Source: Clostridiaceae bacterium
GTDB taxonomy: Bacteria > Bacillota > Clostridia > Tissierellales > Sporanaerobacteraceae
DNA: 64,000 nt
Reading direction: 5' to 3'
NCBI GenBank assembly: GCA_019391515.1
Contig: JAHXQP010000029.1
Coordinates: 32,411 to 96,410, forward strand
The position numbers and the translations under genes were made by a program. The notes under the pieces were generated by a model, which worked only from the letters and a program-made list of their open reading frames with translations, searched no databases and was not told the origin of the DNA. Numbering within the stretch: the first letter of the stretch is position 1; each line of letters opens with the position of its first letter. Shown here piece by piece: positions 1 to 64,000 of the stretch.

Positions 1-1712
1 TCAGAAAATCCAAACATAGGACTTCTCAGTGCCCCTACTATAGAAATAGTATCATATACATTACATATACCTTTTAATCCATTCATCAAATCAACTATTT
101 CCTCTTGTTTGTAAAATCCTTTGCCTCCTAAGTTATAATAAGGTATACCATATTCTTTCAATGCTTCTTCATATATATAGTCTTCTGTACTAGATCTGAA
201 TAAAAGTGCAAAATCCTTATACTCATATCTTTCTTCATCTACTAGTGCTTTTATTCTCTTTGCTATCAATCTACTTTCATAATATTTATTATAGTCTCCG
301 GAACTTTCTCCTTCTGGAACCTCTAAATTTTCATTTCCTAATATCTCCACATCTAAATCATTTAAAGATTTTTTAACAGGTTTTAGTGCTACATACTTAC
401 TTCCCATTATCTTTTTAAACAATATATTTACAAAATCTAAAACTGTATGAACCGTTCTATAGTTTTCTTCAAGTTTTATTGGTTTAATATTTGAAACTTC
501 TTCTATATCCTCCATTACATCATAGAATACGTCTACATCTGCTCCTCTAAAACCATATATAGACTGTTTTGGATCCCCTACAATAAATAGATTTTCTCTA
601 TCTAATTTTGAATCTACACTACTTAATTTATATATAATACTTCTTTGCAATTCATTAGTATCTTGGAATTCATCTACCATTATATATTTAAACCTGTCTT
701 GATACTTTCTCCTTATACTATTATTGTCTAAAAGCTTCAGTACCATAAGCTGAAGATCTTCATAGTCTAAATATCCTAATTCTTTTTTATCTTTAGTAAA
801 TAAAATATCTATATCTATTAATCCTTGAATTAAAGTTTCATATAATTTTTTCTTTTCATGCTCTTTTGCCTTCAAGGCACTATCTATAGCATCTATAAGG
901 GTTGATATTCTCTCTTCTTCCCCTTTCATACTGCCTATATTATCTTTTAAATATGGTAGTATATCTAAAACTTTTTCATCATAGGATTCCCTTTCACTAA
1001 ATTCAACCCACACTGGATCTTCTTTTAATTTAACCACCTTTGAATTCTTTCTTCCTTTACTCATTAGATATTCAAATTCACCTTTAATCCAAAATATATT
1101 ATCTTCTTGAAATTTAGCATTCTCTATATTATTTAATGTTATCTCTCCTACTTCACTAAAACTTATACCAGTACTTCTTATTTTTTTATAAATTCCCATT
1201 ATAGTGTGGATAAGATTGTCCAAACTATATACATTAAAACTTTTCACAAAATCATATATATTATTATTTGTTTCTATGCCCTTTAAAAGATATCTTTTTA
1301 TTACTTCATATAATATTTCATCCGACTTATAATCTTCCAAAACTTTAAATTGGGAATCTATATTGGCTTCCACAGGATTTTCTCTTAGGATTTTTGAACA
1401 AAAACTATGTATAGTTGAAATGTTTCCTCTTTCTAAATCTCTATAAATTCTTCTCCATTTTTTATCCAATGAAAACTTATTCCTTAATTCCTCTCTTATT
1501 CTCTCTTTCATCTCCTGGCTAGCTTTTTTAGTAAAGGTTATAGCTACAATAGAATCTACTTCTTTTCCTTCATCTATCTTACCATTTTCTAATATATATA
1601 AATATCTTTCTACTAATACTTTGGTTTTCCCTGATCCTGCTCCAGCATTTACCGATACATTTTTATCTATAGTTTCAACAGCTTTTCTCTGATTTTTGTT
1701 GAGCTCTACCAT
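1..1712 (-). CDS. addA: ATP-dependent helicase/nuclease subunit A (AddA, UvrD/Rep-like), truncated by the window edge
   Basis: Reverse translation begins MVELNKNQRKAVETIDKNVSVNAGAGSGKTKVLVERY (Q motif and Walker A) and includes VDEFQDTNELQ and GDPKQSIYGFRGAD helicase motifs; open to base 1; followed by addB-like gene. Confidence 0.93.
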   Translation of the reverse strand, partial: MVELNKNQRKAVETIDKNVSVNAGAGSGKTKVLVERYLYILENGKIDEGKEVDSIVAITFTKKASQEMKERIREELRNKFSLDKKWRRIYRDLERGNISTIHSFCSKILRENPVEANIDSQFKVLEDYKSDEILYEVIKRYLLKGIETNNNIYDFVKSFNVYSLDNLIHTIMGIYKKIRSTGISFSEVGEITLNNIENAKFQEDNIFWIKGEFEYLMSKGRKNSKVVKLKEDPVWVEFSERESYDEKVLDILPYLKDNIGSMKGEEERISTLIDAIDSALKAKEHEKKKLYETLIQGLIDIDILFTKDKKELGYLDYEDLQLMVLKLLDNNSIRRKYQDRFKYIMVDEFQDTNELQRSIIYKLSSVDSKLDRENLFIVGDPKQSIYGFRGADVDVFYDVMEDIEEVSNIKPIKLEENYRTVHTVLDFVNILFKKIMGSKYVALKPVKKSLNDLDVEILGNENLEVPEGESSGDYNKYYESRLIAKRIKALVDEERYEYKDFALLFRSSTEDYIYEEALKEYGIPYYNLGGKGFYKQEEIVDLMNGLKGICNVYDTISIVGALRSPMFGFS

Positions 1713-1731
1713 CTCTTCACCTCCAGTCTCA

Positions 1732-4700
1732 CTATCTAAATTCATATCTACATACTTCCTTATAAGGACAGTATGTATCACATACTTTAGGATTTATAGA
1801 AAAATCCCCTGTATATATAGAATCTATATATTCTTTCATATTGTTTTCTACTTCTTTCATCAAAGTGTTCCAATGAGTTTCGTCTAAAATTCCTTTACCT
1901 CTCTTCTTATTTACCAGTTCTTTATCTTCTTTTTGTACCAATTCTATATATACCTTAGCTTTAGAAACATCTATATAGCCACCAGCTACTATGTCTCTAT
2001 GTTTTTGAGACATTATATAAACAGGAAGTTGAAAAGAAGTCCCTTCTTCTATATCTTTAACTTTTTTAACCCCATAAGAAGAAGTTTTATAATCATATAG
2101 TATATACTTATCTTGCTCTAAAAATCTATCCATCCTATCTATCTTTCCTAGTATTTTTACTTTCTCATTGCCTGAATCAAAAGAAAAGTCTTTCATATAT
2201 CCAAACTCTACTTCAAAATCATAAGGAATTGTTTTATATTTGGAAATAGCCAGTCTTTCTAAATCCTTTTCTACAAAGTTTAAAACAGTATTAGCCATAT
2301 TTTCTATCCTAATATTCCATAGTTTGTCCAATGTTTTTACTCCATTATCTATAAGTATCTTTTCAATCCTTTTATTTATCTCATCTATAGTATTCTTCAC
2401 TTCAAATACTTTATCTCCATTTATATGGAGCATTATATCTTTCTTATGGAAAGAATAATACTCCTTAAGGACCTGGTGAAATATATTGCCCCTATCTAAG
2501 GGAGTAAAATCTTCTACAAACCGCTCCATACCTTCCAATTTCAAAATACGTTCCATGAGGAATTTATAAGGGCATTTCCCATAGGTCTCAAAATAAGTTA
2601 TGGAAAAAACTGAATCTTTTTGGCTTAGTTTTAAATCTTCTTTTATATTATCATCTTCTATAAATCCGCTATATTCATTGAAGCCTTCTCTATTTCTATA
2701 TACTTCACACTTTATCTTCTCATTGATTTCATGTAATAGCTTATTGTCTAAACTATTGTACATCTGCAAATGTTTAATAACTTCTTCTCCTTCAAAATAT
2801 TTATATAGCAGATGATTTAATAATTCTTTTTTTGTAGTTATTTCTTTTAAATCGTTTTTTATTAAATAATCCATATCTAACTGGATAGTGTCTATTTTCT
2901 CTTCTGGAAATAAACTTAAAAATTCATCTAAAAATATAGAAGGAATATTAACCTCTTCTTTTAATGAGCTTTCTGGATAGCTTAAATAAAGACATTCAGT
3001 ACATCTAGTTACAGCAATGGCAAAATTTAAACTTTCCTTATCTAATTTCTCATAAAAGCTTTTTATATCTATTCCTATATTCTTCAAAGTTGAATAGTTG
3101 TCTTCTTTAAAGAAAAAATTTTCTTCTTTTAACTTAGGGTATCTTCCTTCTATTAAACCAGTGATAAATAGTCTTTCAAATTTCAATCCTCGTAAAGTAG
3201 ATAGACTTAATATATTTACACCTTCATAGTTTCCTAAGGTTCCTACAATAACTTCTTCCTCTAAATATCTTAAAAGTATATTATAAAAATCTTCCAATTC
3301 TATCTGTCTATAAACTAAAGGAATTTCTATTTTAACGTTTTCTAAAACATCCTTTAGTTTAGAAAGTGAAGAAATATCCCTATAAAAAATATCATAGTCT
3401 TCAATTTCCTCATATGTACGATTTACCTTTTCCAATATATCGTAGCTATCAATTATATCTATTAGTACATCTACAATTTCTTCAACAGTTCCCTTGTTAG
3501 GGATTAGCTTTCCTTCATTAATCAGTATTTCCAATGAGTTTTTCATTTGATTTAACTGTTCACATTTCTCTTCTGCCTTTTCAGATTCATCCAATTCTAA
3601 ATATCTACTTCTTTCTTCATCGAATATATTTTTTAACTCTTCAATACTATTGTAATTTAGCTTGTATAAAATATATTCAATCCTATCCTTTTCTTTCCCA
3701 GAATAAATATTAAAATAACTATTTTTAACCCTTTTAATAATACTCGATTTGTTAAAATTATTTATTCTAAGTTTCATTATATTTAAGAATTCTTTAACTA
3801 AAGGCATGTCTGTAAGCCTTATATCTTCATTTATGGAAAAAGGAATACCTTCTTCTTTAAAAACACCGAAAACAGTTTTCAAGTATTCTATTGAATCAGT
3901 AATTACTAATCCTATTTCATTAAGAGGAACTCCTTTATTATATAAGCTCTTTATTTCTTGAGAGATTCTTTTTAATTCTAAAAACTTATTAGGAGCCTTT
4001 ATAAGTTTAACCCTATCTGTTTCAGGTAATATACAATTCTCTTCTGAAAATAAATTATCTCCAATAGTCTCAAATAAATTTTTATCTTCCTTCATTACTT
4101 CAACTATTTTAAAACCTATACTTTCGAAAAACTTTAAAGTATTTCTTACAGCTTTAAATTCCTCATCCCTTTTATAAGGTATATTTACATATATATCTAT
4201 AGGATATTTACTGATTTCTTTTAATAGTTCTAATTCTTGAAGCTTAAAGTCAAAGAATTCATCTATTATAATAAAATCTAAATTTTTAAAATAATTTTCA
4301 CCATTTTTAAGTAAGTCTAAGCTTCTAAAGAAACTTCCCTCAGCATCCAACAACCTATTTTCCTTTAGAAACTTTTCATATCTTTCATATACAAGTCCTA
4401 TTTCTTTATAGAATGGAGTACTAGGTATATTTTTATTAAATTCTTCTGGAGTTAATAATGACCTTTTTATTTGACCAATAATATAGGAAATATCCTCTAT
4501 AAATCCTTCCATAGATATCATATTTTTATAATACTCTATACTTCCTTCTTCATATAGTTCTTTCAATATTTTACTTACAATACTTTCTTTAATCTCTAAA
4601 TTTATATTAATATATGTTTCTTTTCCTAATATTCCCTTAACTATGTCATCAAAAGTAAATAGATTTATATCAAAGGCTCCTTTTCTATCTTTGAGAAGTA

Positions 4701-4851
4701 TCTTCCTATATTTACTTAGCAATTCTCCATTAGGTAAAACATAATAAAACCTATTACCTTTATCCATTTTTAAATATTCTATAGGCATTTTAAGTAATTC
4801 TATTCTTTTATCGTTGTTCATAGGTCCATAAAATACTATTCTATCTGCCAT
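1732..4851 (-). CDS. addB: AddB-like PD-(D/E)XK nuclease / helicase-exonuclease subunit B
   Basis: 1039 aa; C-terminal RecB-type nuclease motif (GKIDRMDR...YILYDYKTSSYG) and Fe-S cysteines (GKCPYKF ... CDTYCPYKEVC); directly upstream of addA in transcription order. Confidence 0.85.
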   Translation of the reverse strand: MADRIVFYGPMNNDKRIELLKMPIEYLKMDKGNRFYYVLPNGELLSKYRKILLKDRKGAFDINLFTFDDIVKGILGKETYININLEIKESIVSKILKELYEEGSIEYYKNMISMEGFIEDISYIIGQIKRSLLTPEEFNKNIPSTPFYKEIGLVYERYEKFLKENRLLDAEGSFFRSLDLLKNGENYFKNLDFIIIDEFFDFKLQELELLKEISKYPIDIYVNIPYKRDEEFKAVRNTLKFFESIGFKIVEVMKEDKNLFETIGDNLFSEENCILPETDRVKLIKAPNKFLELKRISQEIKSLYNKGVPLNEIGLVITDSIEYLKTVFGVFKEEGIPFSINEDIRLTDMPLVKEFLNIMKLRINNFNKSSIIKRVKNSYFNIYSGKEKDRIEYILYKLNYNSIEELKNIFDEERSRYLELDESEKAEEKCEQLNQMKNSLEILINEGKLIPNKGTVEEIVDVLIDIIDSYDILEKVNRTYEEIEDYDIFYRDISSLSKLKDVLENVKIEIPLVYRQIELEDFYNILLRYLEEEVIVGTLGNYEGVNILSLSTLRGLKFERLFITGLIEGRYPKLKEENFFFKEDNYSTLKNIGIDIKSFYEKLDKESLNFAIAVTRCTECLYLSYPESSLKEEVNIPSIFLDEFLSLFPEEKIDTIQLDMDYLIKNDLKEITTKKELLNHLLYKYFEGEEVIKHLQMYNSLDNKLLHEINEKIKCEVYRNREGFNEYSGFIEDDNIKEDLKLSQKDSVFSITYFETYGKCPYKFLMERILKLEGMERFVEDFTPLDRGNIFHQVLKEYYSFHKKDIMLHINGDKVFEVKNTIDEINKRIEKILIDNGVKTLDKLWNIRIENMANTVLNFVEKDLERLAISKYKTIPYDFEVEFGYMKDFSFDSGNEKVKILGKIDRMDRFLEQDKYILYDYKTSSYGVKKVKDIEEGTSFQLPVYIMSQKHRDIVAGGYIDVSKAKVYIELVQKEDKELVNKKRGKGILDETHWNTLMKEVENNMKEYIDSIYTGDFSINPKVCDTYCPYKEVCRYEFR

Positions 4852-4872
4852 ATGTACACTCCCTTTAAATGC

Positions 4873-4899
4873 ATAACCTACAGCTCAACTGTAGGTTAT
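4873..4899. repeat. 11-bp perfect inverted repeat with 5-nt loop, overlapping the ROK stop codon
   Basis: ATAACCTACAG ctcaa CTGTAGGTTAT; no clear T-tract on either side. Confidence 0.6.
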
Positions 4900-5798
4900 A
4901 AAATATTATCAAAGGCTAATTTTGCTGCACCTGTTACTCCAGCATCATTTAAATATCTTGCTGGTAAAACCTTCATTCCTATAGGATTGTTACAAATTGA
5001 ATTATAACAATCTAACATATCTTCCCACCAATATTCTTTAGAGTTTATTACTCCCCCACCTATTATCAATCCTTCTGGATCAAATATGTTTTTTATAGAA
5101 ATTAAAAATATGGATAGCTCCCTAACAAATCTCTCTACTACTTCATTACATACCTTATCATTTTTCCTATTTCTAAAAATTTCTTCTCCCTTTAATTGTT
5201 CTCCAGTTTTCTCAAAATAGGTTTTTTCTATTCCTGTTCCAGAAATATATTGTTCTACACAGCCATTCTGACCACAATTACATTTTCTTCCCATTGGATA
5301 TAGAATAGAATGACCTAGTTCAGCTCCTTGATAGTTATTCCCATGCCAAATCCCTTGCTTTTTAGACCAAATTCCTCCTCCTACCCCTGTCCCCAACGTA
5401 ATCATAACAATGGTATCTAATCCTCTACCTACACCTACCCATTCTTCACATGTAAGGGCTACATTAGCATCATTTTCTATGGAAATAGGTATATCTCCAA
5501 ACTCTTTAGTAAGCTCTTCCTTTATATGAACCCCTGCCCAATTATCTATATTTCCTCCATTATAAACAACTCTCCCATTGTCTGTATCTATAAAACCTGG
5601 AGAGCCTAATCCTATACCTTCTATCTTTTCATCTTTCATTAGTTCTCTTATTACATACTTAATATTGTTTAATACAACTTCTCTCCCACTTTTAGATTCA
5701 GTATCTATTCTTATCTTCTTTAAAATATTTCCTTCTTCATCTACGATACCTCCGTTTATCTTGGTTCCTCCTAAATCAATCCCTATAACCTTTGACAT
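4896..5798 (-). CDS. ROK family sugar kinase (glucokinase-like)
   Basis: N-terminal IGIDLGGTKINGGIVD phosphate motif; ROK zinc signature CNCGQNGCVEQY. Confidence 0.9.
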   Translation of the reverse strand: MSKVIGIDLGGTKINGGIVDEEGNILKKIRIDTESKSGREVVLNNIKYVIRELMKDEKIEGIGLGSPGFIDTDNGRVVYNGGNIDNWAGVHIKEELTKEFGDIPISIENDANVALTCEEWVGVGRGLDTIVMITLGTGVGGGIWSKKQGIWHGNNYQGAELGHSILYPMGRKCNCGQNGCVEQYISGTGIEKTYFEKTGEQLKGEEIFRNRKNDKVCNEVVERFVRELSIFLISIKNIFDPEGLIIGGGVINSKEYWWEDMLDCYNSICNNPIGMKVLPARYLNDAGVTGAAKLAFDNIL

Positions 5799-6465
5799 TT
5801 AAATCCTCCTTCAATTCTATAAAATAATCTTCTAAAAATTTAATATCTATATAATCTCTACCTATTAAATAGCAATAATCCATTATTTTAGGATGGAAAG
5901 GCAAGTCCAACATCTTCTTACAAAATATATGAGCCGCTATATCACTAGTCTTTTTAATAGGATTAGTTTTTTTAATAGGACCTATTTTAAACATTGTTAC
6001 TTCTTCTAATTTCTCATAAGTAGTACCTATTTCTTCAGTTTCTAGATAGTGAAAAAGTTCATGGGCTAATTGTATTTCTATAATTTTTTCATAATCAAAC
6101 ATCTTGTCCAATTTTAATTTATTAAACTTTTTTTCTATATCCTTTACGGACCAGTAATATATAATCATATTTTCATCAACTACATCATATTTTGCTCTTA
6201 ATTTTATTATTTGATTTTTAAGCTCTTCTTTTGTTAACTGAATTTCAATATTCTTTTCTTCATAAATTCCTTTAATATTCTTGCCTTTGTATTTAGACAA
6301 AGTATCTTCCGCCACATTTTCTCCTCTTTTAATAGACTCTTCAATATAATATTTAATTTTATTATCATCTATTTTATTAAAATAAATATCCTCTTTTAAT
6401 TCAGCCAAAGACATAATTTCATCAGTTGCCAACTTTTCTATTCTCTGTATCTCCAATAGAAACAC
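5776..6465 (-). CDS. Putative zinc metallopeptidase, ImmA/IrrE-like
   Basis: HEXXH motif in IQLAHELFHYLETEE. Confidence 0.55.
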   Translation of the reverse strand: MFLLEIQRIEKLATDEIMSLAELKEDIYFNKIDDNKIKYYIEESIKRGENVAEDTLSKYKGKNIKGIYEEKNIEIQLTKEELKNQIIKLRAKYDVVDENMIIYYWSVKDIEKKFNKLKLDKMFDYEKIIEIQLAHELFHYLETEEIGTTYEKLEEVTMFKIGPIKKTNPIKKTSDIAAHIFCKKMLDLPFHPKIMDYCYLIGRDYIDIKFLEDYFIELKEDLNVKGYRD

Positions 6466-6469
6466 TCTC

Positions 6470-6907
6470 CTAATCTAAAGTAAAATTGTCTTCCGTATAT
6501 ACCTTTATTCCATTTTCCTTAAAAAGTCTTGTTGTAATTCCATCACCATCAACAAGTTTTCCATTAAATTTTCCATCATATATTTTCCCACATCCACAAG
6601 ATGGACTTTTTGATTTTAATATAGCCGTATCTGCCCCTACTACTTCTGCTATAGCCAAAGCTTTCTGGGCACCTTGCAAAAATTCTAAAGTGCAATCTTT
6701 CCCTTCTTTATTTATAATCTTTAATTTTCCACTTTTATCTTCTATTATTTCACAGGGAATCCTTGGAATTGGAAGTCTACCTAAAACTTCAGGACAAACT
6801 GGAATAGCTTTTCCTTCTTTTACAAGTTTTATTATATCATTATTTTCATTGTCTTTTCCATCATACCTACATTTAATTCCTGCAAGACAAGCACTTACAA
6901 TATACAT
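6470..6907 (-). CDS. DUF523 domain-containing protein
   Basis: SACLAGIKCRYDG ... CPEVLGRLPIPRIPCEI ... KSKSPSCGCGKIYDG family pattern. Confidence 0.88.
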   Translation of the reverse strand: MYIVSACLAGIKCRYDGKDNENNDIIKLVKEGKAIPVCPEVLGRLPIPRIPCEIIEDKSGKLKIINKEGKDCTLEFLQGAQKALAIAEVVGADTAILKSKSPSCGCGKIYDGKFNGKLVDGDGITTRLFKENGIKVYTEDNFTLD

Positions 6908-6911
6908 CCTA

Positions 6912-8123
6912 TCACCTTTTTCTAATATTTTTTAAATCATTCATTTTTTTATCTATTTTTTCTATACTAATAGACTCTATAATATCATCCCTTAAACCAT
7001 ATTCTTCTTTTAATTTAACTATTCTATAAACTTTTTCATCTATTTCTTTTTCTAAAATCTCTCCTGATTTAACTGCTTCCTTTATAGACTCAATAACTTT
7101 TATTTGATCTTCATAGCTGTGACAAATAAGTATTATATCTGCTCCTGCTTTCAAAGATTTAATAGCTACTTTTTCTATATTATAGTTTTTTGTAATAGCT
7201 CCCATAGTCATATCATCTGTTACTATTACTTTATCATAATTTAAATCTTTTCTTAATAGATTTGTAATTATCTCTTTAGAAAAAGTAGCAGGATTTTCAC
7301 TATCTATTTTAGGAAATAACATATGGCCTACCATTACCATATCTGCTCCCATATCTATAGCTTCTTTAAAAGGTATTAGTTCCATCTTTCTAAGTTCTTC
7401 TAAATCTTTATTAACTGCTGGAAGATCTAAATGAGAATCTATAAATGTATCTCCATGACCTGGAAAATGTTTTATTGTAGGAATAACATTATTCGATTTT
7501 ATCCCCTTCATAACTTGAATCCCGTGTTTCGATACTATATCTTTAGTCCTTCCATAAGATCTATCCTTAATAACTGGATTTTTAGAATTTGAATCAATAT
7601 CTAATACAGGAGCAAAATCCAAATTAAATCCAATAGATTTAAGCCTATATCCAATAGTATCTCCTATTTTAAAAGAATATTCTTCATTGTCCATCTCACC
7701 AATTTCTCTACTACCTGGTACACTTCCAAATAAATTAGATACCCTTGTGACCTTGCCTCCTTCTTCATCGGTAGATATAAATAATGGGATATTATTGTTT
7801 TCATTGGCCTTCTTTAGTGAATTAATTAAATTTAAAGTTTGATCTATATTTTTTATATTCTCTTGAAATAATATGAATCCTCCTACATAATAATTTTTAA
7901 TCATATATTCTATATCTTTATCTATTTCTTCCCCATTAAATCCTATAATAAATAATTGTCCTATCTTTTCTTCAAGACTCATACCCTTAACTCTTTCCCC
8001 TATAAAATTTATTTTAGGATCTATTTCAGTTTTTTCTTTATTTTTATCTACACAACTAGAGAGGAACAATATACATAGCAATATACCTATAAAAAATCTA
8101 GCTTTGTTTTCCATTATTATCAA
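6912..8123 (-). CDS. nagZ: Beta-N-acetylhexosaminidase (glycoside hydrolase family 3, NagZ-like), lipoprotein
   Basis: GH3 motifs KHFPGHGDTFIDSHLDLP and VTDDMTMGAI; lipobox LFLSSCVDK. Confidence 0.88.
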   Translation of the reverse strand: MIIMENKARFFIGILLCILFLSSCVDKNKEKTEIDPKINFIGERVKGMSLEEKIGQLFIIGFNGEEIDKDIEYMIKNYYVGGFILFQENIKNIDQTLNLINSLKKANENNNIPLFISTDEEGGKVTRVSNLFGSVPGSREIGEMDNEEYSFKIGDTIGYRLKSIGFNLDFAPVLDIDSNSKNPVIKDRSYGRTKDIVSKHGIQVMKGIKSNNVIPTIKHFPGHGDTFIDSHLDLPAVNKDLEELRKMELIPFKEAIDMGADMVMVGHMLFPKIDSENPATFSKEIITNLLRKDLNYDKVIVTDDMTMGAITKNYNIEKVAIKSLKAGADIILICHSYEDQIKVIESIKEAVKSGEILEKEIDEKVYRIVKLKEEYGLRDDIIESISIEKIDKKMNDLKNIRKR

Positions 8124-8322
8124 TCCTTCCTTTTAATTTTAACTAGGATCTATTACAAAGTATTGTCATTTCTCCCTACTTTATAAGCGATAAAAAAAGA
8201 TGAGCAATACTTCCAGCTCACCCCTTTATTTAAAATATACTTACTTAATATCTGCTAAGTCTTCTCTATAATCTTCATCCTCTAGATTCAGATAATTTCA
8301 AAAGTTCCATAATACTTTTATA

Positions 8323-10182
8323 TCAAGTATTTATATCATACCTTTTTAGTTTTTCATAAAATGTAGTTTTGCTTATATCCAAAGCTTTCATTGATTTTTT
8401 CTTATCTCCTTTATAATACTCTAAAACCTCTCTAATAATTTTTTTCTCAAAGTTTCGGGTAGCTTCTTTCAAAGGTAATATTTCTTTGTCTAAATATTCG
8501 TTCTCATATACTATTTTTATAGTTATATTCTTTGATAAGATTGTATTTCCCTCTGATAGGTTAGCGGCCCTTTCCAATATATTTTCAAGTTCTCTTATAT
8601 TTCCTGGCCAATCATATTTTAAAAGGAGATTTAAAGCTTCTGCCGATATTCTCTTATTTTCACAGCCTACTTTTTCGCATACTTTAGGCAATATAGTCTC
8701 TACTAGTGGGTATATATCTTCCTTCCTCTCTCTTAATGAGGGAAGCCAAATAGGGAAAACATTTATTCTATAATATAGATCTTCTCTAAATCTTCCCTCT
8801 ATCATCCCTTCTTCTAAATTTTTATTAGTAGCTGTTATAACCCTTACATCTACTTTAATCTTCTTCTGTCCTCCTACTTTATAAAAACTTTTATCTTGAA
8901 GAACTTGTAAAAGTTTCACTTGCAAATTAGGTGATATCTCTCCTATCTCATCAAGAAAGATCGTTCCACCACTGGCTAATTCGAAAAAACCTTTTTTACC
9001 AGAACTACTAGCTCCTGTAAAAGCACCTTTTTCATAGCCAAATAACTCTGATTCAAGAAGATTTTCTGGGATTGCTCCACAATTAACATGGATAAAAGGA
9101 TTATCCTTTTTAGGGCTATTCTCATGTATAGCTTTTGCTAAAAGGTTTTTACCTGTACCACTTTCTCCCTGTATAAGGACTGTAGAATTAGTTTTAGCCG
9201 CTTTTAAAGCTAGTTTTTTTACATAACCTATTTCCTTGCTTTCCCCAATTATATTAGGAAAGGCTTCTACAATCTCTCTTTCTTCATCCAATCTTTTTTC
9301 TATTTTTTCAAGATTTGATAAGGCCTCATCTCTTTCTCTCAAAACCCTTTTTATTTCAGATATATCCTCTACTTTTAATGCTGCTCCTATTCTTCTTTTT
9401 TGCCTATTTACAGGGAGTAATGTACACATGGTAGGAAATCCATTTATCTCTTTGAATTCATCTGCATAACTTATATCTTTTCCTCTTGCAACTTCATAAA
9501 ATTCTTTAATTATGGAACCAGATTTATGAATTTCAAATATATTCTTCCCTATAACATTTAATAATTCGGAATTTTCACCTTTTGCTCTATACTCTTTTCC
9601 TTTTAATATTTCATTTATACTTTCACCCTTTGCTGTATAGCCTTGTGATTGATAAAATTTCATTTTATTTGTTTTTCCATCTAATATAACCATATGACCT
9701 ATATAGTTTATATAGGTCATTGTATATTTTTGTTTATCTACTTCAATAGTTATTATCTTATTTACAAAATCTATTACTACCCCTATATCTATTCCTAAAA
9801 AACTTGTCTCCATTTTAAGAGTATCCGTCATATCTTTGCTTTTTCGATATAAATATACTGACTTTATTCCTTCAACACCATATACTCCTATGCCAATTAT
9901 TGCGTCACCTTTTTCTATATTTTCATCATCTATTCCTATATGCTTTAGTGAAGATGGATTAAGATTTCCATCATCTTTTCCTATAGCATTATCTCCAATT
10001 ATAATTATGTCCCCATTTTTAATTTGGCCTGCTTTATGACTTATTTGTTGATTGTGGGAAATTCCAAATATATCCTTAGCCTTATTATTATAGACTTGTA
10101 TAGTTCCTTGGCTATCTATAACTATAAATCCCTCAGACATCATATTAGTAAACATTTCTACATAACCATTTTTATTAAGCAT
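8323..10182 (-). CDS. Sigma-54-dependent transcriptional activator with PAS-type sensory N-terminus
   Basis: AAA+ Walker A GESGTGKNLLAKAIH, GAFTGA loop (YEKGAFTGASSSG), FLDEIGE, C-terminal Fis-type HTH. Confidence 0.93.
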   Translation of the reverse strand: MLNKNGYVEMFTNMMSEGFIVIDSQGTIQVYNNKAKDIFGISHNQQISHKAGQIKNGDIIIIGDNAIGKDDGNLNPSSLKHIGIDDENIEKGDAIIGIGVYGVEGIKSVYLYRKSKDMTDTLKMETSFLGIDIGVVIDFVNKIITIEVDKQKYTMTYINYIGHMVILDGKTNKMKFYQSQGYTAKGESINEILKGKEYRAKGENSELLNVIGKNIFEIHKSGSIIKEFYEVARGKDISYADEFKEINGFPTMCTLLPVNRQKRRIGAALKVEDISEIKRVLRERDEALSNLEKIEKRLDEEREIVEAFPNIIGESKEIGYVKKLALKAAKTNSTVLIQGESGTGKNLLAKAIHENSPKKDNPFIHVNCGAIPENLLESELFGYEKGAFTGASSSGKKGFFELASGGTIFLDEIGEISPNLQVKLLQVLQDKSFYKVGGQKKIKVDVRVITATNKNLEEGMIEGRFREDLYYRINVFPIWLPSLRERKEDIYPLVETILPKVCEKVGCENKRISAEALNLLLKYDWPGNIRELENILERAANLSEGNTILSKNITIKIVYENEYLDKEILPLKEATRNFEKKIIREVLEYYKGDKKKSMKALDISKTTFYEKLKRYDINT

Positions 10183-10194
10183 CTACATCACCCT

Positions 10195-11283
10195 TTAATC
10201 ATAAATAAGATTGCCTATATCTTTAAAACCAAATCCCGGACTATCATCTAATCTTATTAATGATTCTTCATAAACTGCTCCCCCATTTACTGGATCCTCT
10301 GCACATAGATTAGGAGCATCTAAATCAAATTTAGTTATAATGCTTTTTGCTCCTGCTAAATGACTGGCTGCTGTAAGTCCTATTTTACTTTCCATCATAC
10401 ATCCAAGCATACATTCTACACCATAGATTTCAGCTATGTCACATATTTTTAATGCATTGTAAATTCCACCAGTTTTCATTAGCTTAATATTTATTAAATC
10501 AACTGCTCTATTTTTAATTATATTTAATGCATCCTTTGGTGAAAATACACTTTCATCAGCCATAACTGGAGTTTCTATATTATCCTTTACATATTTAAGT
10601 CCTTCGATATCATGTGCTTCTACAGGTTGTTCTACCAATTCTATATTAAGGCTTCTATCTTCCATAATCTTTAAAACCTTCACTGCTTCTTTTGGAGTCC
10701 ATCCTTGATTTGCATCTATTCTTATATATATTTCATTTCCCACTGCTTCTCTTATGGTTTCAAGTCTTAAAAGATCTATTTTCCAGTCCTTACCTACTTT
10801 AACCTTGATAATCTTATATCCTTTTTTAATGGCTTCTATACTATCTTTAGCCATTTCATCTGGATCATTTACGCTTACAGTTATATCTGTAGTTATTTTC
10901 TTTCTATATCCTCCTAACAATTTATATACAGGTGCATTATATAGTTGTCCATATAAATCATATATAGCCATATCTACTGCTGCCTTAGAACTTGAGTTTC
11001 CTACTAAAGAATTGTCTATTCTATTCATTATCCCTTCAATATTTTCTACATCCATTCCTATAAGTACTGGCCTTATATATTCCATAATAGCCCACTTAAT
11101 AGAACCCATAGTATCCCCTGTTATTACTGGAGTTATAGCAGCTTCTCCATATCCTACATTCCCAGTGTTAGTCTCGATTTTAACTACTACATTTTCCAAA
11201 GTATGTACTTCTCTTAAAACCGTTCTAAAAGGTTTTTTCAGAGGTATTTTAATTTCTCCTACTTGGATATTACAAATTTTCAT
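10195..11283 (-). CDS. Dipeptide epimerase (L-Ala-D/L-Glu epimerase type, enolase superfamily)
   Basis: Muconate-lactonizing subgroup motifs KVKVG, RIDANQGW, ADESVFS, and C-terminal DLDAPNLCAEDPVNGG. Confidence 0.85.
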   Translation of the reverse strand: MKICNIQVGEIKIPLKKPFRTVLREVHTLENVVVKIETNTGNVGYGEAAITPVITGDTMGSIKWAIMEYIRPVLIGMDVENIEGIMNRIDNSLVGNSSSKAAVDMAIYDLYGQLYNAPVYKLLGGYRKKITTDITVSVNDPDEMAKDSIEAIKKGYKIIKVKVGKDWKIDLLRLETIREAVGNEIYIRIDANQGWTPKEAVKVLKIMEDRSLNIELVEQPVEAHDIEGLKYVKDNIETPVMADESVFSPKDALNIIKNRAVDLINIKLMKTGGIYNALKICDIAEIYGVECMLGCMMESKIGLTAASHLAGAKSIITKFDLDAPNLCAEDPVNGGAVYEESLIRLDDSPGFGFKDIGNLIYD

Positions 11284-11313
11284 TAAAATCCTCCCCTATC
11301 TATTATTAAGTAA

Positions 11314-11341
11314 ATTATACCATCTTAATTTTATTGTACAA
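11314..11341 (-). promoter_or_regulatory. Candidate housekeeping promoter for the epimerase/sigma-54 activator unit
   Basis: On minus strand TTGTAC - 16 nt - TATAAT, about 30 bp upstream of the epimerase start. Confidence 0.55.
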
Positions 11342-11359
11342 CAAGTAAAGTTAATTTTT

Positions 11360-12277
11360 TTAAAATATACTTAAATTTAGTTTTTTAGATAAATCCTCTA
11401 TTAGCCCATAGCCTGCAACTGAATTTCCTTTTTCATCTAAGGCTGGCCCATATATTCCAATACCCATTCTATGAGGTACAGATGCCATTATTCCACCTGC
11501 AACTCCACTTTTAGCCGGTATACCTACACGGATAGCAAACTCTCCACTAGAGTTATACATTCCACAAGTTACCATAAAGGTTTTAACAATTCTAGCAATA
11601 TAATCTGTAGTAATCACTTCACCTGTTTTTAAAATTTTTCCTCTGTTTGCTAAAAAAAGCCCTATATTTGCTATATCTATACAATCTACTTCAATGGAAC
11701 ACTGTTTAAAATAAACATCTAATACTTGTTCTACATCTCCTTTTAATACTCCCATGTCCTTTAGTAAATAAGCCATAGCTCTATTTTTATGTCCCGTTCT
11801 TTTTTCAGATATATATACTTCTTCATTTAAGTCTAATTTTTCATTGCAAGTTATTTTTCTAAAAAAGTTTAAAAGTCTTTTAAACTTTTCTTCAGAATTC
11901 TCCCCTTTAATAAGAGAAGCAATAGCTATAGCTCCAGCATTTATCATTGGATTTAAAGGCTTAGATACTCCTTCAGTTTCTAATTTGTACATAGAATTAA
12001 AAGCATCTCCAGTAGGTTCCATTCCTACTTTTTCAAATACTTTTTCAGCTCCATTATCCATAATTGCCAACATAAGTGATATAGTTTTAGATATACTTTG
12101 AATTGTAAATTTAGTTTTGTAATCTCCTGAAGTATAGGTTTTTTCCTTCATGTCTATGATACAAATCCCTAAATCTTCTGGATTCGCTTTTTTTAGTGCT
12201 GGAATATAGTCTGCAACCCTTCCCTTCTTAGCCAGCTGTCTATTTTTTTCAACCAATTCATCCAATAACCTTTTCAC
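11360..12277 (-). CDS. glsA: Glutaminase A
   Basis: Beta-lactamase-like fold motif IQSISKT, NPMINAGAIA, ANRGK, PAKSGVAGGI. Confidence 0.92.
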   Translation of the reverse strand: MKRLLDELVEKNRQLAKKGRVADYIPALKKANPEDLGICIIDMKEKTYTSGDYKTKFTIQSISKTISLMLAIMDNGAEKVFEKVGMEPTGDAFNSMYKLETEGVSKPLNPMINAGAIAIASLIKGENSEEKFKRLLNFFRKITCNEKLDLNEEVYISEKRTGHKNRAMAYLLKDMGVLKGDVEQVLDVYFKQCSIEVDCIDIANIGLFLANRGKILKTGEVITTDYIARIVKTFMVTCGMYNSSGEFAIRVGIPAKSGVAGGIMASVPHRMGIGIYGPALDEKGNSVAGYGLIEDLSKKLNLSIF

Positions 12278-12312
12278 AAAACCACACCCCTCACAGGATT
12301 ATAAATTAAGTT

Positions 12313-13983
12313 TTATTTAAAACAACTTCCCCCAATAAATTCTCGAAGAATTGATGTAGGAGGTATAATAAATTCATCTTCTATATCTTTAAAGTACTCT
12401 AAAAACTTTAAAAGTCTTTTGGCTTCAGAATAATACTCACTATTTTTATCTATAGTTTTTAGTTGAGGTTCTACATATTTTTTTAGTACAGATAATTCAT
12501 AAACCAATGAGGAATTAAACATTATATCTGCTTCTTCTTGATAAGGAAATATGTTTTCTTCCTCCCCTTTTCTAACTAGTTCCCACAATTTAAAAGTTCT
12601 CTTTACATCATTTCCTCTAAATTTGTTATCTCTAACTATTCTCCTGATAAGCCTAGTATCAGTAGTAGGTATTCTATTATGAGCATCCACATTTAATTGA
12701 GTTAAAGCACTTACATATATCTTAAACTTATTTTTCTCTGGTATATCTCTAGTAAGCTTAGAATTTAAGCAGTGAATACCTTCAACTATTATAGGATGTT
12801 CTTCATCAACCTTTACAATTTTTCCTGAAGGTTCTCTGACTCCTTTTACAAAATTGAATTTTGGTAATTCTACTTCTTCTCCTTCTAATAATTTAATTAA
12901 ATCTTCATTAAAAAGTTTTACATCAATAGCTTCTAAAGCTTCAAAATCATATTCCCCAAATTCATTTCTAGGTGTATCTTCCCTATTTACAAAATAGTCA
13001 TCTACTGATATGGATATTGGTCTCTTTCCGTTTACTTTAAGCTGTACTGCTAATCTATGAGCAAAAGTAGTCTTTCCTGAAGAAGAAGGTCCAGCTATCA
13101 ATATAAGATTTATATTGTCATCTTCGCAGATTTTATCTGCTATGTTGGCAATTTTCTTCTCATGTAAAGCTTCTGATACCTTTATAACCTCATCTACAGA
13201 ACCATCTACTATCGTATCATTTAAAGTTCCTAAATATCCTAAGTCTAAAATATCTACCCAATCTTCTGTCTCTTTAAAAACCTTAGCCAATTGTCTTTGT
13301 TCTATAAACTCTGGAACTGTAAAACCATTGCTTTCAGATGGTGGAAGTAATATTGCTCCAGGATAATAATATTTCAAATCAAAAACTTGAACATATCCAG
13401 TAGATGGCGCAAGGTATCCATAGAAACTATCAATATGATCATCTATTCTATATATATGAATTTCTTCCTTGTCTACATGTTTATAAAGATTTACCTTATC
13501 TATATATCCTTTTTCTTCAAATAATTTAATTGCCTCTTCTCTTTTTATTTTTTCCCTTAGGATAGGTTTGTCCTCTCTTATTAACTTTTCCATTTTTTCT
13601 TTTATCTTATTTATTTCCTTAAAATTTATAGATTTACCTTTTTTTATTTCTGTATAAAGGCCTTCACCTAAAGAATGCTCAATATTTACATTACAACCTG
13701 GAAATAATTCTTCACACGCCTTTATATATATAACACTTAAAGTTCTTATATATATTTTATGTCCGTCTGTATCACTAATATCTAAGAATTTTATTTTTTT
13801 CCCTTCTTCTATTTTATCTGTCAAAAGAAAAATTTCATTATCTATTCTAGCTCCTAAATATTTTTTATATTCTTCTCCATATGCCAACTTTGCCACTTTT
13901 TCCAAAGTTGAACCTTTATCAACTGATACTTCTCCTTTTCCTTCTATAAATAATTTTACTTTTTCCATACTTGTTCCCCCCAA
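12313..13983 (-). CDS. Nucleoside kinase (uridine kinase-like) with N-terminal TGS/ThrRS-like editing-type domains; likely start at internal MEKVKL
   Basis: Walker A LIAGPSSSGKTTFAHRLA; N-terminal TGS-like segment; SAD-like segment with NIEHSLGEGLY. Confidence 0.85.
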   Translation of the reverse strand: MGGTSMEKVKLFIEGKGEVSVDKGSTLEKVAKLAYGEEYKKYLGARIDNEIFLLTDKIEEGKKIKFLDISDTDGHKIYIRTLSVIYIKACEELFPGCNVNIEHSLGEGLYTEIKKGKSINFKEINKIKEKMEKLIREDKPILREKIKREEAIKLFEEKGYIDKVNLYKHVDKEEIHIYRIDDHIDSFYGYLAPSTGYVQVFDLKYYYPGAILLPPSESNGFTVPEFIEQRQLAKVFKETEDWVDILDLGYLGTLNDTIVDGSVDEVIKVSEALHEKKIANIADKICEDDNINLILIAGPSSSGKTTFAHRLAVQLKVNGKRPISISVDDYFVNREDTPRNEFGEYDFEALEAIDVKLFNEDLIKLLEGEEVELPKFNFVKGVREPSGKIVKVDEEHPIIVEGIHCLNSKLTRDIPEKNKFKIYVSALTQLNVDAHNRIPTTDTRLIRRIVRDNKFRGNDVKRTFKLWELVRKGEEENIFPYQEEADIMFNSSLVYELSVLKKYVEPQLKTIDKNSEYYSEAKRLLKFLEYFKDIEDEFIIPPTSILREFIGGSCFK

Positions 13984-14054
13984 TACTTTGCTCTTTACTA
14001 CTTCTATTATATATTAATATGCGATAATAAACTACTTAGCATGGAAAAATCACA

Positions 14055-14082
14055 AAAATAGCGGAGACTTCTCCGCTATTTT
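14055..14082 (-). terminator. Rho-independent terminator
   Basis: AAAATAGCGGAGA ct TCTCCGCTATTTT; lies at the end of the nucleoside kinase promoter region and the 3' end of the CBS gene. Confidence 0.6.
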
Positions 14083-14083
14083 C

Positions 14084-14512
14084 TTACATACTAGGTTTAA
14101 TTGGTTCTGATATACTAGATAAAGCATCTCCTGCCTGATCTATAAAATTATCCCTTACTGCCACATCTCCTATAGCAAGTATTCCTACTAAAGTTCCATT
14201 ATCTACTACTGGCAAACGTCTTATTTGATTTTGCGACATAATATCTGTAGCCTCATGAATGCTAGTTTCTGGTGAAACTGAAACTGGATTTGTAGTCATT
14301 ACATCTTTTACTGTATAATTTCCTCCCTTTCCTTGAGACAAACCCCTCACTACAATATCTCTATCTGTCACAATACCTAAAAGTTTATTGTTAAGATCAC
14401 AAACAGGTATACTTCCAATATTTAAATTCTTCATTTCATTAGCTACATATTCTATTGTACTATCTTCTCTTGCAACCTTTACTTCTTTAGTCATTGCATC
14501 TCCGACTTTCAA
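14084..14512 (-). CDS. CBS domain-containing protein
   Basis: Tandem CBS repeats (VTDRDIVVRG; VVDNGTLVGILAIGDVA). Confidence 0.88.
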   Translation of the reverse strand: MKVGDAMTKEVKVAREDSTIEYVANEMKNLNIGSIPVCDLNNKLLGIVTDRDIVVRGLSQGKGGNYTVKDVMTTNPVSVSPETSIHEATDIMSQNQIRRLPVVDNGTLVGILAIGDVAVRDNFIDQAGDALSSISEPIKPSM

Positions 14513-14572
14513 ACTACCATCTCCTTTTTTTAATTATAATAATTCAATATTAGGATATGTAGTTTGTTTTTT

Positions 14573-15043
14573 TTAATACTTTAACTTTAATCCTAAGGTT
14601 TTGTTTAATTCTTCAAAACCAATTTTTTCATAAAAACCTACTGCCCTTACATTTTCTGAATTTACATTTAATCTTATATCATAAATTCCCTTTGCTCTAA
14701 ACCAATCTATCCCTTGTTTAAATAAATTTTTTGCTACATCTGTCCCCCTATATTTTTCCTCTACATATAAATCACTTATATAGCCTAAAATTTTTGTAGA
14801 AAATATTTCCGAGCTTATTCTCAACTCACATCTTATGAAACCAATTATTTCATCAGATTTTTCAGCTATAAAAATTATTTTATCATCCCTATTTAAATCA
14901 TCTATAAACATATTAACCATTATTTGTCTCCAATGTTCTGATGGAGACAAATAATCCTTAAATCCTATATGATAATCTGATAGTTTCCCCCACATTTCAA
15001 CTAAACAATCTATATCTTTAATATTAGCTTTTTTTATTATCAT
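14573..15043 (-). CDS. GNAT family N-acetyltransferase
   Basis: YISDLYVEEKYRGTDVAKNLF acetyl-CoA binding motif; C-terminal VRAVGFYEKIGFEE. Confidence 0.88.
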   Translation of the reverse strand: MIIKKANIKDIDCLVEMWGKLSDYHIGFKDYLSPSEHWRQIMVNMFIDDLNRDDKIIFIAEKSDEIIGFIRCELRISSEIFSTKILGYISDLYVEEKYRGTDVAKNLFKQGIDWFRAKGIYDIRLNVNSENVRAVGFYEKIGFEELNKTLGLKLKY

Positions 15044-16008
15044 TTAAACTCATCCTTTTCGATTTGTTCTAATATTGAAGGAACATTAGCAATAAACTCT
15101 TTTCCATTCAAATACTTTAAAGATACTAATCCATTAAACCCTATCTTATAAGCATGTAAAAACTGATTCTCCAAGCCATGTTTCTCCTTAAATTTCTTAT
15201 TAGTCCCTTTATCCCCATACTTTATATCCCCTATAACAGGATGACCAATAGATAATAAATGGGCTCTAATTTGATGGGATCTGCCAGTAATTAAATCAAT
15301 TTCCAATAGAGAATATTCTTCATTTTTATTCAATACTTTTATTTTAGTATATACTTCTTTTCCTTCTTTAGTTTTTTGATTAATTATTTTTACTTTGTTA
15401 GTTTCTTCATCTTTTTCTAAATAACCTTTTAATAAAATATCTTTATCGATTTTACCTTTTACCATAGTTTTATAATATTTCTTTATATCCCTATTTTTTA
15501 TGGATTCATTTATATCTTTTAAGGCTTCATAGTTTTTAGCTCCTATTATAATACCACTAGTATTTCTATCTAATCTATTACAAATAGAAGGTGTAAAAGT
15601 TTTTTCCTCGTCTGGATCATATTCTCCATTTCTATATAGATAACTTATCATACTATCAACTATATTATTACTATTATTTTTATTGGCTGAATGGGATAAT
15701 ACTCCTTTGGGTTTATTCATTAGTATAATATTTTTATCTTCATATATAATTTTAGGAAGTGGCAAAGATATATTAACAGCTTCTTTCTCTTCAATAAATT
15801 TATCTAAGGTTTCCTCAGCAATATAAAATTGAATCTTATCTCCTTCTAAAATAGTATCCTCAGGCTTTGCTTTTCTATTATTAAGCTTTATTCTTTTTTT
15901 TCTAAGCATTTTATGTATAAAGCTATGTGGCGCCTTGGATAGGTATTTTTTTAAGAATTTATCAATTCTTTGATCACTATCATTTTCATTTACAATTAAT
16001 TCCCTCAA
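15040..16008 (-). CDS. RluA family pseudouridine synthase
   Basis: S4-like N-terminus, NRLDRNTSGIIIGAK catalytic motif, GRSHQIRAHL. Confidence 0.92.
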   Translation of the reverse strand: MRELIVNENDSDQRIDKFLKKYLSKAPHSFIHKMLRKKRIKLNNRKAKPEDTILEGDKIQFYIAEETLDKFIEEKEAVNISLPLPKIIYEDKNIILMNKPKGVLSHSANKNNSNNIVDSMISYLYRNGEYDPDEEKTFTPSICNRLDRNTSGIIIGAKNYEALKDINESIKNRDIKKYYKTMVKGKIDKDILLKGYLEKDEETNKVKIINQKTKEGKEVYTKIKVLNKNEEYSLLEIDLITGRSHQIRAHLLSIGHPVIGDIKYGDKGTNKKFKEKHGLENQFLHAYKIGFNGLVSLKYLNGKEFIANVPSILEQIEKDEFK

Positions 16009-16104
16009 ATTTTTTCACCTTTTTTCTCTTTCTATTTTTTTTTATTATGTTATAATAACATTATACACAAACCCTTAGTAAAAACTCTACTCTATTTATC
16101 TATT

Positions 16105-16653
16105 ATGTTCATAGAAAAAAGAGGTGAAAAAAAAGTGGAAAAATTTAGCGAGAAGCTAAAAGATTTCTTTTACGATGCTATTGACTACATACTAATGGGA
16201 GTCATTATATTGGCAGTTGTAGGCATTATAGGTTGGCGACTAGACGTACTATTTGAAGGTAGTCTAAAGGATGCTCCTGTAGGTAAAGAAATAGAGTCTT
16301 CAAAAGATAAGAAAATAGCTAGTAGAAATAATACAAGCGGCAACAAGTCAACTACTGAAGCAAAAAAAGATAAGAACAACGCAGATGATGCAGTAAAGAA
16401 AGATAATAAAAAAGAAAATGATAAGAATGACGATAAATCTAAAAAGGAAGAAATAGTGAAAGTTAGTATTCCTAAAGGTTCTGTTTCTGAAAATGTTGCT
16501 GAGATTTTGAAAAAAGATGGTCTTATAAAAGACGAAGCTGAATTTATGGCAAAAGTCAAAGAAATGAATTTAGAAACAGGATTAAGGTATGGAGAGTATG
16601 AAATAGCCAAACCTAGTACTATGGAAGATATTATTAAAAAATTAAGTAAATAA
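16105..16653 (+). CDS. Membrane-anchored protein with C-terminal MltG/YceG-like LysM-type segment
   Basis: Single TM helix, K/D/N-rich linker, C-terminal IPKGSVSENVAEILKKDGLIKDEAEF...LRYGEYEIAKPSTMEDIIKKLS. Confidence 0.65.
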   Translation: MFIEKRGEKKVEKFSEKLKDFFYDAIDYILMGVIILAVVGIIGWRLDVLFEGSLKDAPVGKEIESSKDKKIASRNNTSGNKSTTEAKKDKNNADDAVKKDNKKENDKNDDKSKKEEIVKVSIPKGSVSENVAEILKKDGLIKDEAEFMAKVKEMNLETGLRYGEYEIAKPSTMEDIIKKLSK

Positions 16654-16683
16654 AAAATAGTAGCCTAAGGCTACTATTTTTTT
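16652..16683. terminator. Bidirectional Rho-independent terminator between convergent genes
   Basis: AAAAAATAGTAGCCT a AGGCTACTATTTTTT. Confidence 0.85.
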
Positions 16684-16688
16684 CTCTT

Positions 16689-17240
16689 TTAATAGGTTTC
16701 ATTTATGTATTCATCTATTAATGAAACCCTTTTTTTTTCAATAAATACTCCTTCTTCTCTTAAAATCTTCAATAGCCATAGGCTTTTAGAATGAAAAATA
16801 GCATATTCATAATCTTTTAAAACTATTTCATAAAGCTTATTCTTTAAAAATTTAGATTCAACTTTTATAAAATAAGCCTCTATATTTTTGAAATTTAAAA
16901 ACTTCAATAGTTGTAGAGTAGCTCTATCTTTTTCTCCATAATAATAATCGCCTTCATTTAAATAGTATATATAATATTTGTCATGCTGTCCTTGTCTTTT
17001 CATATCTTTAGCAAGCATAGTATAATATTTAGCCAATACATTATAATACTGATAATTATACATACCCTTTTCATAACTATCTATTCGAGAGAAGGGCTTT
17101 ACATTCATTTGTTCAACAAAGTCAAAATTACCTTCTAAAAACTCTCTTTTACTTATATCACCATTCTTATATTGGATAATAAGAGAGTTCCTATGGCTAA
17201 AAAAGGTATCGAATAGACTTTCTTTCTTACAATAAGCCAA
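16689..17240 (-). CDS. Conserved hypothetical protein
   Basis: 183-aa uninterrupted ORF, no family recognised with confidence. Confidence 0.6.
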   Translation of the reverse strand: MAYCKKESLFDTFFSHRNSLIIQYKNGDISKREFLEGNFDFVEQMNVKPFSRIDSYEKGMYNYQYYNVLAKYYTMLAKDMKRQGQHDKYYIYYLNEGDYYYGEKDRATLQLLKFLNFKNIEAYFIKVESKFLKNKLYEIVLKDYEYAIFHSKSLWLLKILREEGVFIEKKRVSLIDEYINETY

Positions 17241-17336
17241 TTTAAAACACCCTATCTAATATCAAATTTCTCAATTATTAATTATATTATATCATTAATT
17301 TTAAGATTTTGTTAACTTATATACTAATATTTTTTA

Positions 17337-18098
17337 CTATTGTTTTTTTAATTCTTCAACTTCTTCTGCAGTTAATTCTCTATACTCTCCTGGAGGAAGA
17401 TTTTCATCTAATTTTAGGGTTCCCATAGAAATCCTTTTTAAATATAAAACTTCCATATCTATGGATTGAAACATTCTTTTTACTTGATGGAACTTCCCTT
17501 CCATTATAGTTAAGTATACTTTAGATATATAATTTGACTCAATTATTTCAAGTTTAGATGGCATGGTCTTATATCCATCATCTAAAACTATTCCCTCTTT
17601 AAATGAATCAATATATTTATCATCTACATAGCCATCTACCTCTACATAATATTTTTTGTTTACCCCTTTCTTAGGAGACAACAGTCTATGAGTTAGCTTT
17701 CCATCATTAGTAAATAACAAAAGTCCCTCTGTATCTTTATCCAATCTTCCTACAGGATAAGGTTCAAATGCCAAGTATTCTTCATCTAATAAATCTAGTA
17801 CAGTACTAGAAAAAGGATCCCTTGTAGAAGAAATCACTCCTTTAGGTTTATTCATTATTAGATAAATGTATTTTTTATATTCTACTACTTCTCCATTTAT
17901 ACTTATTTCATCTTCATATGGATCAATTTTGATTGAATTGTTTTTTATAACTTCATCGTTTACTATCACTCTACCTTCTTTTATGTATTGCTTTATCTCC
18001 TTTCTACTTCCATATCCCATATTAGAAAGTATTTTATCTAATCGTTCTTTTTTTACCATATAAGCCTCCTTGATATATACTATATTAATATTATACAC
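17337..18098 (-). CDS. RsuA/RluB family pseudouridine synthase; likely start at internal MVKKERLDKIL (about 18062)
   Basis: S4 domain ERLDKILSNMGYGSRKE, PVGRLDKDTEGLLLFTNDG, FHQVKRMF. Confidence 0.9.
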   Translation of the reverse strand: MYNINIVYIKEAYMVKKERLDKILSNMGYGSRKEIKQYIKEGRVIVNDEVIKNNSIKIDPYEDEISINGEVVEYKKYIYLIMNKPKGVISSTRDPFSSTVLDLLDEEYLAFEPYPVGRLDKDTEGLLLFTNDGKLTHRLLSPKKGVNKKYYVEVDGYVDDKYIDSFKEGIVLDDGYKTMPSKLEIIESNYISKVYLTIMEGKFHQVKRMFQSIDMEVLYLKRISMGTLKLDENLPPGEYRELTAEEVEELKKQ

Positions 18099-18203
18099 TA
18101 TTTTATTATTTATCCCTAAATATTAAGTTAAGAATAATTTATACAAAAAAAGATAAAATAATCATATACCTTTTTTATTATTATAGAAAGAAAGGAGAAT
18201 ATT

Positions 18204-18380
18204 ATGAGAGTAGATAAAACTGATGCTCCATTAGATGGAGTTAAATGTGTTGTTAATACTTGTCAATATCATGAACAAGGAGATTATTGTACTGCAGAAG
18301 CTATAGAAATTCAACCTAGAAATGCTACTTCTACAGAAGAAACAGATTGTGCTACATTTTCCCCCACTACTAGGGGATAA
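18204..18380 (+). CDS. DUF1540 domain-containing protein (58 aa; not in the supplied ORF track)
   Basis: MRVDKTDAPLDGVKCVVNTCQYHEQGDYCTAEAIEIQPRNATSTEETDCATFSPTTRG with AAAGGAG ribosome-binding site; DUF1540 cysteine spacing. Confidence 0.85.
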   Translation: MRVDKTDAPLDGVKCVVNTCQYHEQGDYCTAEAIEIQPRNATSTEETDCATFSPTTRG

Positions 18381-18409
18381 AATAAGGCAGGTAATACCTG
18401 CCTTATTTT
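18379..18409. terminator. Bidirectional Rho-independent terminator
   Basis: AAAATAAGGCAGGT aat ACCTGCCTTATTTT between convergent genes. Confidence 0.85.
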
Positions 18410-18837
18410 GCCTCTAGTACTTCAGCTTTTCCTTTCAATTCTTCAGGAATTTGATCCAAAGTATAATCTAGTCCAATATAAAAATCTGTATTTAATTTTT
18501 CACTTATTTCTTCTAAAGCTTCAGCCAATCTTTTTAATTGGTCTGAATCTATGTCTATAATTTTATATATTCCATCTACATAAATCTTCTCTAAATCATA
18601 ATCCATACCTATAGCTCCACATAAAAAGCCATAGAAAGATTCAATACTTTTAATATTGAACTCCATGGCGTTTATTAATCTCACTGAATAATCAAGAGTA
18701 AATATATGGTTGTCATCTACATCAATAAATGCAATATTTCCGTTCCCAGTTTTTATATCCTCATTTGCCATTTCAATTAAACGTTTAGTTTTACCAGTAC
18801 CTTTAGTGCCACAAATAAATTTTATCATTTCTATCAC
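18403..18837 (-). CDS. P-loop ATP-binding protein of unknown function
   Basis: Walker A ICGTKGTGKTKRLIE. Confidence 0.65.
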   Translation of the reverse strand: MIEMIKFICGTKGTGKTKRLIEMANEDIKTGNGNIAFIDVDDNHIFTLDYSVRLINAMEFNIKSIESFYGFLCGAIGMDYDLEKIYVDGIYKIIDIDSDQLKRLAEALEEISEKLNTDFYIGLDYTLDQIPEELKGKAEVLEAK

Positions 18838-18912
18838 TCCTCCAACCTTATATTTAAAAAACTTGTATATTTATACTTTCTACAAAGAAATCGTTTTTCC
18901 TTCATTTTTTTA

Positions 18913-19869
18913 TTATTTTTTTAATTTTCTTAAAGCTTTTCCATTTAAATAGTCACAGTTTTTTCCCTGATAGCTTTCTCTTATTTCCATTTCCTCTACA
19001 ATACTGTCCCTAATTTTCCACCAGCTTTCATTCCAGTTTACAAATAAAGAATTCTCTTCTGGTGCTCTACCTATAATTCTTTGAACAATTATATTGTCAT
19101 TAAGATATTCTAAAAATAGAATAACCCTTTCTATATATTCATCTTTCGATATTATAGATATTTTTCCTTCATTATACATTCTTCCTAAAGTAGTTCCTTC
19201 CAAAATATAAAGGGCATGGAGTTTTACTTCATCTACTCTAAGAGCAGAAATAACCTTCGCACATTCCATTACATCTTTTTCATCATCCCAAGGTAGATTC
19301 AATATTAAATGAGCACAAGTTCTAATTCCATATTTCTTGCATAATAGAATACTATCTATAAATTCAGCTAAAGTATGTCCTCTATTTATCTTATAAAGAG
19401 TATGATAGTTTACAGTTTGAAGGCCTATTTCCATTGTTATCTCCAAATCATACCTTTCTTTAATTTCTGATAAATACTGTAGATATTCTTCATTAATTGA
19501 ATCTGGACGGGTAGATATAGATATACCTACTATATCTTCTACTATGGATTCCTCTACTACCTTTTTAAACTCTTCTATAGGCATATAAGTATTAGTAAAG
19601 TTTTGAAAATAACTTATAAATTTATTAGCCTTGTATCTTTTACTTATGTATTCCTTGTTTTTCATAACCTGTTCTTTTACAGAAATCTCACTAGATAAAT
19701 TTTCAAAAGAGCCTCCTTCTTCTCCACAAAATATACATCCACCAATTCCAACACATCCATCCCTATTGGGACAAGTTAGAGGCAGTTTTATAGGAAGTTT
19801 ATAAACTTTTTCTCCAAATCTATCCTTTAAATAATCAGAATACACATTGTATACAGTTATACTACTCAA
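18913..19869 (-). CDS. Radical SAM protein, YhcC/TIGR01212-like
   Basis: Radical SAM cysteines CPNRDGCVGIGGCIFCGEEGGSF; ISTRPDSI; MEIGLQTVNYHTL. Confidence 0.85.
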   Translation of the reverse strand: MSSITVYNVYSDYLKDRFGEKVYKLPIKLPLTCPNRDGCVGIGGCIFCGEEGGSFENLSSEISVKEQVMKNKEYISKRYKANKFISYFQNFTNTYMPIEEFKKVVEESIVEDIVGISISTRPDSINEEYLQYLSEIKERYDLEITMEIGLQTVNYHTLYKINRGHTLAEFIDSILLCKKYGIRTCAHLILNLPWDDEKDVMECAKVISALRVDEVKLHALYILEGTTLGRMYNEGKISIISKDEYIERVILFLEYLNDNIIVQRIIGRAPEENSLFVNWNESWWKIRDSIVEEMEIRESYQGKNCDYLNGKALRKLKK

Positions 19870-19952
19870 AATACCACATCCTTTAATATTTAAATACTAT
19901 CATAAATAATATTATAGCTTATATAATGAGTCAAGGAAGTATGCTAGCTCAA

Positions 19953-19998
19953 AAACTATGCGTGAGCCAAAATAATACCTTTGACTCACGCATAGTTT
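19953..19998 (-). terminator. Long-stem terminator (19-bp arms, one mismatch)
   Basis: AAACTATGCGTGAGCCAAA ataatacc TTTGACTCACGCATAGTTT; overlaps the peroxiredoxin stop. Confidence 0.75.
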
Positions 19999-20458
19999 AC
20001 AGATTTTCTTTTATAAATTCTAATACTTCTTCTGCATGTCCTTTAGCTTTAACTTTTCTAAATTCTTTTACAATATTTCCTTTTTTATCTATAATAAAAG
20101 TAGATCTTTCAACACCTAAATACTCTTTTCCATACATCTTCTTAGGTTTTAATACACCATACATTTCATGAACTTTTTTATCCTCATCACTTAATAGTAA
20201 AAATTGTAAATCCAGTTTATCACTAAATTTAGCATGTGATTTCAAACTATCCTTGCTAATTCCTAGTATCACAGTATCCAGCCTTTCAAACTCTTCATGT
20301 AAATCCCTAAATTCTGAAGCTTCTATTGCACAACCTTTGGTATTATCTCTTGGATAAAAATAAAGAACTACATTCTTTTTTCCTAAATAATCACTTAAAG
20401 AAATTTCTTGTCCATTGGTTTCTTTTAATGTAAAATCTGGTGCTTTCATTTTACTCAC
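19997..20458 (-). CDS. bcp: Peroxiredoxin (thioredoxin-dependent thiol peroxidase, Bcp/PrxQ type)
   Basis: YFYPRDNTKGCAIEASEFRD. Confidence 0.92.
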   Translation of the reverse strand: MSKMKAPDFTLKETNGQEISLSDYLGKKNVVLYFYPRDNTKGCAIEASEFRDLHEEFERLDTVILGISKDSLKSHAKFSDKLDLQFLLLSDEDKKVHEMYGVLKPKKMYGKEYLGVERSTFIIDKKGNIVKEFRKVKAKGHAEEVLEFIKENL

Positions 20459-20462
20459 TCCT

Positions 20463-21311
20463 TTATAACTTTAATACCCTTTTTAGAATATGAGCAACAC
20501 CATTTTCATTATTATTTTTATCTGTTATAATATTTGAAACTTTTTTTATCTTTTCAGTAGCATTTTTCATAGCTATTCCAAGTCCAGCATTTTTAATCAT
20601 TGCTATATCATTATTATCATCTCCTATAGCAATAATCTCTTTAGGTGAAACCCTTTTTTTTCTTCCGTACTCTTCTAAGCTTAGCCACTTTGTACCAAAG
20701 GGATTCATAACTTCTAAAAGTCCAACCCCCTGGTTTATATGGGAACCATCTAAATTATACATTACATGACAATTATACTTTTCAAAGTATTTATCTGATA
20801 AATATAAGTGAAATCCTTCCAAGTCTTCCTTGCTCCCCATATATACTACTGCTAAAACTTTAGGTTCTGAAACTTTAAAAATATCTTCTACTTTTTTAAA
20901 TCTATCTGGATTGTCCTCTAAATAATTGTGATATTTAGAATCATCTTTGTCCAATTCAATGATCATATCATAGCCATCCTCATATCCATCTACATGGACA
21001 ATAGGATGTAATCCCTTCTTTTTTCCTTCCTTTACTAAAATGTGAAAATCATCTACATCTAAATATTTTTTAATCAATATTTTATCATCTTTCATTCTTC
21101 TAACTATATTTCCATTGTTAGCTAATATCACTAACTCACTATCTATATCTCTAACTTTTTCTTTAGCAGACCAATACCTTCTTCCTGTAGCAATAACCAC
21201 TTCATATCCTCTGCTCATCAGTTCTTTCAAAGTTTCTAAATTTTCTTGTGATATTCTTTTTTCATCATTAAGTAATGTACCATCTAAATCAATAGCAATT
21301 AATTTATACAT
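20463..21311 (-). CDS. Cof-type HAD-IIB family hydrolase
   Basis: AIDLDGTLLNDEKRIS; AIGDDNNDIAMIKNAGLGIAMKNA. Confidence 0.92.
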   Translation of the reverse strand: MYKLIAIDLDGTLLNDEKRISQENLETLKELMSRGYEVVIATGRRYWSAKEKVRDIDSELVILANNGNIVRRMKDDKILIKKYLDVDDFHILVKEGKKKGLHPIVHVDGYEDGYDMIIELDKDDSKYHNYLEDNPDRFKKVEDIFKVSEPKVLAVVYMGSKEDLEGFHLYLSDKYFEKYNCHVMYNLDGSHINQGVGLLEVMNPFGTKWLSLEEYGRKKRVSPKEIIAIGDDNNDIAMIKNAGLGIAMKNATEKIKKVSNIITDKNNNENGVAHILKRVLKL

Positions 21312-21348
21312 TTACATCACCCTATATATCTTTTTATATTTAACTATT

Positions 21349-22689
21349 TTAGTAATTATAGTATTGGACAAAAGATTTGTAAACATAGTAGTGATCATCT
21401 ACTCCTCCTAATTCTCTTACTGAGTGCATACTAAGTATTGGATTTCCTATATCTACAGATGGAATATCTAATTGTGTAGAGGATATAGGTCCAATAGTTG
21501 AGCCGCCTCTTTCATCAGATCTATTTACAAACTTTTGAACAGGTACTTCTGCCAATTTACATATGCTTTCATATATAGCTGAAGATATACTATCTGTAGT
21601 ATAAGCTTGATTTGCACTTAACTTTATAGCAGGTCCACCATTTATAACTGGCCTACTAGTTGGATCTTGTTTTTGTTTATAATTTGGATGTACTCCATGA
21701 GCCATGTCGGAAGATATTAAAAAAGAATTAGAAAGGCTTCTGTAAAAATCTTCTCTATTTTTCCCTAAGGATAAACAAATTCTTTCTAACACAGTTCGTA
21801 GCATAGGACTTGCCGCTCCCTGTTTAGTAGTACTTCCTACTTCTTCATTATCGAATAAAACCATTACATTGGTTTTATTATTTACTTTAGAATCTAAAAG
21901 TCCTTTAATCCCTGCATGGACCATAGCCAAATCATCTAATTTCCCACAAGAAATAAATTCATTATTTAGTCCTACTATTTTTCCTTTTTCATATTCATAT
22001 AAAAATAGATCAAAATCTAAAATATCCTCTATATTTACATCAAGCTCTTTTGCTATTTCTCCAATTAGAAAATCATCTTTCTCAAACTCTTCGTTGATCA
22101 TGGAAACAAGAGGCAAAGTTTCATTTTGAGTATTTAGCTTAATACCTTCATTTACCTTTCTATTCATATGTATAGCTAAATTTGGTATAACCATTAGCGG
22201 CTTGTCTATATCTATAAGATAAGATTTTGGGTTAAATATATCTTCCCCTTTTAGTGTAACCCTTCCTGCCAATGATAGAGGTCTATCAAGCCAAGTATTA
22301 AGTATAGGTCCTCCATAAACTTCTGTATTAAGCCTTAAAAAGGCATCTTCTTCTACCATTTCTGGACTAGGTTTTATTTTAAAAGTTGGGGAATCTGTGT
22401 GGGCTCCTATTAATTTAAACCCTTCACTTTCAATATCACCTTTTCCTACCACAAAAGCAATAAGAGCAGAACCATTTTTAGTTACAAAATATTTTCCACT
22501 CTTTGTAATCTTCCAATTTTCACTAGGATCCAATTCAACAAATCCATTTTCAATAAGTTCCTTTTTAACATTTTCTACTACATGAAAAGCACTTGGACTA
22601 TTGTCAATAAAATCTATTAATTCCTGAGCAAATTCTAATTTTCTAGTCAAAAAAATCATCCCTCCTATTTTATTTAAAAAGTACTCCAA
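21349..22689 (-). CDS. M18 family aminopeptidase
   Basis: GAHTDSPTFKIKP, LFDNEEVGSTTKQGA, SSDMAHGVHPNY. Confidence 0.93.
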   Translation of the reverse strand: MEYFLNKIGGMIFLTRKLEFAQELIDFIDNSPSAFHVVENVKKELIENGFVELDPSENWKITKSGKYFVTKNGSALIAFVVGKGDIESEGFKLIGAHTDSPTFKIKPSPEMVEEDAFLRLNTEVYGGPILNTWLDRPLSLAGRVTLKGEDIFNPKSYLIDIDKPLMVIPNLAIHMNRKVNEGIKLNTQNETLPLVSMINEEFEKDDFLIGEIAKELDVNIEDILDFDLFLYEYEKGKIVGLNNEFISCGKLDDLAMVHAGIKGLLDSKVNNKTNVMVLFDNEEVGSTTKQGAASPMLRTVLERICLSLGKNREDFYRSLSNSFLISSDMAHGVHPNYKQKQDPTSRPVINGGPAIKLSANQAYTTDSISSAIYESICKLAEVPVQKFVNRSDERGGSTIGPISSTQLDIPSVDIGNPILSMHSVRELGGVDDHYYVYKSFVQYYNY

Positions 22690-22710
22690 CTATTAGTTGA
22701 AGTACTTTTT
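22676..22710. terminator. Rho-independent terminator
   Basis: AAAAAGTACTCCAACTA / TAGTTGAAGTACTTTTT. Confidence 0.7.
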
Positions 22711-22720
22711 ATTAAAATTT

Positions 22721-23080
22721 TTATTCTTCCTCTAAATCTTCAATATCTTCCTCTTCTACAAACAATGTATAGAAAGCTTCTGAAACCAATTCAAACTCTT
22801 CGTCACTTTCTATCTGGCCTAATTCTATACCATCTTCAACTTCTATATATTCATATAAAAGTACCTCTTCTTCTCCCATAGGAACCAATGCAATATATGC
22901 TTTATCCTCTACTTCAAATATTCCTAATACATTGCACTCCATTTCGCTACCATCTTCTAATGTAAGATATATTATGCCAGGTTCTTCATGATCATGGTCA
23001 CAACCACAGCCACATCCACAATCTTCATCTGAATGGTTACAACATTCATGATTTTCTTCATGCTTATTTGTCATCATCAT
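22721..23080 (-). CDS. DUF1292 domain-containing protein with Cys/His-rich N-terminus
   Basis: ITLEDGSEMECNVLGIFEVEDKAYIALVP; N-terminal ECCNHSDEDCGCGCGCDHDHEE. Confidence 0.8.
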   Translation of the reverse strand: MMMTNKHEENHECCNHSDEDCGCGCGCDHDHEEPGIIYLTLEDGSEMECNVLGIFEVEDKAYIALVPMGEEEVLLYEYIEVEDGIELGQIESDEEFELVSEAFYTLFVEEEDIEDLEEE

Positions 23081-23157
23081 TCTCCTTTTTTGAGTTTATT
23101 TAGTATATATGCTTATAATATCCTATTTTATACTATAAGTATATAGGAAATAAAATT

Positions 23158-24633
23158 TTATTTAATTTCTTTAAGAACTTCAACTAATAGCTCCCACATA
23201 TTTTTAGTAGAAAATATACTAAGTTTTTCTCCTGGAGTATGAACATCATACATATTTGGTCCAAAAGAAACCATATCCATTTCTTTAAACTTTTCTTTGA
23301 AAAGTCCACATTCAAGGCCTGCATGAATTGCAGATATTTCTATTTCTTCCCCAAACTTTTCTTTATAAACCTTTTGGAATACTCCCCTTATATAAGAATC
23401 TTTTTCATACTGCCATTCTGGATAAGAAGCATATCTTTCCCAATTTCCACCTAATATTTCTGATATAATAGCCATTTTACTTGCCAAATCTTCTTTTAAA
23501 CTTCTTACAGAACTTCTTATAGAGCTTTCAAAACTAACTACATCTTCTAAAGTTTTCACTATACCTAAATTATTTGAACTTTCAACTAATCCCTCTATTT
23601 CCCTACTCATAGTTTGAACACCATTGGGAATTAGTATTAAAGTAGCAATTACTTTTTCAGTGGTTTCATTGCTAAATACTTTATCTATATTTATTTCCTT
23701 TTTATTTACTTCTATTCTTACATTTTCATCTGTTGATTTTAATTCATTTTTAAACTCTTCTTCTACATTTTTAACTACCTTTTTAAAATCCAATTCATCT
23801 TTTTCGTCTATTAAAACTAGTGCTTCACCACTTCTTGGAATAGCATTGGTCTTTGCTCCACCTTCAACTTTTCCAATACTATAGTCTATTTCTTTTTTCA
23901 ATTTATAAAGCAATCTACCCATTAATTTATTTCCATTTCCCCTACCTTGGTCTATTTCCATACCTGAATGACCACCTTTAAGACCTGTAATTTCTAAGAG
24001 ATAAGGTGTTTTACCTTCTTTTGATTTTTCCCATACTATAGGTATTTCTACTCTATCTCTTTCTCCACCAGCACAACTTACTAATAGTTTTCCCTCTTCT
24101 TCCGAATCTATGTTTATTAAGATTTTACCATTAATATGTTTTGGATCCAAGGCAATTGCTCCATCCATACCAGTTTCTTCTGATGTTGTTACAAGTACCT
24201 CTAGTGGTGGATGAGATATATCATTAGAATCGAGTATTGCTAAACACATAGCCACAGCAATTCCATTATCTGCCCCTAATGTAGTACCTGTTCCTTTTAT
24301 ATAATCTCCATCAATTTGAAGTTTTATAGGATCTTTTGAGAAATCATGATCTACATATGATTCTTTTTCACAGACCATGTCCATATGTCCTTGTAAAACT
24401 ACCGTTGGTGAGTTTTCATATCCTTTAGTACCAGATTTCTTTATTATAATATTTAAAGCCTCATCTTGAATTACCTCTAAACCACGTTCTTTTGCAAAGT
24501 TTACTAAATAATCACTTACCTTTTTTTCTTCACCTGAACAGCGAGGTATCCTAGTTAACTCTTCAAAATAATAAAATACTTTTTCTGGAGTTAAATTTTC
24601 CAATACTCTTGTCATAAAAAACCATCCCTTCAT
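23158..24633 (-). CDS. pepD: Aminoacyl-histidine dipeptidase (PepD, M20 family); likely start at MTRVLEN
   Basis: QGHMDMVCEK, GADNGIAVAMCLAI, TTSEETGMDGA, GLKGGHSGMEID. Confidence 0.92.
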   Translation of the reverse strand: MKGWFFMTRVLENLTPEKVFYYFEELTRIPRCSGEEKKVSDYLVNFAKERGLEVIQDEALNIIIKKSGTKGYENSPTVVLQGHMDMVCEKESYVDHDFSKDPIKLQIDGDYIKGTGTTLGADNGIAVAMCLAILDSNDISHPPLEVLVTTSEETGMDGAIALDPKHINGKILINIDSEEEGKLLVSCAGGERDRVEIPIVWEKSKEGKTPYLLEITGLKGGHSGMEIDQGRGNGNKLMGRLLYKLKKEIDYSIGKVEGGAKTNAIPRSGEALVLIDEKDELDFKKVVKNVEEEFKNELKSTDENVRIEVNKKEINIDKVFSNETTEKVIATLILIPNGVQTMSREIEGLVESSNNLGIVKTLEDVVSFESSIRSSVRSLKEDLASKMAIISEILGGNWERYASYPEWQYEKDSYIRGVFQKVYKEKFGEEIEISAIHAGLECGLFKEKFKEMDMVSFGPNMYDVHTPGEKLSIFSTKNMWELLVEVLKEIK

Positions 24634-24639
24634 TTAAAA

Positions 24640-26115
24640 TTATACTTCAAATATGTATTTATTTTCATATCCAAATACATCTACTACCTTTATAGCTATA
24701 TTCCTTCTTGGCTTCTTAGGTAATTTTAATTCAATAAATTCTTCAATTTTATATATATCATTTTCTCTAAAATTTTGCCATCTACTAATAAACACTTCCT
24801 CATTATAATCTGTATCAATACTTATGAAATCTATTAAATTTAAAGAATCCTCTTCCAGTACTTCTTTAACTAATTTCTTGTACTTTTTCTCAATTGGAAT
24901 CTTATCTATATCTATTTCATACCCTTCCAATTCAATACTAATTAACTCTCCTTTATCTTTTAGATCCTGTTTATCTATTTCTTTAATCTTCAATTCCCCA
25001 TTAGAAGTCAGTTTTTCCCCTTCTAACCTTTGAAGTAGGAACTGATCTCCTTTTATATCTATAATTCTTTTTTGAACAGTTAAGGCTGAATGGAGCCCCA
25101 TATCTGATAGTATCCATCTTCTATTATGTTTTTCTGCAACTGCTGCTGTAGTGCCACTTCCAGCAAAAAAGTCGGCTATTATAGAGTTTTCATTAGTTGA
25201 AGATAAAATAATTCTTTCAAGGAGTTTTTCAGGTTTTTGAGTTGCATAACCTACCCTTTCCTTAGAAGTCCTTCCTACCATATCTATATTCCAAACATCT
25301 TTCATATTTACTAATGTATACCATCCTATATCATCAACAAACTCTTCCACTCCCTTAAATCTATAAGGCTTAAATCCTCTATTATAAGATTTCTCCTTTT
25401 GTGGATTAAATATATATTTTCTAGTTTTGGAATATAGTAAAATTGTATCATGTTTCCTTGAAAAATATTTTTTACTTACTCCTCCAGATTTATAGCTCCA
25501 AATTATCTCGTTTAAAAACATATCTTCACCAAATATTTCATCCATAAGGATTTTTACATAGTGAACTATATGCCAATCCAGATGTACATATATACTTCCT
25601 TCATCACTTAACAATTCTTTCATAAGTAAAAGTCTAGGATATAACATTTTTAGATAAGAAACAATTCCTTCTTTCCATATATCTGAATAAGCAAATTTTT
25701 CTATAGTTACTGTTTTGTCTTTTAAAGGCAGCCTTATCTTTGTATTATAATCTGCTTTTGATAAAAATGGTGGATCAATATATATAAGATCTATTTTTCC
25801 CTTCAAAGAAGGACAACTTTCCCCTTTTATTAATTCTTTCATTATATGTAGATTGTCTCCATAAATAAACCTATTAATAACCTCTTTTTTTTGAAAATCT
25901 CCAACTACTCCTTTAAAAAATCCACCTTCCTCTTTAGAAGGAACTATTATACTTTCTGTTGCAATTGACTGCCCTTTATTTAGAAGCTTTTCCACTTCCT
26001 CTTTTCCATCTTTTACTATATTAGAAAGTTCATCTATTATTAATTTATTCCTCATTTTATCCTCCTTTAAACCCTTATAACTTTTTATTCTATAAGTTTG
26101 TTGAAATACCTTCAT
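24640..26115 (-). CDS. DNA methyltransferase (D12/N6_N4 Mtase type, type III Mod-like architecture); likely start at MRNKLI near 26055
   Basis: LIYIDPPFLSKADYN catalytic motif and IIADFFAGSGTTAAVAEKHNRR AdoMet motif; GGAGG RBS in front of MRNKLI. Confidence 0.88.
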   Translation of the reverse strand: MKVFQQTYRIKSYKGLKEDKMRNKLIIDELSNIVKDGKEEVEKLLNKGQSIATESIIVPSKEEGGFFKGVVGDFQKKEVINRFIYGDNLHIMKELIKGESCPSLKGKIDLIYIDPPFLSKADYNTKIRLPLKDKTVTIEKFAYSDIWKEGIVSYLKMLYPRLLLMKELLSDEGSIYVHLDWHIVHYVKILMDEIFGEDMFLNEIIWSYKSGGVSKKYFSRKHDTILLYSKTRKYIFNPQKEKSYNRGFKPYRFKGVEEFVDDIGWYTLVNMKDVWNIDMVGRTSKERVGYATQKPEKLLERIILSSTNENSIIADFFAGSGTTAAVAEKHNRRWILSDMGLHSALTVQKRIIDIKGDQFLLQRLEGEKLTSNGELKIKEIDKQDLKDKGELISIELEGYEIDIDKIPIEKKYKKLVKEVLEEDSLNLIDFISIDTDYNEEVFISRWQNFRENDIYKIEEFIELKLPKKPRRNIAIKVVDVFGYENKYIFEV

Positions 26116-26366
26116 CTACCTTTATATTATTAAAATATTAAGATATAGTTTTATTAAATAGTTGATAGGGGGAAAGATTTGTGAATATGTATAATTCTTT
26201 AATAGTAGAACTTCCTGAAGATATTAAAAAAACTATGTATTTTGGATAACTATGAAAAATCATTATAGATATGATCTTTTTGATAACTAAGTAGGAGAAA
26301 TAGAATATAGAGATAGATTGGAGTTATTTCAAATAGAGATAACTCCTTTTTTAAATTCTAATTAGC

Positions 26367-26711
26367 CTATTCCACTATTTGTATAGATTTTGCTACACCT
26401 TGTACTGGTTGAGATTCAGCTACTGCTCCATCAAATATAACTTCTACAGTTTGGCCTTCTTTTAAATCTTCAGCTTTTATTTTTTCTTCACCCTTGTATA
26501 TTTTGGTACTATTTTTAATCTCTACATTTGCTTTATCATACATAATGTCTTCCTCTATATCTCCTTCAACAAGTATACTTATTATTTCTTCTTCCATAAT
26601 ATTTACTTCTGTTATTTCTCCCCTAATTCCAATTTTTTCTTCCTTTTTCCCGCAACCAACAAGTGAAAAAACAATTATTAATATTAATAATATTGACACA
26701 TTTCTCTTCAC
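26367..26711 (-). CDS. Small lipoprotein, YobA/DUF3221-like
   Basis: Lipobox VFSLVGCGKK; short beta-rich secreted domain. Confidence 0.6.
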   Translation of the reverse strand: MKRNVSILLILIIVFSLVGCGKKEEKIGIRGEITEVNIMEEEIISILVEGDIEEDIMYDKANVEIKNSTKIYKGEEKIKAEDLKEGQTVEVIFDGAVAESQPVQGVAKSIQIVE

Positions 26712-26820
26712 TTTACCCCCTCCTAAAAATCAAAATTATATTAATTTTCCCAGTCAATATAATCATTTAATATTTCAATTTAAATATAAACAGTCTTCCT
26801 ATATAATAATTCTATCACAA

Positions 26821-26867
26821 GTAAAATAAAAAGTATCTAGCTTTTAGCTAGATACTTTTTATTTTAC
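26821..26867. terminator. Rho-independent terminator with 22-bp perfect stem
   Basis: GTAAAATAAAAAGTATCTAGCT ttt AGCTAGATACTTTTTATTTTAC. Confidence 0.8.
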
Positions 26868-27421
26868 TTAAATATTAAACTTTGAATATTTTTTCTAGTT
26901 TCTGGTTGTTCCATTTTTTTAAGTTCTTCAGGTAATTTATCTTTTTCACCATATTTACCTACTGCAACAACTGTTAGTATTGAATAATCTTCTGGTATAT
27001 TGTATATTTCTCTAGATTTCTTCCTTTTAAATCCTCCCATTGCATGGGTAATAAGGCCTCTTCTTTCTCCCTCAATAGACATATATCCCCAAGCCGTTCC
27101 TGCATCAAACATATGCCAATAATTTTCTTTGTCATTATGTTCAAAACTTTTTTTAGATAGAATCATTATAAGTACCGGAGCACTATCTGCCCAAACTCGG
27201 TTAGAATCCACGATTATACTTCTCATCTTATCCAGCTCTTCATCAGATTTAGCCATAATAAATCGCCAAGGCTGTTCATTGAAACAAGAAGGAGCATACC
27301 TTGCTGCTTCTAAGAGTCCCATTATATCTTCATCATCTATCCTTTCTGTACTAAAAGCTCTTGGTGACCATCTTTCTTTTATCTCTTCTAAAATTTCAAC
27401 ATTAAAATCTCTCTTTCCCAT
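26864..27421 (-). CDS. Nitroreductase family protein
   Basis: RWSPRAFSTERIDDEDIMGLLEAARYAPSCFNEQPWRFI. Confidence 0.9.
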   Translation of the reverse strand: MGKRDFNVEILEEIKERWSPRAFSTERIDDEDIMGLLEAARYAPSCFNEQPWRFIMAKSDEELDKMRSIIVDSNRVWADSAPVLIMILSKKSFEHNDKENYWHMFDAGTAWGYMSIEGERRGLITHAMGGFKRKKSREIYNIPEDYSILTVVAVGKYGEKDKLPEELKKMEQPETRKNIQSLIFK

Positions 27422-27487
27422 AATATCAACCTTTCAAAATATATTGTCATTTAATATATTCCCATAATAACAACAAACAATCATATA

Positions 27488-28003
27488 TTAGCCTATAACA
27501 ATTATTTTTTCAGTTTTGAGAGATTTATTTACATCTATTATTCTTTGGTTAGATGATCCCTTAAACTTTAACATTAAACTCTTTTTATCTATTTCAAATT
27601 TCCCATCTACTAATATATCTGTACTATAAAGTAGTTTTTTCCATCCAGGTACTAAGTCTATATTATCTAAGATTTCCTCATAAGTATAGCCTGTGTAGGT
27701 CATTATATTAAGTCCTAATTCCTTGACCTTTTTAGCTAATACAGCAAAGCTTTTAGGTTGTTCAAAAGGATCTCCACCGCTTAATGTTACTCCATCTAAT
27801 AATGGATTTTCCTTTACCAATTCTATAACATTATCGATTTTCATAAGTTCCCCGCCTTCAAAGGAATGGCTTTCTGGATTATGGCAACTTTGACAATGAT
27901 GTTTGCATCCTTGGCCGAAGACAACTAGCCTTATACCTGGCCCGTCTACTATAGACTCCTTAACAATTCCTGCTATCCTTATATATTGACTCATATAAGA
28001 CAC
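27488..28003 (-). CDS. nrdG: Anaerobic ribonucleoside-triphosphate reductase activating protein
   Basis: Radical SAM GQGCKHHCQSCHNPESH; adjacent to nrdD. Confidence 0.95.
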   Translation of the reverse strand: MSYMSQYIRIAGIVKESIVDGPGIRLVVFGQGCKHHCQSCHNPESHSFEGGELMKIDNVIELVKENPLLDGVTLSGGDPFEQPKSFAVLAKKVKELGLNIMTYTGYTYEEILDNIDLVPGWKKLLYSTDILVDGKFEIDKKSLMLKFKGSSNQRIIDVNKSLKTEKIIVIG

Positions 28004-28006
28004 CTC

Positions 28007-30331
28007 TTATTTATAAGAGCAAGAGAAATGCTTCACTCTATCACTTTCTTCAGCTCTTTTTGCATTGTTAAACCTATCCAATGTTCCTACAAGATATCCA
28101 GTTATGCGGCGAATTCTTTGGAATTTAATATCCCCTTCTTCTCTTCCACACTTAGGACATTTATCTCCTATAATGCCCGTATATCCACAAACTGAATCCC
28201 TATCTACAGGATGGTTTATAGAGCCATATCCTACTCCCGATTCCTTCATAGCCCTTACTATTTTTTCAAAGGCTTCTAAGTTTTGAGTTGGATCTCCATC
28301 TAATTCTATATAAGTAATATGACCTCCATTAGTCAATTCATGATAAGGGGCTTCTGTTTTTATTTTATGGAAAGCATTGGTTTCATAATATACTGGTACA
28401 TGGAAACTATTTGTATAGTATTCCCTATCTGTTACCCCTTCAATTTCTCCAAAGATTTCCCTATCCATCCCTACAAATCTTCCTGCAGTTCCTTCTGCTG
28501 GAGTTGCTATAAGAGAAAAATTCAGGTTATATTTTTTACTTGCTTTATCCATCTTTTCACGCATAAACCCTATTATCTCTAGTCCTAACTTTTGAGATTC
28601 TTCTGACTCTCCATGGTGTTTTCCAGTCAATGCTTTTAAACACTCTGCAAGTCCTATAAATCCTGTAGTAAGAGTACCATGTTTTAAAACATCTCTTACT
28701 TCATCTTCTTTATCTAATTTATCAGAATCTATCCATACGCCTTGACCCATTAAAAATGGATAGTTCTTCACCTTTTTGCGAGCTTGAATTTTAAATCTCT
28801 CAACTAATTGTTCTATGACTAAGTCTACAGTTTTATCTAGTTCTTCAAAAAATAGATCAATATTTTTTTCACTTGTTAGAGCAAGTCTCGGAAGATTTAC
28901 AGTAGTAAAGCTTAGGTTTCCTCTTCCATATATGATTTCCTTTGATGGATCATATACATTTGCTGCCACTCTAGTCCTACATCCCATATAAGCTATTTCT
29001 GTTTCAGGATGGCCTGGTTTATAGTATTGTAAATTATAAGGAGCATCTATAAAAGAAAAATTAGGAAATAGTCTTTTCGCACTTACTCTACAAGATAGTT
29101 TAAATAAGTCATAGTTTGGATCTCCCGGATTATAGTTTACCCCTTCTTTCACTTTAAATATTTGAATAGGAAATATTGGTGTTTCGCCATTTCCAAGTCC
29201 AGCTTCTGTAGCAAGAAGAAGATTCTTTATTACCATTTTAGCTTCTTGAGATGTATCAGTTCCATAGTTTATGGAACTAAAAGGTATTTGAGCTCCCGCT
29301 CTACTATGCATTGTATTTAAATTATGAATAAGAGCCTCCATAGCCTGATATGTTTTCCTATTTGTTTCTTTGATTGAGTTCTTTTCAACAAAATCTTGTA
29401 TTTTATCAACCAGAGATTCATCTTTTAGGAACTCTAATAGATATTGTTTCTCTATTTTTTTATACTCTTCACTTTCAGCTAAAGTAGGAATCAAACCCTT
29501 CTCTTCTTCTATTTTTATAATTATACTATTAATCTTTTCCTCTAATTCTTCTCCAACCATTAAATTTATAGCTTTAGTTAAATTGTGTCTATAAACTTTT
29601 TTATACGTTTTTCTTACTCCAGGAGCCATTGCGTAGTCAAAATTAGGAACACTTTGACCACCATGTTGATCATTTTGGTTTGATTGTATTGCAATACATG
29701 CTAGCGCTGCATAACTTTGTATATCCTTAGGTTCCCTTAGGTATCCATGACCTGTACAAAAACCGCCTTTAAACAAATTCAATAAATCAATTTGACAACA
29801 AGTAGTAGTCAAAGTTAAAAAGTCCAAATCATGTATATGTATATCTCCATTTTTATGAGCATGAGAATGGTCAGGGTTTAGTATAAATAAATCATAAAAT
29901 TGCTTTGCACCTTCAGAACCATATTTAAGCATAGTCCCCATAGCAGTATCTCCATCTATATTAGCATTTTCTCTCTTTAAATCATTATCTTTAGCTTCTT
30001 TAAAGGTTAAATCTTCATAGACCTTCATAAGCCTAGTATTCATTTCCCTAGCTTTGTTTCTTTCCGATCTGTAAAGAATATATTCTTTCGCTGTTCTAGC
30101 ATGGCCACTTTCTATAAGTATTTTTTCAACTGCATCTTGAATATCTTCAACCTCTGGAATCTCTCCCTTAAAGTTATCCTCTAAATACAATGTTACTTCT
30201 TCAGCTAGTTCTAATGCAGTATTATAATCCTGTCCTCCAACGGCTTGAGCTGCTTTAAAAATAGCATTTGCAATTTTTTCTATATTAAAAGGTACCTCTC
30301 TGCCATCTCTTTTTTTAATCTTTGTAATCAT
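28007..30331 (-). CDS. nrdD: Anaerobic ribonucleoside-triphosphate reductase
   Basis: ATP-cone N-terminus, HIHDLDF, C-terminal CGYTGIIGDKCPKCGRE zinc site and glycyl-radical region RITGYLVGTLDRFN. Confidence 0.96.
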   Translation of the reverse strand: MITKIKKRDGREVPFNIEKIANAIFKAAQAVGGQDYNTALELAEEVTLYLEDNFKGEIPEVEDIQDAVEKILIESGHARTAKEYILYRSERNKAREMNTRLMKVYEDLTFKEAKDNDLKRENANIDGDTAMGTMLKYGSEGAKQFYDLFILNPDHSHAHKNGDIHIHDLDFLTLTTTCCQIDLLNLFKGGFCTGHGYLREPKDIQSYAALACIAIQSNQNDQHGGQSVPNFDYAMAPGVRKTYKKVYRHNLTKAINLMVGEELEEKINSIIIKIEEEKGLIPTLAESEEYKKIEKQYLLEFLKDESLVDKIQDFVEKNSIKETNRKTYQAMEALIHNLNTMHSRAGAQIPFSSINYGTDTSQEAKMVIKNLLLATEAGLGNGETPIFPIQIFKVKEGVNYNPGDPNYDLFKLSCRVSAKRLFPNFSFIDAPYNLQYYKPGHPETEIAYMGCRTRVAANVYDPSKEIIYGRGNLSFTTVNLPRLALTSEKNIDLFFEELDKTVDLVIEQLVERFKIQARKKVKNYPFLMGQGVWIDSDKLDKEDEVRDVLKHGTLTTGFIGLAECLKALTGKHHGESEESQKLGLEIIGFMREKMDKASKKYNLNFSLIATPAEGTAGRFVGMDREIFGEIEGVTDREYYTNSFHVPVYYETNAFHKIKTEAPYHELTNGGHITYIELDGDPTQNLEAFEKIVRAMKESGVGYGSINHPVDRDSVCGYTGIIGDKCPKCGREEGDIKFQRIRRITGYLVGTLDRFNNAKRAEESDRVKHFSCSYK

Positions 30332-30451
30332 ATAATTGGCCTCCTTAAAAATTTAACACTTTTATTTTTTATTTTTTGTGATAAACTATATTAGTTGTAT
30401 ATTTTAATTTTCACTAGCGATTACTACATGTCGTTATTATATAATAACAAA

Positions 30452-30467
30452 CAACTATATATTGTGT
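30452..30467. promoter_or_regulatory. Candidate NrdR box upstream of nrdDG
   Basis: CAACTATATATTGTGT matches the remembered NrdR consensus acaCwAtATaTwGtgt at 14 of 16 positions. Confidence 0.6.
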
Positions 30468-30528
30468 CAATAGCTTTGGAAAAACCTTACTGTTTTAGTC
30501 TAGTTTAGAATAATAAGATTGTATATCA

Positions 30529-30563
30529 TTTAAAAAGAGAACCTAGTAGGTTCTCTTTTTAAA
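30529..30563. terminator. Rho-independent terminator of degV
   Basis: TTTAAAAAGAGAACCTA g TAGGTTCTCTTTTTAAA. Confidence 0.75.
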
Positions 30564-30579
30564 GATTTTAAATTTTAAA

Positions 30580-31413
30580 TTAAAAAGCTATAACTATTCC
30601 ACCATCATTTGCATAAACAGAACTTAATCCGGCCATTTCTACAACTATAATATCCTTAAAATTATACCTTTTACTTATCTCATCCTTAAGCTTATTTGCT
30701 CTTTCTTCATTATTACAATGAGATATTCCAAGTACCCTGTTCTCAATATCCTTTCCTTCTTCTCCTATTATATCAACAAGCCTTCTAAATGCTTTTTTAG
30801 TACCTCTCACTTTATCAACTAATCTAATATTACCATCTTCATCTGAACCCATAATAGGCTTTATAGATAAAAAGGAAGCAATATGTCCGGCGATTTTAGT
30901 CAGTCTACCACCTTTGATTAAATTATCTAAATTATCAAGTATAAAGAAGGTCTTCATTTCATTAATGTATTGCTCTATTTTATTTACTATATCAAGATTA
31001 TCATATTTTTCTTGTATAAGCTCAAATATTTTCATACTAACAAGTGTTTCCCCTATTGAGGCACTTTTAGAATCAAATACATGGATAAATTTTTCTGCAC
31101 TATCAGCAATAATATTCTTAGCAAGGATTGCAGAATTACATGTTCCACTTAATTGTGAAGATATTGTTACTACAAATACATTCTTTCCTTCTTCATATTC
31201 TTTAAGAAAATCTCCTGGAGAAGGACTTGACGTTTTAACATGATTTTTACTGTTTTTCATATTTACTAAAAGTTCATCTACATTTAAATTTTCATCATCT
31301 ACAAAAGTTTGTCCGTCTATGTCTATTTTTAGCGGAACTAATCCAATATTCATTTGTTTTTTTAATTCCTCATTTAAATCACAGCTACTATCACTGACTA
31401 TTTTGTATTCCAT
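30580..31413 (-). CDS. DegV family protein (fatty-acid binding)
   Basis: YKIVSDSSCDLNEE; FVVTISSQLSGTCNSA; IKGGRLTKIAGHIASFLSIKPI. Confidence 0.92.
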   Translation of the reverse strand: MEYKIVSDSSCDLNEELKKQMNIGLVPLKIDIDGQTFVDDENLNVDELLVNMKNSKNHVKTSSPSPGDFLKEYEEGKNVFVVTISSQLSGTCNSAILAKNIIADSAEKFIHVFDSKSASIGETLVSMKIFELIQEKYDNLDIVNKIEQYINEMKTFFILDNLDNLIKGGRLTKIAGHIASFLSIKPIMGSDEDGNIRLVDKVRGTKKAFRRLVDIIGEEGKDIENRVLGISHCNNEERANKLKDEISKRYNFKDIIVVEMAGLSSVYANDGGIVIAF

Positions 31414-31541
31414 TATTTCACCCCATCTTGTTTTAATCGGTGTGTATTTATACTAACATTTATTTCTTTAAGTTACAATAGGGACCCATAAATTGATCTA
31501 TTTTATTTTTAAAATTATTAAAAAACACTGAAAATTATAAA

Positions 31542-32027
31542 CTAAATATCTAAATCAATATGACAATATCCTCCAGGATTCTTCTTTAGATATTTTTGAT
31601 GATACTCCTCAGCCTTATAGAAAGAATAAATAGGCTTTACTTCTGTAACAATAGGCTCGTCATATCTTTTCTGTTCTTCTTTTAAGCTCTTTTCAATAGT
31701 TGAAAGATCTCCCTCATCTGTATAATAAATACCAGTTCTATACTGATGACCTATATCTGGACCTTGTTGATTTAACAATGTTGAGTTTATTATCCTCCAA
31801 AATCTAGATAACAGCTGTTCAAGGGAAATCATATTCTCATCATATTTTATATAGCAAGCTTCTGCATGCCCAGTCTTACCTGTACATACTTCTTCATAAG
31901 TAGGATTTTCTTTCCTGCCATTAGCATAACCTACCTTTGTTTCTGCAACTCCATCAATTCTTGACATATACTCTTCTACTCCCCAAAAACAACCACCTGC
32001 AAAAACTATCTCCTTCATATTTATCAC
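31542..32027 (-). CDS. msrA: Peptide-methionine (S)-S-oxide reductase
   Basis: [38 protein letters not shown]. Confidence 0.95.
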
Positions 32028-32090
32028 CTCTACAAAATATTTTACCCACAGGTATTTAAATGATTCTCATAAAATATTTATTATTTTATT

Positions 32091-32792
32091 TCAATTAAAT
32101 AATTTCATTAACCAAGGTGCTAAAAAAACTGTTATTATACCTGCTACACTTATAGATAAAGATCCCATGCCCCCTTGAGTCTCGCCTAATTCCATTGCCT
32201 TAGCAGTTCCTAGTGCATGGGCTCCACTACCTAGCCCTATTCCCTGGGCAGTTTCATCTTTTACTCTAAATACTTTATATACATATGGCCCTAATATGCT
32301 TCCAACAATACCTGTAAGGGTTGTTGCAGCTACTGTTAAACTTGGAATACCTCCGATTTCTTTGGAAACTTCAATAGATATAGCCGCAGTTACAGATCTA
32401 GGAACAAGAGATAATACTATGTTTTCTTCTAATCCAAATAATTTACTTAGAAAATATGTACTAACTATAGCTGTAAATGATCCTACGAATATTCCTATTA
32501 ATATGGGTATACCACTTTTTTTAAGTTTTTTAATTTGCCTATACAATGGTACTACAAGTACTACTGTAGCTGGTCCTAAAAAGAAGGTTATTATACTGCC
32601 ACCTTTTTCATAGATTTCATAATCAATATCAAAATACAATAAAAAACTTATAATTAAAGTTACAGATATAAGCATTGGATTGAATATAGCTATCTTTGTC
32701 TTTCTATTTATAAATAATCCTATTTCAAAAGCTAAAATAGAAATTAGAATTCCAAATATAGGAGTGTTCAAATATTTAGCCATCTCTTCCAT
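32091..32792 (-). CDS. lrgB: LrgB family protein
   Basis: PRSVTAAISIEVSKEIGG; GLGSGAHALGTAKAMELGE. Confidence 0.92.
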   Translation of the reverse strand: MEEMAKYLNTPIFGILISILAFEIGLFINRKTKIAIFNPMLISVTLIISFLLYFDIDYEIYEKGGSIITFFLGPATVVLVVPLYRQIKKLKKSGIPILIGIFVGSFTAIVSTYFLSKLFGLEENIVLSLVPRSVTAAISIEVSKEIGGIPSLTVAATTLTGIVGSILGPYVYKVFRVKDETAQGIGLGSGAHALGTAKAMELGETQGGMGSLSISVAGIITVFLAPWLMKLFN

Positions 32793-33141
32793 CTCCTCTT
32801 TGCAATCTTTTTAATACCTGTACTGTTAATCCAGTTACTCCAATAACTATAATAGTTGACAAGACTATTACTATTATAATTGGTAGCCAATCATCCTTAA
32901 CATATTCTAAAGACGAAATTATGCCTACTGCTGATGGTATAAAGAAAAAAGTTATATGATCTAATAAAAATTCACTTACATCTTCTATCATTTCTACTTT
33001 TATAATTCCTGTAACTAGGCATATTAAAAGAATTACCATCCCTATGATAGTCGCTGGTATAGGTAATCCTATAATATGTTGAAGTAAATGTCCTACAAAT
33101 AATACTCCAAATATTATAGCCAATTGTCTAAAAACTTTCAT
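32776..33141 (-). CDS. lrgA: CidA/LrgA family protein
   Basis: LPIPATIIGMVILL, FFFIPSAVGII; overlaps lrgB. Confidence 0.9.
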   Translation of the reverse strand: MKVFRQLAIIFGVLFVGHLLQHIIGLPIPATIIGMVILLICLVTGIIKVEMIEDVSEFLLDHITFFFIPSAVGIISSLEYVKDDWLPIIIVIVLSTIIVIGVTGLTVQVLKRLQRGDGRDG

Positions 33142-33258
33142 GTAGACTTTCCCCTTTCAACTAAAAAGAAATTTTTATATATTAAATATTATATTGTATA
33201 TTTCTAATTTAGGCTATAAAATACATTTACCCTAAAATATATTTTTTAAATATACCAA

Positions 33259-33298
33259 AAAAACAGGAGATAAAAATATATTTTTATCTCCTGTTTTT
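33259..33298. terminator. 40-bp perfect palindrome, terminator-like
   Basis: AAAAACAGGAGATAAAAATA/TATTTTTATCTCCTGTTTTT immediately 3' of the MATE gene. Confidence 0.8.
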
Positions 33299-33305
33299 AT
33301 TTTAG

Positions 33306-34670
33306 CTACATACTCTCTGTAATGTTTTTAACCCATTTCTTAGAAATCAGTCTAGGTATACCTATAGCTGCTTTTATTACTTCTTCTAATGATACAAGAG
33401 CTACAATTATATGGACTGGAAGCTTAAATACTAATGCTCCTAAAAAAGCCATAGGTACTCCTACTAACCATACTGAACCTAATTCTAAAAATAGAGAGAA
33501 TTTTGTATCTCCTCCGCCTCTTAAAACCCCTACTATCATAGTGCCATTAAACATCTTTATAAAAAATACAATTCCAATTACTTTAAGGGTATCTTTAGCA
33601 ATTTCATATACTTCTGGAGTTAATTTTCTAAATAATTTAAGAACTATCCCCGATGAGAAAAATAATCCCATTCCAAGTATAACTCCTGTCATAGTAGCTA
33701 TAATTAAAAATCTTTTTGAATATTCAACAGCTAATTTCTCTTCATTACTACCTATTTTATTCCCTACCATTACAGTGGCTGCATTGGCTAAACCTCTGGA
33801 AATTACCATAAATATATTTTGTACAGTAGTTGCTATTTGAACTGCTGCTATAGCTTCTTTTCCTATTCTTGCATAAGCTATAGAATACATAATATTTCCT
33901 AATGCCCAAATAGCCTCATTTAAAATAACTGGATAAGTAGTTTTAATATATTTCATAAAATAATCTTTTCCCCATCCAGTCAAATCCTTTATACTTGCTG
34001 CTAAAACACCTCTATCAGAATATACAGCATATAATATAAATCCTAGCTCTACTATTCTGGCTATTAATGTTCCATAAGCAGCACCTTTAACTCCCAATCT
34101 AGGAAAACCGAGTTTACCAAATATAAGTAAATAGTTAAAAAATGTATTAGTTACAAAGGATATAGCACTAACTACCATAGGCATTCTAGCTTGACCAATA
34201 CTTCTAGCTGCCACACTATATGAAAAACCAATGGCTGTAACAATATAGCTTAGAGATACAATTTTCAAATAATCTGCTCCTAAAGCTACTACTTCTGCAT
34301 CTTTAGTAAAAATATTCATTAAAAATTCGGGTACAAAAAAAGCAGCTATAGTAAAAAACATTCCTACTACACTACCTAAGCAAATAGCTAAGCCTAATAT
34401 TTTTCTTATATTTTTAATATCCTCTTTTCCCCAAAATTGAGATATAAATATGGATGAACCACTATTTATACCAAATACTATAAGCATATAAAAGAAAAAA
34501 ACTTGGTTGGCTAGACCAACAGCTGCTATACTAGCATCTCCAAGACTGCTAATCATAAGAGTATCTACCATATTTAGAGAAGATGTAATTAAATTTTGAA
34601 GTGCAATAGGAAGAGCAATTCCCAACATTCCTTTGAAAAACGTCTTATCTTTCCACATAGATTCTACCAT
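33306..34670 (-). CDS. MATE family efflux transporter
   Basis: 12-TM MATE pattern, ALPIALQNLITSSLNMVDTLMIS, GVLRGGGDTKF. Confidence 0.92.
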   Translation of the reverse strand: MVESMWKDKTFFKGMLGIALPIALQNLITSSLNMVDTLMISSLGDASIAAVGLANQVFFFYMLIVFGINSGSSIFISQFWGKEDIKNIRKILGLAICLGSVVGMFFTIAAFFVPEFLMNIFTKDAEVVALGADYLKIVSLSYIVTAIGFSYSVAARSIGQARMPMVVSAISFVTNTFFNYLLIFGKLGFPRLGVKGAAYGTLIARIVELGFILYAVYSDRGVLAASIKDLTGWGKDYFMKYIKTTYPVILNEAIWALGNIMYSIAYARIGKEAIAAVQIATTVQNIFMVISRGLANAATVMVGNKIGSNEEKLAVEYSKRFLIIATMTGVILGMGLFFSSGIVLKLFRKLTPEVYEIAKDTLKVIGIVFFIKMFNGTMIVGVLRGGGDTKFSLFLELGSVWLVGVPMAFLGALVFKLPVHIIVALVSLEEVIKAAIGIPRLISKKWVKNITESM

Positions 34671-34796
34671 TCGACTCCCCCTTTACTATTAATATTCCGT
34701 ATATCTATAAAAGAGTAACGTTACCATGTTATCATATTTTTTTACATATGTGAATGGAAAATAAGACTTTTTATAAAATATACTTTAAATATTAAA

Positions 34797-34820
34797 ACAG
34801 GCACTTAATTAAGTGCCTGT
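34797..34820. terminator. 24-bp perfect palindrome, probable terminator of the LCP operon
   Basis: ACAGGCACTTAATTAAGTGCCTGT followed by T-rich sequence on plus. Confidence 0.6.
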
Positions 34821-34825
34821 TCTTC

Positions 34826-35803
34826 CTAATTTACATTCCCATCTTCATATATAAATTCATGAATCTGTTTTTCTGTCTCTTCTAAGTCTGTAACTAGATA
34901 CCATACTTTTCCTATAAACTTTCCATGGCTATGCTCATCTTTAGGAAATCTATCTTGTTCTAAAGTCTTAATATTATTAGTCAAGCCATAAGTTCCAAGT
35001 TTCACTATATCCATTTTTGTAAGGCTTGTCTCTACATAAGGAAAAACACTATCTACTACTTCTGGATATTTTGTCATTCCTATGTTCTTCCCTTTTTCAA
35101 ATATTTCTTCTATTACCCTTCTCTGTCTTTCTGTTCTTTCATAATCTCCATTTCCTATCTTCCTTATTCTAGAATAAGTAAGAGCCTCTTTACCATTTAG
35201 ATGATTTATTCCTGATGTTTTAATCGAACTATTTTTAATATGCTTATTTATTTCTCTTACCTCTGATTCATTTAATTCAATATCTACACCACCTATAGTG
35301 TCTACAACCTTTTCAAAACTATCAAAATTCACAAAAGCATAATCTCTTATATCTAAATTAAAATTTTCGTTTAATGTTCTAATAGCAAGTTCTGGTCCTC
35401 CATAGGCATATGCATGATTTATCTTTGTCTTACCATGATCATAAACATCAACATAGGTATCCCTCATAATTGAAGATAATTTTACTTTCTTATGAGCTTT
35501 ATCTATACTTAATATCATTATTGAATCAGAACGGGATACATCCTTTTCATCTCTTCCATCTCCACCAAATAACGCTATATTTATTACTTTATTATCTTTT
35601 TCTTTATCCTTATTCTTAGGCTTTATACCTAAATCCTTATCTTCTTTAGATATTTTTACAGTTTTAATATCATTTAAATAAGAATATCCATATAAAAATA
35701 CCCCTAATATTAAAGCACAGACTACTATTATTACTATATTTCTCTTCTTCATTCCCTCGCTCCTGGTTTTAAATATTTTGCCAAAAACCAGGGGCTTCAC
35801 CAT
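34826..35803 (-). CDS. LytR-CpsA-Psr (LCP) family protein, copy 1
   Basis: RSDSIMILSIDKAHKKVKLSSIMRDTYVDV; NHAYAYGGPELAIRTLNENF; GKEALTYSRIRKIGNGDYERTERQRRV. Confidence 0.92.
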   Translation of the reverse strand: MVKPLVFGKIFKTRSEGMKKRNIVIIVVCALILGVFLYGYSYLNDIKTVKISKEDKDLGIKPKNKDKEKDNKVINIALFGGDGRDEKDVSRSDSIMILSIDKAHKKVKLSSIMRDTYVDVYDHGKTKINHAYAYGGPELAIRTLNENFNLDIRDYAFVNFDSFEKVVDTIGGVDIELNESEVREINKHIKNSSIKTSGINHLNGKEALTYSRIRKIGNGDYERTERQRRVIEEIFEKGKNIGMTKYPEVVDSVFPYVETSLTKMDIVKLGTYGLTNNIKTLEQDRFPKDEHSHGKFIGKVWYLVTDLEETEKQIHEFIYEDGNVN

Positions 35804-35894
35804 CCTTTCTTTAATTTTTGCTAGCTTTTTATCTATTATACTATATCTTTCTACTATCTTTCTACAAATTTGTTTATATTCCTTTAATTATATG

Positions 35895-35923
35895 TAAAAA
35901 GAAACCTAAAAGGTTTCTTTTTA
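35895..35923. terminator. Rho-independent terminator between the LCP copies
   Basis: TAAAAAGAAACCT aaa AGGTTTCTTTTTA. Confidence 0.8.
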
Positions 35924-36919
35924 GTCTATTTTGACTTGATCCATAGTTTCATATATAAATTCATGAATTTCTTTTTCTGTCTCTTCTAAATCTGTTACTA
36001 GGTACCATACTTTTTCTATAGACTCTCCATGGCTATGCTCATCTGTAGGGAATCTAGCTTGGTCTATAGTTTGTATATTATTAGTTAAAACATAGGTTCC
36101 AAGTTTCATTATTTCCATTTTTGAAAGACTAGTCTCTATATGAGGAAAAATGCTATCAATGATTGCTGGATACTTACTTATATCTACATCTTTTCCTTTT
36201 TTAAATAATTCATCCATTACCCTTCTCTGTCTTTCTGTTCTTTCATAATCTCCTCCTCCCACCTTCCTTATTCTAGAATAAGCTACTGCCTGTTCTCCAT
36301 TCAAATGGTTTATTCCAGAATTTCTAATTAAAGTAGGCTTTGTATTTTTTATCTCTGCTATCTCTCTTATACATCTGTTTATTTCTTTTATCTCTATTTC
36401 TTTGATATCTATATCAATTCCACCTACAGCATCTACAAGTTCTTCAAAACTATAAAAATCTACAAAAGCATAGTCCCTTATATTTAAATTAAAATTTTCA
36501 TTCAATGTTCTAATAGCAAGTTCTGGTCCTCCATAGGCATATGCATGATTTATCTTTGTCTTACCATGATCATAAACATCAACATAAGTATCTCTCATAA
36601 TTGAAGATAACTTTACTTTTTTATGGACTTTATCAATACTTAATATCATTATAGCATCTGAATGAACTACATCTTCTTGACCTCTTCTATCTCCACCAAA
36701 CAATGCTATATTTATAATTTCATCTTCTCTATTTTTTTTCTTTATACCTAAATCCTTATCATCTTTAGATATATTAACAGTTTTTAGACTGTTTAAGTGG
36801 GCATTTACATAGGCAAATGTTGCTAAAATTATAATTGTTACAATCAATAGTACTCTTCTAAATCGTCTCTTCCTTTTTACTAACTTTTTCGCTTTCTTTC
36901 TATCTCTTCTAGAATCCAT
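35921..36919 (-). CDS. LytR-CpsA-Psr (LCP) family protein, copy 2
   Basis: Same motifs as copy 1; overlaps the end of the deacetylase gene. Confidence 0.92.
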   Translation of the reverse strand: MDSRRDRKKAKKLVKRKRRFRRVLLIVTIIILATFAYVNAHLNSLKTVNISKDDKDLGIKKKNREDEIINIALFGGDRRGQEDVVHSDAIMILSIDKVHKKVKLSSIMRDTYVDVYDHGKTKINHAYAYGGPELAIRTLNENFNLNIRDYAFVDFYSFEELVDAVGGIDIDIKEIEIKEINRCIREIAEIKNTKPTLIRNSGINHLNGEQAVAYSRIRKVGGGDYERTERQRRVMDELFKKGKDVDISKYPAIIDSIFPHIETSLSKMEIMKLGTYVLTNNIQTIDQARFPTDEHSHGESIEKVWYLVTDLEETEKEIHEFIYETMDQVKID

Positions 36920-37898
36920 TTATAGCCTCCTGATCTATGGTTTTAAACTCGTACCCTTGTTTTTTAAAATAGTTAATAATCTCTGGTAAAGCTTGAGCTG
37001 TAGTCTTTTTAGCCCCTGCATCATGCATAAGTATTACAACCTTATTTTTTCCTTGAGTAGTTTGTACAAGTCTCTGTACTAGCCTATCCTTTGGAATATT
37101 ATGTCCTTCAGCATCTCCATTTAAAGCATTCCAATCTACATAGCCAATACCTTTATTCTTTAAAACATCTTTAAAAGGTTGTTTCTTCTGGCCAAAAGAA
37201 CCACCTGGAAATCTAAAAGCAGCAGAGTGAAAATCATTGCCTAAAATGCCTTTTAAAACATTTTCACATTTGTCTATATCTGATAAAAGATTGTTAACAC
37301 TACTATATATATATTTATAATTATGAGAATAAGTGTGGTTTCCAACAGCATGTCCACTATTATATTCTCTTTTAATCAAATCAGAATTTTGTTCCGCCAA
37401 TGATCCAATTACAAAAAAAGTCGCCTTCACATTACAGTTATCCAATATGTCTAATACTTGAGGTGTAACAACTACAGATGGTCCATCATCAAAAGTTAAA
37501 TACGCCACCTTCTTATTATCATTAGAAGAGTTTTTTTCCTGATCTATTGGTTTTTCTTCTTTTACTTCTTTAGCTTCCACATCTTTTTCTGCTACTTCAG
37601 TATCTTTTTTTGTTTCTTGTTTTTCTTCATTATGTTTTTCTTTCTTTACTGCTTTATCTTCCCTAACCTCTTCTGTTTTTCCACTATTGTTTTTAGTTTC
37701 CTTTTCTTTTTCTTTTTTTTCCAAATCATTTTCCGCTAATTTCTCTTCTGCATTAGTAGCCTTTGAAGTCAGTTTTTCTCCAATACTTCTCCCAATACCA
37801 ACAAACATTATAAATACAACTAAACATAATAAAAATAGCTTCATCTTTGTAAGTTCTATTTTTCTTCCGGAACCTTTTTTTCTTCTCATGTTGCTCAC
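36909..37898 (-). CDS. Polysaccharide (peptidoglycan-type) deacetylase, membrane anchored
   Basis: NodB motifs YLTFDDGPS, HAVGNHTYSH, FRFPGGS; N-terminal TM and K/E-rich linker. Confidence 0.93.
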   Translation of the reverse strand: MSNMRRKKGSGRKIELTKMKLFLLCLVVFIMFVGIGRSIGEKLTSKATNAEEKLAENDLEKKEKEKETKNNSGKTEEVREDKAVKKEKHNEEKQETKKDTEVAEKDVEAKEVKEEKPIDQEKNSSNDNKKVAYLTFDDGPSVVVTPQVLDILDNCNVKATFFVIGSLAEQNSDLIKREYNSGHAVGNHTYSHNYKYIYSSVNNLLSDIDKCENVLKGILGNDFHSAAFRFPGGSFGQKKQPFKDVLKNKGIGYVDWNALNGDAEGHNIPKDRLVQRLVQTTQGKNKVVILMHDAGAKKTTAQALPEIINYFKKQGYEFKTIDQEAINGF

Positions 37899-38099
37899 CT
37901 CATATCCTATTTTGTTGTCTTATTATACTATACTATGTTTTTCGACTTTATAGGTTACGAAAAAATTACAAATCAAAATAAAAATAAAATAACCCAACAA
38001 ATTGTTATATTTAAAGATTTTTTGTAATATAATTTTACTTATATATTAATTAGGTATTTATGGGTATATTATATATATAATTAGTAGAGGGGTGATAAT

Positions 38100-38549
38100 A
38101 TGTTAGCTAAAGATATTATGACAGAAAATGTAATTACAATAAAAGAAGACGATAGCGTTGAATACATAGCTAAGTTATTATTAGAATACAATATAAGTGG
38201 TTTACCGGTGGTTAATGATGAAAATGAAGTTGTAGGTATGATAACAGAAGCCGACTTAATTTATAGAAGTAAAAAATTAAAAATCCCTACACATATTGAA
38301 TTACTAGGTAGTTATATATTTTTAGAAAGTTTTAAAACTATTGAAAACCAAATAAAAAAGATGACAGCTTATAAAGCAAAGGATATGATGACAACAGATG
38401 TAATAACTGTAGATTATGAAGAAGACATTGAAGAAATAGCTTCTATTATGATAGATAAAAAAATCAATCGAGTGCCTGTCCTAAAAGAAAAAAAACTAGT
38501 AGGAATTATAAGTAGAAAGGATATTATAAAAGGTTATACTCAAAAGTAA
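38100..38549 (+). CDS. CBS domain-containing protein
   Basis: Two CBS repeats; RBS AGGGGTG upstream. Confidence 0.88.
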   Translation: MLAKDIMTENVITIKEDDSVEYIAKLLLEYNISGLPVVNDENEVVGMITEADLIYRSKKLKIPTHIELLGSYIFLESFKTIENQIKKMTAYKAKDMMTTDVITVDYEEDIEEIASIMIDKKINRVPVLKEKKLVGIISRKDIIKGYTQK

Positions 38550-38602
38550 GACTCCTAAAAAGGGGTTCAGACTATATAAATAGGCTGTTCCCCTTTGCTT
38601 TT

Positions 38603-38824
38603 TTATAAATCCATATTATTTAAAATATCTCTTAGTTCTTTTAAATCTTCTTTAGTCAATGTAATTCCTTTTCCCATTTTCTCATGTTCTGGAGCCCAGT
38701 CTCTTAAATCATACTTTGGTTCCCTATTATTCCAACTAATAAGATTTAGCTCTTTGGTCCAGCCTTTAGAAGACTCTGAAATATTTCCTATATGCTTTAT
38801 ATTTTCATATTTAAAATTCGTCAT
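38603..38824 (-). CDS. YdbC/PC4-like ssDNA-binding family protein
   Basis: SSKGWTKELNLISWNNREPKYDLRDWAPEHEKMGKGITL. Confidence 0.85.
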   Translation of the reverse strand: MTNFKYENIKHIGNISESSKGWTKELNLISWNNREPKYDLRDWAPEHEKMGKGITLTKEDLKELRDILNNMDL

Positions 38825-38866
38825 AAAAAACCTCCTATATTTAGCTTAATAAATATCCTATATAAT

Positions 38867-39475
38867 TTATTCCATATCATCAAAACTGTCAAAAGCTTTC
38901 TTTAGATTTCCAGATAGTGCATTTAAAAATTCATCATCTGAATCTATTAACCATTTATTATCTTCTTTTATCATTTTAACTTTAACTGTGTTTTCAACCA
39001 TTGATATATCATCTTTACTGATCTTCTTTATAAAAGTTTCTTCCATCTTCTTTTGCAAAGCTTCTTCATCAAATTCTTTTTCTGGGTTTTCATCAAAAGC
39101 TTCTTCAAGAGCATCCATAAAGGCACTTGGAAGCAATTCTGATATAGTACTACTCATTGCTTCACCTAAATTTGGTGCTTTAATCTTTATTTCTACAGTT
39201 GCTTTGTTACCATCTACTTCTGTATTCAAAATCTCATATTCCAGTTTAGAATAAGCCTTTATCATAGCTTGCTCAAGTTCATCTTTTAACATAAAATCAT
39301 CAGCTTCAATCTTATAGTCATCATTTTCTTTTAAATACTCGCTTAATTTTTCTATATTGCCATTTTTAACATCATTTAAAAAAGATTCAACAGTATCTTC
39401 AGGATTATTTTTTGTACATCCAACTATGCTAAAAGTTAATACTAAAATTAATAACACTGAAAAAACCCTCTTCAT
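38867..39475 (-). CDS. Lipoprotein with DUF4878/DUF5105-like domain
   Basis: Lipobox TFSIVGCTKN; PEDTVESFLNDVKNGNIEKL. Confidence 0.7.
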   Translation of the reverse strand: MKRVFSVLLILVLTFSIVGCTKNNPEDTVESFLNDVKNGNIEKLSEYLKENDDYKIEADDFMLKDELEQAMIKAYSKLEYEILNTEVDGNKATVEIKIKAPNLGEAMSSTISELLPSAFMDALEEAFDENPEKEFDEEALQKKMEETFIKKISKDDISMVENTVKVKMIKEDNKWLIDSDDEFLNALSGNLKKAFDSFDDME

Positions 39476-39629
39476 TCAATAAACACCACCTTTTATATAT
39501 TCATAAATACCTCTATACTAATTTTCTACATATTTTTCTTTTTTCCTCTTTTTTTATATATACCATTTTTAGTATAATAAAATAGTTAGTAATAATTATT
39601 ACTAACTATTTTATTTAATACTTTACTTT

Positions 39630-41546
39630 TTAAGATGCTTCTACATCTTCAAATTGACTGTTGTAAAGGGAAGCATAGAATCCATCTTTTGATATAAGCT
39701 CTTCATGATTACCTTGTTCTACAATATCTCCATCTTTCATAACTAAGATCAAATCCGCATCCCTTATAGTTGAAAGTCTGTGGGCAATTATAAAAGCTGT
39801 TTTTCCTTTCATAAGATTTTCCATAGCCTTTTGTATAAGTATTTCAGTCCTAGTATCTACAGAAGATGTGGCCTCATCTAATATAAGCACCTTAGGATCT
39901 GAAAGAATTGCCCTAGCTATAGTAAGAAGTTGTTTCTGCCCTTGAGATATATTATTTGCCTCCTCATTTATAACCATGTTATAACCATCTGGCAAAGTCT
40001 TTATAAACCTATCAGCATGGGCTAATTTTGCAGCCCTAATCACTTCTTCATCTGTAGCATCTAGCTTACCATATCTTATATTCTCCATTATAGTACCACT
40101 AAAAAGCCATGTATCTTGTAAAACCATACCAAAATTACTTCTCAAATCTTCTCTACTAAAATCTACTACATTATGATCATCAAGAAGTATTCTACCTCCA
40201 TTTAAATCATAAAATCTCATAAGAAGTTTAACTATAGTAGTCTTACCTGCCCCTGTAGGCCCAACAATAGCAACTTTTTGTCCTGATTTAATATCTTGAG
40301 AAAAATCTTTTATTATAATTTTATCTTCATCGTACCCAAATTTAACATTTTCAAATGTTACTCTACCCTCAACTTCTCTAAGCTTAATAGGATTTTTAGA
40401 GTTTTCTATTTCCTCTTTTTCACTTAGAAATTCAAATACCCTTTCTGCTGCTGCCATAGTAGATTGCAATACATTACTTATTTGTGCAACTTGAGTTATA
40501 GGTTGAGTAAAGCTTCTTATATATTGAATAAAGGAAAGTATATCTCCTACTTCTATAGTTTTCTTAATAGCAAGCCATCCACCTAAAATTGAAACTCCAA
40601 CATACCCTAGATTGCCAACAAAATTCATAATAGGCATCATCATTCCTGATAAAAATTGAGCTTTCCAAGCAGAATCATAAAGTTCTGTATTAATATCTTC
40701 AAATTCTGTAACTACTTGTTCCTTGGCATTAAAAGCACTAACTATATTGTGTCCACCATATACTTCCTCTATATGTCCATTGACCTCACCAAGGGATTTT
40801 TGTTGTGCCTTAAAATATTTTTGACTTCTCTTAACTACAGCCATTACTATGGCCATAGATGTAGGTAATATCAAAAGAGCAACAATGGTCATCTGCCAAG
40901 ATATGGATAACATCATAATTAGCACACCTACTAAAGTGGTAGTTGATGTTATTATCTGGCTTAAACTTTGATTTAGCGATTGACTGACTGTATCCACATC
41001 ATTAGTAACCCTTGATAATACTTCTCCATAGGTTACCGAATCAAAATATTTAAGGGGTAATTTATTTATCTTTTGTGAGATTTCTTTTCTTAAATTATAA
41101 GATACCTTTTGAGAAACTCCAGTTACTATAAATCCTTGTATATAAGAAAATAGCGCAGACAATCCATAAAGTCCCATTAATGTTAGAATTATATTTCTTA
41201 TATACTGAAAATTAATTCCTCCAGTACCAGATACCTTCCTCATTAACCCTTCAAATATTTTAGTTGTTGCTTTTCCAAGTATTTTAGGCCCTGCTATTGA
41301 AAAAATTGTACTCCCTATAGCAAATATTATTACTATGATTAATTTGCATCTATAGGGTTTTAAATAATTAAGAAGTTTAGAGAAGGTTCCTTTAAAATCC
41401 TTTGGTTTTTCAAACTTTCCTGCCATAGGTCCATGCCCCTTTGGACCAGAACCCATCGGACCTTTATTATTAGTATTATTATTTTTACTCATATGCAAGT
41501 TCCTCCTCCGATAGCTGTGATAAGGCAATTTGCTTATAGACTTCAC
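39630..41546 (-). CDS. ABC exporter half-transporter (permease-ATPase), canonical Walker B; likely start at MSKNNN near 41492
   Basis: Walker A GPTGAGKTTIVK, signature SQGQKQ, Walker B VLILDEATSSVD; GGAGG RBS in front of MSKNNN. Confidence 0.93.
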   Translation of the reverse strand: MKSISKLPYHSYRRRNLHMSKNNNTNNKGPMGSGPKGHGPMAGKFEKPKDFKGTFSKLLNYLKPYRCKLIIVIIFAIGSTIFSIAGPKILGKATTKIFEGLMRKVSGTGGINFQYIRNIILTLMGLYGLSALFSYIQGFIVTGVSQKVSYNLRKEISQKINKLPLKYFDSVTYGEVLSRVTNDVDTVSQSLNQSLSQIITSTTTLVGVLIMMLSISWQMTIVALLILPTSMAIVMAVVKRSQKYFKAQQKSLGEVNGHIEEVYGGHNIVSAFNAKEQVVTEFEDINTELYDSAWKAQFLSGMMMPIMNFVGNLGYVGVSILGGWLAIKKTIEVGDILSFIQYIRSFTQPITQVAQISNVLQSTMAAAERVFEFLSEKEEIENSKNPIKLREVEGRVTFENVKFGYDEDKIIIKDFSQDIKSGQKVAIVGPTGAGKTTIVKLLMRFYDLNGGRILLDDHNVVDFSREDLRSNFGMVLQDTWLFSGTIMENIRYGKLDATDEEVIRAAKLAHADRFIKTLPDGYNMVINEEANNISQGQKQLLTIARAILSDPKVLILDEATSSVDTRTEILIQKAMENLMKGKTAFIIAHRLSTIRDADLILVMKDGDIVEQGNHEELISKDGFYASLYNSQFEDVEAS

Positions 41547-43740
41547 ATTCTTTTAGTAGTTCTCTATGAGTTCCCATACCTACTATTTTTCCCTCATCTA
41601 AAACAATAATCTTTTCTGCATTTTTTATTGTATTTATTCTTTGAGCCACTACCAACATAGTCCTATTTTTAATTTCTTTTTTAATCGCCTTTCTTAATAA
41701 GGCATCTGTTTTAAAATCAAGAGCTGAAAAACTATCATCAAATATAAGTACCTTTGGTGTTTTAGCCAAGGCCCTTGCAATTGAAAGTCTTTGTTTTTGA
41801 CCTCCTGACACATTGGTTCCTCCTTGAGTTATATCAGAAGATATACCTTTTTCTTTTCCTTCTATAAATTCATTTGCTTGGGCTATTTCTATGGCTTTTA
41901 GTACATCTTCATTGCTGGCATCAAAGTTTTTACCATACTTTAAATTACTTTCTATAGTTCCCGTAAATAGTATTCCCTTTTGAGGAACATATCCTATTTT
42001 CTCTCTTAAATCGTTAAGACTAATATCTTTAATATCTACTCCATCAAAAAGAATCTTTCCACTTGTAACATCATAAAATCTAGGAACTAAGTTTATTAGA
42101 GTAGATTTACCACTTCCTGTACTACCTATAAAAGCTGTAGTCTCTCCAGGTTTTGCAGTAAAGGATATATCTTTAAGAACATGTACTTCTGCTCCTGGAT
42201 ATTTAAAACTAACATTTTTAAATTCAATTAGTCCTTTCACATCATTATTAAGTTCTTTGGGTTTTTTAGGATCTATAATTGTAATATCTTCATCTAATAC
42301 TTCACCTATTCTTTGAGCTGATACTGAAGCTCTTGGAAGTATAAGAGAAATCATCGATAGCATAAGGAAAGACATAATTATCTGCATTGCATATTGCATA
42401 AATGCCATCATATCTCCAACCTGTATATTGGCTTTATCTATTTCATGAGCCCCTACCCATACTATTAATAATGTTATAACGTTCATAATAAGCATCATAG
42501 TAGGCATCATAATAGTCATCAATCTTGAAACAAATAAATTGGTTTTTGTTAAATCCTTATTAGCATTGTTAAACTTTCCTTCCTCAGATTCCTGCGTATT
42601 GAAAGCCCTTATAACCATCATTCCATTAAGGGATTCTCTCATTACAAGATTTACTTTATCAACAAGCTTTTGAACTTTTTTAAACTTTGGCATAGCAATA
42701 GAAAATAAAGTTATTACAAGGATTAAAATACCTACAACTCCAACCCCTACTATCCATGCCATAGAAGTATTAGTGTCAAGAGCTCTTATAACCCCACCAA
42801 CTCCAAGTATAGGGGCATAAAATACCATCCTTAACAACAACATTACGAATAACTGTACTTGCTGTATATCATTGGTGCTTCTAGTTATTAAAGAAGCAGT
42901 TGAAAAATTATCAAATTCTGCATCTGAAAAAGACGTAACTTTTTTAAATACCTTATCCCTTAAATCTCTACCAAGGGAAGCTGACACTTTTGCGGCTATA
43001 AAACCTACAATTACTGAAGCTATCATTCCTATTAAAGCAATAAGCAACATTTTTCCACCTGTAGATAATATATAATTAGATTGGACCTTATCTATATCCA
43101 TTCCTATAGCTTCATATTCAACCTTTATATAATTTATAGCAGACTGAGTTATTATAGTATCCGGAATATTTTTAAATTGTTTGTCTATTTCATCCTTTAA
43201 ATTTTCAAATTGTTCCTTAGGTAGATTTTTAATTACCATAAAAGGATCAGTACCTTCAGACAATTTTCCAAAAATATTTTCTATATTATTATCTTTTCCA
43301 GAAACAACACCTTGGGGTACACCTTTTTCTATACTGTATTTAGTAAGTATAGCCTTTCCTAAAAAAGAATTCATTCTTTCAATATCTTCTTTATTAGATG
43401 TATTTAATATATATAAACTTTCTCTTTCTAATGCTTTATACTTCTTAGAATAACCATTGTATTCTTCCTTAGTTAAATTCTCTTTACCTATGATTTTATA
43501 GTTATTATCTATCAAACTATTTTCTTCTTCATTTAAAAACAACTTTATCTTTTCCATTTCTCCAGCTCTAATTACCTGTGGTATAGCATTATCTATTCCA
43601 TTTTGTTGTATACCTATATTAACTATATTTGACATATAATCAGGAAGAGCAAGATCTGTCATAGCTTGAGCTAATAAGAGAACTATTATTATCAATATAG
43701 ATATAGTAAAAGGTTTTAGCTCCTTTAAAATATTTTTCAT
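41485..43740 (-). CDS. ABC exporter half-transporter with large extracytoplasmic insertion and degenerate Walker B Glu
   Basis: Walker A GSTGSGKSTLIN, VSGGQKQR, VLIFDDSFSALD; about 180 aa between TM1 and TM2. Confidence 0.93.
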   Translation of the reverse strand: MKNILKELKPFTISILIIIVLLLAQAMTDLALPDYMSNIVNIGIQQNGIDNAIPQVIRAGEMEKIKLFLNEEENSLIDNNYKIIGKENLTKEEYNGYSKKYKALERESLYILNTSNKEDIERMNSFLGKAILTKYSIEKGVPQGVVSGKDNNIENIFGKLSEGTDPFMVIKNLPKEQFENLKDEIDKQFKNIPDTIITQSAINYIKVEYEAIGMDIDKVQSNYILSTGGKMLLIALIGMIASVIVGFIAAKVSASLGRDLRDKVFKKVTSFSDAEFDNFSTASLITRSTNDIQQVQLFVMLLLRMVFYAPILGVGGVIRALDTNTSMAWIVGVGVVGILILVITLFSIAMPKFKKVQKLVDKVNLVMRESLNGMMVIRAFNTQESEEGKFNNANKDLTKTNLFVSRLMTIMMPTMMLIMNVITLLIVWVGAHEIDKANIQVGDMMAFMQYAMQIIMSFLMLSMISLILPRASVSAQRIGEVLDEDITIIDPKKPKELNNDVKGLIEFKNVSFKYPGAEVHVLKDISFTAKPGETTAFIGSTGSGKSTLINLVPRFYDVTSGKILFDGVDIKDISLNDLREKIGYVPQKGILFTGTIESNLKYGKNFDASNEDVLKAIEIAQANEFIEGKEKGISSDITQGGTNVSGGQKQRLSIARALAKTPKVLIFDDSFSALDFKTDALLRKAIKKEIKNRTMLVVAQRINTIKNAEKIIVLDEGKIVGMGTHRELLKECEVYKQIALSQLSEEELAYE

Positions 43741-43775
43741 CGTTTTCCTCCCTACATTAATTTAATCGATTTTTA

Positions 43776-44243
43776 TTAATTCTTATACTCCATATCAAGA
43801 GCATTGCTAAAGTTATCCCTCATTTGTATAAAAAGCCTTCTAAGGATTATCTTTTCCTCTGTTGTTATATTTTCAAAACATTCCTTTTGAACTTTATCCA
43901 TTACTTTAGTTGCCTCATTACACAATTTTCTTCCCTTCTCAGTAATATATACCCTAATTATCCTCTGATCCAATTCATCTTTTCTACGTTCTACTATACC
44001 TTCCTTTTCCATTCTCTTTAACATTACAGTTATAGTAGATGGTTTTACTTGCAATTTTTCTGCTAACTCACTCTGACTTTTACCACCTTCTTTGTTTAAA
44101 ATAAAAAGCATAGGCGGTTGGCCAGGATAAATACCTACTTCTTCAAGAAGTACATGGGTACGATAATAGTGAAGCCTTAATATTTCTAAAAATATAAAGT
44201 ATAGTGAATCCTTATCTATATTATCCATAAAAATTACCTCCAT
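43776..44243 (-). CDS. MarR family transcriptional regulator
   Basis: SQSELAEKLQVKPSTITVMLKRMEKEGIVERRKDELDQRIIRVYITEKG. Confidence 0.93.
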   Translation of the reverse strand: MEVIFMDNIDKDSLYFIFLEILRLHYYRTHVLLEEVGIYPGQPPMLFILNKEGGKSQSELAEKLQVKPSTITVMLKRMEKEGIVERRKDELDQRIIRVYITEKGRKLCNEATKVMDKVQKECFENITTEEKIILRRLFIQMRDNFSNALDMEYKN

Positions 44244-44370
44244 TTATTAGTTAGCCATCTAAATATATGATATATAATATTATCACCATCTTATATCATA
44301 GTCAATACAAAATTTATTATTATAAGTTATTTTTTATATTAGGCTGCTAAGTATTATTATAAAAAATAAA

Positions 44371-44401
44371 AGGATTAGGTTAAATAATATAACCTAATCC
44401 T
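44371..44401. terminator. Rho-independent terminator of corA
   Basis: AGGATTAGGTTA / TAACCTAATCCT. Confidence 0.7.
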
Positions 44402-45467
44402 AAAGCCATCCTTTTTTCTTGAAAAACCTAACCATAATAATCGATGTTACTGCACTTATTCCCCAAAACATTAAATATCCATATTTCCATTTGTGTTCTG
44501 GTATATTTGTAAAATTCATTCCATATACCCCTGATAAAAAAGTAAGAGGAATGAATATAGTTGAAAAAATAGTCAATACTTTCATTACTTCATTGGTCTT
44601 ATTTCCTATACTTGAAATATAGGTATCAATCATACCTGAAAGAACATCCCTATAGGTTTCTACCATATCTATAATTTGAATTGTATGATCATGTACATCT
44701 CTAAAATAGTAGATGTTTTTTTCATTTATTATTCCAAATTCATTTTTGGTTAGGCTTCCTAGTATGTTCCTTATAGGCCAGATATAGTTTCCTATATAGA
44801 TCAATTCTCTTTTTAATTCGTATATTTCCTGCAAAACCTTTTTCTCTGGATTAGATATCAACTGTTCTTCTAATAAATCTATCCTATTATCTATTTCTTC
44901 CAATACTAAAAAATAGCTATCTACAACTGCATCTATAAGTGCATAGAAAAGATAATCTACATTATTCTTTCTTATATTGCTACCTTCTTCTATTCTTTCT
45001 ATGACATTGTCAAAAGTACTATTGGGAAACTCTTGAAAAGTAATCAGGATATCTTTTAATAGTACAAAAGATATCTGTTCTGATTTTATTTCATTTTTTT
45101 CTTCATCATACTTGAAAAGCTTAGCTATAACAAATGTACAATTGTTATAATCTTCAATTTTAGGTTTATGATATGTATTCAATACATCTTCTAACAATAA
45201 AGTATGTAGTTTAAATTTTTCTCCAATATCTCTTACAATATTAGCATCTTTAAGCCCAATTAAGTTGATCCATTTAATACTATCATTAGTTTCAAATTTT
45301 AATTCATTTATATCTTTTTTCGACTCAATTATATACATATCCTCATTGTATTCAGTAACTATGATCTCTACATTTTCTTTTCCTTTCTTTCCAATATGCT
45401 GAAGAGTTCCTGGTTTAGTATTGACTTTTGCTCTAGGCATATTTACATCCCTTTTAATTTTATTCAT
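44400..45467 (-). CDS. corA: CorA family magnesium/cobalt transporter
   Basis: C-terminal FLSGVYGMNFTNIPE (GMN motif) and final TM. Confidence 0.94.
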   Translation of the reverse strand: MNKIKRDVNMPRAKVNTKPGTLQHIGKKGKENVEIIVTEYNEDMYIIESKKDINELKFETNDSIKWINLIGLKDANIVRDIGEKFKLHTLLLEDVLNTYHKPKIEDYNNCTFVIAKLFKYDEEKNEIKSEQISFVLLKDILITFQEFPNSTFDNVIERIEEGSNIRKNNVDYLFYALIDAVVDSYFLVLEEIDNRIDLLEEQLISNPEKKVLQEIYELKRELIYIGNYIWPIRNILGSLTKNEFGIINEKNIYYFRDVHDHTIQIIDMVETYRDVLSGMIDTYISSIGNKTNEVMKVLTIFSTIFIPLTFLSGVYGMNFTNIPEHKWKYGYLMFWGISAVTSIIMVRFFKKKGWL

Positions 45468-45567
45468 ATAAACCTCTCCCTATATATTAAAAAACACTAG
45501 CCTTTTTTAGTACTTGGCATCACTCCAATAGTTTCTACAAAGTACTCTATATCTAATAAGTATTAAT

Positions 45568-46368
45568 TTATAAAATTTCACCCTTCCAATTTTCTAAAGC
45601 TTTTTTTACAGAGCGAGCCATCTCTATGGAAAAATCTGCTCCAGTTTTTTGAAAATACATGAATTGGCCAAAGTTTTCTACATTAAGTTTGCCGTAATCC
45701 ATATTACCTCTATTTTTAAACATTTCTTCAAAATCTTCTTTTTTAAGTCTTTTATACTTTTCATCAAATACTACATATCTACTGTCGAATCTTTCTCTAT
45801 GAACCCTTTCAAAATCATCTGGATAATATCCCATCGGCAAAAGTGCTATAGGAAATGTCCATTTAGGCAATCTAAATATTTCTCTATGGATTTCATAATT
45901 TTCCATTATATCTCCAATATAACAAGAACCTATTCCTAAAGATTCTGCAGCTATTACAGCATTTTGTGCTGATATTAAGGCATCACAACAAGCTAAAAAC
46001 AAATCAGCTTCTTCTGGACCATTATATACTATATCCTTTTTTCCACACATCTTTTTCACATTGCAATAATCATAATAATCAAACCATCTTTGCATATCAG
46101 CTAAAAATAATAATAGTATTGGGGCTTTAGCAATAAAACCCTGATTATCACAGGTTCTACTAAGTTTTTTCTTTGTTTCTTCATCTTTTATAACTATTAT
46201 GGAATAAAGTTGCATATTCCCAGCAGTAGGCGCTTTCATAGCAATTTTAAGAATAGTTTCTAAATCTTCTTCCCTAATAGCTAAATCTTTATATCTCCTA
46301 AGAGATACTCTTTCTTCCAAAGTCTTTATAACATGATTCACATTAATTCCCCCTTTATTTTGGGTCAT
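45568..46368 (-). CDS. Nitroreductase family protein; likely GTG start near 46341
   Basis: RVSLRRYKDLAIREEDLETILKIAMKAPTAGNMQLYSIIVI; AAESLGIGSCYIGDI; RBS GGGGG before GTG-Asn-His. Confidence 0.88.
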   Translation of the reverse strand: MTQNKGGINVNHVIKTLEERVSLRRYKDLAIREEDLETILKIAMKAPTAGNMQLYSIIVIKDEETKKKLSRTCDNQGFIAKAPILLLFLADMQRWFDYYDYCNVKKMCGKKDIVYNGPEEADLFLACCDALISAQNAVIAAESLGIGSCYIGDIMENYEIHREIFRLPKWTFPIALLPMGYYPDDFERVHRERFDSRYVVFDEKYKRLKKEDFEEMFKNRGNMDYGKLNVENFGQFMYFQKTGADFSIEMARSVKKALENWKGEIL

Positions 46369-46445
46369 ATACTTTAATTCTTGTTATATTTCCAATCATT
46401 GTATACTACTCTTCTACATAATCCTTCTATTCCCTTTTTAAATAT

Positions 46446-46491
46446 AAAAATAATCTGAGCAATATAATATTGTTTTACTCAGATTATTTTT
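46446..46491. terminator. Rho-independent terminator
   Basis: AAAAATAATCTGAG ... CTCAGATTATTTTT. Confidence 0.75.
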
Positions 46492-46511
46492 GACTAAATA
46501 TTAATCTTACT

Positions 46512-47021
46512 TTAGTATTTATCGTAACTTACAATTTCATTAAGTTCTTTTCTCGGTCTTTGAGATGGAGATTCTGAAGGATATCCTAGTGGAGTTATGG
46601 ATACTACTCTTACATCTTCTGGAATGTCTAATATATCTTTAACCTTGGTTTCATCAAAACTACCTAACCAGCAAGTGCCCAATCCTTGTTCATATGCTTC
46701 TAATATCATATATGCTGTAGCAATAGATAGATCAACGGTATAACGTGGTTGCCCACATTTCATAACTCCACTTGCTTCTGTACCACAGCAGACTAAAATT
46801 ATTGGAGCCTCTCCAACAAATGGTTGCTTAATAGCCTCATTAGTAAGTTTTTCTCTTAGTTTTGAATCCTTTACAACTATGAACCTCCATTCCTGCAAGT
46901 TCTTTGCAGATGGAGAAAGTCTAGCAGCTTCCAATACCTTTAATAGCTTTTCCTCTTCTACAGGTTTGCTACTATACTTTCTTATACTCCTTCTCCCTTT
47001 TATTGCAGATAAAACATCCAT
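46512..47021 (-). CDS. Nitroreductase family protein
   Basis: [56 protein letters not shown]. Confidence 0.92.
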
Positions 47022-47074
47022 TGCATATACCCCCTTATGTTTAATTTATAAAAAAGTGGAAATTTTTAAATCCA

Positions 47075-48826
47075 CTACATCTTCCATCCTAACTTTTCAA
47101 TCTGATTGTACTTAGCATACCAGCCATCTTTTCCTGCAAGTTCTTGCGGCGTACCTATTTCTACAATTCTTCCATTTTCCAGCATAACAACTTTATCAGC
47201 GTCGATGATCCCAGATATTCTATGGCTTATGGTAAGGATTGTTCTATCTTTTGATATTTCTTTCAATGCCTTAAAAATTTTTGCCTTCGTTATAGAATCT
47301 AAGCTAGAGGTTACTTCATCAAGAAGTAATATGGGTGGATTGCATACTAGTGCACAAGCAAGGGCTAATAATTGATATTGACCATGAGAAAGCTTCATTT
47401 CTCCTTCTCCAATTATAGTATCATATCCTTTAGAAAGTTTCACGATATCCTCATGCAATCCTACAGTTTTAGCCGCAATTAGCACTTCTTCCTCTGTAAT
47501 GGTTTCATCATATAATGTAATTGCTTCTCTAATAGTTCCATCATATATTGGAAAGGATTGAGGTACAATGCCTATAGTTCTACGACGTATATCAGCCGGC
47601 ATTTCAAAGGGATCAAAATCCCCTATTTTTATACTACCTTGATTCGGCTTATATAGTCCTGCTACAAGATTTAAAATAGTACTTTTTCCAGTACCTGTTC
47701 TTCCTATTAGCGCAACCTTAGTTCCTGTTTCTATGTCAAATGAAACATTATCAACAATATTTTTAACATTATCATAAGCAAATGTAACATTCTTTATAGT
47801 TATAGGTAAAGGATTTAAAACTTTTTTATCCAATGACAATTCCGTTTTGTGTTCTTCCTCCTCGTTGTCAAAATCATTTATTCTTTGAAACCCTGAAAGA
47901 GCTTCTTGTATTGTCTGAAATTCTACAGCTATGGCTTCAATAGGTGCAAGCATTCTTGATATCAAATCAACTGCAGCTGCAACTGAACCAATACTAATTC
48001 CTAAAGCTCCTAAGCCACTTGGTGCAGCTATGACTACAGTAATAGCTATAATAATCGCCCTAAGTATTTGCATTAAACAAGGAAATATAGAATCCAATGT
48101 ACTGGTTTTATGAACTGCTTCAATATTCTGATTCAACGGTTCCTGAAAATCAGATATAAACTGATTTTCCATCCCAAATATCTTAATTGTTCTTATTCCA
48201 TTAAATATTTCCTGAACAGAACCATTAATATGTCCAACTGCTCTTCTTGCCTCCATTTGAGCTTTAAAAGTATTGTGTTTGAAAAATCTAGCAATCAAAT
48301 ATATTATAGGGACTAGAATCATCATATATAGTGCTAGTGTAGGACTTAAAAAATATATAGATATTATAATTCCTATTGCCTTCAGTCCATCAGATAGCAT
48401 ACCTATTAAACCACTTGTAAAAAGTGTGCCAACTGCATCCACATCTGAAGTAAATCGGCTCATTATCTCACCAACAGCATTATTTGAAAAATATGATATT
48501 GGTAGTTTTGATAATTTTTTCGCCATATTTAATCGAACATTTAATAAAATATTTTGTCCAACAATTGCCATCATATATTCACGAAAGAAATCAGCAACAC
48601 CACCTAATACTACAGCCAATAGATAATAACAAGACAATTTCCATAGATTATCATAAATCCCTTTGGAAATATTATTGTCTATAATTTTTTTTAGAATTTG
48701 GGGTGGAATTAACTGCATTAAAATACCAACAATAATGGCAATAGCTAAGAATATAATATATATATATTTGTCTTTGCAAGTTGTCTTAATTGAAATAGAT
48801 ACTATTTTATTTTTCAATTGATTCAT
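47075..48826 (-). CDS. ABC exporter half-transporter, canonical Walker B, degenerate LSHGQ signature
   Basis: GRTGTGKSTILN, LSHGQYQLLALACAL, ILLLDEVTSSLD. Confidence 0.93.
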   Translation of the reverse strand: MNQLKNKIVSISIKTTCKDKYIYIIFLAIAIIVGILMQLIPPQILKKIIDNNISKGIYDNLWKLSCYYLLAVVLGGVADFFREYMMAIVGQNILLNVRLNMAKKLSKLPISYFSNNAVGEIMSRFTSDVDAVGTLFTSGLIGMLSDGLKAIGIIISIYFLSPTLALYMMILVPIIYLIARFFKHNTFKAQMEARRAVGHINGSVQEIFNGIRTIKIFGMENQFISDFQEPLNQNIEAVHKTSTLDSIFPCLMQILRAIIIAITVVIAAPSGLGALGISIGSVAAAVDLISRMLAPIEAIAVEFQTIQEALSGFQRINDFDNEEEEHKTELSLDKKVLNPLPITIKNVTFAYDNVKNIVDNVSFDIETGTKVALIGRTGTGKSTILNLVAGLYKPNQGSIKIGDFDPFEMPADIRRRTIGIVPQSFPIYDGTIREAITLYDETITEEEVLIAAKTVGLHEDIVKLSKGYDTIIGEGEMKLSHGQYQLLALACALVCNPPILLLDEVTSSLDSITKAKIFKALKEISKDRTILTISHRISGIIDADKVVMLENGRIVEIGTPQELAGKDGWYAKYNQIEKLGWKM

Positions 48827-50570
48827 CTCCTAAAAATTGTTGAGAATCTATAATCTTACTATATATGCCATCAACACTAATTAACTTATCATGAGAACCT
48901 TTTTGAACAATTTTGCCTTTGTCAAGAACTAAAATCATATCTGTATATTTAAAGGCATCAAGTCTATGTGAAAAAATAAATATAATCCTGTCACCTACAT
49001 TTTCCCTTAGCTTTTTAATAATCTTAGCTTCTGTATTTATATCTACAGCAGAAAAAGGATCATCAAGTATTACAATATTAGCATCTTTATATAGTGCTCT
49101 TGCTAAAGCTATTCTTTGCTTTTGACCACCAGAAACTTTTACACCTTTTTCCCCGACTTGCGTATCTATGCTATTTTCAAAGCTTTCAATATCCTGTTTT
49201 AAAGATGCAATTGTCAATACCTTATCTAATTTTTTATCATTTTTATCATTCCAAGTGATATTACTTTTCAAAGTATCAGAAAAAAGAAAAGGATCATGCC
49301 CCATATATGTGATGGTAGCCAATTTTTGTTCATAACCAATACCATTCAAATTCACATTGTCTAAAAGAATCTTTCCTTCATAATCATAAAGTCCAGTTAA
49401 CGCAAGAGCTAATGCACTTTTACCTGAACCTACAGACCCTGTTATGCCAACTATCATGCCAGATGAAATTTTAAAGGAAATATCTTTAATTGCATATTCA
49501 TCATTGTTTGGATATTTAAAAGAAAGATTTTCCACATATATATCTCTCGGCCTAAGGCTATCTATTTTATTAAAAAACATTGAGTTTTCATTGTCCATTA
49601 GCCATAAAACTCTATCCCAAGAAGCCTTAGCACCTTGTTGAATATTAAAAACTTTTGCAGCAGTTGTAGTCCTAGTTGCCAATGCTATAAACATAGCTAT
49701 ATATGCTGTAAATATACCAATAGTCCAACTACCATCTATAACCTTATTTCCTCCTAAAAATATAACTACAATAATTCCAAGGCTTGCCAATACAGAATAT
49801 ATAGGTGCTAGCCCATTTTTGAAAATATTAACAATAACATTTTTATCGGCCTGTTTTGACAACTTGTTTTCTAATCTTTCTATTTCAGCTTCTTCTCTTC
49901 CATATAAACGTAATATATTTACCTCTGAAATCATTTTTCTAATCTGAGTAGTTGTATTTGCAGTGGATTTTCTAGCTTCTTTTGAATGTGAATGAACTGT
50001 TTTTTTCATTAATTGAGTCAATACAATAACTAATGGAATAGGAATAGTTGCTATTAAAGTTATTTTACAATCATAATACATAAGTGCAATCCAATAGGCA
50101 GCCATGAGAACCCACGTATCCCACAATTCAGTAATAGTTTTTCTCACTGCTTCAACAACAATATCTACATCACCTATAGTAGTAGACATCATATCTCCTA
50201 TCTTTTGTTTTTCTAAAATACTTAAATCTTTATATAATATAGACTCCATTATTCCAACACGCATATCACCACTCATACGATTGGCCATATCTCTAACAAA
50301 ATATCGTTTGAAAAACCTAGCAATTTGAAAAGCTAAAGTTACACCAACAAACTCAAATCCAGCCTTTATTATACTTTTGATATTACTTGAATTGGCTGCT
50401 ACATCTAATAATTTCCCCTGAAAAATAGGACCTAGTACAATTGCTGAATTAAAAAATATACCTGAAATAGCTGTGATTAAAAATTGTCTATGATACTTCA
50501 TTATATAAGACAATAGCCTTTCCTTATCTTTAGGTGGAGAAAATTTAATTTTAGAACTCTCTTCTTTCAT
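48807..50570 (-). CDS. ABC exporter half-transporter, degenerate Walker B (DD)
   Basis: GSVGSGKSALALAL, VSGGQKQRIALARAL, IVILDDPFSAVD; overlaps downstream partner. Confidence 0.93.
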   Translation of the reverse strand: MKEESSKIKFSPPKDKERLLSYIMKYHRQFLITAISGIFFNSAIVLGPIFQGKLLDVAANSSNIKSIIKAGFEFVGVTLAFQIARFFKRYFVRDMANRMSGDMRVGIMESILYKDLSILEKQKIGDMMSTTIGDVDIVVEAVRKTITELWDTWVLMAAYWIALMYYDCKITLIATIPIPLVIVLTQLMKKTVHSHSKEARKSTANTTTQIRKMISEVNILRLYGREEAEIERLENKLSKQADKNVIVNIFKNGLAPIYSVLASLGIIVVIFLGGNKVIDGSWTIGIFTAYIAMFIALATRTTTAAKVFNIQQGAKASWDRVLWLMDNENSMFFNKIDSLRPRDIYVENLSFKYPNNDEYAIKDISFKISSGMIVGITGSVGSGKSALALALTGLYDYEGKILLDNVNLNGIGYEQKLATITYMGHDPFLFSDTLKSNITWNDKNDKKLDKVLTIASLKQDIESFENSIDTQVGEKGVKVSGGQKQRIALARALYKDANIVILDDPFSAVDINTEAKIIKKLRENVGDRIIFIFSHRLDAFKYTDMILVLDKGKIVQKGSHDKLISVDGIYSKIIDSQQFLGDESIEK

Positions 50571-50722
50571 TAGAACCCATCCTAACTATTGTATTTGTAT
50601 TTAATATATATTTTAATATTTATTTTCTTAATAATACATACCCCAAAATATCAAATTAAGCAATACCATATAATAATCTTCCACATAATTCACCTATTCC
50701 CTCTTATTTTTAATACAGTAAA

Positions 50723-50759
50723 AAACAATCTAAGTTATTTTAAATAACCCAGATTGTTT
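50723..50759. terminator. Terminator-like hairpin
   Basis: AAACAATCT..GTTATTT / AAATAAC..AGATTGTTT. Confidence 0.55.
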
Positions 50760-50786
50760 GAAGTCATCGATTTTATTGTATAGATT

Positions 50787-51164
50787 TTAAATAGTTAAAC
50801 TTATATTATATAGTTTTAATACATCTTCAAGACCTGATTTTATCTCTTCACGTGTGAAATTTGCTCTTTCTAACTCTCCGTCACTTAATTTATTTAGTCT
50901 ATTATAAAAATCAACAGCAATCTTTATATAAATTAAATCATTATTATTAATCTCTGCAAACAAAATATTTTCTGCTTCATTAATTTTTAATTCATTTATT
51001 AAATCAATTAATTCTTCATATAATCTATGGATTTCTACTGAATTGCTTTCAGCATAAATATCAAATTGTATATTATCTCTTTCAAAATCTTTTTTGAAAA
51101 TTATTTTTGCTACCATTTGAATAATAGTTTCAATATTTCTCATGAGCCAATCCTGATGATACAT
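50787..51164 (-). CDS. Small conserved hypothetical protein (DUF6483-like)
   Basis: MYHQDWLMRNIETIIQMVAKIIF start and helical repeat-like body. Confidence 0.6.
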   Translation of the reverse strand: MYHQDWLMRNIETIIQMVAKIIFKKDFERDNIQFDIYAESNSVEIHRLYEELIDLINELKINEAENILFAEINNNDLIYIKIAVDFYNRLNKLSDGELERANFTREEIKSGLEDVLKLYNISLTI

Positions 51165-51307
51165 AAAATTTCCACCTCTAATTTATTTATTATTACTATA
51201 AGTTTTTCTGTCTTTTAACTGATACTAATTCGATAGAAGAGTTTTACCCTTAAATTTAATAATATCATAAAAGCCATCAATTTTGGTGCCACTTTAGAAC
51301 ATTGGTA

Positions 51308-52255
51308 TCATCCATCTTCTAACTCATCCTCAATTAACTTCTTAATTTCTTCTCGTATATTAAATAATTCATTTTCCAAATCATTTGATTCTTTTGTCAA
51401 TGTTTTTAATAAACTACTTATGTCACTATCTATATTATAAACTCTGGTTAAGGAATCATTTATTTTCGATTGAACCATCCAATCTGCTATAAGTCCATCA
51501 AAGAAATAATCCGCAAAGGTTTCAAAGGAACCAATGTTTATATCAATATTCATAGATACATCTACATCTAATAATTCCTTTTTTAACTCTCTAATTAATC
51601 TTTGAACATTATATACCTGTTCTTTTGCCTTATCTATTTTTGAATGTTTGGCAGCTGTTGCTAAAAATCCTCCTCCAAGTATATCCCATGTTCCCCAACT
51701 CTGAGCACTTTTTAAAAACTGTATTAATTGTCTTAAAGCAATTTGAAGATTATTTCCTGCATCGATAGCTTCCTGCATTTCTTTTATGTTCCATTCCAAA
51801 TCATTTTCTTTATCTAATTTAGTCATTAATCTTTGAGATTTTTCATCATTTTTACTCAGTATTAGTTCCTGTTTTTCTTTTATTAAATTTGCATATTCTT
51901 CATCTAAACCTATGTATTCTTTTAATTTTTCCTTATATTTTATAATTTCTAATTCAATATATTTTATAGAGTTACAACACTCATCATATTTAAGTTTTGC
52001 GGCAAGATATTCTTTCTTTTCTTTATCTAATCGTTCTTCTTTGCTACCTAATATAGAATAAAACAGTCCTGTTGCACTAAATGACTCTAATTTCTCAACA
52101 TCTTTTTCTTCTTCATTCAAAATTCTACTAAGTTCAGTTTTCTTGGTCTTTTGTATCTCTAATTCTTTTTTAGATTCATTTAATATAAGCTTTAATTTTT
52201 TCTTTCTTTTCAAATCCTTTTTTAATTCTATAATTCTACTATTAAGCTCTTCCAA
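51308..52255 (-). CDS. Coiled-coil protein of unknown function
   Basis: 315 aa with two coiled-coil segments flanking SWGTWDILGGGFLATAAKHSKIDKA. Confidence 0.65.
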   Translation of the reverse strand: MEELNSRIIELKKDLKRKKKLKLILNESKKELEIQKTKKTELSRILNEEEKDVEKLESFSATGLFYSILGSKEERLDKEKKEYLAAKLKYDECCNSIKYIELEIIKYKEKLKEYIGLDEEYANLIKEKQELILSKNDEKSQRLMTKLDKENDLEWNIKEMQEAIDAGNNLQIALRQLIQFLKSAQSWGTWDILGGGFLATAAKHSKIDKAKEQVYNVQRLIRELKKELLDVDVSMNIDINIGSFETFADYFFDGLIADWMVQSKINDSLTRVYNIDSDISSLLKTLTKESNDLENELFNIREEIKKLIEDELEDG

Positions 52256-52494
52256 TATTTTTCACCTCTTTAAAATCTATTAATTCTTTTCTTAGTCTAA
52301 CAATATTATTTTAATCCCATATAATAAATTGTGCAATCATCAAATAATACACTTCTACACATTATCCTATTTCCCTCTTTTTACCTACACCATCAATAGT
52401 ATAGATACAATTTTTCCTAAAATTCATATGTCATATTTAAATTATTATGGTATAATATTTAAAAATAATTTTAATATCAAAGGCGGAACATAGG

Positions 52495-53172
52495 ATGCAT
52501 AAAAAAGATAACTTGTATTTAATAACTATAATGATTTTGGCAATTATAATCATGGCTGTTATAGATTCTTATATCCAACCAGGATATTTAATGAAATCTA
52601 TTTTTAAAATCTTTTTATTCTTGATCATACCGATACTATATTCTATGAAAAGCAATAATTTATCCTTAGCTAAACTTTTTCATATTAACTCAAGAAACCA
52701 AATAATAAATTCTTTAATATTAGGTTTAGGAGTGTATGGAATAATAATAGGAGCTTATTTTATATTAAAAAGTTTTATAGATTTAAATAATATACAAAAT
52801 ATATTGCTAGATAGTCTTAAGGTATCAAAAAAGAATTTTATTTATGTAGCTATCTATATATCTTTTATTAATTCACTATTGGAAGAATTCTTTTTTAGGG
52901 GATTTGTCTTTCTCAATCTTAATAAAACTATGACTAGAATAAAAGCATATGGTATAAGTGCCTTTGCATTTGCTATCTATCATGTAGCTATATTATCTAA
53001 TTGGTTTAATCCTATTTTATTTATAATCTCAATGCTTGGACTATTTGTTGGAGGCTTAATATTTAATTGGTTAAATGAAAGAAATGAAAATCTATATAAT
53101 TCTTGGTTGGTTCATATGTTTGCTAATTTTGCAATAAATACAATAGGCCTCATGATGTATAATATTATTTAG
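52495..53172 (+). CDS. CPBP family intramembrane glutamic endopeptidase (CAAX protease-like)
   Basis: EEFFFRGFVFL, AFAFAIYHVAIL, NSWLVHMFANFAIN motifs in a multi-TM protein. Confidence 0.9.
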   Translation: MHKKDNLYLITIMILAIIIMAVIDSYIQPGYLMKSIFKIFLFLIIPILYSMKSNNLSLAKLFHINSRNQIINSLILGLGVYGIIIGAYFILKSFIDLNNIQNILLDSLKVSKKNFIYVAIYISFINSLLEEFFFRGFVFLNLNKTMTRIKAYGISAFAFAIYHVAILSNWFNPILFIISMLGLFVGGLIFNWLNERNENLYNSWLVHMFANFAINTIGLMMYNII

Positions 53173-53180
53173 ATAAAAAC

Positions 53181-53245
53181 ACTTCAAAATCTGGATCAAT
53201 ATTTTCAAAATCTGGATCAATATCTTTAAAATCATGGATACACTT
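53181..53245. repeat. 21-bp tandem repeat, two near-identical copies and a degenerate third
   Basis: TTCAAAATCTGGATCAATATT | TTCAAAATCTGGATCAATATC | TTTAAAATCATGGATACACTT. Confidence 0.8.
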
Positions 53246-53319
53246 CTATTAAATCAAATAAATCTAAGCATTATTATATTTAGCATAGCCAAAACAACAA
53301 TCAACTATCTTCATACATA

Positions 53320-54426
53320 TCAATACCCAGGAAAATTTAAATCTTTTTTAAAATCCTCTATAGTTTTATCTAACAATTCATAATCAACTACATAGCCAAA
53401 CTTATTATTACTTTTATCCATTTTTATTATTTTTGCAGTGAGGATATTATTTATATGGTAAGATATGGTGGCACTTGATACATCTAAAGCTTTTGCAATT
53501 TTCTTGGTAGATGTTTCGCCTGTTGCAATTAATTTTAATACCTCATATCTTGTTTTATCTCCAAGATTTTTAAATATCTGTACTCTTTCATAGGTTTTAT
53601 TTTCATTTATCTCTCTAATCTTTTTTAAAGCTTCTTCTATCCTCAATCCCCATACAATATGTTTTATTTTAGTTGTACTAGCAATTGAAATTGTATAAGG
53701 ATAAATTGCAGAAACTAGTATGTTTATTTCATCACTATCTAATATATTGCCATTCAACATTGAATAAGTAATTTCTTCTAGACCTTCAGCTCCTCTATTA
53801 TTTAAAAAGTCTATCAAATGTTCTCCATACTTCTCCACATTATTTTGAAAAGGTAGATATATTTCTTCAAAAATAGGTATTAACTTTGTCATTAACTCCA
53901 CATATGTTTTCATATATTTTAAAGGTTCTTGTACTATTAAAAAAAGATTCCACTTTACTCCTGATTCAATAGGTAGTTCTTTAATAAATGAAATCATTTT
54001 ATCATTGTCACTAATAATTTTTTCAGATTCATTTATAATTTCATCTGAGTAGGAAGAATATTCATCATTAATTACTAAAATAGAGTGAATAATACTCTTT
54101 TTAATATCTCTTTCCCCTAATGTTAATAATTTATTGAGATAATCTTCTTCATTTTTATATCCAATTATTCCAATATATCTAGATACTAATTCTATAAAAT
54201 TATATCCACTTAAGTATTCTTTCATATAAAAAAGTTCAATTTCCTTAGAAAAAGGTTTTAACTTATTTTCAATTTTTTTTGCAAAATCAGAGTAATCATC
54301 TATAATTATTTCCTCATAATTTTCTAGCTCTTTAGATGTTTCAAGTTGTTCACTATAATATAATAATTTTGGAAATAACAAAAAATCGCAAAGCCTACTT
54401 TCTTCTAAATAAAACTTAAACTTCAT
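53320..54426 (-). CDS. Large ArsR-type transcriptional regulator with N-terminal extension
   Basis: C-terminal IFKNLGDKTRYEVLKLIATGETSTKKIAKALDVSSATISYHINNI; about 260-aa N-terminal region. Confidence 0.88.
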   Translation of the reverse strand: MKFKFYLEESRLCDFLLFPKLLYYSEQLETSKELENYEEIIIDDYSDFAKKIENKLKPFSKEIELFYMKEYLSGYNFIELVSRYIGIIGYKNEEDYLNKLLTLGERDIKKSIIHSILVINDEYSSYSDEIINESEKIISDNDKMISFIKELPIESGVKWNLFLIVQEPLKYMKTYVELMTKLIPIFEEIYLPFQNNVEKYGEHLIDFLNNRGAEGLEEITYSMLNGNILDSDEINILVSAIYPYTISIASTTKIKHIVWGLRIEEALKKIREINENKTYERVQIFKNLGDKTRYEVLKLIATGETSTKKIAKALDVSSATISYHINNILTAKIIKMDKSNNKFGYVVDYELLDKTIEDFKKDLNFPGY

Positions 54427-55700
54427 TTATCACATCTCCCATTACTTGTTTTTTCCGTATCAACATCCATTAAAGCAGTTTTATATACTCTAACCGTTAA
54501 AACCATGATGATACCACTTATTGTTATTACATAGCTCGGTGAAATTATATCATAAAGAAAACCAAAAATCATTTGTCCTACTGGAATAAAAATAGTTACA
54601 ATCAGATTAAATACCGTAGAAGTTCTTCCCATAAATTCAATAGGAGTTACTTCATTAAACATTGTTCCTATAGCTATATTGGCAACTGTTACTAATATAC
54701 CTATCATAAAAGAAATTGCTGATAATAAAAAATATATAAGGTTTGAACTAAAATTATTCAGCATAATACTAGAAGGTATCGGAGCCATAATTAATATAAG
54801 TAATCCTATAAATATAAAACTAACATAAGAAAGTTTACCAATAGGAATCTTTTTTATGTAACTAGAACATAAAATTGGTGCAATAAGCATAGAACCAGAC
54901 AAAACCATTTGAAATACTCCAAATTGAAAATCTGTTGCTTTCAATACTTCTTTAATTATAAAAATCAATCCTATTGAAAAAAGAGGGCCAATAGCAAAGT
55001 TAATTATTGTTCCTAAACTTATCATAATAAATATAAATTTATTTTGTCTAATAATATTTATTCCATCTATCATGTCATCTTTAAATGATTTGATACTTAT
55101 CTTATCTGGTTTTTTATGTTTTTTAGGGATATCTATAAACATCTCACTAACACCTGATACTAAAAAACTAATAAAATTCATTATCAAAATAAGTTTTAAA
55201 CCAAACTTTCCATAAATTAACGCACCAATTACAGGAGCTAATAATTGTCCTAGATTCATAACTAATGAATTTATAGAGTTTGCATCGAACAATTCCTCTT
55301 TATCTACCATACTTGGCAAAACAGCAGACATGGCAGAACCAAAAAATATTTCAGTAACCTCTAATAAAATAACTAGTAAATAAATCATGGATAAGGAGAA
55401 ACTCTCATTTTTTATAAAAATTATGGCATAAACCCCGATTATAAATGCATTCAATATATCTAATATTACTATGGTTTTTTTCCTATCAAACCAATCACCG
55501 AAGACCCCAGCTATTGGTGATAATAATACTCTAGGAATAATTGATATGGATAACATGGAAGCAAATATAGTAGCTGAACCAGTTATTTCAAGTACATATA
55601 GGGATAATGCAAATTGCTGTATATTACTCCCCATTAAAGAAACTAATTTTCCCAGCATTAATAAAAAGAAATCTTTTTGTCTAATAAGATTTTTGTTCAT
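54423..55700 (-). CDS. MFS transporter (macrolide-efflux/MefA-like type)
   Basis: LLMLGKLVSLMGSNIQQFALSLYVLEITGSA; GVFGDWFDRKKTI; overlaps ArsR-type gene. Confidence 0.9.
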   Translation of the reverse strand: MNKNLIRQKDFFLLMLGKLVSLMGSNIQQFALSLYVLEITGSATIFASMLSISIIPRVLLSPIAGVFGDWFDRKKTIVILDILNAFIIGVYAIIFIKNESFSLSMIYLLVILLEVTEIFFGSAMSAVLPSMVDKEELFDANSINSLVMNLGQLLAPVIGALIYGKFGLKLILIMNFISFLVSGVSEMFIDIPKKHKKPDKISIKSFKDDMIDGINIIRQNKFIFIMISLGTIINFAIGPLFSIGLIFIIKEVLKATDFQFGVFQMVLSGSMLIAPILCSSYIKKIPIGKLSYVSFIFIGLLILIMAPIPSSIMLNNFSSNLIYFLLSAISFMIGILVTVANIAIGTMFNEVTPIEFMGRTSTVFNLIVTIFIPVGQMIFGFLYDIISPSYVITISGIIMVLTVRVYKTALMDVDTEKTSNGRCDK

Positions 55701-55738
55701 AATATAACCTCCAAGTCATTTGTTGATTATATTATATT

Positions 55739-55785
55739 TAGATATCTATCATATGTCAATATAATAATTAGATAAGCATCTAATT
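55739..55785. promoter_or_regulatory. Two palindromes upstream of the MFS/ArsR unit sharing TAGAT half-sites
   Basis: TAGATATCTA at 55739-55748 and AATTAGAT aagc ATCTAATT at 55766-55785. Confidence 0.5.
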
Positions 55786-55833
55786 GTTAGTTAAAGATAT
55801 ATAATTATATACACCTTTTTATTGTATACAAAT

Positions 55834-55873
55834 AAAAAAGCTTTAACATGAATATCCATGTTAAAGCTTTTTT
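55834..55873. terminator. Strong bidirectional terminator (17-bp perfect stem) at the end of the corrinoid cluster
   Basis: AAAAAAGCTTTAACATG aatatc CATGTTAAAGCTTTTTT. Confidence 0.85.
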
Positions 55874-55957
55874 AGTAGTTATTTTTTAGATATAATTTTC
55901 CCATTTTTAGATCATATTTTCTTTTTTAATAGTTTATCACTCAAAATAAAAAATATA

Positions 55958-56734
55958 CTATTTTATCTTTTGTGCTAAAACCCCTGCACCTATGGCTCCA
56001 GCATATCTTGCCATAGGATTTGTCTTTACTGGACTTTTAAGCTTTTCTGATAAACTTCTAACTATATAGTCACATTCACATAGTCCACCTGTGAGATAAT
56101 AGTTTGTACCTTCTGAATGCTTATTGCATAGGCTAGCCACTTTGCTTATTATTGAATCAACTATAGCATAAGCTATATCCTCTTTTTTCTCTCCTCTGCC
56201 AATAAGACTTATTACTTCTGATTCTGCAAAAACTGTACACATAGAACTTATGGAAATATCGCCACCAGTTTCAGCTAAATCACAGAGAGTATCTATATCT
56301 ACACCTAAAGTATTTGCCATAATCTCCAAAAATCTACCTGTACCTGCAGAACATTTATCATTCATTAAAAAATCCACTATCATTCCGTTTTCTACAGTTA
56401 TAACCTTTGTGTCCTGTCCTCCTATGTCTATTACAGTGCAATCTTCCCCTGTAAGATAAGCAGCCCCTTTTCCATGACAAGTTATTTCTGTAATAGTTTT
56501 GTGGGCATAAGGGACAGAAACCCTTCCATATCCTGTAGCTACTACTTTCATTTCTTCTTCTTTTATTCCCTTAGATATAATTTTTTCTTTTATTGTATTG
56601 GCTGTTTCTATACTACTCCAGCCTGTAGGCACAACAAAAGCATCTATTAGCTTATCATTTTCAAATAAAGCTGTTTTAGCTGCTGTAGATCCAATATCAA
56701 CCCCAGCATAATACATATTCCTATCCCTCCTCAA
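55958..56734 (-). CDS. Acyl-CoA dehydratase activase / double-cubane reductase activator (BadF/HgdC-type ASKHA ATPase)
   Basis: YYAGVDIGSTAAKTALFE, VIDIGGQDTKVI, NDKCSAGTGRFLEIMA, GGDISISSMCTVFAESEVISLI. Confidence 0.93.
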   Translation of the reverse strand: MRRDRNMYYAGVDIGSTAAKTALFENDKLIDAFVVPTGWSSIETANTIKEKIISKGIKEEEMKVVATGYGRVSVPYAHKTITEITCHGKGAAYLTGEDCTVIDIGGQDTKVITVENGMIVDFLMNDKCSAGTGRFLEIMANTLGVDIDTLCDLAETGGDISISSMCTVFAESEVISLIGRGEKKEDIAYAIVDSIISKVASLCNKHSEGTNYYLTGGLCECDYIVRSLSEKLKSPVKTNPMARYAGAIGAGVLAQKIK

Positions 56735-56750
56735 AACAAATGCAAAATAA

Positions 56751-57917
56751 TTATAACATCTCTATAAAGGCTGCTACTCTAGTCTTCAATTGCCCTTCAT
56801 CTGCCTGCGAATAGTCTGTTTCTATACTCATATATGGTATATCTTTCTCCTCTGTTACAAATTCTTTAATCCTACGAGTCTCTACATTATAAGTATGGCA
56901 AGCTTGTAAAATAACATCTATTACACCATCAACTTTGTATTCATCTATTAATTCAGACATTAGTTCAATTCTATTATCATTTGGTGCCATAACTGAACAT
57001 CCAACATTTAAATATTTTTCAGCTATTGCCTCAACTGGATCCTTAGTTTCATCTACTAAACGTGATTTTTCCTTTATTCCACTACAGTTTTCGTAGCATA
57101 CAACTACTGCTCCATTTGATTCTATAATAGGTATAAGTTTATCTGCAACTCCCCCCATTGGGCAACCTGTTATTAAAATTCTTGGAGCATCTTCTTCTAC
57201 CTTTCTAACCCCATTTGCATGTTCTTCTTTTAACTGTTCTACCATATCCATTATCTTTTTGTTTTGCTCATCCTTATCAAATGTAAATGAAGCACCATGT
57301 AGAACAGTGTGAAGTTCCATTCCAGTTATAGGAGGAGGACATATTTTACTTAGAGAATACAATTCTTTCAGTGCAATTCTTTCTTCGTTGCATTTCTTTA
57401 TAGCTTTTTTTAAATCATCATCTGTTATCTTAACATTAAATTCTTCTTCTAGTCTTTCTTTCAATATAATAATCTCATTTTTCCAAACTGAAAGTGCATG
57501 TTCTCTATCTGTAGCTTGAGGAAGTTGCATAACATGCATTGGTTTTATCTGATTTAAATATTCGTACATCTTTTTCTTTCCATCACAAGTTGTTTCCCCT
57601 ACAATTATATCTGAAAAGTATGTAAAAGGACATTTATCTGTTAGTGCAAAACCATAACTTGATTTTATAAGAGGACATAAATTCTTGGGCAAGTCTCTTT
57701 CAGCATCTGGTATTGTTTCATCACTCATACCACATAATGAAATTGGATGAGCTCCTGCAGCATATATAACTTCTATAGGAGTGAAAGTACAGAAAATACC
57801 TACTATATGTTCTCCTTCATCTTTATAATCTTTAACCTTTATAAAGGAATTTCTTCTTGCCTCACTAAAATCATCAAATGCTTTTGGTAAGTTATTCATT
57901 TTTATTTCCCCTTTCAT
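56751..57917 (-). CDS. Double-cubane-cluster-type anaerobic reductase (2-hydroxyacyl-CoA dehydratase D-component family, single-subunit type)
   Basis: Conserved Cys: NLCPLIKSSYGF, DKCPF, GETTCDGKKKMYEYL, YENCSG, VGCSVMAPND, QACHTYNVETRRI; next to its ASKHA activase. Confidence 0.85.
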   Translation of the reverse strand: MKGEIKMNNLPKAFDDFSEARRNSFIKVKDYKDEGEHIVGIFCTFTPIEVIYAAGAHPISLCGMSDETIPDAERDLPKNLCPLIKSSYGFALTDKCPFTYFSDIIVGETTCDGKKKMYEYLNQIKPMHVMQLPQATDREHALSVWKNEIIILKERLEEEFNVKITDDDLKKAIKKCNEERIALKELYSLSKICPPPITGMELHTVLHGASFTFDKDEQNKKIMDMVEQLKEEHANGVRKVEEDAPRILITGCPMGGVADKLIPIIESNGAVVVCYENCSGIKEKSRLVDETKDPVEAIAEKYLNVGCSVMAPNDNRIELMSELIDEYKVDGVIDVILQACHTYNVETRRIKEFVTEEKDIPYMSIETDYSQADEGQLKTRVAAFIEML

Positions 57918-57941
57918 AAAAGTAAATTTATCATACTATTT

Positions 57942-58817
57942 CTATAAAAACTCTATAGACCAAAGAGTTGAACCTTTAAGTTCTAAAGCTGTTCTTTTTA
58001 TACAATTGTGGCCTATTATCCTTATATCTTTTTTGTTTTCCAAAACATGATCTATGGCTTGTCCATAAGTTATCTTACTTTCAAATTTGATAGGATAAGA
58101 TTTAATATATCCCATATTCTGAAAAACCGCAGATGTCTTTCCACAAATATGCATTATACTCCCATCCAACTCACTTTCCATACATTTTAATATATTATAA
58201 GTAGCTCTTCCACTAAACTCCTTATATACTCTTGGGCCAACAATATCTAAAGAGCCTACTGGATCTCCATAAGATATTATATTTGCTCCTCTATTTATTC
58301 CTTCCTTTATATACTTTATAATACTGTCTTCCATAACATTTAAAATTTCATAAATCATTTTCTTGTTTTTTCTTATAGCTTTATAAAATATCCTTGAATC
58401 TACTAGAGAAGTTATAATGGTAAAAGGCCCTTCTACATTTAGAACTACAGTTTCTCCCTGTGAATGCAATATTTCTACAGCTTTTAAAACTTCATTTATT
58501 CTTTTCCTGTTTAAATCTATTTCTTCAATTTCCATTAATTCATCTATAGAATTGAAAGCATAACTTTCCACTCTAGGGCCTGCTTTAGCATCTCCTAGTT
58601 TAATATTTCCTCCTAATGCTTCTGCTTCTACAGTATTGCAAAATGGAACCCTACATAAATTATCTTTTTTATACTCCTTTAGTTCTTTCGACAGAGTTGC
58701 TATATATTCAGCTTTAGTATGAACTTCTGGAAAGCTCAATCCTGTTTTTTTCACTATATCCCCAGGTATTTCTTCCATTTTGTCACTTATACACTTAAAA
58801 TCCATGATTTCACTCAT
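57942..58817 (-). CDS. UroD/MtaA-family methyltransferase-like protein, short N-terminus
   Basis: VPFCNTVEAEALGG, MHICGKTSA and C-terminal GHNC match the HXC...C metal site of MtaA-type proteins. Confidence 0.85.
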   Translation of the reverse strand: MSEIMDFKCISDKMEEIPGDIVKKTGLSFPEVHTKAEYIATLSKELKEYKKDNLCRVPFCNTVEAEALGGNIKLGDAKAGPRVESYAFNSIDELMEIEEIDLNRKRINEVLKAVEILHSQGETVVLNVEGPFTIITSLVDSRIFYKAIRKNKKMIYEILNVMEDSIIKYIKEGINRGANIISYGDPVGSLDIVGPRVYKEFSGRATYNILKCMESELDGSIMHICGKTSAVFQNMGYIKSYPIKFESKITYGQAIDHVLENKKDIRIIGHNCIKRTALELKGSTLWSIEFL

Positions 58818-58834
58818 TTTATCACCTATCTATA

Positions 58835-60646
58835 TTAGTTAAAAGTTAAACATTTAGTAAATAGCTTTTCATAGCCTTCTTTTGTAGATAGCTCAAAGTG
58901 CTCTATATCCTTAGCTATGTCCTCCATTTCCTTTCTTGTTCCCTTAGATAATAAACATATCATAGCTCCAGTTTTAGATGAGTTTCCTATATAATTTATC
59001 TTGTCCTTCAAATTTTCTGGTATAATCCCTACACCAGTCAAACTACTTATCTTTAAATGTCTACCAAACTGTCCTGCTATAACTATACTGTCAAGGTCTT
59101 CCATACCCATATCCATAAAATCTAAAAGTGCATAAAATCCAGAAGAAATAGCACCTTTAGCTAATTGAACTTGTCTAATATCTTCTTGGGTTATAGATAT
59201 TGTTTCATCTCCATTTTTATATAAAATAACTTTCCTTTTCTTGCCTTCTTCCACTAGATGTTCAGCTAATATATAACGTTCTTCTTTGTCTAAATCCTCT
59301 TTTCTTTTCAACCTGCCAGACTTCTTTATAATCCCTTTTTTATGGAGGTCAGCTATAGCTTCTAATATCCCACTTCCACATATTCCCATGGGCTCTACAT
59401 CTCCAATTACTTGAAGTGCAACTCCATCTTCGTTAAATTGTATGCCTTCAATAGCTCCATCTGCCGCTCTCATGCCACAACTTATATTTGCCCCTTCTAG
59501 TGCTGGACCAGCAGCACAGGAACATGAGACAAGCTTTCCACCTTTAGACAATAGCATTTCCCCATTTGTTCCAATATCAATGAAAAATACATTGTCTTTA
59601 GTATCTTTTAAATTAGCTACTACAGCTCCAGCTACGATATCTGCACCAATGAAACTAGATACTCCTGGCAAGCAATATAGTCTTCCAAATGGTGATATTT
59701 TAAGACCTATGCTCTTGGCCCATAAGTTTTTTTCTTTTGAAAAAATTGTAGCATAAGGCGATTTCCCTATAGTGTTGGTTTCAATCCCCAATAGTAAATG
59801 CATCATAGTAGCATTAGCTCCTACAGCTATTTCATAGACATTTTGAATATCTATACCATTTTTATTACATAGATTTTCTAATAGGGAGTTTATGCAATCT
59901 ACTATAGCTTCTTGTAATAGACAGAGACCATTATCCTTTCTTTTTACAAAATCTATACGGGATAATACATCAAGACCATATTCTTTCTGAGGATTTATAG
60001 AAGTTTCTGTTCCAATTTCTTTACCAGTATTTAAATCTATAAGGGATACAACTACTGTAGTAGTTCCAATATCTACTGCAGCCCCATATAATTTCTTCTT
60101 TGTATCTCCAGATTCTACACCTATTAATTCATCTTCATAATATAGTAAAGTAACTTTTCCTCCGTTATTTACATTAGCCAAAGCCTTTAAAATTTCAGTA
60201 TTATTATGATATAATTCTTCACCTATAGATTTTTCTAAAACCTTCTCGTAGGAAAGATTGTTTTTCAGAGTAGGCTTTTCCAAAGCAATAACTTCTTTAT
60301 AGATAATAGGATTTAATTCTGCATCAGGAATGTAGCCATCTGATAATGCCTTATAATTTTTCTCTTCTTTATTTAAAAATTTTACACATATATGACCCTT
60401 AGGATAGACAAAACAACTAAGCCTTATATTTTTTTCTAGTTCTTTCTTTGAAAGATATTTTAGCTCCTCTTCTGTAGGCTCTTCTAGTTTTCCCTTAATT
60501 ATTTGCACCTTGCATTTTCCGCAATAGCCTTTTCCACCACAAGGACTTTCTATAATTTCTCCACTATCTTGCAATATATCAAGAAGGCTTTCACCTTCTT
60601 GATAACTATAGGATATACCTTTGTTGTATATTTCCAACATACTCAT
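58835..60646 (-). CDS. ASKHA corrinoid activation protein with N-terminal 2Fe-2S ferredoxin domain (RACo-like, DUF4445)
   Basis: ESPCGGKGYCGKCKVQIIKG ... RLSCFVYP; AAVDIGTTTVVVSLIDL; FFIDIGTNGEMLL; CSCAAGPALEGANISCGMRAADGAIE. Confidence 0.92.
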   Translation of the reverse strand: MSMLEIYNKGISYSYQEGESLLDILQDSGEIIESPCGGKGYCGKCKVQIIKGKLEEPTEEELKYLSKKELEKNIRLSCFVYPKGHICVKFLNKEEKNYKALSDGYIPDAELNPIIYKEVIALEKPTLKNNLSYEKVLEKSIGEELYHNNTEILKALANVNNGGKVTLLYYEDELIGVESGDTKKKLYGAAVDIGTTTVVVSLIDLNTGKEIGTETSINPQKEYGLDVLSRIDFVKRKDNGLCLLQEAIVDCINSLLENLCNKNGIDIQNVYEIAVGANATMMHLLLGIETNTIGKSPYATIFSKEKNLWAKSIGLKISPFGRLYCLPGVSSFIGADIVAGAVVANLKDTKDNVFFIDIGTNGEMLLSKGGKLVSCSCAAGPALEGANISCGMRAADGAIEGIQFNEDGVALQVIGDVEPMGICGSGILEAIADLHKKGIIKKSGRLKRKEDLDKEERYILAEHLVEEGKKRKVILYKNGDETISITQEDIRQVQLAKGAISSGFYALLDFMDMGMEDLDSIVIAGQFGRHLKISSLTGVGIIPENLKDKINYIGNSSKTGAMICLLSKGTRKEMEDIAKDIEHFELSTKEGYEKLFTKCLTFN

Positions 60647-60662
60647 AAATTCTTCACTCCAT

Positions 60663-61721
60663 CTATGATGATTTTAAAACTATATTTTTTGATGTTGATT
60701 CCTTTGCAACCTCTACCATTGACTGTATATTTTCTAATTTAGTTCTTGGACCTATACCACAGGCTGGTGATAATATGTCCACTCCACTTTTTATACAGCC
60801 TTTAGCAAGATTTTCCACAATATCTGGGGAGCTTTTTTCAATGGCTAAGGTACTTACATTTCCCATAATAGCTTTGTTGTTCACATTATTTGCTACTTCT
60901 TTCACACTAGCTATAGAATCAAAACTTATAACATCACTGTCAAGGGAATTAAGTATTCCATATACACTTTTTAGCTTTCCACATATATGGATTATAGTTC
61001 CTCCTGGAACATCCTCTTTAACTGCATTGACTATTTTGTTTAAATAAGGAGCAGCAAATTCTTTAAATAGCTTTGGTCCTAAAATTTCTCCCGTACCACT
61101 AGGATCTGAAATAGATAATATATCTGCTCCAGCTTGTATCTGAGCCTTAGCAAAACTTATAAGATTTTCCGTAACAAATTCCATAAATTCATGGGCTTCT
61201 TTAGGTTTTCTTCTAAGCTCCTTATAATAATCTACTGGTTCCATCAAAGAAGAGGCTGTACTTACAGGCCCTACTAAATTGGCTATAATAGGAATATCTG
61301 AACTTTCACTTTTAAGTATCTTTATAGCATCTAAAACTACTTTAGTTCTCCCTTTGGTTAAGTCTAATTCTTTGAGCTTGTTCCACTCTGTAACAGAGTT
61401 TATCGGATATTCTATAACTCTAGGCTCATTTATCTTAGTACCTAAACCTACAATAGCCCCCATAGATTCTGCTTCTACAGTCATACAAAAAGGTACTCCA
61501 AAATTTTCAAAACCTCCATTTTCGCAAACCCCCATAGTAAGCTTTGCCATCATCTCTGGATCCTTATGGGCCTCTGGCCACTCTACTTTAGTAATATCCA
61601 TAATATCTTCTATAATCATATTCATCATACCGCCGGGACAAATACATGGAGGCCGATCTACTTTTTCCCTTTTTATTGCACAAAATAGTCTTTCTTTTTT
61701 AGATAAAGAATTTATAGGCAT
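60663..61721 (-). CDS. UroD/MtaA-family methylcobamide methyltransferase-like protein
   Basis: VDRPPCICPGGMMN, VPFCMTVEAESMG, IIHICGKL, SPACGIGPRT. Confidence 0.88.
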   Translation of the reverse strand: MPINSLSKKERLFCAIKREKVDRPPCICPGGMMNMIIEDIMDITKVEWPEAHKDPEMMAKLTMGVCENGGFENFGVPFCMTVEAESMGAIVGLGTKINEPRVIEYPINSVTEWNKLKELDLTKGRTKVVLDAIKILKSESSDIPIIANLVGPVSTASSLMEPVDYYKELRRKPKEAHEFMEFVTENLISFAKAQIQAGADILSISDPSGTGEILGPKLFKEFAAPYLNKIVNAVKEDVPGGTIIHICGKLKSVYGILNSLDSDVISFDSIASVKEVANNVNNKAIMGNVSTLAIEKSSPDIVENLAKGCIKSGVDILSPACGIGPRTKLENIQSMVEVAKESTSKNIVLKSS

Positions 61722-61748
61722 AAAAATCCTCCCTTAAATCAATTCATG

Positions 61749-62840
61749 TTATTCATATCTATTAAAACTCATTAATTCTTCTAGTTTTTCATCTGTAATT
61801 GGCCATCCAATCTCCCTAGCTGTATCCAACATAGCATCAATATTTTCTATAGGTGTTTCTACTGGAAGTCCGCAGCCTGACATAATGCCATATCCTTTAG
61901 GAGACTTATATCCATCTTTTACGCACTGTAAAGTAGCCTTCCTAACATCTTCCTTAGTACCTGCATACATTATAGAAGAAGGGTCCACATTTCCCATTAT
62001 CTTTATTCTATCTCCTACAGTTTCCGTACAGTTTTTAAGGCTTGCAATATTATCTATACTTAAGGCCCCTACGCTTATATCTACTACATCTTCCCATATA
62101 CCATCTGTTTTTCCACATATATGTATTGAAGTTCCAGAGCCTTTAGACTTAATAAAATCTACAAATCTTTTTAAATATGGCTTTGAAAATTCTCTAAAAT
62201 GTTTTGGACTCACTACAGTACAAGAAGACATAGGCTCTGCAATACTTATGCCTATTCCCTGTTTAATAGTTGCATCTGCAAATCTTATACAGTTTTCTAA
62301 TGAAATTTCGCATAATCTATGAACCGATTCAGGATCTTTTATCATCATCTTTGTCATAGTTTCTACGCCAATTAAAAAGAAAGCAGAAGTGAAAGGTCCC
62401 ACAACTAAGGCTGTACAAGGAACTTCTTCTCCTATTTCATCTTGCACATATTTCATAGCTTCAATATGGATTGGCAATCTCGCATCCTTGTATGGATCTA
62501 TAGGCTCTAATTTAGATATTTCCGAAATATCTTTTATAGCTGGTTCTAAAAGATCCACTGTTTCATCCTCTGGATATTTCATCTTAGCACCCATAGCTTC
62601 TGCAATTATAAAAAGGTCAGTAAATACCTTTGCACCATCTCCACCAAACCTTCTATGGGTTGCAATAACTGCATCGGCTAAAGTTCTAGCACTATGGTTA
62701 AACTCTGAAATCTTACATCCTAAAACCCTTGCAATACCATTAGATAAATTAGGATTGCACTGAATTCTATCTACATCTTCTCCTTTTGAAAAAGCAACAG
62801 CCCTTTCCATAGGTGTCATTTCATCTTTAAACAGCGACAT
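61749..62840 (-). CDS. UroD/MtaA-family methyltransferase-like protein, divergent paralog
   Basis: MTPMERAVAFSKGEDVDRIQ, SIHICGKTDGIWED, GIMSGCGLPVETP; overlaps corrinoid-protein gene by 14 bp. Confidence 0.88.
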   Translation of the reverse strand: MSLFKDEMTPMERAVAFSKGEDVDRIQCNPNLSNGIARVLGCKISEFNHSARTLADAVIATHRRFGGDGAKVFTDLFIIAEAMGAKMKYPEDETVDLLEPAIKDISEISKLEPIDPYKDARLPIHIEAMKYVQDEIGEEVPCTALVVGPFTSAFFLIGVETMTKMMIKDPESVHRLCEISLENCIRFADATIKQGIGISIAEPMSSCTVVSPKHFREFSKPYLKRFVDFIKSKGSGTSIHICGKTDGIWEDVVDISVGALSIDNIASLKNCTETVGDRIKIMGNVDPSSIMYAGTKEDVRKATLQCVKDGYKSPKGYGIMSGCGLPVETPIENIDAMLDTAREIGWPITDEKLEELMSFNRYE

Positions 62841-63504
62841 TCATCTTCCCCCTTACTAAATCTTTAGCTAATCTTGCAGCCCTCGAAGCTTCCGGTGCAT
62901 ATCCATCTGCACCTATTTTGTCTGCAAAACTTTGTGATATTGGTCCTCCTCCAACCATAACTACTACATCATCCCTCATACCTTCTTCTTTCAATAAATT
63001 AACCACTATCTCCATATTGTCCATAGTGGTCGTCATTAAAGTTGAAAGACCTATTAATTTAGCTCCCAGTTCCTTCGCTTTGTTAATAAATTCACCAGGT
63101 GGCACATCTCTTCCCAAATCATATACTTCAAACCCTGTAGTTTCTAACATGATTTTAAATAGATTTTTGCCTATATCATGGGTGTCTCCTTCTACTACTC
63201 CAACTACCGCTTTATACTTTTCTTCAGTTTCATCATATTTTAAATGAGGTTTCAAAACGTCCATACCTGCATACATGGCATCTGAACACATTAGAAGTTC
63301 TGGAATATAGTATTCCTCTTCTTCATAAAGCTTACCTGCCTCATCCATTCCAGCAGCTAAGCCATTAGAAATCCCTTCATATGCATCATATCCGCTTTCT
63401 ATGAAATCGTTTGCAATTTCTATAGTATCATCTTCTTCCATATCCACTACAGATTCAGCCAAATCCTTTAAAAGCTTTTCCTTTACATTGGACATATTTA
63501 TCAA
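62827..63504 (-). CDS. Corrinoid (B12-binding) methyltransferase-associated protein
   Basis: VGVVEGDTHDIGKNLFKIMLETTGFEVYDLGRDVPP (DXHXXG), VGGGPISQSFADKIGADGYAPEA. Confidence 0.95.
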   Translation of the reverse strand: MINMSNVKEKLLKDLAESVVDMEEDDTIEIANDFIESGYDAYEGISNGLAAGMDEAGKLYEEEEYYIPELLMCSDAMYAGMDVLKPHLKYDETEEKYKAVVGVVEGDTHDIGKNLFKIMLETTGFEVYDLGRDVPPGEFINKAKELGAKLIGLSTLMTTTMDNMEIVVNLLKEEGMRDDVVVMVGGGPISQSFADKIGADGYAPEASRAARLAKDLVRGKMNVAV

Positions 63505-63726
63505 CCTCCACTATAGTTTTACTTTAATTAATTTTAAGATATTTCTTATTCCAATTAATATACTACATGTAAATAAAAAAAAATTCCAACATTATTAGAT
63601 TTTTCAATAATAAGGCTCTCAACTATTGTTATTATATATACTAACGATTTAATTATTTTTAACCATAAATTAAAAAAGTGGCATAATTTCATCCAATTCA
63701 CCAAATAAAAATAGCCTATGTATATC

Positions 63727-64000
63727 TGAACTGACCCGTGTCAAGTAGACAAATAAATTAATTAAATATTAGGCATATTAGGATGCATAGTTTCGATATT
63801 CTAGAGGAGCCCTGCATCCTAGTCTTTTTTGAAATCTTTTTTCGTTGTAAAATTTTATTTATTCAACTATTTTTTGCCTTAATTCTTCAAGTGTTTCAAA
63901 CTTTTTCCCGCAAAACATTTCAGTTTTTAGAGTACCAAAAAATCCTTCCATAGGTCCATTATCAATACATTTACCAACTCTAGACATACTTTGAGTCATT
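63727..64000 (-). mobile_element. IS3-family insertion sequence, 3' end (continues past the window)
   Basis: Terminal TGAACTGACCCGTGTCAAGTAGACA-type end and IS3 OrfB C-terminal coding sequence. Confidence 0.8.
63778..64000 (-). pseudogene. IS3-family transposase OrfB C-terminus with in-frame stop
   Basis: MTQSMSRVGKCIDNGPMEGFFGTLKTEMFCGKKFETLEELRQKIVE*IKFYNEKRFQKRLGCRAPLEYRNYAS*; internal TAA at 63859-63861. Confidence 0.8.

Follow-up and report, generated by a model that had tools for sequence, protein, structure and literature searches.

The reductase gene pair and its operon

The analyzed window, a stretch of 64,000 nucleotides from the genome of a Clostridiaceae bacterium, carries a seven-gene operon on the minus strand with intergenic gaps of no more than 27 nt. 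The genes encode, in this order, a corrinoid protein, MlpA, MlpB, RACo, MlpT, the double-cubane cluster protein DCCP and its activase DCCP-R. The contig ends 496 bases past the corrinoid gene, which limits the view of the promoter side of the operon. An Rfam scan of the region from 52 to 64 kb yielded no cobalamin riboswitch or other RNA.

The first gene of the operon (62827–63504, minus strand) encodes a B12-binding methyl-carrier protein with PF02310 and PF02607 domains. Its scores of 212 and 208 bits on the pyl_corrinoid and MtbC-type profiles are just under or below the cut-off. The mlpA gene (61749–62840, minus strand) encodes an MtaA-like methyltransferase, which scores 295 bits on the URO-D profile and finds its best PDB match in MtaA (4AY7, 129 bits). 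The product of mlpB (60663–61721, minus strand) is an MtaA/MtbA-like methyltransferase with 456 bits on PRK06252 (cut-off 244) and 191 bits to MtaA 4AY7. The labels Mlp2-like for MlpA and Mlp3-like for MlpB rest on family scores. The His-Cys-Cys zinc site, in the form His-x-Cys ... Cys, is kept in both proteins. The fourth gene (58835–60646, minus strand) encodes a RACo-type corrinoid reductive activase with a 2Fe-2S and an ASKHA part (RACo_C_ter 253 bits, Raco_middle 196 bits, Fer2 39 bits). The mlpT gene (57942–58817, minus strand) encodes a short, C-terminally reduced MtaA-like protein of 291 amino acids (URO-D 111 bits), which is probably Mlp1-like. MlpT keeps the His-x-Cys motif, and a further cysteine lies elsewhere in its shortened C terminus. 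A frameshift was considered as the cause of the short MlpT and rejected, because related clusters encode a similar short form. In two relatives (loci L041 and L055) the zinc-site histidine has been lost. In the close relative Anaerosalibacter massiliensis, MlpT and DCCP are separated by an additional MlpA paralogue (63%; L004:8756-9847), which is absent from the window.

The last two genes of the operon encode DCCP (56751–57917, minus strand, 388 amino acids) and DCCP-R (55958–56734, minus strand, 258 amino acids). The sequence-only reading had placed a double-cubane-type reductase and its activase here within a corrinoid methyltransferase cluster, and this placement is confirmed. Both genes were found at these positions, and all six cysteine motifs that it had quoted are present in the 388-amino-acid protein. 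DCCP-R was recognized as an ASKHA ATPase activase by TIGR00241 (248 bits) and PF01869 (185 bits). Two cysteines were seen in it, in NDKCSAGTGRF and in SSMCTVFAESEV, the places at which activases of this family are known to bind their cluster.

DCCP is a single-subunit double-cubane reductase

The product of the gene at 56751–57917 scores 551 bits on the curated family profile NF040772, which has a cut-off of 350. It does not reach the equivalog scores of the dehydratases (HadC 131 against 700 bits, HadB 32 against 750 bits) or of the benzoyl-CoA reductases (BzdN 93 against 453.8 bits, BcrC 58 against 421 bits). In the PDB sequence search the top match was the DCCP of C. hydrogenoformans with 268 bits (6ENO/7YYL), with BzdN at 85 and HadC at 65 bits. 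The structure prediction (pLDDT 88) gave a fold that agrees best with the DCCP structures 6ENO and 7YZM (TM 0.90). In the phylogenetic tree, a placement that the sequence-only reading had proposed in advance, the window protein falls among the DCCPs and apart from the dehydratases; the tree was built with FastTree and contains some long branches, so only the placement of proteins and the number of label changes were read from it, and its fine branching was left aside. Judged from profiles, tree and predicted fold, the protein is a single-subunit double-cubane reductase with an adjoining ASKHA activase, and not a dehydratase, which bears out the assignment made from the letters.

The possibility that the window protein is a half-enzyme, whose partner in a 2-hydroxyacyl-CoA dehydratase or a benzoyl-CoA reductase is encoded elsewhere in the genome, draws on the family memberships: PF06050 and the ASKHA activase family are common to DCCPs and dehydratases. 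As had been claimed, no gene for a dehydratase second subunit, a CoA-transferase or a CoA-ligase is located nearby; one flank of the pair holds MFS, ArsR, CPBP-type and ABC genes and the other is the methyltransferase cluster. Nor did the search of the assembled genome with PF06050 reveal a second subunit of the HadB/HgdA type. The only remaining matches are two weak DUF2229-type genes, neighbors on contig C25, which have an activase of their own. A grouping with a dehydratase subunit that has a partner elsewhere was thus looked for in the tree and in the genome and not seen. Furthermore, HadC, which keeps C81, C111 and C340, has no counterparts of C43, C278 and C307 in the alignment. The missing partner subunit, the tree placement and the cysteine pattern led us to reject the half-enzyme reading, whose probability is close to nil. 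The C25 locus itself (L085:6996-10066), whose three genes encode the two DUF2229/HGD-D-type proteins and their ASKHA activase, represents a separate, uncharacterized activase system.

Eight cysteines are invariant in the alignment of 117 DCCPs: C43, C62, C81, C96, C111, C278, C307 and C340. In BzdN, six irons of the double cubane are bound by cysteines (PMC11971306). Only six of the eight places hold a cysteine there, and the same six of the window protein, C43, C81, C111, C278, C307 and C340, align with 6ENO and BzdN. These six are probably the ligands of the predicted [8Fe-9S] cluster. C96, in the DKCPF motif, is invariant in DCCPs but absent from BzdN, so it is a DCCP hallmark and probably not a ligand, and C43, located in GIFCTFTP, is probably the sixth ligand instead. 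Five of the six probable ligands had been named in the sequence-only reading; by the BzdN alignment it listed C96 wrongly and missed C43.

The closest characterized counterpart is the DCCP:DCCP-R system of C. hydrogenoformans (6ENO, 7YYL, 7YZM). Its DCCP resembles the window protein in the NF040772 match (504 bits), the eight conserved cysteines, the fold and the ASKHA partner. The two proteins differ in sequence (38% identical), and in the tree the C. hydrogenoformans protein belongs to a "long" clade (about 420 amino acids), whereas the window protein belongs to a "short" clade (about 385 amino acids). Acetylene, azide and hydrazine are reduced in vitro by the C. hydrogenoformans DCCP, with unclear relevance (PMC11971306). 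The benzoyl-CoA reductase BzdN/BzdO shares the aligned places of its double-cubane cysteines with the window DCCP. It differs in that BzdN works together with a second subunit, BzdO, and on CoA substrates, and the window protein stays at 93 bits against its 454-bit cut-off.

The operon as a type 1 mlp gene cluster

Kountz and Balskus described 367 mlp clusters and, for those of type 1, proposed a role in methyl-selenium salvage (PMC10418091). According to their study, selenide is methylated by the Mlp2 of C. ljungdahlii with methylcobalamin as the methyl donor, and the legend of their Fig. 5 names DCCP and DCCPR as putative selenium genes of such clusters (PMC10418091). Like the type 1 clusters of that study, some of which include DCCP and DCCPR, the window operon contains a corrinoid protein, several Mlp proteins with the His-Cys-Cys site, and RACo. 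It differs from them in that no further selenium gene was found inside the operon. Type 1 clusters are defined as having no tetrahydrofolate methylase within 20 kb; none was recognized among the neighbors in the window, where the contig ends shortly past the corrinoid gene. From its gene content, the operon agrees with the type 1 mlp gene clusters in the main points of their definition and appears to be a further example of them, in an Anaerosalibacter-like genome. The SdmABC system for dimethylselenide demethylation in Methanococcus likewise combines a corrinoid protein with UroD-type methyltransferases. When selenium is scarce, homologues of this system are induced (PMC11097638); a DCCP is not mentioned in the passages considered here.

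Distribution of DCCP and selD

The occurrence of DCCP was studied in a sample of 313 genomes of Clostridia, where proteins above the NF040772 cut-off were counted. DCCP was found in 36 genomes (26 genera), selD in 73 and selA in 49. All 36 genomes with DCCP have selD over its cut-off, compared with 37 of the 277 others (Fisher p = 4e-27, with relatedness ignored). Seven families (f2, f4, f26, f36, f49, f53 and f64) contain members both with and without selD, and in these DCCP occurs solely in the selD-positive members. As a control, the 62 genomes having only sub-cut-off HGD-D paralogues were considered, and selD is present in 17 of them. Six DCCP genomes have selD and no selA, which indicates that the tie of DCCP is to SelD rather than to selenocysteine. 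The gene selD was also found in 20 of 20 named genomes with DCCP; these span several phyla, among them Gammaproteobacteria, Desulfobacterota, Spirochaetes and Fusobacteria. Among 14 control genomes DCCP occurs in two, E. coli and M. jannaschii, and these are the same two that have selD. Across the sampled genomes DCCP is strictly dependent on SelD, and selenium, not the corrinoid, is the constant. The reverse does not hold: 37 selD-positive Clostridia have no DCCP, so that DCCP is dispensable for selenium use in general.

Among 149 Gammaproteobacteria, two proteins from genomes without selD exceed the NF040772 cut-off by a small margin (356 and 362 bits); in the tree they group apart, and they have no C96. 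Proteins from loci L120–L123, L125 and L126 represent a separate DCCP-like clade, in which the six putative ligands are kept, C96 is absent and no tie to selD is seen.

The genome of the window has complete selenocysteine machinery on contig C29, with selD, selA, a selB-like gene and tRNA-Sec. The selD gene (G000:C29:55060-56094) contains an in-frame UGA at the active-site position SSGUAAK and is followed by selA and the selB-like gene. Its product is therefore likely to be a selenoprotein itself.

Gene neighborhoods point in the same direction. DCCP and DCCPR follow selD, selA and selB at locus L139. At loci L135–L137 they follow YedF and SelD without selA, in the company of molybdenum-hydroxylase genes. 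At locus L138 the order is DCCP, DCCPR, SelD, LysR, a Sec-lyase-like enzyme, YedF and a Se/S carrier, and at locus L133 an mlp cluster is followed by two DCCPs, a Se/S carrier and DCCPR. For the 80 nearest DCCPs the surrounding 10 kb were inspected: 22 loci have a match to csd/Sec-lyase, YedF, SelD or a Se/S carrier, where csd alone is not selenium-specific, and 6 loci have a corrinoid protein together with RACo. DUF3343, YedE, YedF and a LysR regulator were named as selenium genes by Lin et al., whose paper has genes of the dehydratase and activase types solely in a STRING table (PMC5322559).

E. coli K-12 carries a comparable operon, yjiM-yjiL-ytiA (L149, NC_000913, 4563668-4565850), which encodes a DCCP, an activase and a PF11823 Se/S carrier. 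The product of yjiM scores 531 bits on NF040772. The operon shares the DCCP and activase with the window; methyltransferase genes are not among the neighbors in the stretch examined there. All three genes are uncharacterized in E. coli K-12, and the annotation of ytiA says no more than that. In RNA-seq of an E. coli ygfI mutant, yjiM and yjiL changed by −6.9 and −5.3 log2 (PMC9068703). This change fits co-expression with formate hydrogenlyase and carries little weight, as many anaerobic genes shift too.

Proposed role of DCCP and DCCP-R

The pattern of DCCP relatives, which occur only in selenium-using bacteria, argues for selenium rather than vitamin B12 chemistry as the job of the protein. 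We consider it quite likely that DCCP and DCCP-R are a reductase pair of the selenium trait, which is here built into a type 1 mlp operon for methyl-selenium. For the operon as a whole, the probable task is the demethylation of selenium compounds. The Mlp methyltransferases would take a methyl group from a methylated selenium compound and pass it to the Co(I) of the corrinoid protein, and RACo with ATP would restore corrinoid that had become Co(II). DCCP-R would hydrolyze ATP and drive electrons into the predicted [8Fe-9S] cluster of DCCP. DCCP, in turn, would reduce a selenium-bearing small molecule and thereby help to supply selenide to SelD for the formation of selenophosphate. We infer the substrate and the order of the steps, and this exact assignment is tentative, with the odds rather against it.

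The corrinoid context had been regarded as a clue to the substrate of the reductase, and the pair could be an extra donor of electrons of very low potential that takes the corrinoid protein from Co(II) to Co(I), an acceptor which the sequence-only reading had suggested for the assays. The shared operon with its short gaps is in accordance with this reading. Mlp3-like proteins were found in 18 of the 313 Clostridia, 11 with selD and 7 without it. In selD-positive genomes, DCCP occurs in 10 of 11 with Mlp3 and in 26 of 62 without (p = 0.003, relatedness not removed). The mlp label changes seven times on the DCCP tree, at least six of these changes being forced by well-supported branches, which shows that the mlp–DCCP pairing was gained or lost several times. 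The link of DCCP to mlp is real but secondary. None of the seven selD-negative mlp genomes has a DCCP over the cut-off, and type 1 Mlp3 is present in only 10 of the 36 DCCP genomes, leaving 26 without such a match. RACo, the established kind of corrinoid activase, already fills the role of activator in the operon, which is why DCCP is not read as one. The clue stands insofar as the pair lies in a corrinoid operon, but it is weaker than the selenium tie (10 of 36 against 36 of 36). In view of RACo and the selD pattern, the corrinoid is improbable as the main acceptor of DCCP.

The reactions of the C. hydrogenoformans DCCP in vitro suggest a general or detoxifying reductase of small molecules such as azide, hydrazine and acetylene; selenium users would then carry it because of a lifestyle they have in common or through linked transfer. 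Although almost all Clostridia live anaerobically, the sampled DCCPs occur only in the selD-positive ones, and the HGD-D paralogues do not display such strictness. DCCP also repeatedly shares an operon with selD, selAB, Sec lyase, YedF and the Se/S carrier. We regard this explanation as unlikely. Slightly different is the proposal that DCCP and DCCP-R are the selenium counterpart of MarHDK, an ATP-driven eight-iron reductase cleaving the C–Se bonds of organoselenium compounds. MarHDK is a nitrogenase-like methylthio-alkane reductase, for which a role in sulfur-type mlp clusters has been proposed. Apart from DCCPs and the nitrogenase group, few proteins are known to carry an eight-iron cluster. 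Full-length nitrogenase-like matches were found in 6 of 7 selD-negative and 2 of 11 selD-positive mlp-bearing Clostridia, a comparison confounded by descent and by true nitrogenases. Such genes are complementary to DCCP in mlp genomes, which fits C–Se cleavage, and we give this specific reaction a small chance.

The occurrence of DCCP in mlp clusters and its selenium reading were known already (PMC10418091), and the window, as a further example, is close to explained. The present analysis adds the strict dependence on selD with its controls, the correction of the ligands, the division of DCCPs into clades and, as a test bed, the operon of E. coli; the selD link may be partly known. The dependence on SelD and the yjiM-yjiL-ytiA operon narrow the search for the substrate of DCCP to selenium chemistry, and E. 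coli is tractable for a direct test. At locus L133 (10368-14130), and also at L013, L016 and L018, a "short" DCCP of 382 amino acids and a "long" one of about 420 amino acids are encoded in tandem with one shared activase, and these might form a heterodimer.
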